Shown here: piece after piece, positions 1 to 55,865 of the stretch
Numbering within the stretch: the first letter of the stretch is position 1
Layout: every line of letters starts with the position of its first letter
Source: Anaerolineaceae bacterium
GTDB lineage: Bacteria; Chloroflexota; Anaerolineae; Anaerolineales; Anaerolineaceae
Assembly: GCA_017417055.1 (NCBI GenBank)
Contig: JAFPZX010000029.1
Location: 1-55,865 of the forward strand
Direction: 5' to 3'
Length of the DNA stretch: 55,865 nt
Notes under the pieces: model-generated
What the model was told of the DNA's origin: nothing
Databases searched by the model: none
Seen by the model: only the letters and a program-made list of their open reading frames with translations
Made by a program: the position numbers and the translations under genes

Positions 1-125
1 ACCTGACTTGGGTTCTGAAAAAGGCACCATATCTCAATATGTCTACACCATCTGACGTTGATACCCTTCTTCCCGCCAATGCTTCGGCAGATTGCCGTTC
101 TGGAAATGTCCCTGCATAGCGTCCG

Positions 126-425
126 CTATTTGACGCTTACACAGATTCCATATCCATGTGACACAACCGCATGAATGAAGTCTTCATCAAAGCCTTCCTC
201 CCGAAGGATCCGCGGCGCGTGATCCAGGTGTTCATCCGGATACAGTTCAAAATCGATATCATGGAGCATTCCCAGAATTCCCCATTCGTCTGCATTTTCG
301 TTATAAAGCCGTGCGAAATGACGCATAGCGCCTTCAACCATCAGAACATGGCGCTGCAGATGGTCAGTGGTTACATATTTTGTGAGAACCTTCCAGGCTT
401 CTTCTCTTGATGGTAAATGATTCAT
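126..425 (-). CDS. HD-domain hydrolase, C-terminally truncated
   Basis: This 99-residue protein matches the N-terminal half of the small HD/HDIG hydrolase family, which usually runs to about 180-190 residues. The metal-binding HD doublet is in GMLHDIDFELYP (about residues 52-63), and a second histidine motif is in HAVVSHGYGICV near the end. The frame then stops, where family members continue with a helical C-terminal half. The 125 bases beyond the stop, read in all three minus frames, do not restore a recognisable tail, so this looks like a real 3' truncation, not a simple frameshift. It lies 14 bases downstream of the secreted-protein gene on the same strand. It is probably non-functional or a minimal HD domain; the substrate is unknown. 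Confidence 0.55.
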   Translation of the reverse strand: MNHLPSREEAWKVLTKYVTTDHLQRHVLMVEGAMRHFARLYNENADEWGILGMLHDIDFELYPDEHLDHAPRILREEGFDEDFIHAVVSHGYGICVSVK

Positions 426-439
426 AAAGCCTCACTTTT

Positions 440-2116
440 TTAATTCAAACTCATCATGATTGTTAATAGCTGTACAAAGATTGTTGATGCAAGCGTATCA
501 TAATCCTGTTCGCTCATCTGCGAAGCCGGAATGGCTTCGGATTCAGAAACAACCAATTCGGGTTCAACCATATTCCTTTCAGAAGTCAGACCAACGGAAA
601 ACATTTGATTCCCCTTTGAGATATGATCATATGTCACCTGAGTTGTTGTATCATACGCCCCGAATTCGTTTGGAATATCCGTCTTGAAAACCGTACCGGA
701 GCCATTTTCATCATTCACTGAAAATTGAAAATCCGAATCAGAGACGCGGGCCATTGTCGATGCCAGATAATAATCTGTTGACTGTACATATTCAAATTCC
801 ATTTCATTGTCTGCAATGTCATAAATACCGAAATTGATTGTTTTTGTACCGGAATCTTCTCCATCAGGCGTATCAACAGACAAAAGACGGAATAATGGCA
901 CTCTCTGGTTTTGGTCTGTGCCATCAATTGCAACTTCGGTGACGGATCCGGAGATTCCCTTTGTACTGTGCCATGAAATGATCATGGTTGTATGCTGACC
1001 AGCAGCGGTGTTCTCTCTGGAAATCTCAACAGTCGTCAGAACAGGCATCCCCTGTTCATCATTTTCGATATTTACAGTAATGACTGCATTTTGGAAGTCT
1101 GCCATAAAGGATTGTTTGATTTCGGGGAGCAGTTCGTTGACGTAATCGAATCCCTCCGCCTCAGCAAGTTCGGGGTTGGATTTTATCAAACCTGAACGAA
1201 TCTGTTGATTCAGCATGGCGGTAAATTCCGGATTGTCCGCAAAAAACTGAGGCAGGCAGTCTAAGAGCTTTTCGATGTCCTGTCCCATAAACACGGCGGA
1301 AAGTGCGGATACAGGAAGCTGGAAAGCGGGCAGTTCGGTCATTTCCGGCCAGACATATTTCCGGCTCCAGCGCGGAACGTCCGTGTACATATATTCGTTC
1401 CGAGTCTCAGGTTTTGTTTCTTTAAATCTTGTTAAAAATTCCATCAGAACAGGAGCAAAAGCGTTTGCATTAAGGTTTTTGCCAAAAGTTTCCATGGAAT
1501 TGGAAGTAATGATAGAACTATTGCTGCTATCACGGAAAGCCCGGATCATTGCATAAACGCTTTCAATATCCGGAAGATCGGAAGAACCTGTATCCGAAAT
1601 AGATTCCAGCAGTTTATACAACGATGCAGTCAGCTTTTCCTCAAATTGATCTTCCGGGTTTATCATATATGTCTGATCACCCAGAAAATTGCTGCTGATG
1701 TAATAAGGAGTTGTCAGCTGACCGTTGTAAGATAAGAGTTCTTTCTCCGCCAGATTGATTGAAAAAGACTGCATCGGAGCATCACCGGTTTGAGAACTCT
1801 CGGTGAGTTCAAGCCCGTTGATGAACTGCAGCAGTGACTGTGTATTTTCGTCTATCTCTCCAAAGATCTGCAGAGAATCAACTGTGAGTTTGTTTTCCGT
1901 ACGATATTCCCCGTTATTATTCAAAATGGGAATGTTCAAATTGATAGTTTCCTCGCTTGTCGAAAGAAAATCTTCATTGGTTAGAACCTCCAGGACGGAT
2001 TTTCCTTCTTCCTGACCAGCCTCTATACGGTCCCATACCGACTGGAAGGCAAATGTGTTGGAAACTGCACATAGAATAAATAATGCCATAAATAAAACAA
2101 TGTGTAATTTTTTCAT
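440..2116 (-). CDS. secreted protein of unknown function
   Basis: A 558-residue protein with a classical signal peptide: basic start MKKLH, a hydrophobic core, and a likely cleavage site after NTFAF near residue 24. No transmembrane segment follows, so it is probably exported and released or wall-associated. The body is rich in Ser, Thr, Asn, Glu and Asp and reads as largely beta-structured in its second half. I recognise no catalytic motif or family. The start is well supported by an AAGGAGG ribosome site (minus strand, about 2124-2130) seven bases upstream of the ATG. It lies downstream of gyrB but is separated from it by a strong terminator, so it is a separate unit, possibly shared with the truncated HD gene. 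Confidence 0.75.
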   Translation of the reverse strand: MKKLHIVLFMALFILCAVSNTFAFQSVWDRIEAGQEEGKSVLEVLTNEDFLSTSEETINLNIPILNNNGEYRTENKLTVDSLQIFGEIDENTQSLLQFINGLELTESSQTGDAPMQSFSINLAEKELLSYNGQLTTPYYISSNFLGDQTYMINPEDQFEEKLTASLYKLLESISDTGSSDLPDIESVYAMIRAFRDSSNSSIITSNSMETFGKNLNANAFAPVLMEFLTRFKETKPETRNEYMYTDVPRWSRKYVWPEMTELPAFQLPVSALSAVFMGQDIEKLLDCLPQFFADNPEFTAMLNQQIRSGLIKSNPELAEAEGFDYVNELLPEIKQSFMADFQNAVITVNIENDEQGMPVLTTVEISRENTAAGQHTTMIISWHSTKGISGSVTEVAIDGTDQNQRVPLFRLLSVDTPDGEDSGTKTINFGIYDIADNEMEFEYVQSTDYYLASTMARVSDSDFQFSVNDENGSGTVFKTDIPNEFGAYDTTTQVTYDHISKGNQMFSVGLTSERNMVEPELVVSESEAIPASQMSEQDYDTLASTIFVQLLTIMMSLN

Positions 2117-2193
2117 TACTGATCCTCCTTGTAAATATCAACCGATAAACAAAGTTTACCTGATTTTCAATGCTTAATCAAGTAAGAAAAATA

Positions 2194-2226
2194 TAAAAAA
2201 AACCGGGACTGTATCACAGCCCCGGC
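2194..2226 (-). terminator. rho-independent terminator of the gyrB operon
   Basis: On the minus strand, just after the gyrB stop, a ten-pair GC-rich stem (arms 2203-2212 and 2216-2225, one mismatch, ATC loop) is followed by a run of eight U residues. This is a textbook intrinsic terminator closing the operon that ends with gyrB. Confidence 0.85.
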
Positions 2227-2233
2227 AGAAAAA

Positions 2234-4171
2234 TCAAACGTCCAGATTGCGGACCTCAGCTGCGTGTGTCTGAATAAAGCGGCTGCGCGGAGGAACCTCC
2301 GACCCCATCAGCATGGTGAAGGTCTTGTCCGCGGCCATCGAGTCCGCCAGATGGACCTGCAGCAGCGTGCGGCGGTCCGGATCCATAGTTGTTTCCCAAA
2401 GCTGTTCTGGATTCATTTCACCCAAACCTTTGTACCGCTGGATGTTCGCCTTTTCGGCTGCGGCGGTCCCCAGTTTTTTGAGCACCTCATCCCGTTCATC
2501 ATCACTGTAAGCGTAATTGACCTTTTTCCCGGACTGGATCTTATAAAGCGGCGGCTGTGCAATGTAAACATGTCCGCCGGTGATCAATTCCGGCATATAG
2601 CGGAAGAAGAAGGTTAAAAGCAGTGTGCGGATATGGGAACCGTCAACATCAGCATCGGTCATGATGATGATGCGGTCGTAGCGCAGGTTTTTGAGGTTGA
2701 AGTTTTCGTTGATACCCGTTCCGATTGCGGAAATCATCGCCTTGACTTCATTGTTGGCGAAAATCTTGTCGGCACTGGCACGTTCCGTGTTGAGAATTTT
2801 ACCGCGGAGCGGCAGAATTGCCTGGAAGGAACGGTCACGCCCCTGTTTCGCGGATCCGCCTGCAGAATCACCTTCGACGATATACAGCTCAGCCTTGCTG
2901 GGGTCCCGCCCGGAGCAGTCTGCCAGTTTCCCCGGCAGCGTCATGCTTTCGAGTACGGACTTGCGGAAAACCAGATCACGGGCATGCTGAGCGGCGTCAC
3001 GAGCGCGGGCAGAAGTCTGACAGCGCTGTACGATAGCTTTTCCTGCGCTCGGGTTGTTTTCCAGAAATTCCTTGAAGCATTCTCCGACGACCTGCTGCAC
3101 ATAAGTGGCAACTTCCGTGTTCATCAGTTTCACTTTGGTCTGGCTTTCAAACTGCGGATCGGGATGCTTGATGGAAACAATGGCAGTGATTCCCTCACGG
3201 GTGTCGTCCCCGGAAAAGTTCTTGTCATTTTCCTTTAGCATGTTCGCTTTGTGCGCGTAGTCATTGATCACACGCGTAACGGCTGTGCGCAGCCCGGTCA
3301 TATGGGTACCGCCATCGATGGTGTTGATGGTGTTGGCAAAGGAATAAACCGTTTCATTATAAGCATCGGTGTACTGAATTGCTACTTCAATACCTACGTT
3401 GTCGATTTCTTTTTCGCCATAGACTACGTTGTGGAGCGGTTTGCGTCCCTGATTCAGATAATGGACAAAGGACGTGATCCCGCCGTCAAAATAGAAGGTG
3501 ATTTCCTTCCCGCTGCGTTCATCGACCAGGTGGATCATGGTCTTCCGTGTCACGAATGCCATTTCGCGGAAGCGATTGACCAGAGTATTGTAATTCAGCC
3601 CGTCCGTTTCTTCTTTGAAAATAGTGGGATCAAAGCGGAACGTGATTTCGGTTCCGGTTTTTTCCTTCGGACAGTCGCCAATCACTTTCACGCGTTCGTC
3701 GGGATGGCCCTGATGATATCGCTGGAAATAGATTTTTCCGTCACGATACACCCGGGCTTCCATCCATTCGGAAAGCGCGTTGACAGCGGAGGAACCGACG
3801 CCATGCAGACCGCCGGATACCTTGTATCCGCCGCCGCCGAATTTACCACCGGCATGCAGCGTGGTGAGCACAACTTCCAACGCGGAAATTTTCTTGGTGG
3901 GGTGAATATCGACCGGAATACCGCGGCCGTTATCCGCGACAGTGACGCTTTGATCTTCATGGATTGTGACTTCAATATCCGTGCAGTATCCCGCAAGTGC
4001 TTCATCAATTGCGTTGTCGACGACTTCATAAACCAGATGATGGAGAGCTTTGGAGTCGGTACCGCCCACATACATGCCGGGACGGCGCCGGACGGCTTCA
4101 AGACCTTCCAGAACCTGGATCTTACTGGCGTCGTAATTGGTGTTTACATTGGTCAAATTATCTTCACTCAT
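2234..4171 (-). CDS. gyrB: DNA gyrase subunit B
   Basis: ATPase subunit of type IIA topoisomerase, which introduces negative supercoils with GyrA. The 645-residue length is that of the short GyrB form without the proteobacterial insert. The GHKL ATPase shows [10 protein letters not shown] (about residues 49-58, catalytic Glu and Mg-binding Asn), DNGRGIPV and the lid [14 protein letters not shown]. The TOPRIM domain shows [15 protein letters not shown] and the metal-binding DADVDGSHI, and the C-terminal [14 protein letters not shown] is the GyrA-interaction signature. Its start overlaps the end of the upstream membrane-protein gene by eight bases, suggesting translational coupling. gyrA is not in the window. 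ParE is the main alternative, but the motifs fit GyrB better. Confidence 0.95.
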
Positions 4172-5195
4172 GGGTTTCTGGTTCCTTTTTTATTATTTGT
4201 CTTATGCGGAGATTGGCCTTTCTCCATTCAAGAAAACTCCGGTTTTCTTTCTGCCACTTGTCAAGTTCCCGGAACAGGATAAACGACGAAACAAGCAATG
4301 CGGTCGAAACAAATGCATGTCCGAAGATACTGACAAGAATCAGCCAGGAGGATTGATTCGGAATGGTCCAGATCATATCCAGCCCGAGCGATAATACAAG
4401 AGAAAATAGAATAAAACGTATGGTCAGCATTCCGCTCCAGGATGCCAGCTGAAAGCTTTCCTTGACGGCATGCGGAAAGTCAAGATCATGCACAAAAATT
4501 CCGTGCGGTATGTAAAACAGAGGAATGACGATCCAGCAAGCCAGGATAATCAGGATCAGCATGAAAATCTGATAAATAAGCGGCGACGTCATAAAAGCGA
4601 ATGTCGTAAGGCAGGCATAGGGGACGGAAAGCAGGACAATCAATATGACAAGCGCGGCATAAAGCAGAATAACGTTCACTGCCTGCATTACGAATGTTTT
4701 GATGTTGAACTTTTTATTCCCGACAGCCAAAGCGGCAAGAGCGTAATAAATTGTTCCGAGCAGCACACCGATGATGATAAATGCAATGACGAGCGGGATG
4801 ATCTGCAATGCGGAGTTCATCTGGATTTCAGCGGATTTCCCCAGTGGCGTGGATGCGGAAGATGACCCCAGAATCACGCTGATGCCGATCGGATAGGTTT
4901 GCAGAAATCCAAACAAATTCACAGATTCCAATGCGCTTACCAGAACGGCAATAGCTGTTTCCAGCTGACGGGACCCTGAATTCCCGGCGGCAGTCATCAG
5001 TTGGCTGAAGGCGGTCTCAAGATAAGGCTGTACATATTCGTTAATGCGCAGCTTTGGGCCGAACAGCAGAAATAAATCTAAGAGCACGGGAAATGCCAAC
5101 AGATAAACCTTACTTGCCGTAAGGTTGCAGCCTTCCCCCAGGATCTTGATAATACCCGGAAGTGGTGTGGTAGAGGGAATTTCACGATTTTCCAT
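4164..5195 (-). CDS. polytopic membrane protein of unknown function
   Basis: A 343-residue integral membrane protein with about five to six hydrophobic segments (roughly residues 30-46, 133-157, 168-195, 205-232, 258-275 and 284-306) and a basic, charged C-terminal tail ending KKEPETHE. A soluble loop of about 85 residues lies between the first and second segments. I recognise no catalytic motif. It sits between plsY and gyrB with short gaps and overlaps gyrB by eight bases, so it is co-transcribed. Synteny with gyrB does not by itself suggest a function. Confidence 0.75.
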
Positions 5196-5215
5196 AACCC
5201 TTAAATTATACCATT

Positions 5216-5914
5216 TTACGCCGGGTTTTCCTTGGATTTGTTATTCTCGCGATCTTCTTTCCGCCAGCGGATCCGCAGTTTTGACTTTCGCTCATCCCCT
5301 CTGCGCAGCCGTTTGAAGTTTGGCTGCAGCGAGATCAGAACCAGTAATTCCGCACCGACAGCAAACAGCAGATACCACCAGGAACATTTCCCCATAATCG
5401 CTCCGATGAGGAACCCAATGAAACCGAAAATATTGAAACAGGCGACGGTAACGGAGGCATAACCGGTGAAGAGATAGATGAGCAGGCAAGGCAGAGGCAT
5501 GGCAAACCAGAATCCACGCCATAACGCAACAGCTGCTCCGGCTGAGGTCAGCCCGCCGGCTCCGCCGCGGAAATAATATTTTCCGTCTCTGCGTTTTTCA
5601 ATGAGGAATATGGAATAAATATGTCCGAGCACCGCTAAAATTCCGCCGATGGAAGTCAGCCATGGCTCCGGTTCGGGAACAAACAACGGCGCCATTTTTA
5701 CTGCGGCATAGCCTTTCAATACGTCCAACACCGCGGTGACGATCGCCCAAAACGTTCCTGCGACACGCATGACGTTGGACATGCCCATTCGTCCGGACCC
5801 GATATAGCGGATATCTTTATTCTTCAAAACCTTGACAATGATCCATCCGAAAGGGATAGCTCCGACAAGATAAGCAGCGACCCAATATAGAAAATGATTG
5901 ATTGTAAAATTCAT
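5216..5914 (-). CDS. plsY: PlsY-family acyl-phosphate glycerol-3-phosphate acyltransferase homologue, divergent motifs
   Basis: PlsY transfers the acyl group from acyl-phosphate to glycerol 3-phosphate at the membrane, the first step of phospholipid synthesis. The 232 residues have the family's hydrophobic layout and the three conserved loops in order: GSGRMGMSNVMR (family form GSGNxGATNxxR), LGHIYSIF (GHxFPVF) and FRGGAGGLTSAG (GGKGVAT). Motif 1 keeps the Gly-Ser start and final Arg but has Arg-Met where Asn-x is usual. Motif 3 has Ala where Lys is usual. It may be a specialised or altered-activity paralogue; a second canonical PlsY could exist elsewhere. The C-terminal 35 residues are unusually charged and probably cytoplasmic. 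Confidence 0.75.
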   Translation of the reverse strand: MNFTINHFLYWVAAYLVGAIPFGWIIVKVLKNKDIRYIGSGRMGMSNVMRVAGTFWAIVTAVLDVLKGYAAVKMAPLFVPEPEPWLTSIGGILAVLGHIYSIFLIEKRRDGKYYFRGGAGGLTSAGAAVALWRGFWFAMPLPCLLIYLFTGYASVTVACFNIFGFIGFLIGAIMGKCSWWYLLFAVGAELLVLISLQPNFKRLRRGDERKSKLRIRWRKEDRENNKSKENPA

Positions 5915-5927
5915 GTTTCACCTCTGT

Positions 5928-6746
5928 TTATAAGCGGATCAGCGAATAAACCAGGATGAGAAGCACCGGAATTCCTGCCGGCAAAATCCGGCGGATGATG
6001 CTCATGACCGGTTCGTCCCGATCCGCGCCGATTATCAGATTCGTTATTATATAATACCAGAGAAATATAAGAGAACCGTAAGAAACGATATTCACCGGCC
6101 AGTAATGCAGACCGGTATCCGCACAGCAGATGATAAAAGCGGTAACGCAGCCGAGCATCGGAAGACTGCTGCCGATGATGTGAAATGCGTATATTTTCAG
6201 ACTGACGCCCAGACACAGGATAAACATTGCGGGAAGCGTGATGATAAGCCGGGAGACATTGGCCCGCAGCGCAATGGCGAACAGCAGAAACACGGCATAA
6301 CACAGGCTGTCCAGCACAATAATGGATGCGGGCCGGTAGGAAGAATCGGGATCACAGGATATGTATTCAAAGCGCAGTACCAGAAAATGCAGTGCGGAAC
6401 TGACGAACAAAAGCCCCCATCCCGTCAAACCATTGTTCATGTTTCGGAGTGTAAACCCGATCGTAAGGGTAACGGTGAAAGGGAGAAACAAATGAATAAT
6501 GATTTGGTCGCGTGGAATTTGCATCTGCGTGTGAAGCGCATGATACATTCCCAAAACACTTACGACCGCGGCCAGAGGAATGAGCAGCTCCATGGCGTTT
6601 ACACCCAGCCCCAGTGAAAACCCAAAAAGGTTAAAATGGAAGCGGAACAATTCCCGGTCCGTCAGCGAGGCCAGTAAAAAGATGACCGTGACGATTCCCG
6701 TGAGTGTGATAAAGTAATGCGCTCCTTTTTTGCTCTCCATACGCAT
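5928..6746 (-). CDS. multi-pass membrane protein of unknown function
   Basis: A 272-residue, almost entirely hydrophobic protein with seven or eight likely membrane helices separated by very short loops, starting after a basic tail MRMESKKG. It is the first gene of the minus-strand run that continues through plsY (13-base gap), the next membrane protein and gyrB. No motif with catalytic residues stands out. A second in-frame ATG two codons in could also be the start. Confidence 0.7.
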   Translation of the reverse strand: MRMESKKGAHYFITLTGIVTVIFLLASLTDRELFRFHFNLFGFSLGLGVNAMELLIPLAAVVSVLGMYHALHTQMQIPRDQIIIHLFLPFTVTLTIGFTLRNMNNGLTGWGLLFVSSALHFLVLRFEYISCDPDSSYRPASIIVLDSLCYAVFLLFAIALRANVSRLIITLPAMFILCLGVSLKIYAFHIIGSSLPMLGCVTAFIICCADTGLHYWPVNIVSYGSLIFLWYYIITNLIIGADRDEPVMSIIRRILPAGIPVLLILVYSLIRL

Positions 6747-6867
6747 TTATTATAATTCCTTTTCGGTGAATAGGTTTCAGGTGTCAGGAGTTAGGAGTGG
6801 TCAGATTTAAGAGTGAAGTGTGAAGAGTGAAGGTAATTGTGTTGCACGGAACAATAAGCGTTTTTCT

Positions 6868-6963
6868 TCAGGAAACCACTGATTAATTAAGATTCGGGGA
6901 CAGTTCCTCTTTGGGAGAACTGTCCCCGTCCGTCCTAAATCTCAAATAATCTGTGTTTCCTTA
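6868..6963. repeat. TIR repeat family 1, copy A
   Basis: About 96 bases with imperfect terminal inverted repeats (left GGAAACCACTGATTAATT, right ending CTGTGTTTCCTTAG). The core is a hairpin of GGGGACAGTTC and GAACTGTCCCC arms (about 6897-6928). The right end supplies the TAA stop codon of the secreted-protein gene at 6961. The 110 bases between this repeat and the start of the gene at 6746 hold only degenerate GTGTCAGGAGTTAGGAGTGG-like sequence and no gene. Confidence 0.7.
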
Positions 6964-7590
6964 GAAAGTAAAAAGAAATGTATCGGTCCATGTGCAGCGG
7001 TTGCCGAATTTCCAGTTGGAGCCGGAAAGAACTGCGGGACCGACGCTTGTCCCATACTTGTAGATACCATGCCGGTCCATAATCGGTTTCCCGTCTATAT
7101 AAACATAAACATCCATATCATTTACTACCAGCGTGAAATCAGCAGTACCCTGAACTGAATAAAGGCCGTAATAATTATTGCCATATTGTATGTTTCCGGT
7201 TTGGTTCACCCCCGAAACATAAACAGTACCATCCATCCTGATTGAAGCCATGAGATGATAATTTTTCACCGGATCAGCGCCGAAGATAAAACCGCAGCCT
7301 GCCTGGGCTGAATTCGGATGGTCATTTCCGGATTCCCATGATACTTTGGACGAAAGCACAAAATTGTCTGCCTCAGTTACCGGAAACCAGGAATAATTTC
7401 CTATTGAAGCCAGTTCATCGCTGAATTCACTGAATTTTATGATGCTGCCGGACTTTTCGGGAATTCGTCCTTCTGAGCGAAGCTGCGCCAGTAAATCCTG
7501 AAAACTACTTTCGCTGTCTGCCAAAACAGTCCCAAATGAAGTAAATATCAGCAGACAGAAAAAAACAAAAATGGAAAGCTTCCTGTACAT
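6961..7590 (-). CDS. secreted LamG/concanavalin-like protein
   Basis: A 209-residue exported protein. The signal peptide spans about residues 1-24 (MYRKLSIFVFF then a hydrophobic core, cleavage near VLA-DS). The remainder resembles the jelly-roll fold of LamG or 3-keto-disaccharide-hydrolase-like domains: SWFPVTEADNFVLSSKVSWE, then GCGFIFGADPVKNYH, FTLVVNDMDVYVYIDGKPI and a C-terminal strand. These proteins usually bind glycans; no catalytic residues can be assigned. The last residues FLFTF run directly into a stop codon lying in the end of repeat copy A, so the natural C-terminus may have been trimmed or extended by that repeat. The gene is 18 bases downstream of rfbA. Confidence 0.65.
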   Translation of the reverse strand: MYRKLSIFVFFCLLIFTSFGTVLADSESSFQDLLAQLRSEGRIPEKSGSIIKFSEFSDELASIGNYSWFPVTEADNFVLSSKVSWESGNDHPNSAQAGCGFIFGADPVKNYHLMASIRMDGTVYVSGVNQTGNIQYGNNYYGLYSVQGTADFTLVVNDMDVYVYIDGKPIMDRHGIYKYGTSVGPAVLSGSNWKFGNRCTWTDTFLFTF

Positions 7591-7608
7591 AATTCCTCCC
7601 GAACTCTT

Positions 7609-8514
7609 TTATGAAATAACTTTTCCTTCCAAAACTGCTCTCAGATGTTCTCCGTAGGGGCTTTTCCCGTATTTCAGTGCGCTTTCTTCCAGTTGTTTGT
7701 CGTCGATCCAATTCAGACGATAGGCAATTTCTTCAGGAGCGGAAATCGTCATACCCTGATATTGTTCGATCATACACACAAAATTCGTAGCCCGGCGCAG
7801 GGAGTCTACAGTTCCGGCATCCATCCAGGTGAAACCGCGGCCTAATAATTGCGCCTGAAGTTTTCCCTGTTTCAGATACATATCATTCAGCGTGGTAATT
7901 TCCAATTCTCCGCGCGCGCTTGGCTTCACCTTTTCCGCCATTTCACTGACGCCCTTTGGATAAAAATACAAACCAACAATAGCGTAATTGGATTTGGGAT
8001 GCGCCGGTTTTTCTTCTACGGAAACAACTTCATAACTCTCTTCAAAACCATCAGTTTTCCGATTGAATTCCATAATGCCGAAGCGTTCCGGATCTTCTAC
8101 GTAATATCCGAAAATGGAAGCCATACCATTCTCGGTGGTTTTGGCTGCCGCGGCAAGTTTCCGTCCAAGACCGTTTCCATAAAAGATATTATCTCCCAAA
8201 ACCATCGCACAGCTGTCATCACCAATAAAATTTTTCCCGAGCGTAAAGGCCTGTGCCAATCCTTCCGGGCGGTCCTGTACCTTGTATGACAGTTTGATGC
8301 CAAATTGACTGCCGTCTCCGAGCAATTTGATGATGTTCGGTGTGTCTTCTTTGGTGCTGATGATCAAAATATCCCTGATTCTTGCCAGCATCAGCGTGGA
8401 AAGCGGATAATAAATCATCGGTTTATTGTAAACAGGCAGCAGCTGTTTTGATGTTACCATAGTCAATGGATAAAGTCTGGTCCCGGCTCCCCCGGCGAGT
8501 ACGATTCCCTTCAT
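7609..8514 (-). CDS. rfbA: glucose-1-phosphate thymidylyltransferase
   Basis: RfbA/RmlA makes dTDP-glucose from glucose 1-phosphate and dTTP, the entry to dTDP-rhamnose and other deoxysugars for cell-surface polysaccharides. The 301-residue length is typical of the short RmlA class. The nucleotide-binding motif GIVLAGGAGTRLYPLT is at residues 3-18, with SKQLLPVYNKPMIYYPL at about 22-38. ALVLGDNIFYG-type metal-binding sequence appears as MVLGDNIFYG, with later SVEEKPAHPKSNYA and GFTWMDAGT. The usual partners rfbB, rfbC and rfbD are not adjacent here, so the pathway must be completed elsewhere. Confidence 0.93.
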   Translation of the reverse strand: MKGIVLAGGAGTRLYPLTMVTSKQLLPVYNKPMIYYPLSTLMLARIRDILIISTKEDTPNIIKLLGDGSQFGIKLSYKVQDRPEGLAQAFTLGKNFIGDDSCAMVLGDNIFYGNGLGRKLAAAAKTTENGMASIFGYYVEDPERFGIMEFNRKTDGFEESYEVVSVEEKPAHPKSNYAIVGLYFYPKGVSEMAEKVKPSARGELEITTLNDMYLKQGKLQAQLLGRGFTWMDAGTVDSLRRATNFVCMIEQYQGMTISAPEEIAYRLNWIDDKQLEESALKYGKSPYGEHLRAVLEGKVIS

Positions 8515-8540
8515 TGCAGCTCCAGTTTTTTTGATATGAG

Positions 8541-8698
8541 AAAACGCTTATTAATAGAGGTTCGGGGACGGTTCTCCCGAGGAATGAGGGAAACTGTGAA
8601 AGACCCTGCTCCGTATGGTACGAGCTGCGCTCGAATTGGATGCGGAGCGGGAGCTACGCCCTCCCGCCTTCACGCGGCTTAATCAGCGTTTCCTTAGG
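8541..8698. repeat. TIR repeat family 1, copy B, in a 378-base gene-free gap
   Basis: The gap 8515-8892 has no gene. This copy starts AAAACGCTTATTAATAGAGG, contains the family core GGTTCGGGGACGGTTCTCCC (about 8559-8578), carries an extra roughly 60-base insert, and ends CTTAATCAGCGTTTCCTTAG. The rest of the gap is AT-rich (8700-8800), followed by the hairpin listed next. Confidence 0.7.
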
Positions 8699-8806
8699 TA
8701 ATTTTCAACATTTTAAACAATACAAATTTTACCAGTAAATTTTCAAAATAAAAATAATTGTAAACATCATTTGAAAACTCACATAGTTTATTTACACTGT
8801 ATCCAC

Positions 8807-8831
8807 GGGACAGGCTCCTTGTGTCTGTCCC
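8807..8831. other. small intergenic hairpin
   Basis: Perfect seven-base arms GGGACAG (8807-8813) and CTGTCCC (8825-8831) around an 11-base loop, without a U-tract on either side. It resembles other GGGACAGGC-type hairpins in the window (for example 24508-24556), so it is more likely a repeat remnant than a terminator. Confidence 0.4.
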
Positions 8832-8892
8832 ACTCTATGAAACGCATGTAGACTATTGTTAACAGCACCTGCAGATCCATAAATAATCAACG

Positions 8893-9534
8893 CTATTGCT
8901 GAGATTCGACGATATTTCTGATATCAAGCAAATCTTTTACAATATACGTTTCTTTTCCGTTTGGTACAGCGTAACTGTCATCCGGAATATAAAAGATGCT
9001 TTTTATGCCGGCATTATTTGCACAGGCAATGTCAAGCGTTCTGTCTCCTACATAAAAAGCATTATTCTTATCTAAACCGTGTTTTTGAATCAGATAGTTG
9101 AGCGCGGCGGGATCAGGTTTTTTGGGAAATCCATCTTTTCCGGTGACAATTTCTTCAAAAAAATCATAAAGCTTCAGGTTTTGCAATACCGCTTTGGTTA
9201 TGGACCCTTTATGCGTAAATACATAATTTGGGATGTTCCGGCTTTGTAAATATGTCAGAATCTCGGACGCATGCCTGACCGGCTTCGTAAGCATTGCCTG
9301 ACTGTTGTTGATTTCTGAGAATCTTTCTTTTACGGGTTCGGAGGGGATGCCTTTTTCTTTCTCGATTTTCGCGAGATAAACACCTAATGAAAAGGTGATG
9401 AGTTCTTTGTTGATTTCTCTCTTGTCCAATTCCAGTCCAAATTCTTTGTATGTCTGATGCAGGCTGGATACGATGATCCCGTAGGAATCCAATAATGTCC
9501 CATCTAAATCCCAGATAAATGCTGAATTTTCCAT
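8893..9534 (-). CDS. HAD-superfamily phosphatase (phosphoglycolate phosphatase-like)
   Basis: A 213-residue HAD hydrolase of the PGP/beta-phosphoglucomutase subfamily. Motif I is FIWDLDGTLLDS (nucleophile Asp10, second Asp12), with an alpha-helical cap inserted after it. Motif II Thr is in YVFTHKGS, motif III Lys and motif IV Asp are in KKPDPAAL and FYVGDRTLDI. These enzymes hydrolyse small phosphomonoesters; the substrate cannot be read from the sequence. The gene ends the minus-strand run esterase, ATP-grasp, HAD, with a 67-base gap holding an inverted repeat. Confidence 0.85.
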   Translation of the reverse strand: MENSAFIWDLDGTLLDSYGIIVSSLHQTYKEFGLELDKREINKELITFSLGVYLAKIEKEKGIPSEPVKERFSEINNSQAMLTKPVRHASEILTYLQSRNIPNYVFTHKGSITKAVLQNLKLYDFFEEIVTGKDGFPKKPDPAALNYLIQKHGLDKNNAFYVGDRTLDIACANNAGIKSIFYIPDDSYAVPNGKETYIVKDLLDIRNIVESQQ

Positions 9535-9563
9535 CCCTCTTTCCCTTACAATTCATATATGCT

Positions 9564-9593
9564 GAGTCAAAAAATGATCGGTTTTGTTGACTC
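9564..9593. repeat. repeat family 2, short copy
   Basis: Arms GAGTCAA (9564-9570) and TTGACTC (9587-9593) with a 16-base spacer, lying between the ATP-grasp stop and the HAD start. It shares the GAGTCAA/TTGACTC ends with copies near 41444, 47203 and 53597. It could also serve as a weak attenuating hairpin. Confidence 0.45.
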
Positions 9594-9601
9594 TTTGATC
9601 G

Positions 9602-10783
9602 TTAATCGAGAATGAATTTAAAATAATCTTCCATATCCGTTTTTGATTTAAACTTAGCCAAATACACATAACGGCCCATGGATGGCCAGTCAATCGGCGG
9701 CATTTCTTCCTGTAAAACGATATCTTTCGCGTAACGTTCCATGATTTCTTCATGACTGTGCGTAAAGATATGGCCGTCTTTGCGGGCGGCATAGGCACAA
9801 AGATAATGGTCGCTTGATTCCGGTGTGATCCGTTTCCCATAAGTGACCAGTTCCGCGTAAATCCGGTAAACATCAACGGATTGCGCGTAGTTCATCATGT
9901 CGGGATCATGACCGCCTGCAGGACGCATGTTTACTTCCATCAGCGCGTAATCACCGGCTTTTCCGATGCCTTCATAATCTTTTGTGATTTGGATGAATTC
10001 AAAGTGAACAAAACGCTGTCCGGCATTGAAGGCTTTTACAGCTTTCCGGCCCAATTCGCGCAGCTGCTGTGGAACATCAGCTGTGGTGTAAAATTGAATG
10101 TCTTCGTCATTTTGAACCGTATCCAAAACAGATGGATACGTGCAGGTGGATTCAAAAACCGGTTCGTAATAAGCATCAATGATCGCGTCATAGGTGCAGA
10201 TATCACCGGAAAGGAACTCTTCCATAACGTAAGGAACTGAAGGCAGATACTTATAAAATGCGGTCAGTTCCTCTTCCGAATTTATTTTTCTCGCACCATT
10301 GGCACCGACGCCGATGTCCGGCTTGACAATGACGGGATAGCCTGTTTTATTTGCGAAAGCTTTCCCGGATGCGAGATCCGTGACGATGTGCTGACGGGCT
10401 GTGGGAATGTCTGCGTTGATGAAAATACGCTTCATGGCAGATTTACTGACCATATTCTGTATTTCGTTTGCACGGGGACCGGTCGCTATGTTATAATCCG
10501 TGCGCAGTTTTGCATCCACGGGAAGCCAATATTCGTTCAGAGATTCCAGCCAGTCGATCCTGCCGTATTTATGGATGTAAAACGCCGCGGCACGATAGAT
10601 CTGGTTGTAGTCCTCAAGTGTATTTACATAATAATATTCGGTAAGGGCGTTTTTCAGGTGATCGTTCAGTTCATTAAAAGGAACATCTCCAATACCGAGA
10701 ACATTTACTCCGAGTGCGTTCAGCCGGTCGATGAAAAGCGTGCAGCTGATGGGGTAAGCCGGTGAGATAAATACATAATTCAT
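9602..10783 (-). CDS. ATP-grasp ligase, substrate unknown
   Basis: A 393-residue ATP-grasp protein. After an N-terminal pre-ATP-grasp domain (MNYVFISPAYP, GVNVLGIGDVP), the ATP-grasp core begins near residue 110 with SKSAMKRIFINADIPTA, then TGYPVIVKPDIGVGANGARK (Gly-rich loop and ATP-binding Lys) and VPYVMEEFLSG. The C-terminal metal-binding segment ALMEVNMRPAGGHDPDMMNY has the expected Glu and Asn. The family joins a carboxylate to an amine or thiol through an acyl-phosphate. Its start overlaps the stop of the esterase gene by four bases (ATGA), so the two are translationally coupled and probably act in one pathway. I cannot name the substrate. Confidence 0.82.
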   Translation of the reverse strand: MNYVFISPAYPISCTLFIDRLNALGVNVLGIGDVPFNELNDHLKNALTEYYYVNTLEDYNQIYRAAAFYIHKYGRIDWLESLNEYWLPVDAKLRTDYNIATGPRANEIQNMVSKSAMKRIFINADIPTARQHIVTDLASGKAFANKTGYPVIVKPDIGVGANGARKINSEEELTAFYKYLPSVPYVMEEFLSGDICTYDAIIDAYYEPVFESTCTYPSVLDTVQNDEDIQFYTTADVPQQLRELGRKAVKAFNAGQRFVHFEFIQITKDYEGIGKAGDYALMEVNMRPAGGHDPDMMNYAQSVDVYRIYAELVTYGKRITPESSDHYLCAYAARKDGHIFTHSHEEIMERYAKDIVLQEEMPPIDWPSMGRYVYLAKFKSKTDMEDYFKFILD

Positions 10784-11556
10784 AGTGAACCTTCTTCTTT
10801 CAGCAGATAGTCCATAAAGACGGGGATGCGTTTTTCCCAGGCGGCTTCACAGTGAAAAGCACCGGGAATCACACGGGCGGCAGCATCGGCTCCCGCAAGC
10901 GTCAGTTCTGCGGCGGTTTCAAATAGCTCGGCCGGAATTTTCCGCTGTTCCGGTTCAAATTCGCCGGTGCCGAGGTCCATATAGATTCGTGTAGGATTTT
11001 CTAATTGTGTCCGGGAAATTAACTCATGAAGATGAGCTCCGCCGAAAAAGAAACTTGGGGAAAGTGCAGCCGCGCCTGAGAAAATGTGATTATAGGCTGT
11101 AATTGCGTATAGTGACATCAGTCCTCCCATAGAACTTCCGCCGATCAGGGTGTTTTCACGCTCCGGGAGTGTCCGGTAGTTTTCATCGATCATCTGTTTC
11201 AGCGGGCCGCTTATCCAGTCCATTGTCACTTTGCCGAGTCCTTCCATGAAACCATATTCCGGAACATCATAGTCCCAGGGTGCGTATTCATTCATCCTGC
11301 GATCCCCTTCCGGGTTGCACTCGATTGCCGCGATAATCAGCGGAAGTTTTGTGCGCTTCAGATACTCCTTCATTCCCCAGCTCTTCCCGTATGTCGCATG
11401 GCTGTCATAGAAAACATTATGTCCGTCGAACATATACAATACGGGGTAACGCTGTTCGGTTTTTGAATAATTCTGCGGCAGATAAATATACAGCCGCCGC
11501 GGTTTTTTTGTGGGCAGGTCAGGAATCTGAAGCTTGTGGATCCGTATCATTTGCAA
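10780..11556 (-). CDS. alpha/beta-hydrolase esterase (esterase D/Fes-like)
   Basis: A 258-residue alpha/beta hydrolase of the putative-esterase (enterochelin esterase/esterase D) group. Early strands YIYLPQNYSKTEQRYPVLYM and the DGHNVFYD turn are typical. The nucleophile elbow is GGSSMGG at about residues 139-145, and the C-terminal His is in VIPGAFHCEAAW. No signal peptide is present, so it acts in the cytoplasm. Four-base overlap with the ATP-grasp gene makes a two-gene unit. A second ATG two codons downstream is an equally possible start. Confidence 0.82.
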   Translation of the reverse strand: MQMIRIHKLQIPDLPTKKPRRLYIYLPQNYSKTEQRYPVLYMFDGHNVFYDSHATYGKSWGMKEYLKRTKLPLIIAAIECNPEGDRRMNEYAPWDYDVPEYGFMEGLGKVTMDWISGPLKQMIDENYRTLPERENTLIGGSSMGGLMSLYAITAYNHIFSGAAALSPSFFFGGAHLHELISRTQLENPTRIYMDLGTGEFEPEQRKIPAELFETAAELTLAGADAAARVIPGAFHCEAAWEKRIPVFMDYLLKEEGSL

Positions 11557-11584
11557 AACTCCCGGAACTATGAAAAGTATTTGA

Positions 11585-11796
11585 CTAAGGAAGCACTGAT
11601 TATTTGGGGGTCGGGGACGGTTCTCCCGAGGAATGAGGGAAACTGTCCTCCCGCCTCTCGGGAAATAAAGCTACCCGAGGTCTGCCTTTTTGTGTTGCGC
11701 AGCCGAAACATAAAGACTGCACTTTGAGGGCACTCCGATAAATCCATTTATTGTGTTGCCTTGGGAGGCATGTTGGATCAATCAGCGGTTCCTTAG
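11585..11796. repeat. TIR repeat family 1, copy C
   Basis: A 212-base copy starting CTAAGGAAGCACTGATTATT and ending ATCAGCGGTTCCTTAG, with the core GTCGGGGACGGTTCTCCCGA near 11610-11629 and an enlarged middle. It lies 28 bases upstream of the esterase start. It is the longest member seen, and its ends define the family boundaries best. Confidence 0.75.
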
Positions 11797-12116
11797 AGAT
11801 TTTAACAAAAATGTTCATTTATTTTCTGATATTATGACAAGCAGAATCATGCAGCTGTGATTGATTTTTGCCGTCACAATCCGGCAAACATTTGCAGCAG
11901 GAGGGCAGACCTTCAGGTCTGTCCCGGTCATCTTGCCAACGGGATTTTTTTTGTAATGTTCATGCCAGACCAAGTCGGCGTGGACGAACCTGAAGGTTCG
12001 ACCTCTCTAACGAAAAAAAATTTTTTTACCCTATACAAAAAAGAAAAAAACATTAAAATAAATTAGGTAGTCGTATATTATCTTTTTTTTATTAATATTT
12101 TAGAAGGAGAAATATT
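11797..12116. other. gene-free stretch with two small hairpins
   Basis: No gene seen. Two stem-loops stand out: CAGACC-TTCA-GGTCTG (about 11906-11921) and CGAACC-TGAA-GGTTCG (about 11986-12001). The second is followed by a short poly-A/poly-T stretch. The last 100 bases are very AT-rich and must contain the promoter of the small protein at 12117, but no clear -35/-10 pair is visible. Confidence 0.4.
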
Positions 12117-12266
12117 ATGAATCGGAAAGAAATACCTGCCTGGGTGACGTATGTTCTTCTGGCTCTTGCGGTCGCCATGTGCGCGTATGGTGTGTATCGC
12201 GGGGAGTGGAAGGACGTGATGCGGAAGGCCGTTGCCATCTGCATGGAGTGTATTGGCATTGGCTAA
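12117..12266 (+). CDS. CD1871A-type small membrane protein with CXXC motif
   Basis: A 49-residue protein: short basic start MNRKEIPAWV, one membrane helix (about residues 10-27), the GVYRGEW turn and a C-terminal CMECIGIG. This closely matches the clostridial CD1871A-type CXXC small-protein family, which is typically encoded directly before an NapH-like 4Fe-4S protein, as here. The role is unknown; the Cys pair could bind metal or exchange electrons with the Fe-S partner. A good ribosome site GAAGGAGA (about 12103-12110) precedes the ATG. Its stop overlaps the start of the next gene. Confidence 0.8.
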   Translation: MNRKEIPAWVTYVLLALAVAMCAYGVYRGEWKDVMRKAVAICMECIGIG

Positions 12267-13170
12267 ACAGGATCTCATCAAACACACCCGCATCCGCAAA
12301 GCGGTGCAGGGCGGCTGGGGACTTCTGCACAACGCGCACTTGTCAGGGTTTCTCACCGGTACGATCTATCAGGGCCCGCTGAAGAAATTCTGTGTCCCGG
12401 GCATGAACTGCTATTCCTGTCCCGGAGCGGTCGGCGCCTGCCCGATTGGGTCCATGCAGGCGATATTTGACGCGCGGAAACGAAAATTCGCTTTTTATGT
12501 CGTCGGTTATCTGGCAGTCATCGGGATGCTCGTCGGCCGCTTTATCTGCGGATGGCTCTGTCTCTTCGGTTTGATACAGGAACTGCTTTACAAGATTCCG
12601 ACACCGAAGCTCAAGATTCCGGAAAAGACAGACAAGATACTGCGCTATCTGAAATATGTCATGCTGTTTGTCTTTGTCTTCGGCCTTTCGTTTTTCTACC
12701 GGAACGAGGTCAAAGTAGGGATGCCCTGGTTCTGCAAATTCATCTGCCCGGTCGGTACGCTGGAAGGCGGCATCCCGCTGGTGCTGCTGAATTCCGGGAT
12801 GCGGGCAGCTGCCGGATGGCTTTTCCGCTGGAAGTTTCTGGTACTCGTGCTTTGTATTGCAGCCTCGATCTTTATTTACCGGCCTTTCTGTAAATATATG
12901 TGTCCGCTGGGCGCGTTTTATGCGCTATTCCAAAAGGTCAGCATTCTGCGCATGAGTTTTGATGAAAGCTCCTGTGTAAACTGCGGTGCATGCTCCCGCC
13001 AGTGCAAGATGGGCGTCAACCCCATGAAAAATCCCAATAGTGCCGAATGTATCCGCTGCGGTGAATGTGTCAAGATCTGCCCGAAGAACGCGCTCTCCTG
13101 GACTGCTGCCGGAAAGGCAAAAAAGCCGGTCATCGTGAAGGTTGCAGCGGATTTAGGCAATAGTCAATAG
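12259..13170 (+). CDS. membrane 4Fe-4S ferredoxin protein, NapH/RnfB-like
   Basis: A 303-residue membrane electron-transfer protein. Cysteine clusters in order: CVPGMNCYSCPGAVGACPIG, CGWLCLF, CKFICPVGT, CKYMCPLGA, then a classic two-cluster ferredoxin tail with CVNCGACSRQCKMGV and CIRCGECVKICPK. About four to five membrane helices lie between the first and last clusters. I chose the TTG at 12259 because it gives an N-terminus AKQDLIKHTRIRK typical of the family, has GGAG nine bases upstream, and overlaps the small-protein stop. The frame is open further upstream to an ATG at 12232 within the small gene. It probably passes electrons through the membrane to an unknown acceptor. Confidence 0.85.
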   Translation: MAKQDLIKHTRIRKAVQGGWGLLHNAHLSGFLTGTIYQGPLKKFCVPGMNCYSCPGAVGACPIGSMQAIFDARKRKFAFYVVGYLAVIGMLVGRFICGWLCLFGLIQELLYKIPTPKLKIPEKTDKILRYLKYVMLFVFVFGLSFFYRNEVKVGMPWFCKFICPVGTLEGGIPLVLLNSGMRAAAGWLFRWKFLVLVLCIAASIFIYRPFCKYMCPLGAFYALFQKVSILRMSFDESSCVNCGACSRQCKMGVNPMKNPNSAECIRCGECVKICPKNALSWTAAGKAKKPVIVKVAADLGNSQ

Positions 13171-13185
13171 TCAATTGGTAAAATA

Positions 13186-13219
13186 GGGATACTGGGACGT
13201 TCAGCGGTGTCCCTTTTTT
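13186..13219 (+). terminator. rho-independent terminator after the Fe-S protein gene
   Basis: Stem GGGATAC (13186-13192) with GTGTCCC (13207-13213), 14-base loop, followed by six T residues. It lies 16 bases after the stop codon. Confidence 0.7.
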
Positions 13220-13270
13220 ATGTGTTAATAATACTCAAATATATAGATAGATTATTTTGAATATGGCTAT

Positions 13271-13312
13271 AAAACGCGAAAACTGCACCGTATCGTGCAG
13301 CTTTCGCGTTTT
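13271..13312 (-). terminator. bidirectional terminator downstream of tRNA-Arg
   Basis: A long near-perfect hairpin, AAAACGCGAAA then CTGCAC on the left (13271-13288) and GTGCAG then TTTCGCGTTTT on the right (13295-13312), with a six-base loop and one A/C mismatch. Read from the minus strand it follows the tRNA by nine bases and ends in a T-rich arm. The same structure would also stop plus-strand transcription. Confidence 0.8.
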
Positions 13313-13321
13313 GTATCTCAG

Positions 13322-13394
13322 CGCCCCTGACTGGACTCGAACCAGCAACCTGCGGTTTAGAAGACCGACGCTCTGTCCGTTGAGCTACAGGGGC
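13322..13394 (-). tRNA. tRNA-Arg (anticodon TCT)
   Basis: The minus strand folds as a complete tRNA: acceptor GCCCCTG/CAGGGGC, D arm GCTC-AACGGACA-GAGC, anticodon loop CTTCTAA (anticodon TCT, reading AGA/AGG), T arm CTGG-TTCGAGT-CCAG. The CCA end is not encoded. The anticodon stem has one T-C mismatch at its outermost pair. It is followed by a strong terminator, and a possible promoter (TTTACA, 19-base gap, TAAAAT) lies about 60 bases upstream on the minus strand. Confidence 0.93.
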
Positions 13395-13515
13395 ATTATG
13401 ATTTAGAAATTATGAAAGTGACCGTTTGGTTCACACAACATGGCTATTTTACCATAATTATGGTTCAGACTGTAAAAATTGACGTAAAATAGTTAAAAAT
13501 CAGGATGTAGAGGTT

Positions 13516-14223
13516 ATGATGAAAGGAAGATATATTTTTTTTACAATCACTGCGCTAATTTTACCCTTCGTTTTGTTGATGAATGCTATTATCCTGATTT
13601 TTACGCCTGCTTATCTGGTTTATGAGTACAAGCGTCCTGATTTCCCTGCGGATCCGTATGGATTTACTCTCGAAGAACGAATCGAATACGGGACAGAATC
13701 AGTGAATTACATTACGGATATCACGCATAAATACCCTGACGATTATCTTGCCGGACTGAAGATGAAAGACGGGACACCGCTTTATAACGAGCGGGAAGTT
13801 TCGCATATGTATGATGTGCGGGTTGTGTTTCAAAATGCACGTGCTGTACTGTCATTTATGATTGTTTTTATCATTGTAACGGTTTTGCTTGTCAGCCGAA
13901 AACCGGATGCTTTACAAGGATTTTTGAAATCCCTTGCCTGGGGTGCATCACTGACACTGGCATTGATCGTTATGGTTGGTGTTGGGATCCTGACCGGCTT
14001 TGATGCTTTTTTTGATGCTTTCCACCATCTTTTTTTTACCGGTGATTCCTGGCTGTTTTGGGAGACTGACTCATTGATCCGTCTGTTTCCTGAACCGCTG
14101 TGGGTACATGGATTCACACTGGCTGCCGGATTGACCGCGTTTTTTGCCCTTCTGATTCTGGTGGTTTCCCTAATATTTTTACAAAAAATCCGGAAACAAA
14201 AAAACAGGCTGCGCCGAAATTGA
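13516..14223 (+). CDS. TIGR01906/DUF1461 family integral membrane protein
   Basis: A 235-residue membrane protein. One N-terminal helix, an external loop carrying PDFPADPYGFTLEERI, then three more helices. The signature FFDAFHHLFFTGDSWLF, followed by TDSLIRLFPE, identifies the DUF1461 (TIGR01906) family, common in Bacillota and Chloroflexota and of unknown role. Two adjacent ATG codons (13516 and 13519) follow an AGAGG site at 13509-13513. The second has the better spacing, so the protein may be one residue shorter. Confidence 0.85.
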   Translation: MMKGRYIFFTITALILPFVLLMNAIILIFTPAYLVYEYKRPDFPADPYGFTLEERIEYGTESVNYITDITHKYPDDYLAGLKMKDGTPLYNEREVSHMYDVRVVFQNARAVLSFMIVFIIVTVLLVSRKPDALQGFLKSLAWGASLTLALIVMVGVGILTGFDAFFDAFHHLFFTGDSWLFWETDSLIRLFPEPLWVHGFTLAAGLTAFFALLILVVSLIFLQKIRKQKNRLRRN

Positions 14224-14307
14224 AGCAATAATGAAATAAACCCGAAATTATAAATCAATGCCGATTTACAAATTTCATGGTAAGATAAAGGCTGAAGGAG
14301 ATGTAAC

Positions 14308-14637
14308 ATGATTGAAGAACCTATCCATGTAACTGATGCCACATATGAAACGGCTGTTTTGAAATCAGAACTTCCTGTTCTGGTTGATTTTTGGGCTCCC
14401 TGGTGCGGACCCTGCAAAATGGTTGGACCGCTGCTTGAACAGGCTGCAAAAAAATATGCAGGAAAATTGATTGTTGCAAAAATCAATATCGATGATGACA
14501 GTGATACCGCCGAAAGTCTGGGTATCCAGTCTATTCCGACGCTTCTTTTTGTCAAAAACGGTGAAATCGTCAATAGAACTGTCGGCTCCATGCCCGCAGC
14601 GGATCTGGATAAGAAAATTCAGGAATTTCTTGCCTGA
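14308..14637 (+). CDS. trxA: thioredoxin
   Basis: A 109-residue cytoplasmic thioredoxin that reduces protein disulfides using electrons from thioredoxin reductase. The active site WCGPCK is at residues 32-37 in the context VDFWAPWCGPCKMVGPLL. The cis-proline loop is SIPTLLFVKNG, and the expected beta strand AKINIDDD precedes it. A strong AAGGAG site (14296-14301) precedes the ATG. A terminator 20 bases downstream makes this the end of a short unit. Confidence 0.95.
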   Translation: MIEEPIHVTDATYETAVLKSELPVLVDFWAPWCGPCKMVGPLLEQAAKKYAGKLIVAKINIDDDSDTAESLGIQSIPTLLFVKNGEIVNRTVGSMPAADLDKKIQEFLA

Positions 14638-14656
14638 TTGTTCTCAGTAAAACCTG

Positions 14657-14686
14657 AAAAGCTCAGCCTTCGGACTGAGCTTTTTT
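14657..14686 (+). terminator. rho-independent terminator of trxA
   Basis: AAAAGCTCAG and CTGAGCTTTT arms around CCTTCGGA, followed by a T run. The CTTCGG loop is a stable UUCG-type tetraloop. Confidence 0.88.
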
Positions 14687-14719
14687 AAAACTATCACATC
14701 ATTTCTTTGCGGAGGGTAA

Positions 14720-15256
14720 ATGAAAAGCAAATCAATCGTCTTTGTTTTGGTGATTGCAGCATTCGTTCTGAATGTTCTTCCTTCTTCCGCTGACGGCTAT
14801 GTCCGCGAAAATCCTTCTTTCTATTCTGTTGCGGAAATTGTTCAAAAACTGCCGCAAATGTGGCTGGCAAACCCGATCGAAGTTACGGAAATGATGGAAC
14901 GGTATCCTGATTTTACCTGTTGGCGGGGCAGTGATACGATAGGATGTCAATCGAACAACAATCGGAATTGTGCTGAAATCTATATGAGCCTTGGATTTTC
15001 GAGTGATGATGATTACGCTGAATTCCAGCAAGTTATTTTTTCCATGCAAATCAATTCGACCGAAGACATACAAAAGGTGATTGAATCTTTTTGGCTGGAT
15101 GATATGGAACCTGCGAAAATCTGGGGAGCGGAATATCCTGCCGGACAGGTTACCATGTATTACAGATCAGAAGATACCATGATGAAATATTCTATCCCCT
15201 TTTCTGATTCCGGTGTATGGCTGGTTTCGGTAGATATTGGCCTGATTCGCGGGTAA
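14720..15256 (+). CDS. small secreted protein of unknown function
   Basis: A 178-residue exported protein with signal peptide MKSKSIVFVLVIAAFVLNVL, cleaved near PSSADG at about residue 25. The mature part has a repeated Asp/Glu-rich character and two nearby cysteines (CWRGSDTIGC) that may form a disulfide. I recognise no family. A GGAGGGT ribosome site lies seven to eight bases before the ATG. RNase Z follows after 44 bases. Confidence 0.7.
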   Translation: MKSKSIVFVLVIAAFVLNVLPSSADGYVRENPSFYSVAEIVQKLPQMWLANPIEVTEMMERYPDFTCWRGSDTIGCQSNNNRNCAEIYMSLGFSSDDDYAEFQQVIFSMQINSTEDIQKVIESFWLDDMEPAKIWGAEYPAGQVTMYYRSEDTMMKYSIPFSDSGVWLVSVDIGLIRG

Positions 15257-15300
15257 AATAAGTGGTAAAATTAGTACGATTTTGTTTTTGAGGATGATTT

Positions 15301-16242
15301 GTGTTTGATATAGTATATTTGGGAACTTCCGCATCTGCTCCTTCTGTCAGGCGCAGTTTGCCTTCCATGGTCGTTTTATATAATGAACATCGTTTCATGG
15401 TTGATTGTGGGGAAGGCACACAGCGGCAATTATTGACATCCGGAATTGGATTGAAGCGGCTGAACAAGATTTTGATTACACACAGTCACCTGGATCATAT
15501 TCTCGGACTTGCCGGTTTGGTATCCACGATGGTTCGATGGGAAACCATGGAAGAGATGCATATTTACGGCGGATCGGATGCAATTGAACGGATAAAAGAT
15601 CTGCTTTTTTCTGTGGTTCTGCGTGGAAATCGCCTGCCAACGCCATTGGTTTTTCATAAATTGAAACCGGGAATTATTTTTGAGGAAAAAAATCTTACCG
15701 TCAGCTGTTTCCCCGTTACCCATCGAGGTACTGATTCCTATGGGTTTCGTTTTGTGGAAAAGGGTAAACGTCCGTTCCTTCCTGAAAAAGCTGCGGAATT
15801 GAATATCCCTGTCGGACCATGGCGGAAAAACCTGGTAAACGGTGAATCCGTTACGCTGCCGGATGGCAGAATGATTGAAGCCGAATCTGTTCTTGGGCCT
15901 TATGTCCCCGGGACGACTTTAGTGACTGTAGGAGACACCGGAAACGCTATGGAGCTTTTGCCGTACGTGAAGGGGGCTGATGCTCTGAGTATTGAAGCGA
16001 CCTATCTGGAAGAGGAAGCTGAAATGGCGGAACAATATTCTCATCTGACCGCGAAAATGGCCGCGGAACTGGCCCGAGCCGCCGGCGTTGGAAAATTATA
16101 CCTTACGCACGTGTCACGGCGTTATCGTGAAAGAGATATTCTTGCTGAAGCGCAAAGTGTGTTCCCGAATACTGATGTAGCACGGGATTTTTCACAATTT
16201 CAGGTAAGGCATGAAGAATTAAGATCAGATATCAGAGAATAG
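15301..16242 (+). CDS. rnz: ribonuclease Z
   Basis: RNase Z cuts the 3' trailer from tRNA precursors, needed here because the tRNA in this window lacks an encoded CCA end. The 313-residue length matches the short bacterial form. Metallo-beta-lactamase motifs: HSHLDH at residues 61-66, CFPVTHRGTDSYGFR, GDTG in VTVGDTGNAMELL, and the late His in KLYLTHVSRRY. The N-terminal LGTSASAPSVRRSLPS is typical. The start is GTG, supported by GAGG at 15290-15293. Confidence 0.93.
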   Translation: MFDIVYLGTSASAPSVRRSLPSMVVLYNEHRFMVDCGEGTQRQLLTSGIGLKRLNKILITHSHLDHILGLAGLVSTMVRWETMEEMHIYGGSDAIERIKDLLFSVVLRGNRLPTPLVFHKLKPGIIFEEKNLTVSCFPVTHRGTDSYGFRFVEKGKRPFLPEKAAELNIPVGPWRKNLVNGESVTLPDGRMIEAESVLGPYVPGTTLVTVGDTGNAMELLPYVKGADALSIEATYLEEEAEMAEQYSHLTAKMAAELARAAGVGKLYLTHVSRRYRERDILAEAQSVFPNTDVARDFSQFQVRHEELRSDIRE

Positions 16243-16389
16243 GACAGTGAATCTGAGCGCTGGCATGGGACCTTCAAACCATGAATCATGTTCCATTCTT
16301 TTTTACAGCTTTTTTTATGATCTAAAGGCTGCTTATGAATAACAAAAACCATTTAAAAAAATATAGTTAACGACGTAAGATATCCCCCT

Positions 16390-17259
16390 GTGACATTTAA
16401 GGAAATCTTTTCGGATGTGTTTAAACCCCATTCGAAAAATGATCTGATCAAAAAATTGTTTGTCAAACCGTCTAAAGACAACATGATTGCTGATTGGGAT
16501 AAGCCTTGGCTGTTTTTGTGGGTTTTTGGATTACTTACGCTATTGACAATTATTTTTTATCTTGGAATGCAATCCTATGGGTATCTAATTTCTTTTTATC
16601 GGATCCTTTCGAGCATGATCGTTCCTGTAACGCTGTCAGTTCTTATCTGGGAAATGGATATATGTAAAAATATCTCCTCAATCGATATGTTTTTGCTTAT
16701 TATTATCGGTGGTGTGGTAGGCGTTGCATTAGGCGTTAATGTCAATAAAATCTATATCAGTTCTTCCAATCAAAGTTATCTTGCCGGTATTACGGAAGAA
16801 TCTGTAAAACTGGTTGTTTGCATTCTTTATATCATCTTAAAAAAGCGGGGTTTTTATTGTCTTGATGGATTAGCGATCGGTGCAGCAGTAGCAGCCGGAT
16901 TTTCGTTTATGGAAACGGTAGGCTATTCTTATCAATATGGGACAGATGTAATTTTTAAAAGAAGTTTTGATCAATTACTTACAGGAGGACATGTGCTTTT
17001 TACCGCTCCTTTTGTTGGTGCTCTTTGCTATCGGCTGTGGGGGCGGAAATTTGAGTGGCGATTTCTTACGGATGGTCAATTTTTATTAACATTTGCAATA
17101 TGTATGATGGAACATGCTGTTCATAATATGAAATTTGAAATTATGCCGATTTTTGGCAATATGCTGTCAGTAAAAACATTGCTCCTCGCTGTCGTTGGAT
17201 GGGGTATTTTGATTTACATGTTTAGTATCGGGTATAGACAGCTGTCCGGGCAATCATAA
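16390..17259 (+). CDS. PrsW-family intramembrane metalloprotease
   Basis: A 289-residue multi-pass protein of the PrsW group, site-1 proteases first known for cleaving anti-sigma factor RsiW. The family motifs are present in order: GITEESVKL (EExxK), AAGFSFMETVGYS (FxxxE), GGHVLFTAPFVGAL (HxxxTA) and CMMEHAVHN (HxxxH region). About seven to eight helices. The only canonical start in reach is GTG at 16390, without an obvious ribosome site; it gives the family-like N-terminus TFKEIFSDVFKPHS. The TAA stop at 17257-17259 is followed in the same frame by a complete FHA domain (next entry), so the intact gene may have been a PrsW-FHA fusion. Confidence 0.85.
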   Translation: MTFKEIFSDVFKPHSKNDLIKKLFVKPSKDNMIADWDKPWLFLWVFGLLTLLTIIFYLGMQSYGYLISFYRILSSMIVPVTLSVLIWEMDICKNISSIDMFLLIIIGGVVGVALGVNVNKIYISSSNQSYLAGITEESVKLVVCILYIILKKRGFYCLDGLAIGAAVAAGFSFMETVGYSYQYGTDVIFKRSFDQLLTGGHVLFTAPFVGALCYRLWGRKFEWRFLTDGQFLLTFAICMMEHAVHNMKFEIMPIFGNMLSVKTLLLAVVGWGILIYMFSIGYRQLSGQS

Positions 17260-17553
17260 CCTGTACAGAACAGCGTAATTTATCTGGTTTCACATAATTC
17301 TGTCATTAGCCTGCCTCCCTCCGGTTTCGTTATAATCGGAAGAGACAACCATTGCAATGTTGTGGTAAACAATAGCAGCGTTAGCAGGAATCATTGTAAA
17401 CTCATTATTAATGGCAATTCAACTGCAGTTGAGGATTTAAACTCAAGCAATGGAACTTATGTGAATAATGTATTGATACAACCAAACCTGAAAACGCCTT
17501 TGAACAGAGGTGATATTTTACGCTTAGGCGACGAGGAATTCCAGATAAAATAA
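17260..17553 (+). pseudogene. FHA domain in frame with prsW, after a TAA
   Basis: The 97 sense codons directly after the prsW stop stay open in the same frame and encode a full forkhead-associated (phosphothreonine-binding) domain: GFVIIGRDNHCNVVV, SSVSRNHCKLI, VEDLNSSNGTYVNN and LNRGDILRLGDEEFQIK. The key FHA residues Arg (IGRD), Ser/His (SRNH) and Asn (SSNGT) are all present. There is no ATG, GTG or TTG before the GRD motif; the first GTG (17362) lies after it and would give a broken domain. So this is either the C-terminal half of a fusion split by a nonsense mutation or sequencing error, a readthrough product, or a gene using a non-standard start such as the CTG at 17284. Confidence 0.6.
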
Positions 17554-18291
17554 TTATCCCATTGGAATATCAATATAAGTTCCCCAGAAGAACGCGAAAA
17601 GCGCTGTGAGCAGAAGCTCTTTCAGGTCTTTATTGTCCTCACATCCGTAATAACGGATGCGGTTGTTGGTGAGCTCTGCCTTTTTGGAAGGGGAAAATAT
17701 CGCCATGAACCGGTCTTTATTGTCGACATCTTCTGCCTCAACAATGTCATAGGAATAAACCTTGTGGATGGAACCGGCGGATTCCAATTCAGCAGCGTCG
17801 TTTGGACTTAGAGAACTATCCGGAATCCGGAAATTCTCACCGCATGTGTAAACATCTTTGCTCTTATTTTGAATGTTATAGTGAGCGAATCCAACCAGTT
17901 TTTCATCCGCGTCATAAATCGGATTGGCGTTTAATCCTTTGTAACTCCGGAACATCCCGCGCTGAAGCAGAATTTTAATTGTTCCAAGCTTCGATCCATC
18001 TCCCCGATAAATTACAGAATCGCGGAGAATCGCCTTCACCTTATTATTTGGGTGCGGTACTTTTTCCGGACTGTTGATGTAATAGGTGAAAACTTCCTCC
18101 GCATTCAGGCTCTTCTTTCTCTGCTGGTTAAATGACGCCAACAAAAAAGCCTCTTTTTCTTTCAGCTCGCTTGGGTTATTGTATAAAAACGGGCTTCCGA
18201 AGGTGAAAGCATAAGTTCCCTGCGTGTCAATAAAGTGTGCGATGTTTTGGACATTCGCCTCTAACGGAAACCGTAATTCATTCAGGTTCAT
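17554..18291 (-). CDS. protein of unknown function
   Basis: A 245-residue protein without signal peptide; a single hydrophobic stretch lies near the C-terminus (LLTALFAFFWGTYIDIPMG). Most of the sequence is polar with alternating beta-like strands, for example GTIKILLQRGMFRSY and IHKVYSYDIVEAEDVDNKDR. It vaguely recalls the LURP/scramblase-like barrel plus a C-terminal membrane helix, but I would not assign it. It converges on the FHA frame with no intervening base. An AGAGGT ribosome site supports the start. Confidence 0.65.
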   Translation of the reverse strand: MNLNELRFPLEANVQNIAHFIDTQGTYAFTFGSPFLYNNPSELKEKEAFLLASFNQQRKKSLNAEEVFTYYINSPEKVPHPNNKVKAILRDSVIYRGDGSKLGTIKILLQRGMFRSYKGLNANPIYDADEKLVGFAHYNIQNKSKDVYTCGENFRIPDSSLSPNDAAELESAGSIHKVYSYDIVEAEDVDNKDRFMAIFSPSKKAELTNNRIRYYGCEDNKDLKELLLTALFAFFWGTYIDIPMG

Positions 18292-18448
18292 AATCAGACC
18301 TCTTTTTTCTGCATGATTAGTTATTATACATCACGAATACCAATCATAATAAATTTCATATCAAGAGTATAAGACAAAAAGCCTGCTTTATCCAGAAGAT
18401 GATTTTTCATTTATAATTGTAAAAAAAAGTTCATATTGAAAGAATATT

Positions 18449-19234
18449 ATGGCAAAAGAACGATTAGATGTAATGATCCAGCAGCGCGGTTTGGCAGAAA
18501 GCCGGACGCTCGCGCAGAAATTGATAATGGCCGGGGAAGTGCGTGTGAATGGCAACATGATCATAAAGCCTTCCCAGCAATTCTCTGATGACGTGGAAAT
18601 CACCATAGATAAAGGCCCGCAGTTTGTTTCACGCGGCGGTGAAAAGCTTCTGGGGGCGTTGGAAGCCTTCGATTTACTGGATGTTCATGGAGCGGTTTGC
18701 GCGGATGTGGGAGCTTCTACCGGCGGATTCACGGATTGCCTGCTCCAGCACGGAGCTTCTAAAGTATATTCGATTGATGTCGGTTACGGGATCCTGCATT
18801 GGAAGATGCGCAATGATCCGAGAGTGATTTCCATGGAAAAAACCAACGCCCGGGATGTTAAAGTATTGCCGGAGCGGATTGATCTTGCGGTTTGCGATGC
18901 TTCTTTTATTTCGCTGCGCATTTTGCTTCCTGTGATCAGCGGCTGGTTTCAGGGTGAACCGGGACGGCTGATCACGCTGATCAAGCCGCAGTTTGAGGCA
19001 GGAAAAGAAGAAGCCGCCAAAGGTGCAGGGGTGATCCGGGACCCCAATGTCCACCGCAGTGTGCTTTTGACTGTGCTGCGTTCGGCAATGGAATTCGGGT
19101 ATGGATGCAAAGGGTTGGTAAAATCCCCGCTGCTCGGTCCGAAGGGAAATGTGGAATTTCTTGCCGACCTTCGCTTTCCCGGCGAACCATTTGATCCCGA
19201 ACTTTTGATCAATCAGTGTATGAAAGGAAATTAA
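18449..19234 (+). CDS. tlyA: TlyA-family rRNA 2'-O-methyltransferase
   Basis: TlyA methylates ribose in 16S and/or 23S rRNA (capreomycin-sensitivity sites); homologues are often annotated as hemolysin A. The 261 residues consist of an N-terminal S4 RNA-binding domain (ERLDVMIQQRGLAESRTLAQ, VRVNGNMIIKPSQ) and an FtsJ-type methyltransferase domain. The SAM motif is VCADVGASTGGFTDCLL, with YSIDVGYG, DLAVCDASFISL and TLIKPQFEAGKE (catalytic Lys). The next gene begins two bases after its stop. Confidence 0.92.
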   Translation: MAKERLDVMIQQRGLAESRTLAQKLIMAGEVRVNGNMIIKPSQQFSDDVEITIDKGPQFVSRGGEKLLGALEAFDLLDVHGAVCADVGASTGGFTDCLLQHGASKVYSIDVGYGILHWKMRNDPRVISMEKTNARDVKVLPERIDLAVCDASFISLRILLPVISGWFQGEPGRLITLIKPQFEAGKEEAAKGAGVIRDPNVHRSVLLTVLRSAMEFGYGCKGLVKSPLLGPKGNVEFLADLRFPGEPFDPELLINQCMKGN

Positions 19235-19236
19235 TT

Positions 19237-19887
19237 ATGGCATTACAAATCATCCTGGAAACGCTTATCGTCCTCATCGGAACTTGCGGTTTGGTTATGC
19301 ATTCCGGCTGGCTTTCAGGCAGACCGCGGAAAGATTTTTTTCGATATTATACGAATCTCAGCAATCTGTTCGTCGTGATGTTTTATCTGATCCGGCTGGT
19401 TGTCCGGATCACCGGGAACACCAACGGATTTTTCGGGAAAATTGTTTTTTCTGAATTATGGTTTTACAGCGTGACGATGACGATTTTCCTGACCTTTGGG
19501 ATCTTCCATTTTGTGCTGGTTCCGCAGTTTAAAAAAGCTCCTTCTGACTCCGATGAGTTCAAAATGCTGCATTCGTTATCAAATTATTTCGTTCATTATG
19601 TTGTCCCGCTGCTCAGTCTGCTGACCTGGCTCATCTATGCCGACAAAACACAGCTGGACTATCGCTGGGCGCTGATCTGGCCGGTAATCCCCTGGATTTA
19701 TGTGATTTATTCAATAATCCGTGGACTTCGGGGCGATTTGTTCGAGCGGACCGACAGCGCTTATCCTTATGATTTCATGGATATCGGCAAACATGGCTGG
19801 GGCATCGTGATCCGCAACTGCCTGGTGGTAACGGTAGTGTTCGTTCTTGCGGGGCTGTTTTTTATCTTTTTGAAGAAATTGCTCTGA
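19237..19887 (+). CDS. Pr6Pr-family (FAR-17a/AIG1-like) membrane protein
   Basis: A 216-residue protein with six predicted helices and the sequence features of the Pr6Pr/AIG1-like family: YYTNLSNLFVVMFYLIRL after helix 1, FGIFHFVLVPQF, SNYFVHYVVPLLSLLTWLIY and the C-terminal SAYPYDFMDIGKHGWG. Function in bacteria is unknown; human relatives are lipid hydrolases with a Thr and His, and this protein has matching Thr and His candidates (TNLSN, FVHYV). I start at ATG 19237, two bases after tlyA stops and preceded by AAAGGA, not at the ATG seven codons upstream inside tlyA. Confidence 0.8.
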   Translation: MALQIILETLIVLIGTCGLVMHSGWLSGRPRKDFFRYYTNLSNLFVVMFYLIRLVVRITGNTNGFFGKIVFSELWFYSVTMTIFLTFGIFHFVLVPQFKKAPSDSDEFKMLHSLSNYFVHYVVPLLSLLTWLIYADKTQLDYRWALIWPVIPWIYVIYSIIRGLRGDLFERTDSAYPYDFMDIGKHGWGIVIRNCLVVTVVFVLAGLFFIFLKKLL

Positions 19888-19889
19888 GA

Positions 19890-19958
19890 AAACAAAGATT
19901 ACTTGGAGTTCGGGGACGGTTCTCCCGAGGAACGAGGGGAACTGTCCTTCAGTCTTTT
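19890..19958. repeat. TIR repeat family 1, copy D (partial)
   Basis: Contains the conserved core GTTCGGGGACGGTTCTCCCG and CGAGGGGAACTGTCCTTC, but both terminal inverted repeats are degraded. It begins three bases after the stop of the upstream gene. Confidence 0.6.
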
Positions 19959-20016
19959 CCGGAATTATTCAACATTTTCAAAAAAATATTATCGATAAAT
20001 CATACAAGAGGTGCGG

Positions 20017-21180
20017 ATGAATAAAAAAATATTGATTCTTTTGATAATCATTCTCATCGCCGGCTGCGCGGTTTGGGCATTCGGCGGGTTCAATAAAGGT
20101 ACGGTTGCGTCGTACCCTGATTTCATCTCCTCCCTGGAGGAAGGAAATATTTCCAATGTTGATATCTATCCGGATCAATTGACGTACAAGCTCAAGGATT
20201 CGGATACGCTTTACACGACAGACAATCCGGACCGGGACGGCTTTAAAGAACAGCTGCTGCTCAAGGGCATTTCCGTAGCTGACCATACAAAAGAAGATGA
20301 TGGCATCAATTATTATCTGGATATGGTGTTCAACCTGCTATTCATCGGGCTGCTTGTGTTTGGCATCTATAAGCTAATTTCGGTTTACCGCAGCACCTTC
20401 AAGGTCGTTCATCATACCGGCATCAAATTTGACCAGATCGCCGGGATGAATAATGTCAAGCGGGATATGACGCTGCTTGTCAATTACCTGAAGGATCCCA
20501 GGGCCGCTGCACAAAAAGGGATCCGTCCGATCAAAGGCGTGATCCTGGAAGGGCCTCCGGGGAATGGGAAAACGCTGTTTGCCCGGGCATTGGCTGAAGA
20601 AAGCAAAGTGAATTTTATCGCTACCAAAGGGGCTGATTTTCAGAGCGCTTTGATGTCCATGGGCGCCATGAAGATCAAGCTGCTGTTTTCGAAGGCACGG
20701 CGCAACCGCCCTTGCATTATTTTTATCGATGAATTCGACAGCATCGGCGAACGCAGGAATTATGCGGGAACAGGGATCGATAAGGAAAACAACCGGATCA
20801 TAACCACCATGCTGAACGAAATGGACGGGTTTACCCCTTCCTCCGGGATTTTGGTGATCGGTGCAACCAATTCCTTTGCTTCGTTGGATCCAGCCTTGAT
20901 CCGTGCCGGACGTTTTGACCTGAAATATCATATCGGAAATCCGGACCCTGAAACGCGGAAGGAACTGATCCGATTGTACACGAAGGGAAAACAGCTTTCA
21001 CCGGATCTCGGCGAAGGAAGGCTTTCCGATATGTTCAAAGACCTGAGCTGTGCGGAAATTGAAACGATCCTGAATGAATCGGCTTCGATTGCGCTTGCAA
21101 AGAATGCACAGGAGATCACGCTTTCCGATATCAGCGCCGCTGCGGATAAAATCGGCGTAAAGCTTGTAAGCCATAAATAA
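20017..21180 (+). CDS. FtsH-like membrane AAA ATPase lacking the protease domain
   Basis: A 387-residue protein with the FtsH front end only. Helix 1 (about residues 4-22), a periplasmic FtsH-type domain (YPDFISSLEEGNISNVDIYP), helix 2 (about 103-124), then an AAA domain: GVILEGPPGNGKTLFARA (Walker A, 179-186), CIIFIDEFDSIGERR (Walker B), second region of homology NRIITTMLNEMDGF and LIRAGRFD. It stops shortly after the ATPase lid, and no HExGH zinc-protease motif follows, whereas real FtsH proteins exceed 600 residues. It may be a regulatory or unfolding partner of a full-length FtsH. I chose ATG 20017, preceded by AAGAGG. The stop codon lies at the very start of a repeat. Confidence 0.82.
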   Translation: MNKKILILLIIILIAGCAVWAFGGFNKGTVASYPDFISSLEEGNISNVDIYPDQLTYKLKDSDTLYTTDNPDRDGFKEQLLLKGISVADHTKEDDGINYYLDMVFNLLFIGLLVFGIYKLISVYRSTFKVVHHTGIKFDQIAGMNNVKRDMTLLVNYLKDPRAAAQKGIRPIKGVILEGPPGNGKTLFARALAEESKVNFIATKGADFQSALMSMGAMKIKLLFSKARRNRPCIIFIDEFDSIGERRNYAGTGIDKENNRIITTMLNEMDGFTPSSGILVIGATNSFASLDPALIRAGRFDLKYHIGNPDPETRKELIRLYTKGKQLSPDLGEGRLSDMFKDLSCAEIETILNESASIALAKNAQEITLSDISAAADKIGVKLVSHK

Positions 21181-21266
21181 GGAAGCACTGATCAATTCGA
21201 GTTTCGGGGACGGTTTTGAGCAAAACGCAGAACCGTCCCCGAATCTTTTTTATTCAGTGATCCTTC
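21178..21266. repeat. TIR repeat family 1, copy E
   Basis: Starts TAAGGAAGCACTGATCAATT and ends ATTCAGTGATCCTTCG. The core is a strong hairpin with CGGGGACGGTT and AACCGTCCCCG arms (21205-21241), followed by a T-rich stretch, so it would work as a terminator. Its first three bases are the stop codon of the FtsH-like gene. Confidence 0.75.
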
Positions 21267-21274
21267 GATCTTGC

Positions 21275-22270
21275 TTATTTCTTCTCGATTTCGCCTTCGA
21301 GGAAGACGGTCAGCAGTTTGATGGCCTGTTTCACATCGTTGACATCCACCATCTCGGAGGGAGTATGGACATAGCGGCAGGCGATGGAAATGGCGCTGCT
21401 GGGTACTCCGGCACGGGTGAGCGTGATTGCACCGGCGTCGGTACCGGCGCTGCGCAGCACTTCGACCTGATAAGGGATCCCGGCCCGTTCGGCTGCGTCA
21501 TACAGCGCATTGTTCAGCCAGGGGGTGCCAATCAGAGAGCCATCTTTGGCTTTAATGCAAGGTCCTGCGCCGAATTTCAGGTTGTGTTCCACCAGTCCCG
21601 GGGTATCAAAACACATCGTCACATCCAGCGCGATGCCGATTTCCGGATCAACACCATAAGCAGCCGTTTTCGCGCCGCGCAGTCCGACTTCTTCCTGAAC
21701 ACTGAAGACAAACCATACTTCGTTGGGACTGTCTTTGAGCGCTTTGAGCGCTTCAATAGCAATCAGGCAGCCGATGCGGTCATCCATGGTTTTTGACATC
21801 CAGCGGTCACCCATGTCAACAAAACGGCCGACGAACACAGCTGGATCACCGATTTCGACTTTACAGTCTTCACGGGAAGAGGCGCCAGTATCGACGAAGA
21901 ATTGATTCATTGCCGGGATTTTTCCGTCTTCCAGGTCCCGTGCGCAGAGCATACCTTCTGTTCCGTTAGCGAATACGATCCGGTTGGAAACGCAGTTCAG
22001 CGGACGGACGCCGCCCAGGTTCGTAACATAAGCGAACCCCTGTTCATCCACATGGGTTACCATCAGCCCGATTTCATCCATGTGGGCGGAAACCATGATC
22101 CTTTTCCCGTTTTCTTTGCGCGTTCCCTTGCGGGCGATCAGGTTTCCCAATGCGTCGATGCGATATTCATCCACATCATCTTTGATCGTTTCCAGAATCA
22201 AATCACGGACCTGACTTTCATATCCGGACGGTCCAAAAGCATTCGTCAGTTTATCAAGCAGTTCTTTCAT
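21275..22270 (-). CDS. M42-family aminopeptidase (TET-like), third of three
   Basis: A 331-residue M42 metallo-aminopeptidase; the family forms large dodecameric cages that trim peptides. Visible motifs: VSAHMDEIGLMV (first zinc His and catalytic Asp), MDDRIGC (bridging Asp), FSVQEEVGLRGAKTAAY (catalytic Glu pair), GIALDVT and the late IACRYVHTPSEMVD (zinc His). All expected metal ligands appear intact. It is the last of three tandem, same-strand paralogues and starts 15 bases after the second. It may be a glutamyl- or general aminopeptidase; specificity cannot be read. Confidence 0.9.
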   Translation of the reverse strand: MKELLDKLTNAFGPSGYESQVRDLILETIKDDVDEYRIDALGNLIARKGTRKENGKRIMVSAHMDEIGLMVTHVDEQGFAYVTNLGGVRPLNCVSNRIVFANGTEGMLCARDLEDGKIPAMNQFFVDTGASSREDCKVEIGDPAVFVGRFVDMGDRWMSKTMDDRIGCLIAIEALKALKDSPNEVWFVFSVQEEVGLRGAKTAAYGVDPEIGIALDVTMCFDTPGLVEHNLKFGAGPCIKAKDGSLIGTPWLNNALYDAAERAGIPYQVEVLRSAGTDAGAITLTRAGVPSSAISIACRYVHTPSEMVDVNDVKQAIKLLTVFLEGEIEKK

Positions 22271-22285
22271 TCTATATCCTCTCGT

Positions 22286-23365
22286 TTATCTCGGCTTTGC
22301 AAGCAGTGTTTTATCGATATTTACCAGGGCAGCGTAAAGCAGCTGAAGATGCGCTTCCCAGTCGGATTTTCTGGCAATCGTGGCCGCGCTGTGGGCGTAA
22401 CGACCCGGAACGGACATGGAAACAGCGGGAATTCCTTCCTGCGTGAGATGAATCGCACCCGCATCGGTTCCGCCGGGCATCGGTTGTCTGCGCTGGCAGG
22501 GAATGTTGTAAGCATTGGCTGTTTCAATCAAATAATTGATGATTCTCGGGTCGCTGAGCGTTCTGCCGTCGTGTGTATAAATGGCAGGCCCCATTCCGAC
22601 CTTTGATTTATAGATCATGCTGTCTTCGCCGTCCCATCGGGGCAGATCCATGGCCGGTGTGGAGTCAATCACGATCGCAAGGTCCGGTTTCCGGTCCCAG
22701 GCTGCAACCCGTGCGCCCCGCAGTCCAACCTCTTCCTGAACGGTGAAAGCCGCAATCAGCTCGACGTTTTCAGGACATTCTTTGAAAATACGGGTCAGAA
22801 TACAAACGCCGAAGCGATTGTCCAGAGCCTTCCCGCAGACGCTGCTGCCCATTTCGCAGAATTTTGTCGCGTAGTAGGCAAACATGCCGGGTTTGACAGC
22901 TTTGTTTTCCGCGCCGATATCGATGCGCAGGTCTGATTCCTTGATCGTCTTTTTCCGGTCTTCCGGAGTTGTCAAATGGATCGGGCAGGCGCCGATAACG
23001 CCCGGAATGTGGTCAGGACCGACCCATACGGCTTTTCCGGCCATCTGACGGGGATCAATTCCGCCGACGGCCCGGAAACGGAAGATACCGGGATCTTCTT
23101 CATTGACCAGCATAAACCCGATCTCGTCCATATGCGCGGCGATCATGACGCGTGTAAATTCCTTGGTTTTGGCCTTTTTCACCGCAATCGCGTTCCCGAG
23201 CGCATCCACTTCAAAACTGTCGGCAATCGGCTGGATCTCGCGCCTGACGATTTTACGGACTTCTCTTTCATTTCCGGATACGGCACAGGCATTGGAGAGC
23301 TCCGCGAGCAAATCCATATCTGCTTGCGTCAGGACAGGCAGGGTGATTTCTTTATAAGTTCGCAT
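22286..23365 (-). CDS. M42-family aminopeptidase, second of three
   Basis: A 359-residue paralogue with the same motifs: IAAHMDEIGFMLV, LDNRFGV, FTVQEEVGLRGARVAAW, AIVIDSTPAMDLP and VPGRYAHSAATI. It lies four bases after the end of the first paralogue. The N-terminus MRTYKEITLPVLTQADMDLL is about 15 residues longer than in the third copy. Ligands appear intact, so it is presumably active, perhaps with a different side-chain preference. Confidence 0.9.
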   Translation of the reverse strand: MRTYKEITLPVLTQADMDLLAELSNACAVSGNEREVRKIVRREIQPIADSFEVDALGNAIAVKKAKTKEFTRVMIAAHMDEIGFMLVNEEDPGIFRFRAVGGIDPRQMAGKAVWVGPDHIPGVIGACPIHLTTPEDRKKTIKESDLRIDIGAENKAVKPGMFAYYATKFCEMGSSVCGKALDNRFGVCILTRIFKECPENVELIAAFTVQEEVGLRGARVAAWDRKPDLAIVIDSTPAMDLPRWDGEDSMIYKSKVGMGPAIYTHDGRTLSDPRIINYLIETANAYNIPCQRRQPMPGGTDAGAIHLTQEGIPAVSMSVPGRYAHSAATIARKSDWEAHLQLLYAALVNIDKTLLAKPR

Positions 23366-23369
23366 ATTA

Positions 23370-24446
23370 TCAATCCTCCCAAATCAGGCGATCCATGGTG
23401 TTTTCGTCAAGCTTCCGAACCAGCGCCGCTAACAGTTTGCCGACGTCTCGCACATCTTTTGCTGAGATGATTTCATTCGCAGTGTGCATATAACGCAGCG
23501 GAATACTGATAACAATGGTCGGGCAGCCGGCACGGGCTACCTGCAGTTCGTAAGCGTCTGTTCCGGTCATTCGCGGAGAATATTCCGTGGTGTAAGGGAT
23601 CCGTTCTTCTTCGCAGATCTCTTTGCAGATTTCATACAGGGCGGGATGGATATTCATGCCGAACCCGAGCGCCGGTCCGCTGCCAAGCGGTTGGGTATTC
23701 CATTCTTTTGACCCGGGACCTTTGGCAAAGGTGACATCAATTGCGACGGAAATATCGGGTTTGATTTGGTATGGCGCCGTGATCGATCCGGCCATGGTTT
23801 CTTCTTCCTGAACCGTACCGACTGCGTAAACATCCCATTTGTGGCGGATGCTTTGCAGTTCCTGTAGGCAGATCGTCACTGCCGCCATGGATGCGCGGTT
23901 GTCCAGCGTATGGGCGGAAAATGTATCGTCCTGCATACACACAGGCTCATTCGCATATGTGATGATATCTCCGGGACGTACGATTTTCTGAAGCTCCGCG
24001 GATTCATATCCGGTGTCGATCAGCAGATCTTTCAGCGGGATGGGGTTGGAGCCGTAGTTCTCTTTTGTCAGTGTGCCGGTGGGCATCACGATCAAACCTT
24101 TGATCGGTCCCTGTTTGGTATGAATGTTTACAAACTGCCCGGGGAGAATCCGCGGATCCAGACCGCCGATAGAGGCAAAACGGATAAACTCGTCAACCAG
24201 TTCCGTTACGATCATTCCGACCGCGTCCATGTGGACCGCAAAAAGGATTTTCCGCGTTTCTCCTTCGCTGGGAACGCTGGCTTTTTTCAGCGCGTAAAGG
24301 TTCCCCAGGGGAGAGACGGTGACTTCGTCGGCCAGGTCTGACCAGATTTTTCCTGCAGCTTCGGCAATCGGTTCCTCGTAGCCGGATGGACCCGGCAGGG
24401 AACAGAGACAGGTAAGGACTTCTTTTATTTTTTCAATATCATTCAT
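23370..24446 (-). CDS. M42-family aminopeptidase, first of three
   Basis: A 358-residue paralogue, first in transcription order. Motifs: FAVHMDAVGMIVTEL, TLDNRASMAA, GTVQEEETMAGSITA, VAIDVTF and IPLRYMHTANEII. It is more divergent: Ala replaces Glu next to the first Asp, and Glu-Thr replaces the usual Val-Gly after the catalytic Glu pair. I start at 24446 (MNDIEKIKEVL), preceded by AAGAAGG; an upstream in-frame start at 24479 would add 11 residues rich in Arg and Lys. Confidence 0.88.
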   Translation of the reverse strand: MNDIEKIKEVLTCLCSLPGPSGYEEPIAEAAGKIWSDLADEVTVSPLGNLYALKKASVPSEGETRKILFAVHMDAVGMIVTELVDEFIRFASIGGLDPRILPGQFVNIHTKQGPIKGLIVMPTGTLTKENYGSNPIPLKDLLIDTGYESAELQKIVRPGDIITYANEPVCMQDDTFSAHTLDNRASMAAVTICLQELQSIRHKWDVYAVGTVQEEETMAGSITAPYQIKPDISVAIDVTFAKGPGSKEWNTQPLGSGPALGFGMNIHPALYEICKEICEEERIPYTTEYSPRMTGTDAYELQVARAGCPTIVISIPLRYMHTANEIISAKDVRDVGKLLAALVRKLDENTMDRLIWED

Positions 24447-24507
24447 ATGCGATACCTTCTTTCGTCTCAATTGTATCATAAGATGTTTAGTTGTTTGTGA
24501 CGCACAT

Positions 24508-24556
24508 GGGGACAGGCACGCTTATGTCAGCTGCGAGACAAAAGGTGCCGGTCCCC
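24508..24556. other. intergenic hairpin between chelatase and peptidase genes
   Basis: Arms GGGGACAGGCAC (24508-24519) and GTGCCGGTCCCC (24545-24556) pair at 11 of 12 positions around a 25-base loop. No U-tract follows on either strand, so terminator function is doubtful. It resembles the GGGACAGGC-type hairpin at 8807. Confidence 0.5.
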
Positions 24557-24586
24557 AAGTGCTTCGTCTTGATTGGGTACATTGTA

Positions 24587-25540
24587 TTACAGAATCAGCT
24601 CTGCATGTAAGGCGTTGAGTAAATGTGTTTCATTAAAACCGGAAATCAGGTAACAGGATGCATTCAAATGTTTCGCAAGGGCATTCGCGTATCCCTGCCC
24701 GAATGACATCTGGTCGGAATTAATGATGATGCTGCGGTATCCTTCCGCGGCGATTTTCTTTGCTGCGGCAATGGCTTCTTCCTGTGGATCTGTTTCCTCG
24801 GCTGTGGAAAGGGGAACGTTTGCCTCACAATCTGAAAGAAGAACCAGGAACAGGTTTTCCCTGCCGTACTTTTTGCTTTCTTTTTTCAAAACCTCGTGCG
24901 CAAGCGTCAATCCTGCCGTGAGCGGTGTTTTTCCGCCGATCGAGACGTTTTTCATAGCTCTTTCAGCCAATGTGATGGAATGGGTGGGATCGATGATGAT
25001 ATTTGCCTGGTTTTGGTGAAATGTGATCAGGCAGATGTCGTCGCGATATTGATAAGCCTTATTCAAAATGAGGGTGATCGCCTTTTTCGTCGCAGCCATT
25101 CGCTGGGTGACCGCCATTGACCAGGACAGATCAACCAGAAAGACGATCAGGGACGCGTTTTTCCGTACGCGGATCCTTTTCATAATATCTGTCGGTTTTA
25201 CGAGAACAGCCGGTTCTGATGGTGCGTGACTTCTTTCATTTTGTTTTCCAGCTGCGGTTCTGAGCGTGGCAGCCGGTGCGATATCGGAATAGTCTTTTTC
25301 AGCCGGTACGGCACGGATAAAATGGCCGGATTTTCCTGTCGAGACAAGTTCTTTTTTCTTACCTTTGTTCCGTTTCCTATCAGAGGGAGCTTTTTCGTAT
25401 AGTGGGAAAGTGAAATCATCCTCTATGATGCGTGCGGCATCCCACCAGAATGGCTGGTTCTGGTTATAAATCGTTTCTGCCGCGGGAACGTAAGATTCCG
25501 AAGATTGTATGACGAGATGAGTATAGTCTATTTCACCTGT
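24587..25540 (-). CDS. ChlD/BchD-like VWA half of the chelatase gene (-1 frame)
   Basis: This frame encodes 317 residues of a Mg/Co-chelatase medium subunit after the AAA part: a basic linker (RKRNKGKKKELV, SGHFIRAVPAE), the family signature DIAPAATLRTAAGKQ, then the VWA domain with MIDAS motif VFLVDLSWSM, TPLTAGLTLA and LLSDCEANVP. There is no ATG, GTG or TTG before the internal ATG at 25183. Starting there would drop the conserved linker and ATLRTAA signature. The frame opens exactly at the A9 run where the upstream AAA gene can slip by -1, so it is best read as the C-terminal half of a fused 680-residue protein. The canonical MIDAS DxSxS is DLSWS here. No large (cobN/chlH) subunit is in the window. 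Confidence 0.75.
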   Translation of the reverse strand, partial: TGEIDYTHLVIQSSESYVPAAETIYNQNQPFWWDAARIIEDDFTFPLYEKAPSDRKRNKGKKKELVSTGKSGHFIRAVPAEKDYSDIAPAATLRTAAGKQNERSHAPSEPAVLVKPTDIMKRIRVRKNASLIVFLVDLSWSMAVTQRMAATKKAITLILNKAYQYRDDICLITFHQNQANIIIDPTHSITLAERAMKNVSIGGKTPLTAGLTLAHEVLKKESKKYGRENLFLVLLSDCEANVPLSTAEETDPQEEAIAAAKKIAAEGYRSIIINSDQMSFGQGYANALAKHLNASCYLISGFNETHLLNALHAELIL

Positions 25541-26628
25541 TTTTTTTTATCGTCTTCGTCAAAATTGTTCCCCGCAGGCCTTTCCGGTGCTTTGGGTATG
25601 TTTTCAAGGATCTCAGCAGCCTTTGATTCGATTTCTTCAGGTTTGATGGCATTGTCGCTGCCGTGTCCTGAGATAATGCGATGCGGTAAGGTGAGTGATG
25701 CTGCTTTGGAAATATCTTCGGGAGTTATGGAATTGCGGAATTCAAAGGCTGCCAGGGCTCTGGCGGTTTTCAGAATGACAATATCCGCCCTGTGGCCTTC
25801 CACATGGAAAGATGTTGTTAATTCAGCGATGGCAAGGATGTCATTGGCGGAATATTGAACTTCCGAAAGGTATTTTTGCGCACGGATGATCCGCTCCGCC
25901 AGCTCTTCCTGTTGTTTTGTGAAGCTGCTGCAAAATGTTTCCGGATCCTGCTCAAAAGCAAGCGTTCGGTTTACAATTTCTACCCGTTGAGACGGATCCT
26001 CTTCCCCATGTATTTCAATGGAGTGCGCAAAACGGTCCAGTAACTGCGGACGCAGATCCCCTTCCTCCGGGTTCATTGTTCCAATCATGATAAAGCGTGC
26101 CGGATGGGTGAAAGAAATGCCCTCCCGTTCAACGTGGTTGATCCCCATCGCGGCAGCATCCAGCAGCGTGTCTACCACGTGATCATCCAATAAATTGACT
26201 TCATCCGCATAAAGAATTCCGCGGTTGACCTGAGCGAGTAACCCCGGTTCAAAATGTTTTTTTCCATCGGTCAGTGCTTTTTCAAAATCCAGTGTTCCGA
26301 CGATTCTGTCTTCTGTAGCAGAAAGCGGAAGGTTTACAAAAGGTGTTTTTCGGCTTGTGATTTCAAATTGATGACCTGCGTATTTTTCCGCACATTCATC
26401 GCAAAAATGCAATGTGTCTTCCGGGTCGCAGCCAAAGCGGCATCCCGCCATGCACGTCTGCTCGGGCAAAAGATCAGCCAATGCCCGGGCGGCTGTGGAC
26501 TTTGCCGTACCTCTTTCTCCCTTGATCAGGACACCGCCGATACGCGGATCGATCGCGTTCAGAATAAGCGAGAGTTTCATATCGGATTGGCCAACGATTG
26601 CGGTAAACGGAAAAACAAACCTTTTCAT
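25528..26628 (-). CDS. ChlI-like AAA ATPase (chelatase small subunit / N-terminal half of ChlD)
   Basis: A 366-residue AAA ATPase of the magnesium/cobalt chelatase I type. N-terminal FPFTAIVGQSDMKLSLILNA, Walker A GERGTAKST (37-45), Walker B ILYADEVNLLDDHV, sensor/arginine motifs in MIGTMNPEEGDLRPQLLDRF, and the C-terminal helical lid. These ATPases drive metal insertion into porphyrins or corrins with a VWA-bearing medium subunit and a large catalytic subunit. It ends with an acidic linker, DEDD, then three Lys codons of the A9 run, and stops four codons later. Continuing in the -1 frame gives the VWA half. It is divergent from the M23 peptidase gene. Confidence 0.88.
   Translation of the reverse strand: MKRFVFPFTAIVGQSDMKLSLILNAIDPRIGGVLIKGERGTAKSTAARALADLLPEQTCMAGCRFGCDPEDTLHFCDECAEKYAGHQFEITSRKTPFVNLPLSATEDRIVGTLDFEKALTDGKKHFEPGLLAQVNRGILYADEVNLLDDHVVDTLLDAAAMGINHVEREGISFTHPARFIMIGTMNPEEGDLRPQLLDRFAHSIEIHGEEDPSQRVEIVNRTLAFEQDPETFCSSFTKQQEELAERIIRAQKYLSEVQYSANDILAIAELTTSFHVEGHRADIVILKTARALAAFEFRNSITPEDISKAASLTLPHRIISGHGSDNAIKPEEIESKAAEILENIPKAPERPAGNNFDEDDKKKQVK
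25540..25548 (-). promoter_or_regulatory. candidate programmed -1 frameshift site (A9) in the chelatase gene
   Basis: The coding strand reads GAT, nine A, CAG. In the ATPase frame this is Asp-Lys-Lys-Lys-Gln and a stop follows after Val-Lys. Slipping back one base on AAA AAA gives ACA GGT GAA and enters the ChlD/VWA frame, open for 317 codons. Tandem Lys-AAA codons are classic -1 slippery sites. I see no clear downstream pseudoknot; a GGGG-containing purine stretch lies about 21 bases upstream, further away than the stimulatory site in dnaX. Transcriptional slippage on A9 is an alternative. Confidence 0.65.
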
Positions 26629-26689
26629 ATATCATTCCTGTCTAATTCTTATTAAATGACATTATAATAGAAAATTAAAGAAGTGGCCT

Positions 26690-27871
26690 ATGAATCATAA
26701 CGAAAACCAGTCAGACAATAATAAATCTATGCAGCAGCCGGAACCGGAAAAAGGCGAACGCTTGTGGAACCGGATGTTATGGTATGGTCTTGGTGAAGGT
26801 TTTATTAAGATCGGCACAATCGTCGTTACTATTATTCTTTGCGGCGTTGTGTTGGTTTTTGCATCCCGGCACTACCTGCAGGAACAAAAACCCGAACAGG
26901 TTGAAAGCCGTCCGGTTGAAGTCTCAGAATCCTTTACGGATGCCTTTTTACCCTATTATTCTCCCGCGATACCTGATGATGAAAAATTCTTTTTATCTCA
27001 GGGATTATATCGGATCTCCGATAACCATACGAATCTCCCGATGAGAGCCCGCTATCAGGTTCAGAAATACACGGTACAGGAAAATGATACGGTGATCGGT
27101 ATCGGGGAGCAGTTCAATCTGAGCCCGAGTACGATCCTTTGGGGAAATCCCTATACTTTATCTGATGATCCGCATGCGTTGAGAGCCGGGATGGAAATCA
27201 ATATTCTCCCGGTGGATGGGGTCTATTATGAATGGCATGACGGAGACGGATTGAATGGTGTGGCTGATGTTTATAAAGTAACACCGGAAGATATTATCGA
27301 TTTTCCTGCAAACGGACTATCTCGGGAAACGATTGGGGATTACAGCAACCCCAATATCAAAGCGGGCACATGGCTTGTGATTCCCGGTGGATCCCGTGCA
27401 TTTGTGAACTGGTCCGCCCCGCTGATCACACGTGAGAATCCTGCTGTAGCATCAATTTACGGTCCGGGTGCCTGTCAGGCTGTTATGGATGGACCGCTGG
27501 GCAGCGGAACTTTTGTATGGCCTACTTCCGAACATTGGATTTCGGGCTATAATTACAATGAGGCAACGAACCATCGCGCTATCGATATCGCAGGTTCGCT
27601 TGGGAATCCGGTTTATGCAGCCGATGCCGGGGTTATTGTTTATGCAGGATGGAACAATCACGGTTATGGCAACGTTGTAATGATTGACCACGGGAATGGC
27701 TGGCAGACACTTTATGCGCATCTTGATTCCTATAATGTGGGGTGCGGTTATTATGTTTTCCAGGGCGATACGATTGCTTCACTTGGTACAACGGGTAACT
27801 CTTCGGGGCCTCATCTGCATTATGAAATGCGTTATAACGGAACCCCTATGAATCCGAATAATTTTTATTGA
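26690..27871 (+). CDS. membrane-anchored LysM/M23 peptidoglycan endopeptidase
   Basis: A 393-residue protein: polar N-terminus, one membrane helix (about residues 39-63), two LysM-type repeats (YTVQENDTVIGIGEQFNLSP starting near 125, and YKVTPEDIIDFPANGLSR near 200), and a C-terminal M23 domain. Zinc ligands are in NHRAIDIAG (HxxxD) and GPHLHYEMRY (HxH), with VIVYAGWNNHGYGNVVMIDH in between. It should cleave cross-links of cell-wall peptidoglycan outside the membrane. It is the first of four plus-strand genes with short gaps. Confidence 0.92.
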   Translation: MNHNENQSDNNKSMQQPEPEKGERLWNRMLWYGLGEGFIKIGTIVVTIILCGVVLVFASRHYLQEQKPEQVESRPVEVSESFTDAFLPYYSPAIPDDEKFFLSQGLYRISDNHTNLPMRARYQVQKYTVQENDTVIGIGEQFNLSPSTILWGNPYTLSDDPHALRAGMEINILPVDGVYYEWHDGDGLNGVADVYKVTPEDIIDFPANGLSRETIGDYSNPNIKAGTWLVIPGGSRAFVNWSAPLITRENPAVASIYGPGACQAVMDGPLGSGTFVWPTSEHWISGYNYNEATNHRAIDIAGSLGNPVYAADAGVIVYAGWNNHGYGNVVMIDHGNGWQTLYAHLDSYNVGCGYYVFQGDTIASLGTTGNSSGPHLHYEMRYNGTPMNPNNFY

Positions 27872-27888
27872 TATAACGTTTTGAAATT

Positions 27889-29094
27889 ATGAACGGAAAG
27901 ACACAAAACACAGAAATAAATCCCAAAACTGAGCGGCCGGTGTGGACAAACGCTGTCCGTTATATTGCGTTGGTGAGTCTCATATTGATTCTGATCGGTG
28001 TGCTTTATCTGGTACGCGGCAGTGTTACCCTTGTCATATTGGCAGCACTGGTGGCTTATTTATTAAATCCTGTGGTTCGGTTTTTCAACACAAAGCTGCA
28101 TATTAATCGAAACCTTTCCATTGTTATCGCATATATTTTGTTATTGTTACTCATCAGCCTTGCTGTGTCATTTTTTATACCTGTCGTAACCCAGACGGTT
28201 CGGAATTTCTTCGCGATAGACTGGCCGCAGGTTTTGTCGGCAATTGATTCTTATATCGAAAACCTTTCTGAAGAAATAGACGCAGCGACGTTTACTATTG
28301 GCGGAATCAATTTTGATCTTTCAAAGCCGCTCGAATCCGTTCAGGAATCGATCCGAAATTTGAGAAATGAATCTATCAATATCGAATACCTGATACCCGA
28401 CTTTACGGAAACAGCAAAACAAATATTTTCATTTTCAACAAATGTATTCGGTCAAATCATGACGGGATTAATTTTGACCGTCACTGAGGTTATGGCATCT
28501 TTATACTTTTGCAGGGATGGATATAAAATATGGAGTGCGGTCGTTAATATTTTTGAAGAAAAGTATCAGCCGGAAATCAGCGAGCTGCTGCATCGTTTGC
28601 GGTCTGTTTGGGACAGCTATTTTATCGGCGAATTAAAGCTGATGTTGTTTATCGGCGTCATCACTTATGTTGTTTACTTGATCATGGGGCTGCGCTGGGC
28701 GCTGCTGTTGGGTATTATTGCCGGTTTTTGCGAAGTTGTCCCCAATATCGGTCCGATTCTGGCAACTGTTCCGGCTGTCATCAGTGCACTGATTTTTGGT
28801 TCGACATGGATCCCATTCAATAATGTTGTGATAGCATTAATGGCAGTGATTGCTGCCATATTGATTCAGCAAACTGAAAATTTGTTTCTTGTGCCGCATA
28901 TCATGGGAAATGCTCTGGAATTACATCCTGTTATTATCCTGATAGGAATTATGGCACTGAGCTCCCGTATGGGAATTCTGGGCGCAATTTTTGCGGCTCC
29001 CATGATTGCATTATCAAAAGAGGTTTTATACTATATAATTAGTAAAATAAAAAGACAGGATCCTTATCCTGAATTGTACAAGGAAAATTTATAG
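27889..29094 (+). CDS. AI-2E family permease
   Basis: A 401-residue membrane protein of the AI-2E transporter family, whose members export small molecules or exchange ions (AI-2 export is shown for only one). Layout fits: two N-terminal helices with AALVAYLLNPVVRFFN, a long middle soluble region (about residues 105-185), then six helices containing IAGFCEVVPNIGPILATVPA (the family PxxGP signature) and a C-terminal PELYKENL. It starts 17 bases after the M23 gene. Confidence 0.88.
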   Translation: MNGKTQNTEINPKTERPVWTNAVRYIALVSLILILIGVLYLVRGSVTLVILAALVAYLLNPVVRFFNTKLHINRNLSIVIAYILLLLLISLAVSFFIPVVTQTVRNFFAIDWPQVLSAIDSYIENLSEEIDAATFTIGGINFDLSKPLESVQESIRNLRNESINIEYLIPDFTETAKQIFSFSTNVFGQIMTGLILTVTEVMASLYFCRDGYKIWSAVVNIFEEKYQPEISELLHRLRSVWDSYFIGELKLMLFIGVITYVVYLIMGLRWALLLGIIAGFCEVVPNIGPILATVPAVISALIFGSTWIPFNNVVIALMAVIAAILIQQTENLFLVPHIMGNALELHPVIILIGIMALSSRMGILGAIFAAPMIALSKEVLYYIISKIKRQDPYPELYKENL

Positions 29095-29108
29095 AAGCAG
29101 AGGTTTAC

Positions 29109-30671
29109 ATGGCTCTTTTTGGAAATAAAAAAGATAAGAAACTGGATCTTCCTGAAGTTGTCGATTTTTCTAATGACACCTGGTCATATAAGGGGAATCC
29201 TCCGGAATATCAGATCCAATCAGATGGATTCACTTATGATGTTGTTGATGCTGACGGGAATGATAAAAACGCAATCACGCTTGGACTTTCCGGTATGCTG
29301 GTGATCGTACTGAACGCGAAAGGTCCCAAAATCAAAGAGGATGAATTGCTTCCTTATCTGAGCAAAGTAATCAAAACAAGAAACTGGCACTCGATGACGG
29401 TAAAAGAAGCGAATTTTCTTGTACAAACTGCTATAAAGAAACTTACTAACAGCGCTACCAGCGGAGATGTTTTTGACCTGGCGTCCTATGCTCCTTTGGA
29501 AGTGAAGCGGGTTCTTCTCAAAATGTTGTTCACACTCAGCAGGATTCAGCTTCCTGCGGAATTTCGGGAAGAAGCCGAACATCGTATTATTGACGATATC
29601 GTCCCCGATATTTTTGCCAATCCGGATTATGAATTGGCTTTGTTGACCGGTCTGATTGTAAAACCGGATGAAAAAGCTGCCGAGCCGGTATCTAAAAGAA
29701 TTGAAACCGCGCCGGTTATTGAGTCAAACCTTGATTTCAAAAATTTTGTTTCTGCCGGGAATGTAAATATACCGCCTGCGCCATCCATGCCCGAGCCGGA
29801 GCCGGATTCCGCGTTCGCGGAACTGCAAAAAATCTACGGACGCCGGGTAGATACACCGGAAGTTCAAACTGTATCGTCTCAAAACAAAACTCCTCAGAGT
29901 TCAGGAAGTTTCGTCAATCCTCTCCCTGAAGCTGCTCAAGAGTCTGCTTCGGCAGAACCCATATCCAACAATTCTCAATCGGCAAATCCGTTTACAGTGG
30001 GTGAACCGACAAGCGGTTTGAATTCCAACATGAATATACCACAGCCAAACAATCCGTTTAGCCCGGCAGAACCCATATCAAACAATTCTCAGTCGGCAAA
30101 TCCGTTTACAGTAGGTGAACCGACAAGCAGTTTGAATTCCAACATGAATATACCACAACCAAACAATCCGTTTAGCTCGGCAGAACCCAAGAGCATTCCA
30201 CAGCCAGCCGCTCCGAATTTCTTTGGCGCTCAGCCGAATAATCCCTACCAGCAAATGCCTTATCCCAATGCGCCGCAGCGGATCCCCCAGCCGCCTGTAC
30301 CGGGCTATGGCGCTCCGCAGCCGAATTATCCATTCAATAACGCTCAGATGAACCCGCAAATGCAATACACCGGATATCCACAGCCGCCGGTGAATCCGTA
30401 TATGGGAAACCAGCAGATGTATCCGCCGCAAATGTATCAGCAGGGTCAGATGCCGCCTCAGGGTGCTCAGGGGAGCATGAATAATATGCAGCCGGGACAG
30501 AACCAGTTCCCGCCGCAGGGCTTTCCTCAAAATCCGCAAGGGTATCCGCAGAATCCAAATATGAGCGGAACCGGTTCTCAGCCTTATCCTAATTGGCAGA
30601 ATCCCGGTCAGAATTATCCTCAGCAGCCGAATCAGAATCCTAATTCCAATCCGAATAACAGCAATTCGTAA
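29109..30671 (+). CDS. protein with ordered N-terminus and Pro/Gln/Asn-rich tail
   Basis: A 520-residue cytoplasmic protein. The N-terminal 190 residues look folded (KLDLPEVVDFSNDTWSYKG, GMLVIVLNAKGPKIKEDE, VKRVLLKMLFTLSRIQLPAE). From about residue 220 the chain is low-complexity, rich in Pro, Gln, Asn and Tyr, and includes two near-identical 38-residue repeats (separate entry). Such tails in bacteria are often scaffold or surface-associated, but there is no signal peptide. I recognise no family. It ends in a one-base overlap (TAATG) with the next gene. Confidence 0.75.
   Translation: MALFGNKKDKKLDLPEVVDFSNDTWSYKGNPPEYQIQSDGFTYDVVDADGNDKNAITLGLSGMLVIVLNAKGPKIKEDELLPYLSKVIKTRNWHSMTVKEANFLVQTAIKKLTNSATSGDVFDLASYAPLEVKRVLLKMLFTLSRIQLPAEFREEAEHRIIDDIVPDIFANPDYELALLTGLIVKPDEKAAEPVSKRIETAPVIESNLDFKNFVSAGNVNIPPAPSMPEPEPDSAFAELQKIYGRRVDTPEVQTVSSQNKTPQSSGSFVNPLPEAAQESASAEPISNNSQSANPFTVGEPTSGLNSNMNIPQPNNPFSPAEPISNNSQSANPFTVGEPTSSLNSNMNIPQPNNPFSSAEPKSIPQPAAPNFFGAQPNNPYQQMPYPNAPQRIPQPPVPGYGAPQPNYPFNNAQMNPQMQYTGYPQPPVNPYMGNQQMYPPQMYQQGQMPPQGAQGSMNNMQPGQNQFPPQGFPQNPQGYPQNPNMSGTGSQPYPNWQNPGQNYPQQPNQNPNSNPNNSNS
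29951..30178 (+). repeat. two tandem 114-bp repeats inside the Pro/Gln/Asn-rich gene
   Basis: Units of 114 bases (38 codons) start at 29951 and 30065 and differ at only a handful of bases; a third unit begins at 30179 but diverges after CAGAACCCA. Each encodes EPISNNSQSANPFTVGEP and then a stretch ending NIPQPNNPFS. The low divergence implies a recent in-frame duplication. Confidence 0.88.
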
Positions 30672-31516
30672 TGAGGAAATTAAAATATATCATTTATGGA
30701 ATTATGCCCATCCTGCTCTCAGTGAGCGGATGGGTTGTTTTCAATAAATATATCCGGACGAATCATTATCAATTATTATTTCCATACAGTATTTTTCAAT
30801 TCCGGAATTCATCGCCAACTGACACAAGAATTGGCTCTGATGGACGTGTTCAGATTTTTATTCCCGCAGGGAGTGCCTCAGTTGGCCGGGATGAATATAC
30901 AGAAAATGTATATGTCAGTGATTATTGGATCGACCAGATTCCAGTAACGGTAAAAGACTATAAAAAATTTCTGACCGAAAATCCTTTGCTTGAACCGCGC
31001 TATGTAGATGATTATCACAAGTATTGGGTAAGTAAAGAATATGAATTATTACCTGTCGTATTTGTGAGCTGGGGACAGGCTGAAGATTATTGTGAGTATT
31101 ATGGAGGACATCTTCCCACAGAAATTCAGTGGGAGAAAGCCGGACGAGGTCCGGAGGGAATCGTTTTATACTGGGATGATTCAAACAAAGCGTTTAACAA
31201 GGCCAATTATGATAATTTTTACGGAGGAAAAACGCTTTCGGGGTGGCTCCCGGATGGGAAGACAATTTATGGCGTGATGGATATGTCCGGAAATGTGCGC
31301 GAATGGGGCATGGAATGGATGCGGGGGTATGATCAGCCTGTTTTTACCGGAAACTGGACTGAGCTGCTTGCAATTCAGGAAGGCATGATGGGCAGGATCT
31401 TAAAAGGCGGATCTTATGTGGATGATGTTTCCCATCTGCGGTTGAACAGCCGGGATATCCATGACCCGAATTCTCCGGGACTCAACCGCGGTTTCCGCTG
31501 CGTATATGAAAAATAA
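30671..31516 (+). CDS. membrane-anchored FGE-sulfatase fold (SUMF1/PvdO-like) protein
   Basis: A 281-residue protein with an N-terminal anchor (about residues 6-25) and an extracellular formylglycine-generating-enzyme fold: IFIPAGSASVGRDEY, YWIDQIPVTVKDYKKFL, GHLPTEIQWEKAGRG, GVMDMSGNVREWGMEWM, ILKGGSYVDD and the terminal NRGFRCVYEK. The two active-site Cys residues of true sulfatase-modifying enzymes are absent from the LRLNSRD region, so it is probably a binding or structural member, not a sulfatase activator. It is coupled to the preceding gene by the TAATG overlap. Confidence 0.87.
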   Translation: MRKLKYIIYGIMPILLSVSGWVVFNKYIRTNHYQLLFPYSIFQFRNSSPTDTRIGSDGRVQIFIPAGSASVGRDEYTENVYVSDYWIDQIPVTVKDYKKFLTENPLLEPRYVDDYHKYWVSKEYELLPVVFVSWGQAEDYCEYYGGHLPTEIQWEKAGRGPEGIVLYWDDSNKAFNKANYDNFYGGKTLSGWLPDGKTIYGVMDMSGNVREWGMEWMRGYDQPVFTGNWTELLAIQEGMMGRILKGGSYVDDVSHLRLNSRDIHDPNSPGLNRGFRCVYEK

Positions 31517-31628
31517 CAGGGATTCCGAATCGCAGATAACACATGGGACGGGCACAGGGGCCTGTTCCAAAGAAACGCAATGAATCGTAACGGTTACAGA
31601 ATAAAATTATTCCATGTTCCCTTTAGAT

Positions 31629-31659
31629 TTGAAATGTTTTTGCAAGATTCGAGTATAAT
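31629..31659 (+). promoter_or_regulatory. likely promoter of the superoxide reductase gene
   Basis: TTGAAA (31629-31634), 19-base spacer, TATAAT (31654-31659); a second overlapping TATAAT follows at 31659-31664. The start codon is about 40 bases downstream. Spacing is slightly long, which is common for regulated promoters. Confidence 0.5.
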
Positions 31660-31700
31660 ATAATTAAAACCGTTTAGAAACGAGAATGGAGTGTATCGTT

Positions 31701-32075
31701 ATGGAAATGAAATTTTATCGTTGTCCGGTCTGCGGCCAGATGATTGCTATGGTGAAAAAGGCTGCCTGCCCGGTTATGTGCTGCGGAAAACCGATGGAAG
31801 AGATCATTGCTGGTACTACCGAAGCCGCAAAAGAAAAACACATTCCGGTTGTTGAAATCGATGGCAACAAAGTCACTGTGAAAGTCGGTTCTGTTGCTCA
31901 TCCGATGCTGCCGGAACATTATATCGAATGGGTCGCTCTTCAGACCAAGCAGGGAAATCAGCGGAAAGCTTTGAATCCTGGTGACGAACCGGTGGCCTGT
32001 TTTGCGCTTTGCGATGGCGATGAAGTGGAAGCAGCTTATGCTTACTGCAATCTTCACAGCCTGTGGAAGTGCTGA
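31701..32075 (+). CDS. dfx: desulfoferrodoxin (two-iron superoxide reductase)
   Basis: Reduces superoxide to peroxide without making oxygen, a defence typical of anaerobes. The 124-residue form has both domains. The N-terminal desulforedoxin site has Cys8, Cys11, Cys27 and Cys28 (CPVC...CC). The C-terminal catalytic site has Glu45-Lys46-His47 (the EKH lid), His67, His73 (AHPMLPEHYIEW), Cys116 and His119 (YCNLHSLW). I start at ATG 31701, eight bases after a GGAG site, not at the ATG 15 bases upstream. The rubredoxin downstream is its likely electron donor. Confidence 0.93.
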   Translation: MEMKFYRCPVCGQMIAMVKKAACPVMCCGKPMEEIIAGTTEAAKEKHIPVVEIDGNKVTVKVGSVAHPMLPEHYIEWVALQTKQGNQRKALNPGDEPVACFALCDGDEVEAAYAYCNLHSLWKC

Positions 32076-32202
32076 TTTGGCAGTGGTCAGATGTCAGTTA
32101 TCAGTTGTCAGCAGCCAGTTGTCAATTTTTTGTGATTCGTTAACAGTGATTAACAGTCGAGTTTGATGCTGGGTACCTGAAATTTGAAAAGGAGTAATTT
32201 CA

Positions 32203-32337
32203 ATGAAATACGTATGTCAGATTTGCGGTCATGTCTATGACGAAGAAGTTGAAGGCGTAAAATTCGCCGATTTACCGGAAGATTGGGTCTGCCCGCTGTG
32301 CGGTGTTGACAAGAGCAACTTCGAACCGGAAGCATAA
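32203..32337 (+). CDS. rubredoxin, short form
   Basis: A 44-residue rubredoxin. Iron ligands are in CQIC (5 and 8) and CPLC (30 and 33), with the typical [15 protein letters not shown] end. The loop between the two Cys pairs is about eight residues shorter than in the common 52-residue form, as in some Desulfovibrio rubredoxins. AAGGAG (about 32189-32194) precedes the ATG. It probably passes electrons to the adjacent superoxide reductase. The 127-base gap between them contains degenerate CAGTTGTCAG-type repeats, so co-transcription is likely but not certain. Confidence 0.92.
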
Positions 32338-32345
32338 GTCTTAGC

Positions 32346-32445
32346 CTAAGGAAGCACTGATTAATTGAGGTTCGGGGACGGTTCTCCCGAGGAACAAGGG
32401 AAACTGACCTCTCGCCTTCACCGGAATCAATCAGTGTTTCCCTAA
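32346..32445. repeat. TIR repeat family 1, copy F
   Basis: A compact 100-base copy with the best-preserved ends: left CTAAGGAAGCACTGATTAAT, right AATCAGTGTTTCCCTAA, core GAGGTTCGGGGACGGTTCTC. It begins nine bases after the rubredoxin stop. Confidence 0.78.
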
Positions 32446-32452
32446 TTTCATA

Positions 32453-32506
32453 ATAGGAAACAAATAAGCCCATTAGATTTCTTCTTATGGGCTTGTTTGT
32501 TCCTAT
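32453..32506. repeat. near-perfect 20-bp inverted repeat
   Basis: Left arm 32453-32473 (ATAGGAAACAAATAAGCCCA plus T) pairs almost completely with the right arm 32487-32506 (ATGGGCTTGTTTGTTCCTAT), leaving a 13-base loop. It could terminate transcription from both sides. It may also be a separate repeat element, as it sits between two family 1 copies. Confidence 0.7.
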
Positions 32507-32518
32507 AATAGAATGAGA

Positions 32519-32618
32519 GGAGGGTTCTGCGCATTGCGCAAAACCCTCCCCAAAACTCAAAAAACAAGGTACAAGGGGAGGGTTTCCGCGTGTACCAATT
32601 AATTAGTGTTTGGCTAAG
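32519..32618. repeat. TIR repeat family 1-like, copy G
   Basis: A hairpin with arms GGAGGGTTCTGCGCA (32519-32533) and TGCGCAAAACCCTCC (32535-32549). About 50 bases later comes AATTAATTAGTGTTTGGCTA, which resembles the right terminal repeat. That end overlaps the last five codons and the stop of the GltD-like gene (32603). Confidence 0.55.
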
Positions 32619-33829
32619 TATTCCTCCATCCTTCCGAATACCTTTTTCGTAAAGGCTACTGCTTCCACGACCGTCCGCGGGCCGGAAACAATATCTCCGG
32701 CGGCGAAAACTCCGGGGGTGGCTGTCTCACCCCATTCGTTTACATCCAGGAGCCCTTTCTGCGTCAGCTTGATACCGGAAGCCCGCATATCCGCGCCGGG
32801 CCCCTGACCAATGGCAATAATGACAGAGTCTGCGGGAACGTCAAAAGTCTCCGTATAGTCTTCTTCGAAGCTCACAGTCCCGTCTTCATTTTCGATGCGG
32901 TTCACGCGCACGCATCTCACGGCGTTTTCCATGATGCGCACTGCCTGTGCATAATGAACGAACTCAACGCCGTCGAGTTCTGCCATTTCTATTTCATCCT
33001 GATTGGCAGTCATTTCGTTCTCTCCCATAAAATGCAGGATGGTAACATGTGAATGACTTCGCCGGATGGCTGTTCTTGCCGCGTCAATCGCGACATTGCC
33101 CGCACCGACGATGGCGACCCGGTTCCCGAGTTTGAACGCCTCCGGGGATTTCAGATAGTCTACAGCAAAATGAACGTGACCCAATGTTTCACCAAGCAGC
33201 CCCAGTTTATTGGGTCTCCCTGTCCCGGTTGAGACAAATACCGCCTTATAACCGTCCGGGAAGAGGTCATCGATCATGATATTGCTGCCGATACGCGTGT
33301 TGGGTCTGAAATGCAGTCCCATGCGCAGCATAACATCTTTATAGATATCCAACAGATCTCTGGGAAGGCGGAAGGGCGGAATACCGTAACGCAATACACC
33401 GCCGATGTTATCCTGTGCCTCAAACATGGTTACATCATATCCGTTCAGTAACAGGAGAATGGACATGGTGATTCCGGCAGGACCGGACCCGGCAACAGCG
33501 ATTTTGATACCGTTTTTTTCTATCTCCGGAATGTCTGTCGTTTCAAGGTAAAACCTGGAAATATAACTTTCTACATTATAAAAATGTACCGGTTCCCCCT
33601 TTTTCCCAAGTACACAGTGTCCGGTGCAGTTCCTTTCATGAGGGCATATGATGGAAGTCACTGCGGAAAGGGGGTTGTTTGTAAAAAGCAGCTCGCCGGC
33701 CTGCTTAATTCCCCCATTCAGAAATAATTCCATGACCTGCGGTATGTCCGTCGCGACCGGACAGTGCGCCGCGCATTGGGGCTTTTTGCATTTCAGACAT
33801 CTTGTCGCTTCCTGTTTTATTGAATACAC
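32603..33829 (-). CDS. GltD-like NAD(P)-dependent flavin oxidoreductase
   Basis: A 408-residue protein of the glutamate-synthase small-subunit/dihydropyrimidine-dehydrogenase-like group. N-terminal Fe-S domain: CLKCKKPQCAAHCPVATDIP and CPHERNCTGHCVLG. Then FAD binding IAVAGSGPAGITMSILL, GGVLRYGIPPFRLP, NAD(P) binding VAIVGAGNVAIDAARTA, and the C-terminal TPGVFAAGDIVSGPRTVVEA. Such proteins move electrons between NAD(P)H and ferredoxin or a partner subunit. No gltB-type large subunit is adjacent. It is divergent from the T-box operon (264 bases between its start and that promoter). Its last residues EYLAKH come from a repeat-like sequence. Confidence 0.87.
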   Translation of the reverse strand: MYSIKQEATRCLKCKKPQCAAHCPVATDIPQVMELFLNGGIKQAGELLFTNNPLSAVTSIICPHERNCTGHCVLGKKGEPVHFYNVESYISRFYLETTDIPEIEKNGIKIAVAGSGPAGITMSILLLLNGYDVTMFEAQDNIGGVLRYGIPPFRLPRDLLDIYKDVMLRMGLHFRPNTRIGSNIMIDDLFPDGYKAVFVSTGTGRPNKLGLLGETLGHVHFAVDYLKSPEAFKLGNRVAIVGAGNVAIDAARTAIRRSHSHVTILHFMGENEMTANQDEIEMAELDGVEFVHYAQAVRIMENAVRCVRVNRIENEDGTVSFEEDYTETFDVPADSVIIAIGQGPGADMRASGIKLTQKGLLDVNEWGETATPGVFAAGDIVSGPRTVVEAVAFTKKVFGRMEEYLAKH

Positions 33830-34093
33830 GATATGTACCTCCTTGTTTTGCCTGTGATACTCACTTTGTATAAACTGCGTTATACGGATACAGTGAGGAA
33901 TAATCTTCCAAAGATCTATTGATTGAGATTATTATACATAAGTTATCTCAATACTCAAAGTATTGGATTTTTTTTATCTATTCAGAGCAAACTTCGCAAC
34001 ACACAGTGCAGTCTTTTTGTGCCTGCGAAGCGGCAGCAAAAAAGCAGACCTGGTGTGCTTTCTCCCGGACAGTTATGATTTTTTTTGAATTTG

Positions 34094-34123
34094 TTGACAA
34101 AACTATCTGCGTTGGTTTAGAAT
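34094..34123 (+). promoter_or_regulatory. promoter of the T-box operon
   Basis: TTGACA (34094-34099), 18-base spacer, TAGAAT (34118-34123). A perfect -35 and near-consensus -10 place the start of transcription near 34130, just ahead of the T-box stem I. Confidence 0.8.
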
Positions 34124-34129
34124 CGGTTT

Positions 34130-34405
34130 TTAAATGCGGTGATGGAAAACCAGTAATAGTTGGTATCGGGACTGCAGAGAGCCGGCGGATGCTGCGAGCC
34201 GGTGCCCCCCAATTATGAATTACCTTCCGGAGCAGCCGGCTGAACCAGATTATTTCACAAGTAGGCCGTGCCGGGTTCGCCCGTTAAAGCGAAAGGGATA
34301 ACTATTACATCCCGCTGAGGCCGGAAATGTGAGTTTCCGGTGAATTGAGGTGGTACCACGGGAATTCTCGTCCTCTGATATCTTGTAAATCAGAGGATTT
34401 TTTTT
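34130..34405 (+). promoter_or_regulatory. T-box riboswitch leader, specifier probably UAU (Tyr)
   Basis: The leader shows the T-box parts in order: AGTAATAG on the 5' side of stem I, GCAGAGAGCCGGC, GGATGCTGCGAGCCGG (apical loop region), the specifier region, CGGAGCAGCCGGCTGAACC, AGTAGGCCGTGCCGGG, and the T-box GAGGTGGTACCACGGG (34347-34362) whose GGTACC-type bulge pairs with the tRNA acceptor end. A terminator follows. The triplet before the conserved GAA is TAT (34214-34216), a Tyr codon. AAT, ATT and the downstream TAC are less likely by position. T-box RNAs allow read-through when the matching tRNA is uncharged, so the operon should be on during shortage of that amino acid. Confidence 0.9.
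34371..34405 (+). terminator. T-box-controlled terminator
   Basis: TCCTCTGAT (34371-34379) pairs perfectly with ATCAGAGGA (34389-34397) and is followed by eight T residues. It overlaps the alternative antiterminator built from the T-box sequence. The first gene's AAGGAGG site begins seven bases after the T-run. Confidence 0.88.
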
Positions 34406-34422
34406 ATAGATAAGGAGGAAAA

Positions 34423-36060
34423 ATGGTAATAACGGATTTTCTGGAACGAAACGCAAGACTTTATGGCAGTGAAATTGCTTTGGTCGAAATCAACCCGTCC
34501 GAAGACCGCGATCACGCGACAACCTGGCGGGAAGCAAATCTGGTAGAAGCGGCCAGCCCTGATGCGCCTTATCGCAGGGAGATTTCCTGGCAGGAGTTTG
34601 ACCGCCGCGCGAACCGTTTTGCGAATCTGCTGCTGAGCCGGGGTGTAAAACGCGGCACAAAAGTCGGTATTCTGATGATGAACTGCCTGGAATATCTGCC
34701 GATTTATTTCGGTATTCTGAAGGCAGGCTGTCTGGCCGTTCCGATGAATTTCCGTTATGCTGCCGACGAGATCCAATATTGTCTGGACCTTGCGGATGTA
34801 GAGATTTTGGTATTTGGACCGGAATTTGTCAGCCGGATGAATGAGATCGTCAATGACATTCCAAAGACAAAGACATTGTTCTTTGTGGGGAAAAACGGCC
34901 CGGAATATGCGGAAAACTGCTTGTATCTGATGGACTTCTGTTCAACCATGGCGCCTCCGGTGGCTCTTGATGAAAACGACTATGCGGCAATCTACTTTTC
35001 TTCCGGTACGACCGGGTTTCCGAAAGCCATTCTGCATCGTCATAAGGCGCTGGTCTGTTCCTGTATGACCGAACAGAAACATCATGGGCAGACGCGTGAT
35101 GATGTTTTCCTCTGCATCCCGCCGCTTTACCATACCGGAGCAAAGATGCACTGGTTCGGCAGTCTGATCGCCGGGAGCAAAGCCGTTTTGCTGCGCGGGA
35201 ATAAACCGAAGTGGATCCTGCGGGCGGTGACCGAGGAAAAATGCACCATCGTCTGGCTGCTGGTCCCCTGGGCTCAGGATATTCTGGACGCGATCGATTC
35301 CGGTGCAATGAATCTTGATCATTATATGCTTGAACAGTGGCGGCTGATGCATATCGGTGCGCAGCCCGTCCCTCCGAGTTTGATTAACCGCTGGAAAAAA
35401 GTTTTCCCGCATCATCAGTATGACACCAATTATGGACTGTCTGAATCGCTTGGTCCCGGCTGTGTTCATCTGGGTGTTGAAAATATCAATAAAGTTGGTG
35501 CGATTGGCAAGCCTGGATATCTGTGGGAAGCACGTGTGGTAAATCCGAACGGGGATGATATCAAGGGGGATGAAGTCGGCGAGCTGATCGTCCACGGTCC
35601 CGGCGTGATGGATTGTTACTATAAAAATCCATATGCCACTGATGAAATTCTGAAAGACGGATGGCTTTATACCGGTGATATGGCAAAACTGGACGAAGAT
35701 GGTTTTATCTATCTTGTCGACCGGAAGAAAGACGTGATCATCACCGGCGGTGAAAACCTTTATCCGGTACAGATCGAAGATTTCCTGAGAGCCTATGACA
35801 AAATCAAAGATGTAGCTGTGATTGGACTTCCCGACCATCGTCTTGGGGAAATCGCGGCTGCTATTATTGAAATCAAACCGGATATGAGCTGCACCGAAGA
35901 GGAAATCACTAATTTTTGTCTTGACCTTCCGCGTTACAAAAGACCGCGTAAAATTATATTCGATAAAGTACCCAGAAACCCAACGGGGAAAATCGAAAAA
36001 CCCGCATTGAGAGAAAAGTACTGCAAAGGCCGTTTGGTTGAAGTCCAGATCAACAGCTGA
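34423..36060 (+). CDS. AMP-forming acyl/aryl-acid CoA ligase
   Basis: A 545-residue ANL-superfamily enzyme that adenylates a carboxylic acid and transfers it to CoA. Motifs: YFSSGTTGFPKAILHRHKAL (phosphate loop), NYGLSESLGPG, LYTGDMAKLDEDGFIYLVDR (ribose-binding Asp and hinge), KDVIITGGENLYPVQIE, and PRNPTGKIEKPALRE with the catalytic Lys. An AAGGAGG site sits five bases before the ATG. It is the first gene after the T-box terminator. From its neighbours the likely substrate is an arylacetate (4-hydroxyphenylacetate, phenylacetate or indoleacetate), but medium-chain fatty acids are an alternative from sequence alone. Confidence 0.88.
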   Translation: MVITDFLERNARLYGSEIALVEINPSEDRDHATTWREANLVEAASPDAPYRREISWQEFDRRANRFANLLLSRGVKRGTKVGILMMNCLEYLPIYFGILKAGCLAVPMNFRYAADEIQYCLDLADVEILVFGPEFVSRMNEIVNDIPKTKTLFFVGKNGPEYAENCLYLMDFCSTMAPPVALDENDYAAIYFSSGTTGFPKAILHRHKALVCSCMTEQKHHGQTRDDVFLCIPPLYHTGAKMHWFGSLIAGSKAVLLRGNKPKWILRAVTEEKCTIVWLLVPWAQDILDAIDSGAMNLDHYMLEQWRLMHIGAQPVPPSLINRWKKVFPHHQYDTNYGLSESLGPGCVHLGVENINKVGAIGKPGYLWEARVVNPNGDDIKGDEVGELIVHGPGVMDCYYKNPYATDEILKDGWLYTGDMAKLDEDGFIYLVDRKKDVIITGGENLYPVQIEDFLRAYDKIKDVAVIGLPDHRLGEIAAAIIEIKPDMSCTEEEITNFCLDLPRYKRPRKIIFDKVPRNPTGKIEKPALREKYCKGRLVEVQINS

Positions 36061-36098
36061 GCCGATCCGAAACGGTTGCTTTGAAAAGAGGAAAAGAC

Positions 36099-37826
36099 AT
36101 GAAAAAATTGTTGTTGGGAAATGAAGCAGTAGCACGAGGCCTTTTTGAAGCTGGCTGTGGATTTGTTTCATCCTATCCCGGGACGCCAAGTACGGAAATA
36201 ACGGAAGCAGCGGCAAAATATGATGAAATCTATGCGGAATGGGCTCCAAATGAAAAGGTTGCTATGGAAGCGGCTTTCGGAGCCAGCCTTTCGGGAACAC
36301 GAAGCTTTTGTGGAATGAAGCATGTTGGATTGAATGTCGCTGCCGATCCGCTCTTCACCCTTTCCTATACTGGTGTCAATGCCGGAATGATTGTTGCGGT
36401 TGCTGATGACGCAGGGATGCATTCTTCACAAAACGAACAGGATTCCCGCCATTACGCTATCGCGGCAAAGCTGCCGATGTTTGAACCATCTGATTCTTCC
36501 GAAGCATTGGAATTTACGAAACTGGCTTATGAAATTTCCGAGCAGTACGATACACCGGTTTTGATGAAGATGTGCACCCGTGTGGCACATTCCCAAAGTG
36601 TTGTAGAATTCAGTGAACGGGTCGAACCCGGGCGGAAACCGTATGAGAGAAACGTGATGAAATGGGTCATGATGCCCGGTATGGCGAAAAAACGTCACCC
36701 AATCGTGGAAGAGCGTACCCGGAAACTGGTTGAATTTGCTGAACATACCGAAATCAACCGCATCGAAGAAGGTTCTGATCACAGTATGGGCATCATCACT
36801 TCTTCGACTTCCTATCAGTATGTAAAGGAAGTCTGTGGGGATAAATATCCGGTTTTAAAACTTGGGATGATCAATCCGCTGCCGGAGCAGAAGATCCGTG
36901 ACTTTGCGGCTTCTGTTGAAAAACTTGTCGTCGTGGAAGAGCTTGACGCAATCATTGAAACCCATTGCCGGAATCTTGGGTTGGAAGTATGCGGAAAGGA
37001 AATCTTCCCGCTGATCGATGAATTCAGTCAAAACCTTGTCGCGGAAAAACTGGGACAACAGAAACACGAAGGTAAGAAGCTTGATGAACCGCTGCCTGCC
37101 CGTCCTCCGGTGATGTGTGCCGGCTGTCCTCATCGCGGATTGTTCTATACGCTTAAGAAGCTGAATTTGACGGTTTTGGGTGATATCGGCTGTTATACGC
37201 TTGGTGCTGCCGCCCCGCTTTCTGCGATAGATACAACGATTTGTATGGGCGCCTCTGTTTCCGGTATTCATGGATATATCAAAGCAGGCAAAGAAGAAAA
37301 CGCCGGCAAGACCGTTGCTGTTATTGGTGATTCCACATTTATGCATTCCGGCGTTACCGGTCTGATCAATATTGCGTATAATGAATCCAATTCTACTGTT
37401 ATTATATTGGATAATTCTATCACCGGCATGACCGGACATCAGCAGAACCCGACAACCGGTATCAACCTGAAGGGGGACCCGGCCGGTAAGATCAACCTGG
37501 AAAAGCTCTGTGAATCCATCGGTATTCCAAACATCCGTGTAGTTGATCCATATAATCTGAGAGAGTGTGAAGAAGTTATCAAAGAAGAACTCGCGAATGA
37601 TGGTGCTTCTGTGATCATTTCCCGCAGACCCTGTGCGCTGCTGAAGTATGTCAAGCATCCGGGACCGATTGCGGTTAACAGTGAAAAATGTGTCGGATGC
37701 AAATCCTGCATGCGTATTGGCTGCCCCGCTATCAGCATAAAAGACGGGAAAGCTGTTATTGATAATACCATGTGCAGGGGCTGCCGGGTTTGCACACAGT
37801 TGTGCAGAGTAAATGCGATTGGATAA
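36099..37826 (+). CDS. iorA: indolepyruvate:ferredoxin oxidoreductase alpha subunit
   Basis: IorA holds thiamine pyrophosphate and two 4Fe-4S clusters and, with IorB, interconverts aryl-2-oxoacids and aryl-acetyl-CoA plus CO2 using ferredoxin. The 575 residues show the N-terminal pyrimidine-binding domain (SSYPGTPSTEITEAAA, WAPNEKVAMEAAFGASLSG), PVMCAGCPHRGLFY, the TPP-binding GDSTFMHSG and ILDNSITGMTGHQQNP, and the terminal ferredoxin domain CVGCKSCMRIGCP and CRGCRVCTQLC. I start at ATG 36099, preceded by AGAGGA. The reaction is reversible with low-potential ferredoxin, which matters for the pathway direction. Confidence 0.93.
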   Translation: MKKLLLGNEAVARGLFEAGCGFVSSYPGTPSTEITEAAAKYDEIYAEWAPNEKVAMEAAFGASLSGTRSFCGMKHVGLNVAADPLFTLSYTGVNAGMIVAVADDAGMHSSQNEQDSRHYAIAAKLPMFEPSDSSEALEFTKLAYEISEQYDTPVLMKMCTRVAHSQSVVEFSERVEPGRKPYERNVMKWVMMPGMAKKRHPIVEERTRKLVEFAEHTEINRIEEGSDHSMGIITSSTSYQYVKEVCGDKYPVLKLGMINPLPEQKIRDFAASVEKLVVVEELDAIIETHCRNLGLEVCGKEIFPLIDEFSQNLVAEKLGQQKHEGKKLDEPLPARPPVMCAGCPHRGLFYTLKKLNLTVLGDIGCYTLGAAAPLSAIDTTICMGASVSGIHGYIKAGKEENAGKTVAVIGDSTFMHSGVTGLINIAYNESNSTVIILDNSITGMTGHQQNPTTGINLKGDPAGKINLEKLCESIGIPNIRVVDPYNLRECEEVIKEELANDGASVIISRRPCALLKYVKHPGPIAVNSEKCVGCKSCMRIGCPAISIKDGKAVIDNTMCRGCRVCTQLCRVNAIG

Positions 37827-37839
37827 GAGGAGAGGTGTC

Positions 37840-38415
37840 ATGGAAACGAAAAATATCATGATCGTTGGTGTTGGCGGGCAGGGAACTCTGCTCGCGAGCA
37901 AACTCCTCGGACGGCTTCTGCTTACCAGAAATTATGATATCAAAGTAAGTGAAGTTCACGGAATGAGCCAGCGCGGCGGAAGCGTGGTTACATATGTCCG
38001 TTATGGCGATAAAGTCTATTCGCCGATTATCGATAAAGGGGAAGCGCATTTCATCCTTTCCTTTGAATTACTGGAAGCAGCCAGAGCAGCGGAATGGTTA
38101 CGTCCTGACGGGACAATCATTACCAATACACAGGAAGTTAATCCAATGCCTGTGGTTACCGGTGCTATGGCTTATCCGGAAGATATTTTGGGAAAATTGA
38201 ATGTGTTGGGGTTGAAAATTGATGCATTGGATGCACTCTCTCTGGCACAGGAAGCAGGTTCTTCCAAAGCTGTCAACCTGGTTCTGTTGGGCAGACTGTC
38301 AAATTATTTCCGCGATTTCACGGAAGAGGAATGGATGACAGCTATTGAGCAGAGTGTTCCGGAAAAGTTTCTCGAAATGAATAAAAAAGCGTTCCATTTG
38401 GGACGGATCGCTTAG
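37840..38415 (+). CDS. iorB: indolepyruvate:ferredoxin oxidoreductase beta subunit
   Basis: A 191-residue gamma-type subunit of the 2-oxoacid:ferredoxin oxidoreductases. Motifs: NIMIVGVGGQGTLLASKLLG at the start, SEVHGMSQRGGSVVTYVRYG and later NLVLLGRLSNYF. It pairs with IorA to complete the CoA-binding active site. I start at ATG 37840, 13 bases after iorA stops and preceded by AGGAGAGG; a longer reading from 37813 would overlap iorA. Confidence 0.92.
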   Translation: METKNIMIVGVGGQGTLLASKLLGRLLLTRNYDIKVSEVHGMSQRGGSVVTYVRYGDKVYSPIIDKGEAHFILSFELLEAARAAEWLRPDGTIITNTQEVNPMPVVTGAMAYPEDILGKLNVLGLKIDALDALSLAQEAGSSKAVNLVLLGRLSNYFRDFTEEEWMTAIEQSVPEKFLEMNKKAFHLGRIA

Positions 38416-38431
38416 GAGTTATTTTTATTTT

Positions 38432-39730
38432 ATGACCAAGTATTTTCAACCCGAAATTGAATGTGCTGATCCGGCTGAACTGAAGAAAATCCAAAGTGAA
38501 AAGCTGGTGAAGCAGGTTTGGCATGTCTGGAACAATGTTCCTTACTATCGTGCCAAGATGGAGGCCAAAGGTGTTACGCCTGAGGATATCCATGGCGTAG
38601 AAGACCTTCACAAGCTGCCTTTCCTTTCGAAAGCTGATTTGAAGGAAGCTTATCCTTACGGACTCATGGGCTGCCCGCGGAAGGATGTGGTTCGGATCCA
38701 TTCCACTTCCGGAACCACAGGAAAACGTGTTATCGCTTTCTATACAAAAGAAGACCTGGATATGTGGTCAGATTGTACTGCCCGCGCAATCATGGCAGCC
38801 GGCGGTGATGAAAACGACGTTGTGCAGGTTTGTTACGGATACGGACTGTTTACCGGCGGTTCCGGTTTGAATGACGGTTCCCACAAAGTCGGCTGCATGA
38901 CACTGCCGATGTCTTCCGGGAACACCGAACGTCAGCTGCAGTTCATGGTGGATCTGGGCGCTACCATTTTGTGCTGTACGCCTTCTTATGCGGCTTATCT
39001 CGGTGAATCGATCAAGGAAGCCGGAATTCGCGACAAGATCCAGCTGAAAGCCGGTATTTTTGGCGCAGAAGCCTGGAGTGAGGAAATGCGCCGTGATATC
39101 CAGAATTCTCTCGGAATTAAGGCATATGATATTTACGGTCTGACAGAACTGACAGGTCCCGGCGTTTCTTTCGAATGTGAGGAACAGAGCGGCATGCACA
39201 TCAATGAAGATCACTTTGTTGCTGAAATCATTGATCCGGAAACAGAGGAAGTTTTGCCGGAAGGGTCTGTTGGTGAACTGGTTTTTACATCTCTTGACAA
39301 AATCGGTTTCCCGATGATTCGCTACCGAACAAGAGATATCTGTGTTCTTCATCGTGAAAAATGCTCCTGCGGACGCACTTTTATCAAGATGGGGAAACCC
39401 ATGGGCCGTTCTGATGATATGCTGATCATCAAGGGTGTCAATGTCTTCCCATCCCAAATCGAAGCTGTATTGCTTGAAGAGGGCTTCCCGGCAAATTATC
39501 AAATTATAGTGGATCGTGTCAATAATTCCGACACGCTGGAAGTTCAGGTTGAAATGACGCCTGAGTTGTTCTCCGATAATTTAGGTAAGATCAGTGATGT
39601 GGAAAAACAGCTTATTGGTTCTCTGAAAGCGATGCTTGGGATTTATGCGAAAGTCCGTCTGGTTGCGCCGAAATCAATCGCAAGAAGTGAAGGGAAAGCT
39701 GTTCGTGTCATCGATAAACGCAAGATTTGA
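38432..39730 (+). CDS. paaK: phenylacetate-CoA ligase family enzyme
   Basis: A 432-residue PaaK-type ANL ligase that makes aryl-acetyl-CoA from arylacetate, ATP and CoA. Motifs: YYRAKMEAKGVTPEDI at the N-terminus, RIHSTSGTTGKRVIAFYT (phosphate loop), YGYGLFTGGSG, KAYDIYGLTELTGPGVSFEC, MIRYRTRDIC, MGRSDDMLIIKGVNVFPSQIE and a C-terminal EGKAVRVIDKR with the expected Lys. It lies 16 bases after iorB. Two different CoA ligases in one operon suggest two aryl acids or complementary affinities. In archaeal and clostridial relatives this gene is a standard neighbour of iorAB. Confidence 0.9.
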   Translation: MTKYFQPEIECADPAELKKIQSEKLVKQVWHVWNNVPYYRAKMEAKGVTPEDIHGVEDLHKLPFLSKADLKEAYPYGLMGCPRKDVVRIHSTSGTTGKRVIAFYTKEDLDMWSDCTARAIMAAGGDENDVVQVCYGYGLFTGGSGLNDGSHKVGCMTLPMSSGNTERQLQFMVDLGATILCCTPSYAAYLGESIKEAGIRDKIQLKAGIFGAEAWSEEMRRDIQNSLGIKAYDIYGLTELTGPGVSFECEEQSGMHINEDHFVAEIIDPETEEVLPEGSVGELVFTSLDKIGFPMIRYRTRDICVLHREKCSCGRTFIKMGKPMGRSDDMLIIKGVNVFPSQIEAVLLEEGFPANYQIIVDRVNNSDTLEVQVEMTPELFSDNLGKISDVEKQLIGSLKAMLGIYAKVRLVAPKSIARSEGKAVRVIDKRKI

Positions 39731-39744
39731 CAGGAAGGTGACTC

Positions 39745-40176
39745 ATGGAAATCTATCAGATCTCTGTATTTTTGGAAAATCAAGCCGGGAAACTTGCCGA
39801 AGTGACCAATATTCTGGCCGAAAATGGAATTGACCTGCGTGCTATCAATATCGCGGAATCGTCTGATTATGGCGTGCTGCGTGTGATTACCAGTGATGCG
39901 GAAAAAGCAGTTGAAACATTGCGGAAACATAATTTCATTGTCAATTGCACGGAAGTTCTTTGTGTCAGTGTTCCGGACAGACCGGGTGGATTGGCTCATT
40001 TACTGCGTATGCTTGCCGCAGAAAATTTTGATGTGGAATATATGTATTCAATTTTTGGTCAGACCAATGGACTTGCATATATGATTTTGCGTGTAGACAA
40101 TATTGAGGAAGTACGTTCTGTTCTCGAAAAAGACGGGATTCATACGGCAGACTGTGCTGAACTTGGTATAAAATAG
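39745..40176 (+). CDS. double ACT-domain amino-acid sensor protein
   Basis: A 143-residue protein made of two ACT modules: YQISVFLENQAGKLAEVTNI (1-70) and VLCVSVPDRPGGLAHLLRML (72-140). ACT domains bind amino acids at dimer interfaces and feedback-regulate enzymes. Stand-alone ACT pairs of this type are commonly encoded next to iorAB and paaK. Here it would be well placed to sense the aromatic amino-acid product and tune one of the ligases or IOR; that role is inferred. It starts 14 bases after paaK. Confidence 0.88.
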   Translation: MEIYQISVFLENQAGKLAEVTNILAENGIDLRAINIAESSDYGVLRVITSDAEKAVETLRKHNFIVNCTEVLCVSVPDRPGGLAHLLRMLAAENFDVEYMYSIFGQTNGLAYMILRVDNIEEVRSVLEKDGIHTADCAELGIK

Positions 40177-40206
40177 CTGTTTTTGAAAAGAAAGGAAAAT
40201 TGCTGC

Positions 40207-41373
40207 ATGAAAGAAATGAGCAGGCGTAATGTCTTGTTTACGGATTCTATTATCCGACGAATGACGAGAATTGCAATCGCGAATAACGCCATCAACCTCT
40301 CTCAGGGGTTTCCGGATTTCGATCCCCCAAAGGAAATGACGGATCGTTTGAAGGAAGTTTCCGCAATGGGACCGCATCAATATCCGATCACCATGGGTGC
40401 TCCGAACTTCAGGCAGGCTCTCTGTGACAAATGCGGACATTTTATGGGTATGAAGTTTGATCCGGATAAGGAAGTCGTCGTAACCATTGGTTCTACCGAG
40501 GCGATGGTGGATACGATTTTTGCCCTGACTAATCCCGGCGACAAGATCATCATCTTCTCCCCTTATTTCGAGAATTACAAAGCGCAGGCTATTTTTGCTG
40601 ACTGTGAACCGATTTTCGTTCCGTTGGAACCGCCGACGTATAACTTTGATCCGGCAGTTTTGGAAGATGCCTTCAAACAGGATCCGAAGGCGATTTTGAT
40701 CTGCAATCCGTCGAATCCTTCCGGTAAGGTCTTCACGATGGAAGAGCTGACCTTCATTGCGGATTTGTGCAAAAAGTATGATGTTTATGCCATCATGGAT
40801 GAACCATATGAACATATCGTTTATGATGACAACAAGCATATTTATATGGCCAGCCTCCCCGGAATGTATGAGCGGACCGTTTCCTGCTCCAGCCTGTCCA
40901 AAACCTATTCCATCACCGGCTGGCGTCTGGGTTACGCCATCGCTCCGGAACCGATCATGGAACGCATTAAACAGTATCATGACTTCAATACTGTAGGGGC
41001 TGCCTCACCATTGATGGAAGCTGCCTGTGTCGGTCTGCGTTTCCCTGACAGCTATTATGTCGAATTCCAGGCGCATTATGCTCATATGAAGGATATTTTC
41101 TGCGGCGGGATGCGCAATATCGGGATTCCGTTCACTGAACCGCAGGGTACTTATTTCGTTTTGGCAGATATCCGTCAGTATATGAAGCCGGGGCAGAATG
41201 ATGTGGATTTCTGCGTTGAAATGACAAAGAAAATCGGTGTGGCTGCTGTACCGGGAAGTTCCTTCTTCAAAGAAGGCGGCGAAGGCATCATCCGTCTGCA
41301 TTACGCGAAGAAAGATGAAACGCTTATCGAAGCATTGGACCGCCTTTCCAACATCAAAAAGATGCTGGACTAA
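40207..41373 (+). CDS. class I/II PLP aminotransferase, probably aromatic
   Basis: A 388-residue fold-type I aminotransferase. Motifs: NLSQGFPDFDPPKEM, GSTEAMVDTIFALTNPGDKI, NPSNPSGKVF, AIMDEPYEH, the PLP-Lys in SSLSKTYSITGWRLGYA, and PGSSFFKEGGEGIIRLHYA with the C-terminal Arg. Similar enzymes act on aspartate, aromatic or branched-chain substrates. Position at the end of the IOR operon favours aryl-2-oxoacid/aromatic amino-acid exchange. I choose ATG 40207, about ten bases after AAAGGA; a TTG at 40183 would add eight residues. A terminator follows 22 bases after the stop. Confidence 0.88.
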   Translation: MKEMSRRNVLFTDSIIRRMTRIAIANNAINLSQGFPDFDPPKEMTDRLKEVSAMGPHQYPITMGAPNFRQALCDKCGHFMGMKFDPDKEVVVTIGSTEAMVDTIFALTNPGDKIIIFSPYFENYKAQAIFADCEPIFVPLEPPTYNFDPAVLEDAFKQDPKAILICNPSNPSGKVFTMEELTFIADLCKKYDVYAIMDEPYEHIVYDDNKHIYMASLPGMYERTVSCSSLSKTYSITGWRLGYAIAPEPIMERIKQYHDFNTVGAASPLMEAACVGLRFPDSYYVEFQAHYAHMKDIFCGGMRNIGIPFTEPQGTYFVLADIRQYMKPGQNDVDFCVEMTKKIGVAAVPGSSFFKEGGEGIIRLHYAKKDETLIEALDRLSNIKKMLD

Positions 41374-41395
41374 GCCGTTTTTTTGAAGTAATCAT

Positions 41396-41431
41396 CAGCC
41401 GGGATGTTATAGCTCCCGGCTGTGTTTTTTT
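41396..41431 (+). terminator. terminator of the T-box/IOR operon
   Basis: CAGCCGGGA (41396-41404) pairs with TCCCGGCTG (41414-41422) and is followed by TGTTTTTTT. It closes the seven-kilobase plus-strand operon. Confidence 0.88.
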
Positions 41432-41443
41432 ATGATTGTTTAG

Positions 41444-41467
41444 AACCGAGTCAAAGAGATCTGTTTC
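41444..41467. repeat. repeat family 2, single-arm copy (inverted)
   Basis: ACCGAGTCAAAGAGATCTGT corresponds to the reverse complement of the AACAGGTCACTTTGACTCGG arm at about 47254-47273. Only this one arm is recognisable. Confidence 0.5.
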
Positions 41468-41491
41468 AGAATAATTACATTTTGAGAATAA

Positions 41492-42544
41492 TCAGCTTCT
41501 TGTGTAATATTCAAAGCAGAAATCCGAAAGATTTTTGCCATCGGGGGTGGAAAGGTACCAGCAGCTGATCCAATTATCATTATCTTCAATGATTTCCATC
41601 GGCATGGTAATGGCAGCAGTTCCGCCTGGTTCAACCGAACCGGAAAGGTTAAATACGTTTGCGTGCATCCAGTTGTAGCCTGAATAAAAAACTAGTGCAT
41701 AAGAGGAGTCCCATGCCTCAGATCCGTTATTTTGAAAGCTGACAGTCAGGTTTTCAAAATGGTCATAAGCGGGGAATGTGTGACCGTTAGCTGGAGAGCT
41801 TGACAGAAATTGAGCCGATTGTTCTTCACTCGAAAATTTTGCCGGTGCGGTCCCATTCGTTTTTACGAAAGCAAAATAGACCTCGCCGCTCTGCTCACCC
41901 TGGTTTGGTGTGTTTTGTGCCGGATTTGAATCTGGTGCATTGGTTCCGTTTCCATGGTTGTAGCAGAATTCATAAAAACTCTCGCCTTGTGGGTTCTTCA
42001 ATTCCCAACACGCTTTCCAGTTTTCACTGCCTGTTGTAACGGGTATCTGAAACACTGCTTCTTCACCTGGGTGTATATTATTGCTAAGTGGAATTTGTTC
42101 CTTATTTGACGGGTTGGATCCCGCATAGAAATCAAGATAATACGCTTCTGTCCAGGCGCTTTCTCCTGTATTTCTGAACGCCGCATAAAGGGTATCAAGC
42201 GGAGCGGATGAATAATCCGCAGGCGAAAAGTACAGCCATTCTGATCTGTCATTACCGTGGTTTGTATTATCGAAATTTGCGGCAGTGTTCCCACTTGAAG
42301 CTTTTGAAAATGCTTCGTCAAAGTTGATTGCCTTGATCAATTGCGGCGTTGCGGTTGGTTTATGGTTATATTGAGGAGCAGCAGAAGTAATATTGGTTAT
42401 TTCCTGCGTATTATTTCGTGTCAGGTCCCAAATTACATCCGGATTTGTGCGTGTAGGGGTGTTGTTCGAATATTTAGATGGGGTATTGCAGGATACCAGA
42501 ATGAGTAAAGATGCCAGGGATGCAATCAATCGTTTACTTCGCAT
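41492..42544 (-). CDS. lipoprotein with two NBR1-type Ig domains
   Basis: A 350-residue lipoprotein: signal MRSKRLIASLASLLILVSC with lipobox Cys19, a Ser/Thr/Pro-rich linker, then two related domains. Domain 1 has YAAFRNTGESAWTEAYYLDF, IHPGEEAVFQIPV and WKACWELKNPQGESFYEFCY; domain 2 has VSFQNNGSEAWDSSYALVF, VEPGGTAAITMPM and WISCWYLSTPDGKNLSDFCF. These are Ig-like domains of the NBR1 central type, which are frequent on exported proteins of Anaerolineae. I start at 42544 because it gives a proper lipoprotein signal; longer starts lie deep inside the transglycosylase gene, which this start overlaps by 11 bases. Role unknown, perhaps surface binding. Confidence 0.82.
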   Translation of the reverse strand: MRSKRLIASLASLLILVSCNTPSKYSNNTPTRTNPDVIWDLTRNNTQEITNITSAAPQYNHKPTATPQLIKAINFDEAFSKASSGNTAANFDNTNHGNDRSEWLYFSPADYSSAPLDTLYAAFRNTGESAWTEAYYLDFYAGSNPSNKEQIPLSNNIHPGEEAVFQIPVTTGSENWKACWELKNPQGESFYEFCYNHGNGTNAPDSNPAQNTPNQGEQSGEVYFAFVKTNGTAPAKFSSEEQSAQFLSSSPANGHTFPAYDHFENLTVSFQNNGSEAWDSSYALVFYSGYNWMHANVFNLSGSVEPGGTAAITMPMEIIEDNDNWISCWYLSTPDGKNLSDFCFEYYTRS

Positions 42545-44972
42545 AAAGCCAATCATATATTTTTGTATTCCGGTAAATATTGCGAACGTAATTCTTTGTT
42601 TCCTGGAAACGTATGATTTCGTACAGCAAATCGGGATCATTTGCTGCATGGTTCAGCCATTGCTGTGTATTTCCTGATCCGCCGTTATATGCCGCAAGCA
42701 TGGCGGCGTTATTCCTGTCGAAATATGTGTTTACTCTGCGCAGATATGAAGCTCCGAAATTGACAGAAACCGGAACGCGGTTCAGATCGGAAGAGGTATA
42801 ATTTGGCGGCCAGTGAAGTGTTTTGGCTATTTCCGCACCGGTTTCAGGCATGATTTGCATCAATCCGCGTGCTCCTGCGGAAGAAGTTACCCACGGGTTG
42901 AACATGCTTTCCTGTTTCATGACAGAATAAAGGATGAACGGGGAAATATCATAGGTACTGCAGGATTCCAGAACATAATCCGTAAACCAGGCGCCGAAGC
43001 GGATATGGTTGAAATAATTCGGCACGTCCATTGTTCGGTCGTCTTCATACAAACCCGCGGCGGTGAGGATCTGGCGGGATAAATAGGCTGCAGCATTATA
43101 GATTTTTTTCTCGACCATTTCTTTCAGAAACACATAGGACGGAGCGGGCTGTTCCATGAGTTTTTCCTGAAGACGCTCAAAATGGACCGAAGCCTGATAG
43201 TATTCTCCCAGTATATAATATTCCCGACCGGTCAGATATTCGTAATCATCGCGATATGCGGAATCATCGGTCAGCGCTGACGGTTCCAGCCCAAAAGTGA
43301 GCAGCATCCACTGATCAGCGATCTGCTGCTCTGCCTTCAGGTCAATGTTTAAGTTGTATTCGACAGATGTGCTGAGGTATGCTTTCCGCTGAGAGAGTTC
43401 TGATGCTCGCAGCGAGTAGTAACCGGTTTTTGACTGTTCCGCAGCTTTTTCGAGATGACGGTTCATGTTTAATGTATCGCCCCGCTTTTGATAAATCTTC
43501 GCGATCCAGAAATTTGCCTGTGCCTGATCTTCCGGAATACCGGAGACAAGGAGAAGCCTGTTCAGATAAGCAAGAGAAGTTTCATAATCCGCGATCCGAT
43601 AGGAACAAATAGCGGATTGGAACAAGGCTGTCTTACTGTTTTCATACAGCGGATATTCATCAATCAAACGAGCCCAGGTTTTAGCCGCATCCCGCAGGTA
43701 ATTGCCTCTTTCCAGAATTCTTCCTGCTTCAAACAAAAATGAGGCTGATTCTATTTGATCCGGGTGTTTGCTTACGTAATTTGTAAGTGTCTGAGCAGCG
43801 GGTTTGTACCGCTCGAGATAAACCCATTGGACATATGCCAGTTCATCCCAGGCTGATACGTAGAAACGGTTTTCCGGGTATTCTTCAATGATTTTGGTAA
43901 ACGAGCTTATCGCTCCTTCGTAATCCCCGAGGTTCATCTGACAGACTCCGATAAAGTACCAGGATGACCCGTCATTCCCCGGTTCGTTTTTTACATATCT
44001 GCGGAAAGCTTCATTTGCGAGCGCATATTGTCCGACATAGTAATTGATTTGTCCCCGTTGGTAGTCACTTACCGTCTGATTATGATCGATCAGCCATACC
44101 AGCATCAGGTAACTGTAATAACTTTTCGGAAAACTGTTTACACCGTCCTGATAGCGCAGAATCGTCTGGTCCTGTAAACCAAGTGTTTCATAGGCTGACC
44201 CAAGATAATAATCTGATGCTGCCTTGATGTCCTCGTCTGTGGATGAGGCATACAATTCCGATAATTGTTTGATTGCCTCTTCCTGGTCTCCGCTTAAAGA
44301 GAAGGAAGCAGCATAATCGAGCTTAATATAATCATTAAGCGGCTCACCCTTTTTATTTTCTGCTCGATCGATATATTTACGGAACATTTCGTAATTCTCA
44401 ATGTTCCGATAAGCGTAAGCGATTTGCTGATAAACGTCAGGAAGCAAGGGGGAATTAGGCCGATATGCAATATATTTATCCAGACTTTCAATAACAACAC
44501 TGTTTTCTCCAGCATGATCCGCACACTGGGCATGGATGTAATTTGCCTTTGCTAAAACCTCTGACGGTCTTTCCTGTGTCGTTTCGAGCGTTTCCTGTAT
44601 ATCATCCATTAGCTTCATACAGGTGTTGTAGTCTTCTTTCAGATAGGAAAGCTCGATCATGTCAGTCTGAGCTTTCAGTTTATCCACAGGGTTTTTTGTG
44701 TCGTTTACCCGTTTTGTGATGTTGTGATTGGCAAGGTCATAGTCTCCTACGATCAGCAGGTCCATGTTTTCCGCGGCAATGTAGGGTGTGGGACTTAATG
44801 TCGGAGTCAGTGTGGGAGCAATTGTCGGAGTCAATGTGGGCGGAATCGGCGTTTCTGTCATTGTCGGTGAAACCAGTATGTTGGCAATAATCTGGTTACG
44901 CCTTGAGTCGCACGCACTAAGGATGACGATAGGTATAAAGATAAGAAATAAAAAAGCTAATTTTTTGTTCAT
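42534..44972 (-). CDS. lipoprotein lytic transglycosylase with TPR repeats
   Basis: An 812-residue Slt70-like enzyme cutting glycan strands of peptidoglycan. Lipoprotein signal with lipobox LSAC at residues 18-21, a Thr/Pro linker (TPTLSPTP), about twelve TPR-like helical repeats, then the SLT domain: YSVMKQESMFNPWVTSSAG (catalytic Glu), GLMQIMPETG and MLAAYNGGSGNTQQWL. The helical part should form the doughnut seen in Slt70. It is translationally coupled to the NBR1-Ig lipoprotein. A Thr/Pro-rich linker after the lipobox is typical of Chloroflexota lipoproteins. Confidence 0.9.
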   Translation of the reverse strand: MNKKLAFLFLIFIPIVILSACDSRRNQIIANILVSPTMTETPIPPTLTPTIAPTLTPTLSPTPYIAAENMDLLIVGDYDLANHNITKRVNDTKNPVDKLKAQTDMIELSYLKEDYNTCMKLMDDIQETLETTQERPSEVLAKANYIHAQCADHAGENSVVIESLDKYIAYRPNSPLLPDVYQQIAYAYRNIENYEMFRKYIDRAENKKGEPLNDYIKLDYAASFSLSGDQEEAIKQLSELYASSTDEDIKAASDYYLGSAYETLGLQDQTILRYQDGVNSFPKSYYSYLMLVWLIDHNQTVSDYQRGQINYYVGQYALANEAFRRYVKNEPGNDGSSWYFIGVCQMNLGDYEGAISSFTKIIEEYPENRFYVSAWDELAYVQWVYLERYKPAAQTLTNYVSKHPDQIESASFLFEAGRILERGNYLRDAAKTWARLIDEYPLYENSKTALFQSAICSYRIADYETSLAYLNRLLLVSGIPEDQAQANFWIAKIYQKRGDTLNMNRHLEKAAEQSKTGYYSLRASELSQRKAYLSTSVEYNLNIDLKAEQQIADQWMLLTFGLEPSALTDDSAYRDDYEYLTGREYYILGEYYQASVHFERLQEKLMEQPAPSYVFLKEMVEKKIYNAAAYLSRQILTAAGLYEDDRTMDVPNYFNHIRFGAWFTDYVLESCSTYDISPFILYSVMKQESMFNPWVTSSAGARGLMQIMPETGAEIAKTLHWPPNYTSSDLNRVPVSVNFGASYLRRVNTYFDRNNAAMLAAYNGGSGNTQQWLNHAANDPDLLYEIIRFQETKNYVRNIYRNTKIYDWLYAK

Positions 44973-45124
44973 AAATTTATATGCGAAAGTAAAACTTTTT
45001 TATAAGAAACAAAAAAAGTGTATTTTTGCCTTATCTGCAAAGATATAAATGCTGTTTCTTATCCATTATATTCGATATTTAAAAATTGTGTTTTTGTTAC
45101 CGGAATTTAAAAACCCGGTGACTG

Positions 45125-45883
45125 TTATGATAAGAATTGTGCAAAATTTATGAAACGCAAATGCAGAAATCCGAACAAAGTTATGTGCAGTAACGCTGCG
45201 GAAATTCCCTTTTCCGCAATTGAGTAAATTGAAATATTCTGATTCTGCAAGGTTTTTATACCGTAAATCAGGATCCCATATAAACATGAAAGAAAAGCGG
45301 CTGCGCCTGTGCTAAGCATAATTCTGCTGCATATTGACAGAAACAAATTTTGCGTAAAAATGAAAAAATATGATATAAGCCCACCGGTGATGAATACGAG
45401 AAATGCGGCTAAAGGATGCAGGCCTTTTTTTGACCTGTGGATCAAATTCAAATAATCCAGAATATGAAAAACTGTCCCGGACAGCGTGAAGCCAAGCGGG
45501 AAAGAAGAAATCATCCGGCCTATAACGGATTCTTTATAAAAATAAATATCAGGTATTTTGGATGAATTCAAAATATCAGCAAAAAACAAAATCAGCGATA
45601 AAAACAACAAAAGAATTTCGATTTTTGACAAAAATTGTTTGTTTTTTTGACTGAATACGCCTGCAATGGATCCAAAGAAAATGCCAAAAAACAATCCGCT
45701 GCAGCGGTAGCAGAAAGGAAAATCATAAGCCGGTGAGCGTGAGGGTATCTGGTGACAAAACGCTGCACCAATTAATTTTGACGGGCTGACATGTAAAACA
45801 AGACATACTAAAAAGAAAATTGCCGAAAACAACAAGGGTAGGAAAATCAACGAAAAATCCCCTTTTTTATATGGGCGCTTCAT
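45125..45883 (-). CDS. DUF2085 membrane protein
   Basis: A 252-residue polytopic protein with about six helices. The N-terminal part carries AAFCHQIPSRSPAYDFPFCY followed by RCSGLFFGIFFG, matching the CHQ...CxRCxG signature of DUF2085, whose Cys/His set may bind metal or a redox centre. The family's function is unknown. It follows the PHP-like gene by three bases, so the two are co-transcribed. Confidence 0.8.
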   Translation of the reverse strand: MKRPYKKGDFSLIFLPLLFSAIFFLVCLVLHVSPSKLIGAAFCHQIPSRSPAYDFPFCYRCSGLFFGIFFGSIAGVFSQKNKQFLSKIEILLLFLSLILFFADILNSSKIPDIYFYKESVIGRMISSFPLGFTLSGTVFHILDYLNLIHRSKKGLHPLAAFLVFITGGLISYFFIFTQNLFLSICSRIMLSTGAAAFLSCLYGILIYGIKTLQNQNISIYSIAEKGISAALLHITLFGFLHLRFINFAQFLS

Positions 45884-45886
45884 GAT

Positions 45887-46819
45887 TTACCCCTTTCGTA
45901 CATAGATCGGATTTGTAAAAATCCAATCATAAATATTGCGCCGGATGGTAAGTGCACATTCAATTCGGTAATATCCGGGCTCATAGATAACGTAAGGAAT
46001 TTGTCTGCATTCCCGCCATTCTTTTATGGTTTTTCCGTTGTGGATCAGTCTGCATGTACAGGATTCAGGCGTTCGAATTTTCAGCGTTATACTGTTTTGA
46101 AGGTAGATCATATCTCCCGGAAGGGCAATTGAATCCCGGTTATTTCCCTCGGCGCTGAAGCGAAATCCTTTTGCATCTGCTAAACCATCCAGAGCGAGAA
46201 ACAGTCTGCCGTTTTTTATTGATTTCAGCAGCAATAATTTGTCATGAATCAAATCACCGGTGAATCCTTCTTCCGTCAGAATATGATTAAAAGCGGTTGA
46301 GAAAAGTTCTGCACAGGTGTGTTTTGATGTAAGGGAAGAGGAGCGGGTCCCTGCCAGGCATGTGCAGCGTTGTGAAGAAAGCAGCAAATTGTCAAATTCG
46401 ATAAAACTTTTACGAATATTTTGCAGACCTTGATTCAGACCTTGAATGAGCAGTTCTTCCGCGTTTATTATTTCAAAATAGCGGGAATTGTTATTTTCGG
46501 CGTTTATATTCTGGAAAATCCGGATTTCTTCTCTGGAATTCCCGATTTCTTTGTTAAATTGTTCCCTGTCTGCTCCTATTGAGATATACCGGGGAGAATC
46601 TTCTGAAAGAGGGTCAAACAGTTCCTCTCCGCAAATAACCAAAAGTTTTTTCCCGGAACGATAATAATACTGATCATGTCCTGCCGGGTAAATGTTTTTG
46701 TCTGTCGTTATCACTGCATCCAATCCGCAATCCAAAGCTTGCTGAGACATATCATAAAACGAATATGGATAGCCGGAGAATTTTGTATAGTTATGGAAAC
46801 TGCAGAGAATTTCTTCCAT
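45887..46819 (-). CDS. PHP-like protein with degenerate metal site
   Basis: A 310-residue protein resembling PHP-domain phosphoesterases. The first motif is CSFHNYTKFSGYPYSFYDM (canonical LHxHTxxSDG), followed by ALDCGLDAVITTDKN (canonical DhlaiTDH) and LLVICGEELFDPLSEDSPRY (GxE motif). In motif 1 Asn stands where the second His is expected, and in motif 2 Lys replaces His, so metal binding is likely reduced or altered. The C-terminal 100 residues (SITLKIRTPESCTCRLIHNG) look like a beta-sandwich, as in CehA-type PHP proteins. The role is unknown. Confidence 0.65.
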   Translation of the reverse strand: MEEILCSFHNYTKFSGYPYSFYDMSQQALDCGLDAVITTDKNIYPAGHDQYYYRSGKKLLVICGEELFDPLSEDSPRYISIGADREQFNKEIGNSREEIRIFQNINAENNNSRYFEIINAEELLIQGLNQGLQNIRKSFIEFDNLLLSSQRCTCLAGTRSSSLTSKHTCAELFSTAFNHILTEEGFTGDLIHDKLLLLKSIKNGRLFLALDGLADAKGFRFSAEGNNRDSIALPGDMIYLQNSITLKIRTPESCTCRLIHNGKTIKEWRECRQIPYVIYEPGYYRIECALTIRRNIYDWIFTNPIYVRKG

Positions 46820-46846
46820 GGATTATCACAATCTTAAAAGATTTTG

Positions 46847-46875
46847 TTGACGAATTCAGTTGACAATATTATAAT
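46847..46875 (+). promoter_or_regulatory. promoter of secG
   Basis: TTGACG (46847-46852), exactly 17 bases, TATAAT (46870-46875). Close to the sigma-70 consensus and 32 bases before the start codon. Confidence 0.82.
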
Positions 46876-46907
46876 CATGAAGTTGAATATGGTTAAGGAG
46901 AAACAAA

Positions 46908-47135
46908 ATGAATACATTTTTTAACATTGCTCTTATTATAACTTCGATCGCTGTTGTCGTATTGGTTGTGTTACAAAACCGTGGTGTAGGTATGGGCAGC
47001 ATTGCCGGTGACAGTGACCCCAGCACGATTTTTACCCAGCGCCGCGGCGTTGAAAAGGTGATTTTCAACCTGACAATGGTTTTCAGCATTTTGCTTGTGA
47101 TCCTGGTTGTCCTGAGCATCCTTCTTTTCAAATAA
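46908..47135 (+). CDS. secG: preprotein translocase subunit SecG
   Basis: A 75-residue protein with two membrane helices (about residues 3-22 and 51-72) and a cytoplasmic loop NRGVGMGSIAGDSDPSTIF. This is the SecG fold that assists SecA cycling in the SecYEG channel. The GSIAG loop sequence and a following TQRRGVEK positive patch are typical of Chloroflexota SecG. AAGGAG precedes the ATG by seven bases. It forms a one-gene unit with its own promoter and terminator. Confidence 0.9.
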   Translation: MNTFFNIALIITSIAVVVLVVLQNRGVGMGSIAGDSDPSTIFTQRRGVEKVIFNLTMVFSILLVILVVLSILLFK

Positions 47136-47148
47136 TTCAAATCAACGC

Positions 47149-47178
47149 AAAAAGAGCGGCAAACTACTGCTCTTTTTT
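47149..47178 (+). terminator. terminator of secG
   Basis: AAAAAGAGC (47149-47157) and GCTCTTTTTT (47169-47178) arms with an 11-base loop. The U-tract is part of the right arm. Confidence 0.8.
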
Positions 47179-47202
47179 GTTTTAATATGGTAATTATCCA
47201 GA

Positions 47203-47275
47203 ATGAGTCAAAACAACCTGTTCTGTATTACTCAATTCTGAGTCAACGAAAACAGGTCACTTTGACTCGGTACTG
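47203..47275. repeat. repeat family 2, longest copy
   Basis: GAATGAGTCAAAACAACCTG at the left and AACAGGTCACTTTGACTC at the right form outer inverted arms (GAGTCAAA/TTTGACTC), with CAATTCTGAGTCAACG in the middle. The right two-thirds match the copy at 53597 over about 45 bases with few differences. Confidence 0.7.
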
Positions 47276-47331
47276 AACAATTACTTTAATTGAAAATATC
47301 CTTTATAATAGACAAATGAGTCTAAGATAAA

Positions 47332-49029
47332 ATGAAAAAAATACGTTGGCAGCTTATTACAATATTTCTTACAGGATTAGTCGTCGGTATTTTATTGCTG
47401 ACTGATTCAAGTACAGGACCGATTCAGGTGTTTGAGTCTCATCCGACTTCCGGCGGTATTTATCGGGAAGGTTTGGTTGGACAGATTCAGCGGCTGAATC
47501 CGCTTCTTTCCTGGTATAACGATGTTGATGACGATGTTTGCCGTCTGATTTTCAGCAGCCTTGTGAAAAGTGATACACGTGGGAATCCACAGGGTGATCT
47601 CGCAATTGACTGGGGCATTTCCGTGGATGGAATGACCTATAACTTCGCTATCAATCCGGACGCAAAATGGCATGATGGTCAGCCGGTTACTGCGGATGAT
47701 GTTATCTTTACCTATGAACTGCTCCGTACCGGTTCAGGATATGTTCCTGAAGATGTTATCAATTTCTGGAACTCTGTGAAAATCAATCCCGTCGATTCAA
47801 AGACAATACAATTCGTATTAGATGAAGCGTTCGCACCCTTCCTGGATTATTTGAATGTTGGGATTCTTCCGCGGCATATCTATGGAGGAATGTCATTTTC
47901 GGAAATGGTTGAATCGAAGATCAATATTCAGCCAATTGGTTCAGGACCATTCCGTTTGAAGGAATTAGTACAGGACAATGGTGTCATACTTGGCGTGACA
48001 ATTGAAAATAATACGGCTTATTATGGCAGGAAAGCTTATCTCGACGAAATTCAGTTTACTTATTATTCAGACAGCGGTTTGGCCTATCAGGCGTATCAGC
48101 AGGGTTTGATCGACGGGATAAGTTATGTGTCTGACGACATTCTTTCCAATGTTCTGAAGGATGAGGAAATGAATCTTTACACCGCAAGACGCCCGATTCT
48201 CAGTATGGTGTTTTTTAATCTGGACAATCGGAATGTGGAATTTCTGCAGTCGACCGGCGTACGGCAGGCTTTGATGACAGGTTTGAATCGGGAGCGGATC
48301 GTCAGCAGGATCCTCGGCGGTCAGGGAATTATTGCCAACAGCCCGATCCTTTATGGAAACTGGGCTTATACATCTGAGGTCGCGGTTCCGGAATTCAATC
48401 AGGAAAAAGCAATTGAACTCCTGGTGAAAGAGGGATATGTTCTTGCCAGTGAGCAGGAGCGCGTACGAACTAAAGAAATTACATCCGTAGATGGAAATTC
48501 AGAACGGAAAGCTTTGTCCTTTACCCTGGTTTATCCGGATGATGACCTGCATCGCCGGGTAGCTGAACAAATCCAGCAGGATTGGGGACGCATCAATGTG
48601 CTGCTGAATCTTGAAGCGATAAGCTATGATGATCTTATAAACCATGTGCTGCCGGACAGAGAGTATGAAGCGGCGCTTGTTGACCTCAATCTGTCTAAAT
48701 ATCCTGATCCGGACCCCTATCCATTCTGGGATCAAACACAAATTTCTTCGGGCCAGAATTATACGCAGTGGAATAACAAAACGGTCAGCCAATACCTGGA
48801 AACCGCGCGTGTTGAAACCGACCGGGCGGAGAGAGCAAGGCTTTATAAAAACTTCCAGATCCTTTTCATGGAACAGCTGCCGGCATTGCCTTTGTATAAT
48901 TCAGTTTATAATTATCCTGTTTCACAAAAGGTTTCCGGTGTAAGTATTGGACCGATATATCGTCCCAGCGACAGATTCCTGAATATTACGGATTGGTTTA
49001 TGGTATCACGGTCATCTGTGAGAGAGTAA
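47332..49029 (+). CDS. peptide/oligopeptide ABC transporter substrate-binding protein
   Basis: A 565-residue family 5 (DppA/OppA-like) binding protein, anchored by an N-terminal helix (about residues 9-25), with no lipobox Cys. Typical features: REGLVGQIQRLNPLLSWYND, WHDGQPVTADDVIFTYELL (the family signature), IGSGPFRLKEL, VRQALMTGLNRERIV and the late LPLYNSVYNYPVSQKVSGV. It should capture peptides or other solutes outside the membrane for an ABC importer; no permease or ATPase genes are adjacent, so it is an orphan here. Confidence 0.9.
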   Translation: MKKIRWQLITIFLTGLVVGILLLTDSSTGPIQVFESHPTSGGIYREGLVGQIQRLNPLLSWYNDVDDDVCRLIFSSLVKSDTRGNPQGDLAIDWGISVDGMTYNFAINPDAKWHDGQPVTADDVIFTYELLRTGSGYVPEDVINFWNSVKINPVDSKTIQFVLDEAFAPFLDYLNVGILPRHIYGGMSFSEMVESKINIQPIGSGPFRLKELVQDNGVILGVTIENNTAYYGRKAYLDEIQFTYYSDSGLAYQAYQQGLIDGISYVSDDILSNVLKDEEMNLYTARRPILSMVFFNLDNRNVEFLQSTGVRQALMTGLNRERIVSRILGGQGIIANSPILYGNWAYTSEVAVPEFNQEKAIELLVKEGYVLASEQERVRTKEITSVDGNSERKALSFTLVYPDDDLHRRVAEQIQQDWGRINVLLNLEAISYDDLINHVLPDREYEAALVDLNLSKYPDPDPYPFWDQTQISSGQNYTQWNNKTVSQYLETARVETDRAERARLYKNFQILFMEQLPALPLYNSVYNYPVSQKVSGVSIGPIYRPSDRFLNITDWFMVSRSSVRE

Positions 49030-49056
49030 CCTGCTTTATACTCTATATTATTACAA

Positions 49057-49090
49057 AAAGGCTCTGAAATCCGCGAATTTCAGAGCCTTT
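49057..49090. terminator. bidirectional terminator between the binding-protein and GNAT genes
   Basis: AAAGGCTCTGAAAT (49057-49070) pairs perfectly with ATTTCAGAGCCTTT (49077-49090). A-rich and T-rich flanks suit both directions. The last codons of the minus-strand GNAT gene lie within the right arm. Confidence 0.88.
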
Positions 49091-49928
49091 CTTTACCGCT
49101 CAGAGTTTGACCTGATACGTATAAAAAACGATGATAAACGGGAATCGTATCGTCTGTTATTTTAAAATTCAGCCTTTTGTAAAAACGGACTGCAGCTTCA
49201 TTTTTATGATTTGTATTTACACTGAATTTATAAATTCCTTTATCTTCCATATCCAAAACCAGTTGTTTGATTAGCGCAGTCGCCAGTCCTCTGTTTTGGT
49301 AATCCTGTGAAACCGCTATCCTGTCGATGTGACAATCTTCCGGTTCATGGTCCGCTAATAAAAATGCCAGAACAGAGTCTCCTTTTTTGATCATCCGTGT
49401 ATAATTTGAAGCTTTTATAGCTAATGACAATTCTGCAGAGGACAAACGCCATAAGGCAGGAAAAGACGTTTCACAATTGACCAGAATAGTTTCCGCATCA
49501 TTTTCCGTCAGTTCGGATACGTAATAATCTGAATCCGAATCCGATATTTTTAATGCTTCAGTTTCCATTTGAATGATTTCATCGCATTTCCTGAATCCAT
49601 TCTCTTCCAGTAAAGCGTTGAACCAGGCATGTGTGGAAAAGGAATATATCGATTTTGTTCCTGAAGTAAAACAGCTCTTCAGTTTACCTGTCAGCGGATA
49701 TTGTTTGGGATGGCTTGAAGCGTAAAAGGAATGAAGCCAAAGAAGATTGGAATCGTTCGGTAAAATTCCAATCAGATAGTTTTCCCCGTGAACTTCATCA
49801 TACCAGAAAGAGCCGTTGTTTTCGCAAAGCTTTTCCGGTTCGATCCACCCCAAATGGACGTTTGAATAGATGGAATCATGAAATGATTCCAGTTTTTGTC
49901 CGATTTCGGAATTATCAAGAATTCTCAA
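49080..49928 (-). CDS. GNAT-family N-acetyltransferase
   Basis: A 282-residue protein with a divergent N-terminal half (residues 1-140) and a C-terminal GNAT domain. Acetyl-CoA-binding motif A is HIDRIAVSQDYQNRGLATAL (RNRGLA-type Q/RxxGxA), followed by FSVNTNHKNEAAVRFYKRLNF. The N-terminal half has weak resemblance to a degenerate GNAT fold, so it may be a tandem GNAT. Its start overlaps the end of parB by four bases, which couples it to the partition operon. The substrate is unknown. Confidence 0.82.
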   Translation of the reverse strand: MRILDNSEIGQKLESFHDSIYSNVHLGWIEPEKLCENNGSFWYDEVHGENYLIGILPNDSNLLWLHSFYASSHPKQYPLTGKLKSCFTSGTKSIYSFSTHAWFNALLEENGFRKCDEIIQMETEALKISDSDSDYYVSELTENDAETILVNCETSFPALWRLSSAELSLAIKASNYTRMIKKGDSVLAFLLADHEPEDCHIDRIAVSQDYQNRGLATALIKQLVLDMEDKGIYKFSVNTNHKNEAAVRFYKRLNFKITDDTIPVYHRFLYVSGQTLSGKERL

Positions 49929-50788
49929 TGGGTACTCAGCTTTTCAATAATTGATTCCAGTTCCTCAGCCGAATAGTAATGAATATTGATGGAACCGGCT
50001 CCATTTTTTGTAGGCCGCAGGGAGACTTTTGTCCCGATCAACTGACGAAGGCGTTCTTCCAATTCCTGCATTTCAGGTTCCAGTGCCTGTTTCGTGTTTT
50101 TCGGTGCAGCTTTTTTTTCACCCACAAGACTGCGTACATATTCCTCAGTCTGACGGACATTCAAATCATTATTGATGATGTGATTCATCGCATTGATCTG
50201 AGCTTGTGGAGTTGGCAGGCTCAGCAAAACTCTTGCGTGGCCTTCGGTTATCTTTTTTTCAAGAAGAGCTTTCTGTACATCACCCGGGAGCTTCAGCAGG
50301 CGCATCGTATTCGTAATTGAAGCCCGGTTTTTCCCCACCCGTTTAGAGATTTCCTCGTGCGTCAGGTTAAAGTTTTCTTCAAGGCTTTTATATGCCTCGG
50401 CAGCTTCTAATGGAGAGAGATCTTCCCGCTGAATATTTTCGATCAGCGCAAGTTCCAATAATTCTCTGTCGTCTGCCTGACGGGTAACGACCGGAACAGA
50501 GCTCAATCCGGCAAGCATCGACGCGCGCAGGCGTCTTTCACCGGCAATCAACACATACGTTCCATCCGACTGTTCACTGACGACCAAAGGCTGAATAACG
50601 CCATGTTCACGAATTGAATCAGCGAGCTCAGCCAGTTCCTCATCAGTGAAACGGGTTCTTGGCTGGCGCGGATTCGGAACGATTGATGTGAGCGGGACTG
50701 TTTTGACACTTGTATCATCATCCATCAGTGAGTTGGAAAATAAAGCATCTAAACCACGACCTAAACCTGATTTTTTTTGAGCTGCCAT
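49925..50788 (-). CDS. parB: chromosome partitioning protein ParB
   Basis: A 287-residue ParB/Spo0J CTPase that binds parS sites and helps segregate chromosome origins. N-terminal RGLDALFSNS, the CTP-binding domain with NPRQPRTRF, GVIQPLVVSEQ and VLIAGERRLRASMLAGL, NIQREDLSPLEAAEAYK, the HTH LTHEEISKRVGKNRASITNT, and a C-terminal dimer domain. It follows parA by 13 bases. The presence of parAB suggests proximity to the chromosome origin in many bacteria, though I saw no parS palindrome nearby. Confidence 0.94.
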   Translation of the reverse strand: MAAQKKSGLGRGLDALFSNSLMDDDTSVKTVPLTSIVPNPRQPRTRFTDEELAELADSIREHGVIQPLVVSEQSDGTYVLIAGERRLRASMLAGLSSVPVVTRQADDRELLELALIENIQREDLSPLEAAEAYKSLEENFNLTHEEISKRVGKNRASITNTMRLLKLPGDVQKALLEKKITEGHARVLLSLPTPQAQINAMNHIINNDLNVRQTEEYVRSLVGEKKAAPKNTKQALEPEMQELEERLRQLIGTKVSLRPTKNGAGSINIHYYSAEELESIIEKLSTH

Positions 50789-50801
50789 AAATCCGTTTTC
50801 C

Positions 50802-51563
50802 CTATTTGTCCTGTGTTAGTATTTCATTCGCCAGAGAATCGTAAGCCTTTGCGGCGTTGCTGTCTTTTGCGTAAAAATTGATTGGCTGCCCATAAGAAGG
50901 CGCCTCAGCCAGACGTACGCTTCGAGGGATAATGCTTTGGAAAACCTTATCCGGGAAATATCGTCTGACTTCCCGTACAACATCCATTGCCAGCCTGGTG
51001 CGGCCGTCAAACATCGTCAGAACAACGCCTCTTACATTCACCTGCGGATAAGAACGCTTGACTCGGTAAATGGTTTGGGTTAGCTGTCCAAGGCCTTCCA
51101 GCGCCAGATACTCGCATTGTACGGGGATGATTACCCCGTTTTTCGCCGCGATCAGAGCATTGATCGTCAGCTGGTTCAATGACGGAGGACAGTCAATCAT
51201 GACATAATCAAACAGGTCTTCAACTTCCGTAAGCGCATTGGAAAGGCGCTTTTCTCTGTCAGAAAAATCAATCAATTCAATCTCAGCTCCGGCCAGTGAT
51301 GGGGAAGACGGTAAAAGCGAAAGATTAAAAGTATCATTGCGGATAATTTCGCTGCGTATATCCGATGTTCCGATCAAAACGCCGTAGGTTCCTGCTTTGA
51401 TATCATTTTTGTCGTAACCAAGCGACGATGTCGCGTTTGCCTGCGGATCCATATCGACGATGAGAACGCGTTTCCCATTTTTCGCAATACAGGAGCCAAG
51501 GTTAATCGCTGTTGTGGTCTTTCCGACGCCGCCTTTTTGATTGATTAATGTATAAATTCTCAA
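50802..51563 (-). CDS. parA: chromosome partitioning ATPase ParA/Soj
   Basis: A 253-residue Walker-type ATPase of the Soj group that forms DNA-bound gradients with ParB. Deviant Walker A INQKGGVGKTTTAINLG (residues 7-23), VDMDPQANATSSLG (Walker A'), and YVMIDCPPSLNQLTINA (Walker B). The short length without an N-terminal HTH marks the chromosomal type. The preceding zinc-ribbon gene ends 21 bases upstream of its start. Confidence 0.95.
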   Translation of the reverse strand: MRIYTLINQKGGVGKTTTAINLGSCIAKNGKRVLIVDMDPQANATSSLGYDKNDIKAGTYGVLIGTSDIRSEIIRNDTFNLSLLPSSPSLAGAEIELIDFSDREKRLSNALTEVEDLFDYVMIDCPPSLNQLTINALIAAKNGVIIPVQCEYLALEGLGQLTQTIYRVKRSYPQVNVRGVVLTMFDGRTRLAMDVVREVRRYFPDKVFQSIIPRSVRLAEAPSYGQPINFYAKDSNAAKAYDSLANEILTQDK

Positions 51564-51584
51564 GATGATCGATTTCCTTTCACC

Positions 51585-52064
51585 TTACAATTTTTTTTCA
51601 TCTGCAAACGGTTTTTGCTGCTGCTCTCCGCAATAAGGGCAAAGATTCCATGGTAATTCCAAAGCCCTTCCGCATGATACACATTTTTTCTTGATTTTTG
51701 TATGACAATACGGACATACGATCCAATCGGTTTGAATATTGTGACCACAGCTCGGACATTTTTCTGAAATTCCGATTTCTCTCAGCAGTGCTTCTTCCTC
51801 GATTGCATCCTGATACTTTTGTTCAAAGGTTTTTTTTGGCCTGATGAACAGATATACAAAAATACCGGGAATAAACAACACGACCACGAAAAGAACGCTA
51901 AGAATAATCATAAACGGATCCCGTGTGCGTGAGCGTATATCCCGCAAAACCCATAAAATCAGACCGATCCATAAAGCGATTAGAAACGCGATGCCGAATG
52001 CGACTGCATAGGTCATCAGGTTTTTCATATCAAATGAATCAAGAAAAGCAAAACCGTTATTCAT
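51585..52064 (-). CDS. membrane protein with zinc-ribbon tail
   Basis: A 159-residue protein with two membrane helices (about residues 15-39 and 50-73) and a cytoplasmic C-terminal tail carrying CxxC pairs in series: CPSCGHN, CPYCHTK, CVSCGRA and CPYCGEQ, that is, two zinc ribbons. Such proteins are frequent hypothetical genes in Chloroflexota. It is immediately upstream of parA on the same strand. The function is unknown. Confidence 0.75.
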   Translation of the reverse strand: MNNGFAFLDSFDMKNLMTYAVAFGIAFLIALWIGLILWVLRDIRSRTRDPFMIILSVLFVVVLFIPGIFVYLFIRPKKTFEQKYQDAIEEEALLREIGISEKCPSCGHNIQTDWIVCPYCHTKIKKKCVSCGRALELPWNLCPYCGEQQQKPFADEKKL

Positions 52065-52121
52065 AACTCAGGAATTATAGCATAAAATTATAATACCTTA
52101 TAGGGGCAGATAAAAAACATC

Positions 52122-52745
52122 ATGTTTACAGGGTCTTTCGATTTTCAATTTCTCATTTCAGTTGGCCGTGTTATTCTCAATGCGGCTGTTTTATACCTGT
52201 TGACGATCATTTACCTTCAATTCTATAAATTAACAAGAAAGGAAAAACAATTCCCTTCCTTTCCGAACGGCAGGATAAAAGCACTGGGTATTTTTTTATT
52301 TTACGTAATTCTCAGCGGAATCGGGACAAGCGGCAGAATACAGCCAAAATATATTATCCCGATTTTAGGCATAACAGCCGGCATTGATTTCCTTATCCAC
52401 AGAATTCCGACTGAGTTTCTTGTGATATTGCTGCTGATCAGCATCCAATCAACTGACAAAAACACGATTTGGCTGCGTATATTGTTTGCAGCACTTGTGT
52501 TTATTCCTTGGTCTGCGGTCCGGAAGAAACTGGATATGGGGCTTTACGATATTCTTCTGATTTCGATCCTGTCATTGAACCTTTCCGGCTTTTCGAAGAT
52601 ACTGCAATTTTCATCAGCAATTCTTATTTTATGGGGTGCGGCCGGTTTGATTCTGCAAAAAGTATACGGAAGAAAACCGGGTACAAAGATTGCCCTTGCT
52701 CCGCTGATTGCTGCTGCTTTTATTTTTGTGATGGTGATTCCGTAA
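52122..52745 (+). CDS. membrane protein resembling A24 prepilin peptidase, degenerate
   Basis: A 207-residue polytopic protein with about six helices. GITAGIDFLIHRIPTEFLVI resembles the first Asp motif of CpaA/A24 peptidases (D...RIPN), and KKLDMGLYDILLISIL resembles the GxGD motif with Tyr for the second Gly. Both catalytic Asp positions could therefore be present, but the motif is clearly altered. No pilin genes are nearby. The gene converges with nusB and overlaps its end by 26 bases. Confidence 0.6.
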   Translation: MFTGSFDFQFLISVGRVILNAAVLYLLTIIYLQFYKLTRKEKQFPSFPNGRIKALGIFLFYVILSGIGTSGRIQPKYIIPILGITAGIDFLIHRIPTEFLVILLLISIQSTDKNTIWLRILFAALVFIPWSAVRKKLDMGLYDILLISILSLNLSGFSKILQFSSAILILWGAAGLILQKVYGRKPGTKIALAPLIAAAFIFVMVIP

Positions 52746-53154
52746 GGTTGTCGGCAATTGATCCCAGAACCCCATTAACAAACTTCGGCGCTGTATCAGA
52801 ACCAAATCGCTTTGCCAGTTCCACCGATTCGTTGATCGCCACGCGATCCGGTGTTTCCTTTGAAATTGCGAATTCGTATGCCGCGATCCGGATGATATTG
52901 ACATCGATGGTCGGAACCTGTTCAATTGGCCAGTCAACGGCATATTTTTTTATCATTTCATCAATTTCAGCTTTGTGATTGATAACGCCGGTAACCAAAT
53001 CAATGACAAATTTCTTTTCATCGTCATTGGGAACTTCAACTGATTCAAATCGATGCGTCAAAATATCAGCAACTTTATGACCGGAAAGATCATATTCATA
53101 CAATGCCTGCAGCGCAACACCGCGCAGAAAAGTTCGTTCGCTGATTCCTTCCAT
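52720..53154 (-). CDS. nusB: transcription antitermination factor NusB
   Basis: A 144-residue all-helical NusB. It binds boxA RNA with NusE (S10) in rRNA antitermination. Signatures: RTFLRGVALQALYEYDL near the start, IDEMIKKYAVDWPIEQVPTI, ANIIRIAAYEF-type NIIRIAAYEFAI, and RVAINESVELAKRFGSDTAP at the C-terminal end. It follows the Asp23 gene by two bases, the same order as yqhY-nusB in Bacillota. Confidence 0.92.
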   Translation of the reverse strand: MEGISERTFLRGVALQALYEYDLSGHKVADILTHRFESVEVPNDDEKKFVIDLVTGVINHKAEIDEMIKKYAVDWPIEQVPTIDVNIIRIAAYEFAISKETPDRVAINESVELAKRFGSDTAPKFVNGVLGSIADNLTESPSQK

Positions 53155-53156
53155 AG

Positions 53157-53480
53157 TTATTTCACTTCCGGATAACTGAAGTCTTCGATATGAATGTTCA
53201 CATATCCTACATTCATCCCTGCCATTTCTTTAACGGCACGCGCGATCTTGTTTTGGACGCGTTTACAGACTTCCATCGTGTTGGCGTCAGATTTTAGGAC
53301 CAGATAGACATCCGCATTGACAGTGCCGTCTGTAATTTTCATCTTTACGCCATTTTGAGCATTGCTGTTGCTGTATAGTCTGGCAACACCTTGTGTATCA
53401 TTGGCAGTCATTTGAATAATGGTTTCCATTACCTCAGGGGCAACGGTTGTATTTCCGGGAACACGTTCTTTTTCGTTCAT
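53157..53480 (-). CDS. Asp23/Gls24 (YqhY-like) family protein
   Basis: A 107-residue Asp23/Gls24-family protein. Characteristic segments: APEVMETIIQMTANDTQGVA, VKMKITDGTVNADVYLVLKS, VCKRVQNKIARAVKEM and GYVNIHIEDFSYPE. YqhY-type members next to nusB are linked to fatty-acid synthesis control in Bacillus; that link is established for Bacillus, not for this organism. It is probably co-transcribed with nusB. Confidence 0.9.
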   Translation of the reverse strand: MNEKERVPGNTTVAPEVMETIIQMTANDTQGVARLYSNSNAQNGVKMKITDGTVNADVYLVLKSDANTMEVCKRVQNKIARAVKEMAGMNVGYVNIHIEDFSYPEVK

Positions 53481-53596
53481 AATTGTTTACCCTCTCTGTC
53501 TTTATTATAAAGTTATTTTTGAAAAAATAATAAAACCTGTATGAATTTATTTTTCTGTATCGGTAATTGTTTATTCCAAGCCTGCGCTGCTTGTTC

Positions 53597-53644
53597 TATT
53601 GACTCAATTCAGAGTTATCGAAAACAGGTCACTTTGACTCATTC
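53597..53644. repeat. repeat family 2, copy at the YolD gene end
   Basis: TTGACTCAATTCAGAGTTAT then AACAGGTCACTTTGACTC, matching the right part of 47203-47275. On the minus strand its end reads GAATGAGTCA, which supplies the TGA stop of the YolD-like gene (53639). Confidence 0.7.
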
Positions 53645-54073
53645 CGGAAAGTTACCTGTTTCGATTCTTATAATATCATCAAATTTGACTTTTGATCCGT
53701 TTGTAAGGATTAAAAGTCTTTCATATGTGTCGATTTTTTCCAATCTCCCCTGATATATTGGATAGCTGCCGCCTTTCTTTTTTGCATCCGGAGCATATAC
53801 GGTTATTTTAACTTTCGGACGGCTGCTGATTTGCGTCTGCAGTTTTGTCAGTCTTCTGTTGATGCGATCCTTTTCCCGATCATCCAGATAAATTTTTTCT
53901 TCTGTCACTCTGCCGGCTTCATCGATCACTCCGGAATAACCGGTCAATGCTGCAAAAGGAGAAAACTGAGCTGCCCGGTCAGATAAAGACATCCTCAGGT
54001 GCCGTTTTGGTTCCGGCCTGGGAAGGTTGAGAATATCATTGTAATCATGTATGCTTGTCATATTTTGTCTCAA
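53639..54073 (-). CDS. YolD-like protein
   Basis: A 144-residue protein of the YolD family, small partners of Y-family polymerases, often encoded just next to umuC/uvrX genes. Signature regions: YNDILNLPRPEPKRHLRMSL, DRAAQFSPFAALTGYSGVID and the basic middle KDRINRRLTKLQTQ. The C-terminal beta half (YQGRLEKIDTYERLLILTN) is an Sm-like strand pattern typical of the family. It starts three bases after the polymerase gene stops; its stop codon is part of a family 2 repeat. Confidence 0.87.
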   Translation of the reverse strand: MRQNMTSIHDYNDILNLPRPEPKRHLRMSLSDRAAQFSPFAALTGYSGVIDEAGRVTEEKIYLDDREKDRINRRLTKLQTQISSRPKVKITVYAPDAKKKGGSYPIYQGRLEKIDTYERLLILTNGSKVKFDDIIRIETGNFPE

Positions 54074-54076
54074 TAT

Positions 54077-55597
54077 TTATGATTTATGACCGCCGATTTG
54101 CTGGTTCCGCTCTTTTTGCCGCGCGTTTTCCTGCAAATTCATGCCCTTTAATACTGCGTTTTTCCCAAATTTCTTCTGCAGGTCCAGAATAGAACGCTGC
54201 AGTCTGTCTTCACGATCAAGCCTATCTTGTATGATTTGCTCCTGTTTCCTCAGTTCCGCGTAATCAGTAAACAAATCAAGCTGCTCTTCCTTATGCTGCT
54301 GCGAGATTTCATCCTTCGGATAAACATGATTGAAAATTACGTAGATATGACGGATTAGCAGATTTTTATCTGTAATTCTTTCGTATATTTTCATCATTGC
54401 GTCTGTCAAAAGCAGCCCGGATGAAGTGAATCGTCCGATATTTTCAGAACCATGCGCTGCTTTTGGTGTTTCCCGCCCATAGTAATCGGCCTTTACCGGA
54501 CCGGTGTATTTTGCAGCACGGTCCGGATCAGTCAGGTTTTGCCTGTCATAATGAATTGAGAGCACTGCCTGGTCGCAAACCAATCCTTTGGCTACCAGGC
54601 TTAGTGCCAGGTCATCGGTCATTTCGCGGACAATAACTTCCGCATCTTTATACGTATAGGGACAGCTGAGTACCTGCCCGGAACTGATGGAATTGTTCTC
54701 AGATTTATAGGCTTTGATATCGGCTATTGTGCATGGTTCCCATCCCCATGCATGATCGATGAGCAATTCCGCATTAACGCCAAACATATCATAAAGCAGA
54801 TCTTCCGAATAATAATCATTTTTGCCGCCCAAAGAGCATTTTGCAATATCACCCATCGTGTACAGGCCCTTTTCAGCGAGCCTTTTGGCGTATCCGCGGC
54901 CAACACGCCAAAAATCAGTGATGGGACGGTGATTCCATAACTGTTTGCGGTAACTTATCTCGTCTAATTCGGCGATTCGTACACCGAATTCGTCCGGCGG
55001 GTTATGTTTTGCTTCAATATCCATTGCAACTTTGGCGAGATACATGTTGGTGCCGATGCCGGCAGTAGCGGTTATTCCGGTTTCGTAAAAAACATCCCGG
55101 ATCAATTGCATGGTCAGTTCATGTGCACTTTTTTTATAACTTTTTATATAATTTGTCAGGTCAATAAAAACTTCATCAATTGAATAAACATGGATATCTT
55201 CCTCGGAAATATAATTCAGATAGATGCTGTATATCTTTCCGCTGATTTCCATGTAATGTCCCATGCGCGGAGTCGCAACCAGGTAGTCAAGAGCAAGTGA
55301 AGGATCTTTTGACAGTACATCTGTGTTATAAGATGAACCGACAAGCTGCCTACGCGGAGATTTTTGTCTTCTTGCATTGTTTATCTCTTTTACTTTGCTG
55401 ACAACCTCAAATAATCTTGGACGTCCGGGAATCCCGAATGATTTTAATCCCGGTGAAACAGCAAGGCAGATCGTCTTTTCAGTACGGGATGCATCAGCTA
55501 CCACCAGGTTGGTGACAAGCGGATCCAAACCTCGCGCAACACATTCAACCGAGGCATAGAAAGATTTTAAATCAATCGCCGCATAGATCCTGTCCAA
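54077..55597 (-). CDS. Y-family DNA polymerase (UmuC/UvrX-like)
   Basis: A 506-residue translesion polymerase. Catalytic Asp in YAAIDLKSFYASVE (residues 5-18) and the second site YSIDEVFIDLT with Asp-Glu. Further motifs are TATAGIGTNMYLAKVAMDIE and the helix-hairpin-helix region RVGRGYAKRLAEKGLYTMGD. The C-terminal part contains the little-finger domain and a charged tail. I start at TTG 55597 because an AAAGGAG site lies six bases upstream and the protein begins right at the catalytic domain; the longer reading adds 57 residues of non-conserved sequence. With YolD it forms a mutagenic-repair pair probably under SOS control. Confidence 0.9.
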   Translation of the reverse strand: MDRIYAAIDLKSFYASVECVARGLDPLVTNLVVADASRTEKTICLAVSPGLKSFGIPGRPRLFEVVSKVKEINNARRQKSPRRQLVGSSYNTDVLSKDPSLALDYLVATPRMGHYMEISGKIYSIYLNYISEEDIHVYSIDEVFIDLTNYIKSYKKSAHELTMQLIRDVFYETGITATAGIGTNMYLAKVAMDIEAKHNPPDEFGVRIAELDEISYRKQLWNHRPITDFWRVGRGYAKRLAEKGLYTMGDIAKCSLGGKNDYYSEDLLYDMFGVNAELLIDHAWGWEPCTIADIKAYKSENNSISSGQVLSCPYTYKDAEVIVREMTDDLALSLVAKGLVCDQAVLSIHYDRQNLTDPDRAAKYTGPVKADYYGRETPKAAHGSENIGRFTSSGLLLTDAMMKIYERITDKNLLIRHIYVIFNHVYPKDEISQQHKEEQLDLFTDYAELRKQEQIIQDRLDREDRLQRSILDLQKKFGKNAVLKGMNLQENARQKERNQQIGGHKS

Positions 55598-55677
55598 TTC
55601 CTGCTCCTTTGTGAATTTAATTATAACATATGTACTATAAAAAAGAAAAGCCATATGAATCAGATTTGACAATTTCG

Positions 55678-55712
55678 TAAGGAAGCACTGATTAATTGGG
55701 GGGGGGAGGTGT
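55678..55712. repeat. TIR repeat family 1, copy H (left end) with G-tract
   Basis: TAAGGAAGCACTGATTAATT is a full match to the left terminal repeat, followed by a run of nine G. The usual GGGGACGG core is missing. The remaining 150 bases to the window end hold no recognisable gene. Confidence 0.65.
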
Positions 55713-55865
55713 ACCCATGTTGAGCGTGTCTGTTTCAAATTTCCATAGAAATATTTAAAGAAGTTCACTGCTATTGATTATATCTCTAAATAATTGATAA
55801 TAAGGTGCGGACGCTTTTCCGGAAGACACGATCGGAAATGAAGCTTGATGGATTTGAGGTTGATC

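Follow-up and report, generated by a model that had tools for sequence, protein, structure and literature searches.

A probable tyrosine-responsive T-box operon for aryl-acid salvage in an Anaerolineaceae genome

Introduction

The reaction of indolepyruvate:ferredoxin oxidoreductase (IorAB) can proceed in both directions, and which one applies cannot be told from gene content by itself. In Methanococcus maripaludis, a second aromatic amino acid pathway uses aryl acids via IorAB (Porat 2004, as cited in passages of PMC4162585 and PMC3462420). In Bacteroides, passages of PMC13285125 place an IOR beside an AMP-forming arylacetate-CoA ligase and propose a biosynthetic role, and the same passages say that AMP-forming ligases favour acyl-CoA synthesis. 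A Geobacter iorAB-paaK unit with conserved upstream sequence is tabled under regulation of amino acid biosynthesis in a section of PMC2700814. On the regulatory side, tyrosine T-boxes head operons for tyrosine biosynthesis and phenylalanine-4-hydroxylase in the B. cereus group, as a section of PMC2494555 describes. Our search of an open-access library found no report of T-box control over aryl-acid salvage.

Here we describe an operon that carries an IorAB set behind a T-box leader, within a window of 55,865 nucleotides (the whole stretch of DNA analysed) from an Anaerolineaceae bacterium. A switch that reads tRNA-Tyr, placed before the activating ligase, is an independent sign of the direction of IorAB.

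Results

An operon encoding CoA ligases, IorAB and an aminotransferase

At the locus (34094-41432, forward strand), a promoter-like site is followed by a T-box leader and its terminator and then by six genes at short distances from one another, in the order AMP-forming CoA ligase, IorA, IorB, PaaK-like ligase, ACT pair and aminotransferase. An earlier note on this DNA had proposed a tight six-gene operon, and this description holds: the families are as it named them, the gaps between genes are 13 to 38 nt, and a terminator-like hairpin with a T run, read off the sequence directly, closes the unit at 41397..41432. Gene starts (34423, 36099, 37840, 38432, 39745 and 40207) were picked beside ribosome-binding-like sites; the list of open reading frames starts three of them earlier.

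The first gene (34423..36060) encodes an AMP-forming acyl-CoA ligase of 545 aa (PF00501, 241.6 bits), which we propose to be an aryl-acid-CoA ligase. It was over the cut-off for none of the 25 NCBIfam models shown, matched broad acyl-CoA synthetase models with scores under their cut-offs, and has fatty-acyl and feruloyl-CoA synthetases as its closest PDB chains. The products of iorA (36099..37826; alpha subunit, TIGR03336, 705.7 against a cut-off of 650.9) and iorB (37840..38415; beta subunit, NF005325, 258.3 against 230) both score above curated cut-offs, which identifies them as IorAB. The 432-aa CoA ligase at 38432..39730 is named PaaK-like only, because its TIGR02155 score of 485.6 lies under the equivalog cut-off of 646.3; its top PDB sequence match (E 9.8e-118) is the phenylacetate-coenzyme A ligase 4r1l, which we take to be a protein from B. 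thetaiotaomicron. An ACT-domain pair protein of 143 aa (39745..40176; PF19571, 90.8 bits) and a class I/II aminotransferase of 388 aa (40207..41373; PF00155, 203 bits) complete the operon; among the seven PDB matches of the latter at E 1e-60 are kynurenine transaminases and one aromatic aminotransferase. An activating ligase, IorAB and an aminotransferase are thus encoded together, the ligase's substrate being proposed from its family.

A T-box leader with a tyrosine specifier

Upstream of the first ligase gene, a TTGACA-18-TAGAAT site (34094..34123) matches the promoter consensus at 11 of 12 positions and is the top forward-strand match of the region. The promoter named in the earlier note is therefore present as a motif that is weak taken alone, because the scan returned 17 sites against 11.5 +/- 3.3 in shuffled sequences. 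The full leader and terminator that it described were confirmed: cmscan assigned 34130..34378 to the T-box family RF00230 at 119 bits (gathering score 93, E 8.6e-26), and an intrinsic terminator hairpin (34372..34405) overlaps the antiterminator. The segment 34303-34410 folded better than its shuffles (z -2.52), and Stem I alone folded no better than shuffles (z -0.2). Our terminator scan lists neither this hairpin nor the closing one, because both have loops of 9 nt and the scan allows 8.

We read the specifier from the cmscan alignments as the codon one nucleotide before the 3' strand of the Stem I base helix. This rule was correct for all five other T-boxes found in the host genome, each of which precedes a standard target (ileS AUC, pheS UUC, trpD-trpC UGG, valS GUC and trpB-like UGG). 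The earlier note had staked its reading on an aromatic rather than a non-aromatic specifier, and the codon found is UAC, for tyrosine (34221..34223); a scripted reading of the same leader ranked UAC first, with ACC as a near alternative. The T-box bulge UGGU (34351..34354) is complementary to the ACCA end of an A73 tRNA, and the host tRNA-Tyr (GUA) has A73 and fits both bulge and specifier. In the host tRNA-Trp this base is G73, and the two trp T-boxes of the genome read UGGC. The UGGU bulge excludes tryptophan but not phenylalanine, because tRNA-Phe is likewise A73. By covariance score, tRNA-matched specifier and discriminator-complementary UGGN bulge, the leader is a T-box; its predicted regulatory role as a tyrosine T-box is well supported.

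The operon in the host genome and its congeners

The host carries adjacent TyrA and PheA genes on another contig (C65), together with a second prephenate dehydratase domain. We therefore rejected the idea that the operon fills a missing tyrosine step in this host. These three features count against the salvage interpretation, in that the host may have no need of an aryl-acid route, and the presence of TyrA and PheA makes the operon a salvage branch. Of the earlier claim that it builds aromatic amino acids, the salvage branch stands, but not a sole route. Elsewhere, the TyrA-type domain PF02153 occurs in 4 of the 6 genomes with T-box loci among the first 80 loci, and in 33 of 42 of all genomes searched.

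All three congeners (G154, G155 and G160) have the operon. Together with a GyrB that lies on the operon's contig, is single in the genome and is 96% identical to its counterparts in these congeners, this led us to reject contamination of the draft genome. The set of ligase, IorAB and aminotransferase is common to the congeners and to loci L053 and L106. The leader of G155 scores 119 bits and has the same UAC specifier as the host. G155 and G160 share the host's promoter hexamers and 18-nt spacing, and G154 keeps the hexamers at a spacing of 13 nt. Counting against a salvage role, G154 retains the operon without Stem I and the leader of G160 is degenerate (64 bits).

T-boxes on the ligase in gut Clostridia

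In the order of Candidatus Avoscillospira, 68 of 197 genomes contain the ligase. We searched these loci with T-box core patterns written from general knowledge, checking hits against Rfam only where stated. A core heads the ligase operon at 23 of the 68 loci, and of 25 cores in the 1,035,086 bases of ligase loci these 23 are so placed. When 20 of the 23 were submitted to Rfam, all matched RF00230, 18 of them above the gathering score; the L053 core was confirmed in a separate check beyond the 20. The 23 specifiers comprise 19 for tyrosine, 2 for phenylalanine, one ambiguous and one cut off, a 19 to 2 division of the 21 readable leaders that supports the starvation-induced synthesis or salvage put forward in the earlier note. 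In ten printed cmscan alignments the model's specifier position is UAC in eight and UUC in two, and the close relatives L178 (UUC) and L179 (UAC) have specifiers one base apart. Some T-box ligase operons include an SSF-family sodium:solute symporter, which fits uptake of an acid; no symporter relative was found in the host draft genome, a point against the salvage interpretation. At 11 of the 23 loci, the T-box ligase is not followed by iorA. The pattern search saw no core at the remaining 45 of 68 loci, which counts against salvage; the upstream stretch is shorter than 350 nt at 5 of the 68, and 2 of those 5 still show a core.

Ligases with 55% identity or more are present at 39 of the 80 best IorA loci, on the same strand in 24. 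Ligase-bearing genomes lacking iorA in the fetched locus had IorA elsewhere in 42 of 43 cases, compared with 18 of 37 ligase-free genomes (Fisher p 2e-7). Counting against the salvage interpretation, just 6 of these 80 IorA loci have a T-box ahead of the unit, and genome G231 has a T-box ligase with no IorA seen. Where the ligase lies upstream of a same-strand iorA and the patterns gave no core, cmscan likewise found no T-box at gathering score in 15 of 15 loci scanned (of 17 such loci among the first 80; L117 and L122 were left out), which also counts against it. We rejected a T-box on iorAB as a rule: 42 separate IorA loci, covered by pattern search only and several with short upstream stretches, gave one core hit (L273), judged not credible. 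The exceptions are L063 and L069 (Phe), each with a T-box that precedes iorAB but no ligase, a YerC/YecD-type gene lying between. We attributed the minus-strand cores in L044, L055 and L069, which lie within iorB, to chance. The earlier note had suggested a survey of T-box leaders before iorAB in related genomes; the leader recurs in gut Clostridia, but it goes mostly with the activating ligase, and the symporter, not with iorAB.

Origin of the operon

IorA and the ligase group with gut Clostridia, apart from the host's own order. These trees and the similarity of the leaders suggest that the host lineage acquired operon and leader from gut Clostridia or relatives of these. The host's order was rejected as the source of the arrangement. 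T-boxes were searched for in 30 genomes, picked for strong matches out of the 123 that have any match to IorA; among the 150 stronger matches listed, no T-box lies less than 15 kb from an IorA match above 150 bits. In one genome of the survey (G114, contig C33), a weak relative (33 bits) has a T-box at a distance of 0.6 kb, but facing away. A single origin of the T-box was not borne out, since a ligase tree of 54 of the 68 loci from the order of Candidatus Avoscillospira, 13 others and 4 of the host genus needs at least 15 label changes, 10 of them forced by starred branches. The T-box seems to have moved with the operon into a distant lineage, decaying in part of it.

Discussion

We consider it probable that the locus is a tyrosine-responsive T-box operon for aryl-acid salvage, with substrate and chemical direction inferred from protein families and gene company. 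By analogy with the T-box family, tRNA-Tyr (GUA) left uncharged by a lack of tyrosine would pair with the UAC of Stem I and, through its ACCA end, with UGGU, letting the antiterminator form and transcription continue into the operon. An aryl acid, most likely 4-hydroxyphenylacetate, would be joined to CoA by the first ligase and perhaps by the PaaK-like one as well. As families and gene company suggest, IorAB would then carboxylate the arylacetyl-CoA with reduced ferredoxin to a 2-oxo acid, which the aminotransferase would convert to the amino acid, and the ACT pair may sense the product. In relatives, tyrosine shortage would also switch on aryl-acid uptake.

Could the T-box ligase instead serve another acyl-CoA purpose or another acid, such as an arylpropionate, with IorAB as incidental company? 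The sub-threshold matches to broad acyl-CoA synthetase models, the fatty-acyl and feruloyl-CoA synthetases nearest in the PDB and the 11 T-box loci without a following iorA would all agree with this, but presence of the ligase predicts IorA (42/43 against 18/37) and a similar ligase recurs in nearly half of the best IorA loci, often on the same strand, and we regard the idea as unlikely. A fermentative operon, in which aminotransferase and IorAB degrade tyrosine or phenylalanine with aryl acids as products, the T-box being an oddity, has precedents: an aminotransferase-iorAB-butK unit of C. difficile, where IorAB is catabolic, is listed among SigL-dependent genes (in part of PMC7438776), and the oxidative branch of C. 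scatologenes yields 4-hydroxyphenylacetate (in passages of PMC13285125). It would have tyrosine starvation turn on tyrosine destruction, however, and the portions of these sources that describe the C. difficile and C. scatologenes units give kinases, against AMP-binding ligases here. With T-boxes on the ligase even away from iorAB (11/23 loci) and a symporter in some T-box units, we think degradation very unlikely. Most improbable, in our judgement, is a leader that is a passenger of gene transfer, non-functional in the host lineage, with the operon at a basal level. The signs of transfer, the degenerate leader of G160 and the truncated one of G154 point that way, but host and G155 both keep a 119-bit leader with a promoter-like site, and the host has a matching tRNA-Tyr and five other T-boxes before standard targets.

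Extending the salvage interpretation beyond this host, we tentatively suggest that gut Clostridia and their gene-transfer partners may possess a tyrosine-starvation regulon that captures 4-hydroxyphenylacetate, a waste of other gut microbes, and remakes tyrosine from it. Symporter and ligase, as the committing steps, would be under the T-box, whose specifier would tell the ligase's substrate, UAC for 4-hydroxyphenylacetate and UUC for phenylacetate. A T-box specifier would in this way predict the substrate of a ligase family without a specific model in the library searched, and the idea that gut bacteria make amino acids from one another's aryl-acid waste becomes open to test.

The proposed route resembles the M. 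maripaludis pathway in using IorAB to make aromatic amino acids from aryl acids; that pathway is archaeal and the passages describing it mention no T-box, whereas the operon here is bacterial and has a tyrosine T-box. The Geobacter unit likewise combines iorAB with paaK and is listed as biosynthetic, but for tryptophan, and leuA is the sole gene given in the table's footnote on T-boxes (section of PMC2700814). With the B. cereus group the operon shares tyrosine supply under a T-box; the targets described there are the shikimate route and phenylalanine hydroxylation, and here aryl-acid salvage. The Bacteroides arrangement is alike in that IOR adjoins an AMP-forming ligase, 4r1l being nearest to the PaaK-like ligase here and other PDB chains to the first ligase. 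It differs in that the passages on the Bacteroides IOR mention no starvation switch (PMC13285125), whereas the present operon has a tyrosine T-box.

A tyrosine T-box precedes the iorAB operon

All the features that an earlier note had described for this operon were found in the window: a promoter-like pair (34094-34123, +; promoter motif scan), a T-box leader (RF00230; 34130-34378, +; 119 bits by cmscan against a gathering score of 93) with a terminator hairpin in the folded leader segment (34372-34405, +), six genes separated by 13 to 38 nt with start codons of our choosing, and a closing hairpin with a T run, read from the sequence (41397-41432, +). In family searches the first product is an AMP-binding CoA ligase (hereafter the ligase), IorA and IorB both exceed curated cut-offs, the PaaK-like ligase scores under the PaaK equivalog cut-off, and the last two products are an ACT-domain pair and a class I/II aminotransferase. 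Divergent from the operon, on its 5' side, is a gene for a GltD-like FAD/NAD oxidoreductase with a Fer4_20 domain (32603-33829, -). It adjoins the operon in the congener G155 too (93%), and locus L117 has a homologue (48%) in divergent orientation upstream of ligase-iorAB; this enzyme might supply electrons.

The host genome, a 4.4-Mb draft (85% complete, 5.5% contamination), contains six T-boxes, the window leader included. Specifiers were read from cmscan alignments as the codon standing one nucleotide ahead of the 3' strand of the helix at the base of Stem I; the TBDB rule is alike, its specifier region lying 2-4 positions from the loop end in the available text (PMC7778990). The five other leaders read AUC, UUC, UGG, GUC and UGG, next to ileS, pheS, trpD-trpC, valS and a trpB-like gene, respectively, all named by us from translations. 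The window specifier is UAC (34221-34223), so that the Rfam search and codon check proposed in the note yield tyrosine, an aromatic amino acid. A specifier script gave the expected codon for three of these five leaders; it returned nothing for the trpD-trpC leader and its core pattern had no match in the trpB-like leader, so these two specifiers rest on alignments. On the window leader the script placed UAC first and ACC a close second. The T-box bulge, UGGU, fits A73 of tRNA-Tyr (GUA), and both trp T-boxes carry UGGC, with G73 in tRNA-Trp. Because tRNA-Phe also has A73, the bulge excludes Trp, not Phe. The T-boxes on ileS and trp genes resemble a Chloroflexi listing in the available text of PMC2494555, no more than a hint at the host lineage. 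A DUF3800-III RNA lies close to the valS T-box (L005 2624-2732, -).

The window contig belongs to the host, since its GyrB is single in the genome and 96% identical to that of the congeners G154, G155 and G160. A DNA search found leader and ligase in these three of 12 congeners, each with all six operon genes. The G155 leader reaches 119 bits (UAC); that of G160 is degenerate (64.4 bits; UAU possible, read by eye). Upstream of the G154 operon there was no T-box match at E 0.01; a remnant at L132, about 4190-4390, lacks Stem I and has a changed T-box sequence, 13 nt separate its promoter hexamers, and a terminator-like hairpin is still there, followed by a poor T run. Together, G155, G160 and G154 form a natural decay series.

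T-box leaders recur at iorAB and ligase loci

The survey of T-boxes before iorAB suggested in the note turned up six further loci, by Rfam match, among the best 80 of 593 IorA loci, 13 of the 80 having less than 2.5 kb upstream of iorA. Specifiers are UAC at L049, L053 and L106, and UUC at L063, L069 (88.1 bits, under the gathering score) and L114. No T-box reached the gathering score in the 15 scanned of 17 other loci with a same-strand ligase upstream of iorA. L053, L106 and L114 carry a sodium:solute symporter gene (PF00474) between ligase and iorA; L045, L048 and L050, which have no T-box, carry a homologue at this place. In L063 and L069 a TrpR-related YerC/YecD-type gene follows the Phe T-box and precedes iorAB (L063 9654-9965; L069 9627-9944; Pfam Trp_repressor matches both, and the NCBIfam search covered L063). 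Between T-box and ligase in L114 are five consecutive Gut-1 RNA matches, each under the gathering score (6237-6659, -).

With the ligase of L053 as query (E 1e-150), matches were found in 68 of 197 genomes from the order to which Candidatus Avoscillospira belongs, that of L053 among them. A T-box core heads the ligase operon in 23 of the 68 loci, 12 with IorA downstream (L053 included) and 11 with ligase alone or ligase plus symporter; two further cores occur in the 1,035,086 bases of the 68 loci. All 20 leaders submitted to Rfam matched, 18 over the gathering score and two under it, with 89.8 and 83.8 bits (L053 was confirmed separately; L182 and L208, cut by contig ends, were left out). Specifiers of the 23 are UAC in 19 and UUC in two (L178, L183); L187 reads UAC or ACA, and L208 is unreadable. 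For 17 of the 19 UAC leaders the script's top choice was UAC, and in 10 of them a shifted codon (ACC, ACA or others) came within 1.5 points; L182, L183 and L212, which it missed or misplaced, were read by eye. At the cmscan model's specifier position, the 10 printed alignments of the 20 gave UAC in eight and UUC in two, L183 included. L178 (UUC) and L179 (UAC) share a starred five-row group in the ligase tree, and their leaders differ outside the specifier as well. In L185, an ORF resembling tyrosyl-tRNA synthetase by eye (13386-14603, oriented on iorA) lies 3' of the Tyr T-box ligase-iorAB-paaK-ACT unit.

Where the fetched ligase locus had no iorA (43 genomes), IorA was encoded elsewhere in 42, against 18 of 37 genomes without a ligase match (Fisher p 2e-7; 20 of the 37 were listed without ligase and 17 taken so, being outside the 68, with genome completeness not given). 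Two of the 43, G315 and G373, have linked units split across contigs; in G231, the sole genome where no IorA turned up, symporter and ligase stand behind a T-box. A pattern search found no credible T-box at the 42 separate IorA loci. Taken with the T-boxes on ligase loci, this implies that the switch goes mainly with activating and importing the acid, which are the committing steps of salvage, and takes in iorAB where linked. L063 and L069, whose Phe T-box heads iorAB, are the opposite case.

Origin of the operon

Congeners aside, the best full-length IorA match in the host's order is 54% identical (151 genomes, sampled from a larger group); two short fragments come to 58-59%. In the genome collection, matches reach 76% (best 80 of 593 confirmed), and these 80 are mostly from gut or rumen Clostridia, with few from Treponema, Victivallales and others. 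A quick IorA tree (102 rows) joins the window and its three congeners in a clade within the 80 scan rows. This clade belongs to a starred set of 15 that includes L049, L053 and L106, all Tyr T-box loci, and it stands away from the 18 rows used for the host's order (of 29 fetched). A quick ligase tree (71 rows) groups the window and these congeners with L049 (starred). Identity of the window leader is 58-63% with the leaders of L049, L053 and L106, 56-60% with the three Phe leaders that precede ior units, and 44-55% with the five remaining host leaders. The simplest reading of these comparisons is that operon and leader were transferred together.

Proposed function and relation to known systems

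Judging from the families, uncharged tRNA-Tyr would stabilise the antiterminator, the ligase would activate an aryl acid, for which the Tyr specifier makes 4-hydroxyphenylacetate the most likely candidate, IorAB would carboxylate the arylacetyl-CoA, the aminotransferase would perform the final step and the ACT pair would sense the product. In the available text, Methanococcus maripaludis converts aryl acids into aromatic amino acids through IorAB (PMC4162585, PMC3462420), and Bacteroides has IOR, proposed to be biosynthetic, beside an AMP-forming arylacetate ligase (PMC13285125); both support the proposal. In C. difficile, an aminotransferase-iorAB-butK unit that is SigL-dependent represents a contrary use of iorAB (PMC7438776, available text). 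As to the chorismate routes that the note proposed to check, TyrA and PheA are encoded in the host, which counts against a need for salvage. The host also has a second prephenate dehydratase domain, within a 636-aa open frame (G000:C144:3193-3732), and, upstream of tyrA, a starch synthase-type glycosyltransferase with a C-terminal SCP2 domain (L133 6510-8333, -).

An open-access library yielded, among the hits listed, no report of T-box control over iorAB or an aryl-acid-CoA ligase. This search covered few subscription papers and neither the TBDB nor the RegPrecise tables, so an earlier table entry may exist. The two papers naming both T-box and iorA treat them separately in their available text (PMC7438776, PMC2700814). 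T-box operons are known, as is reverse IorAB; what may be new is their union as a salvage regulon.
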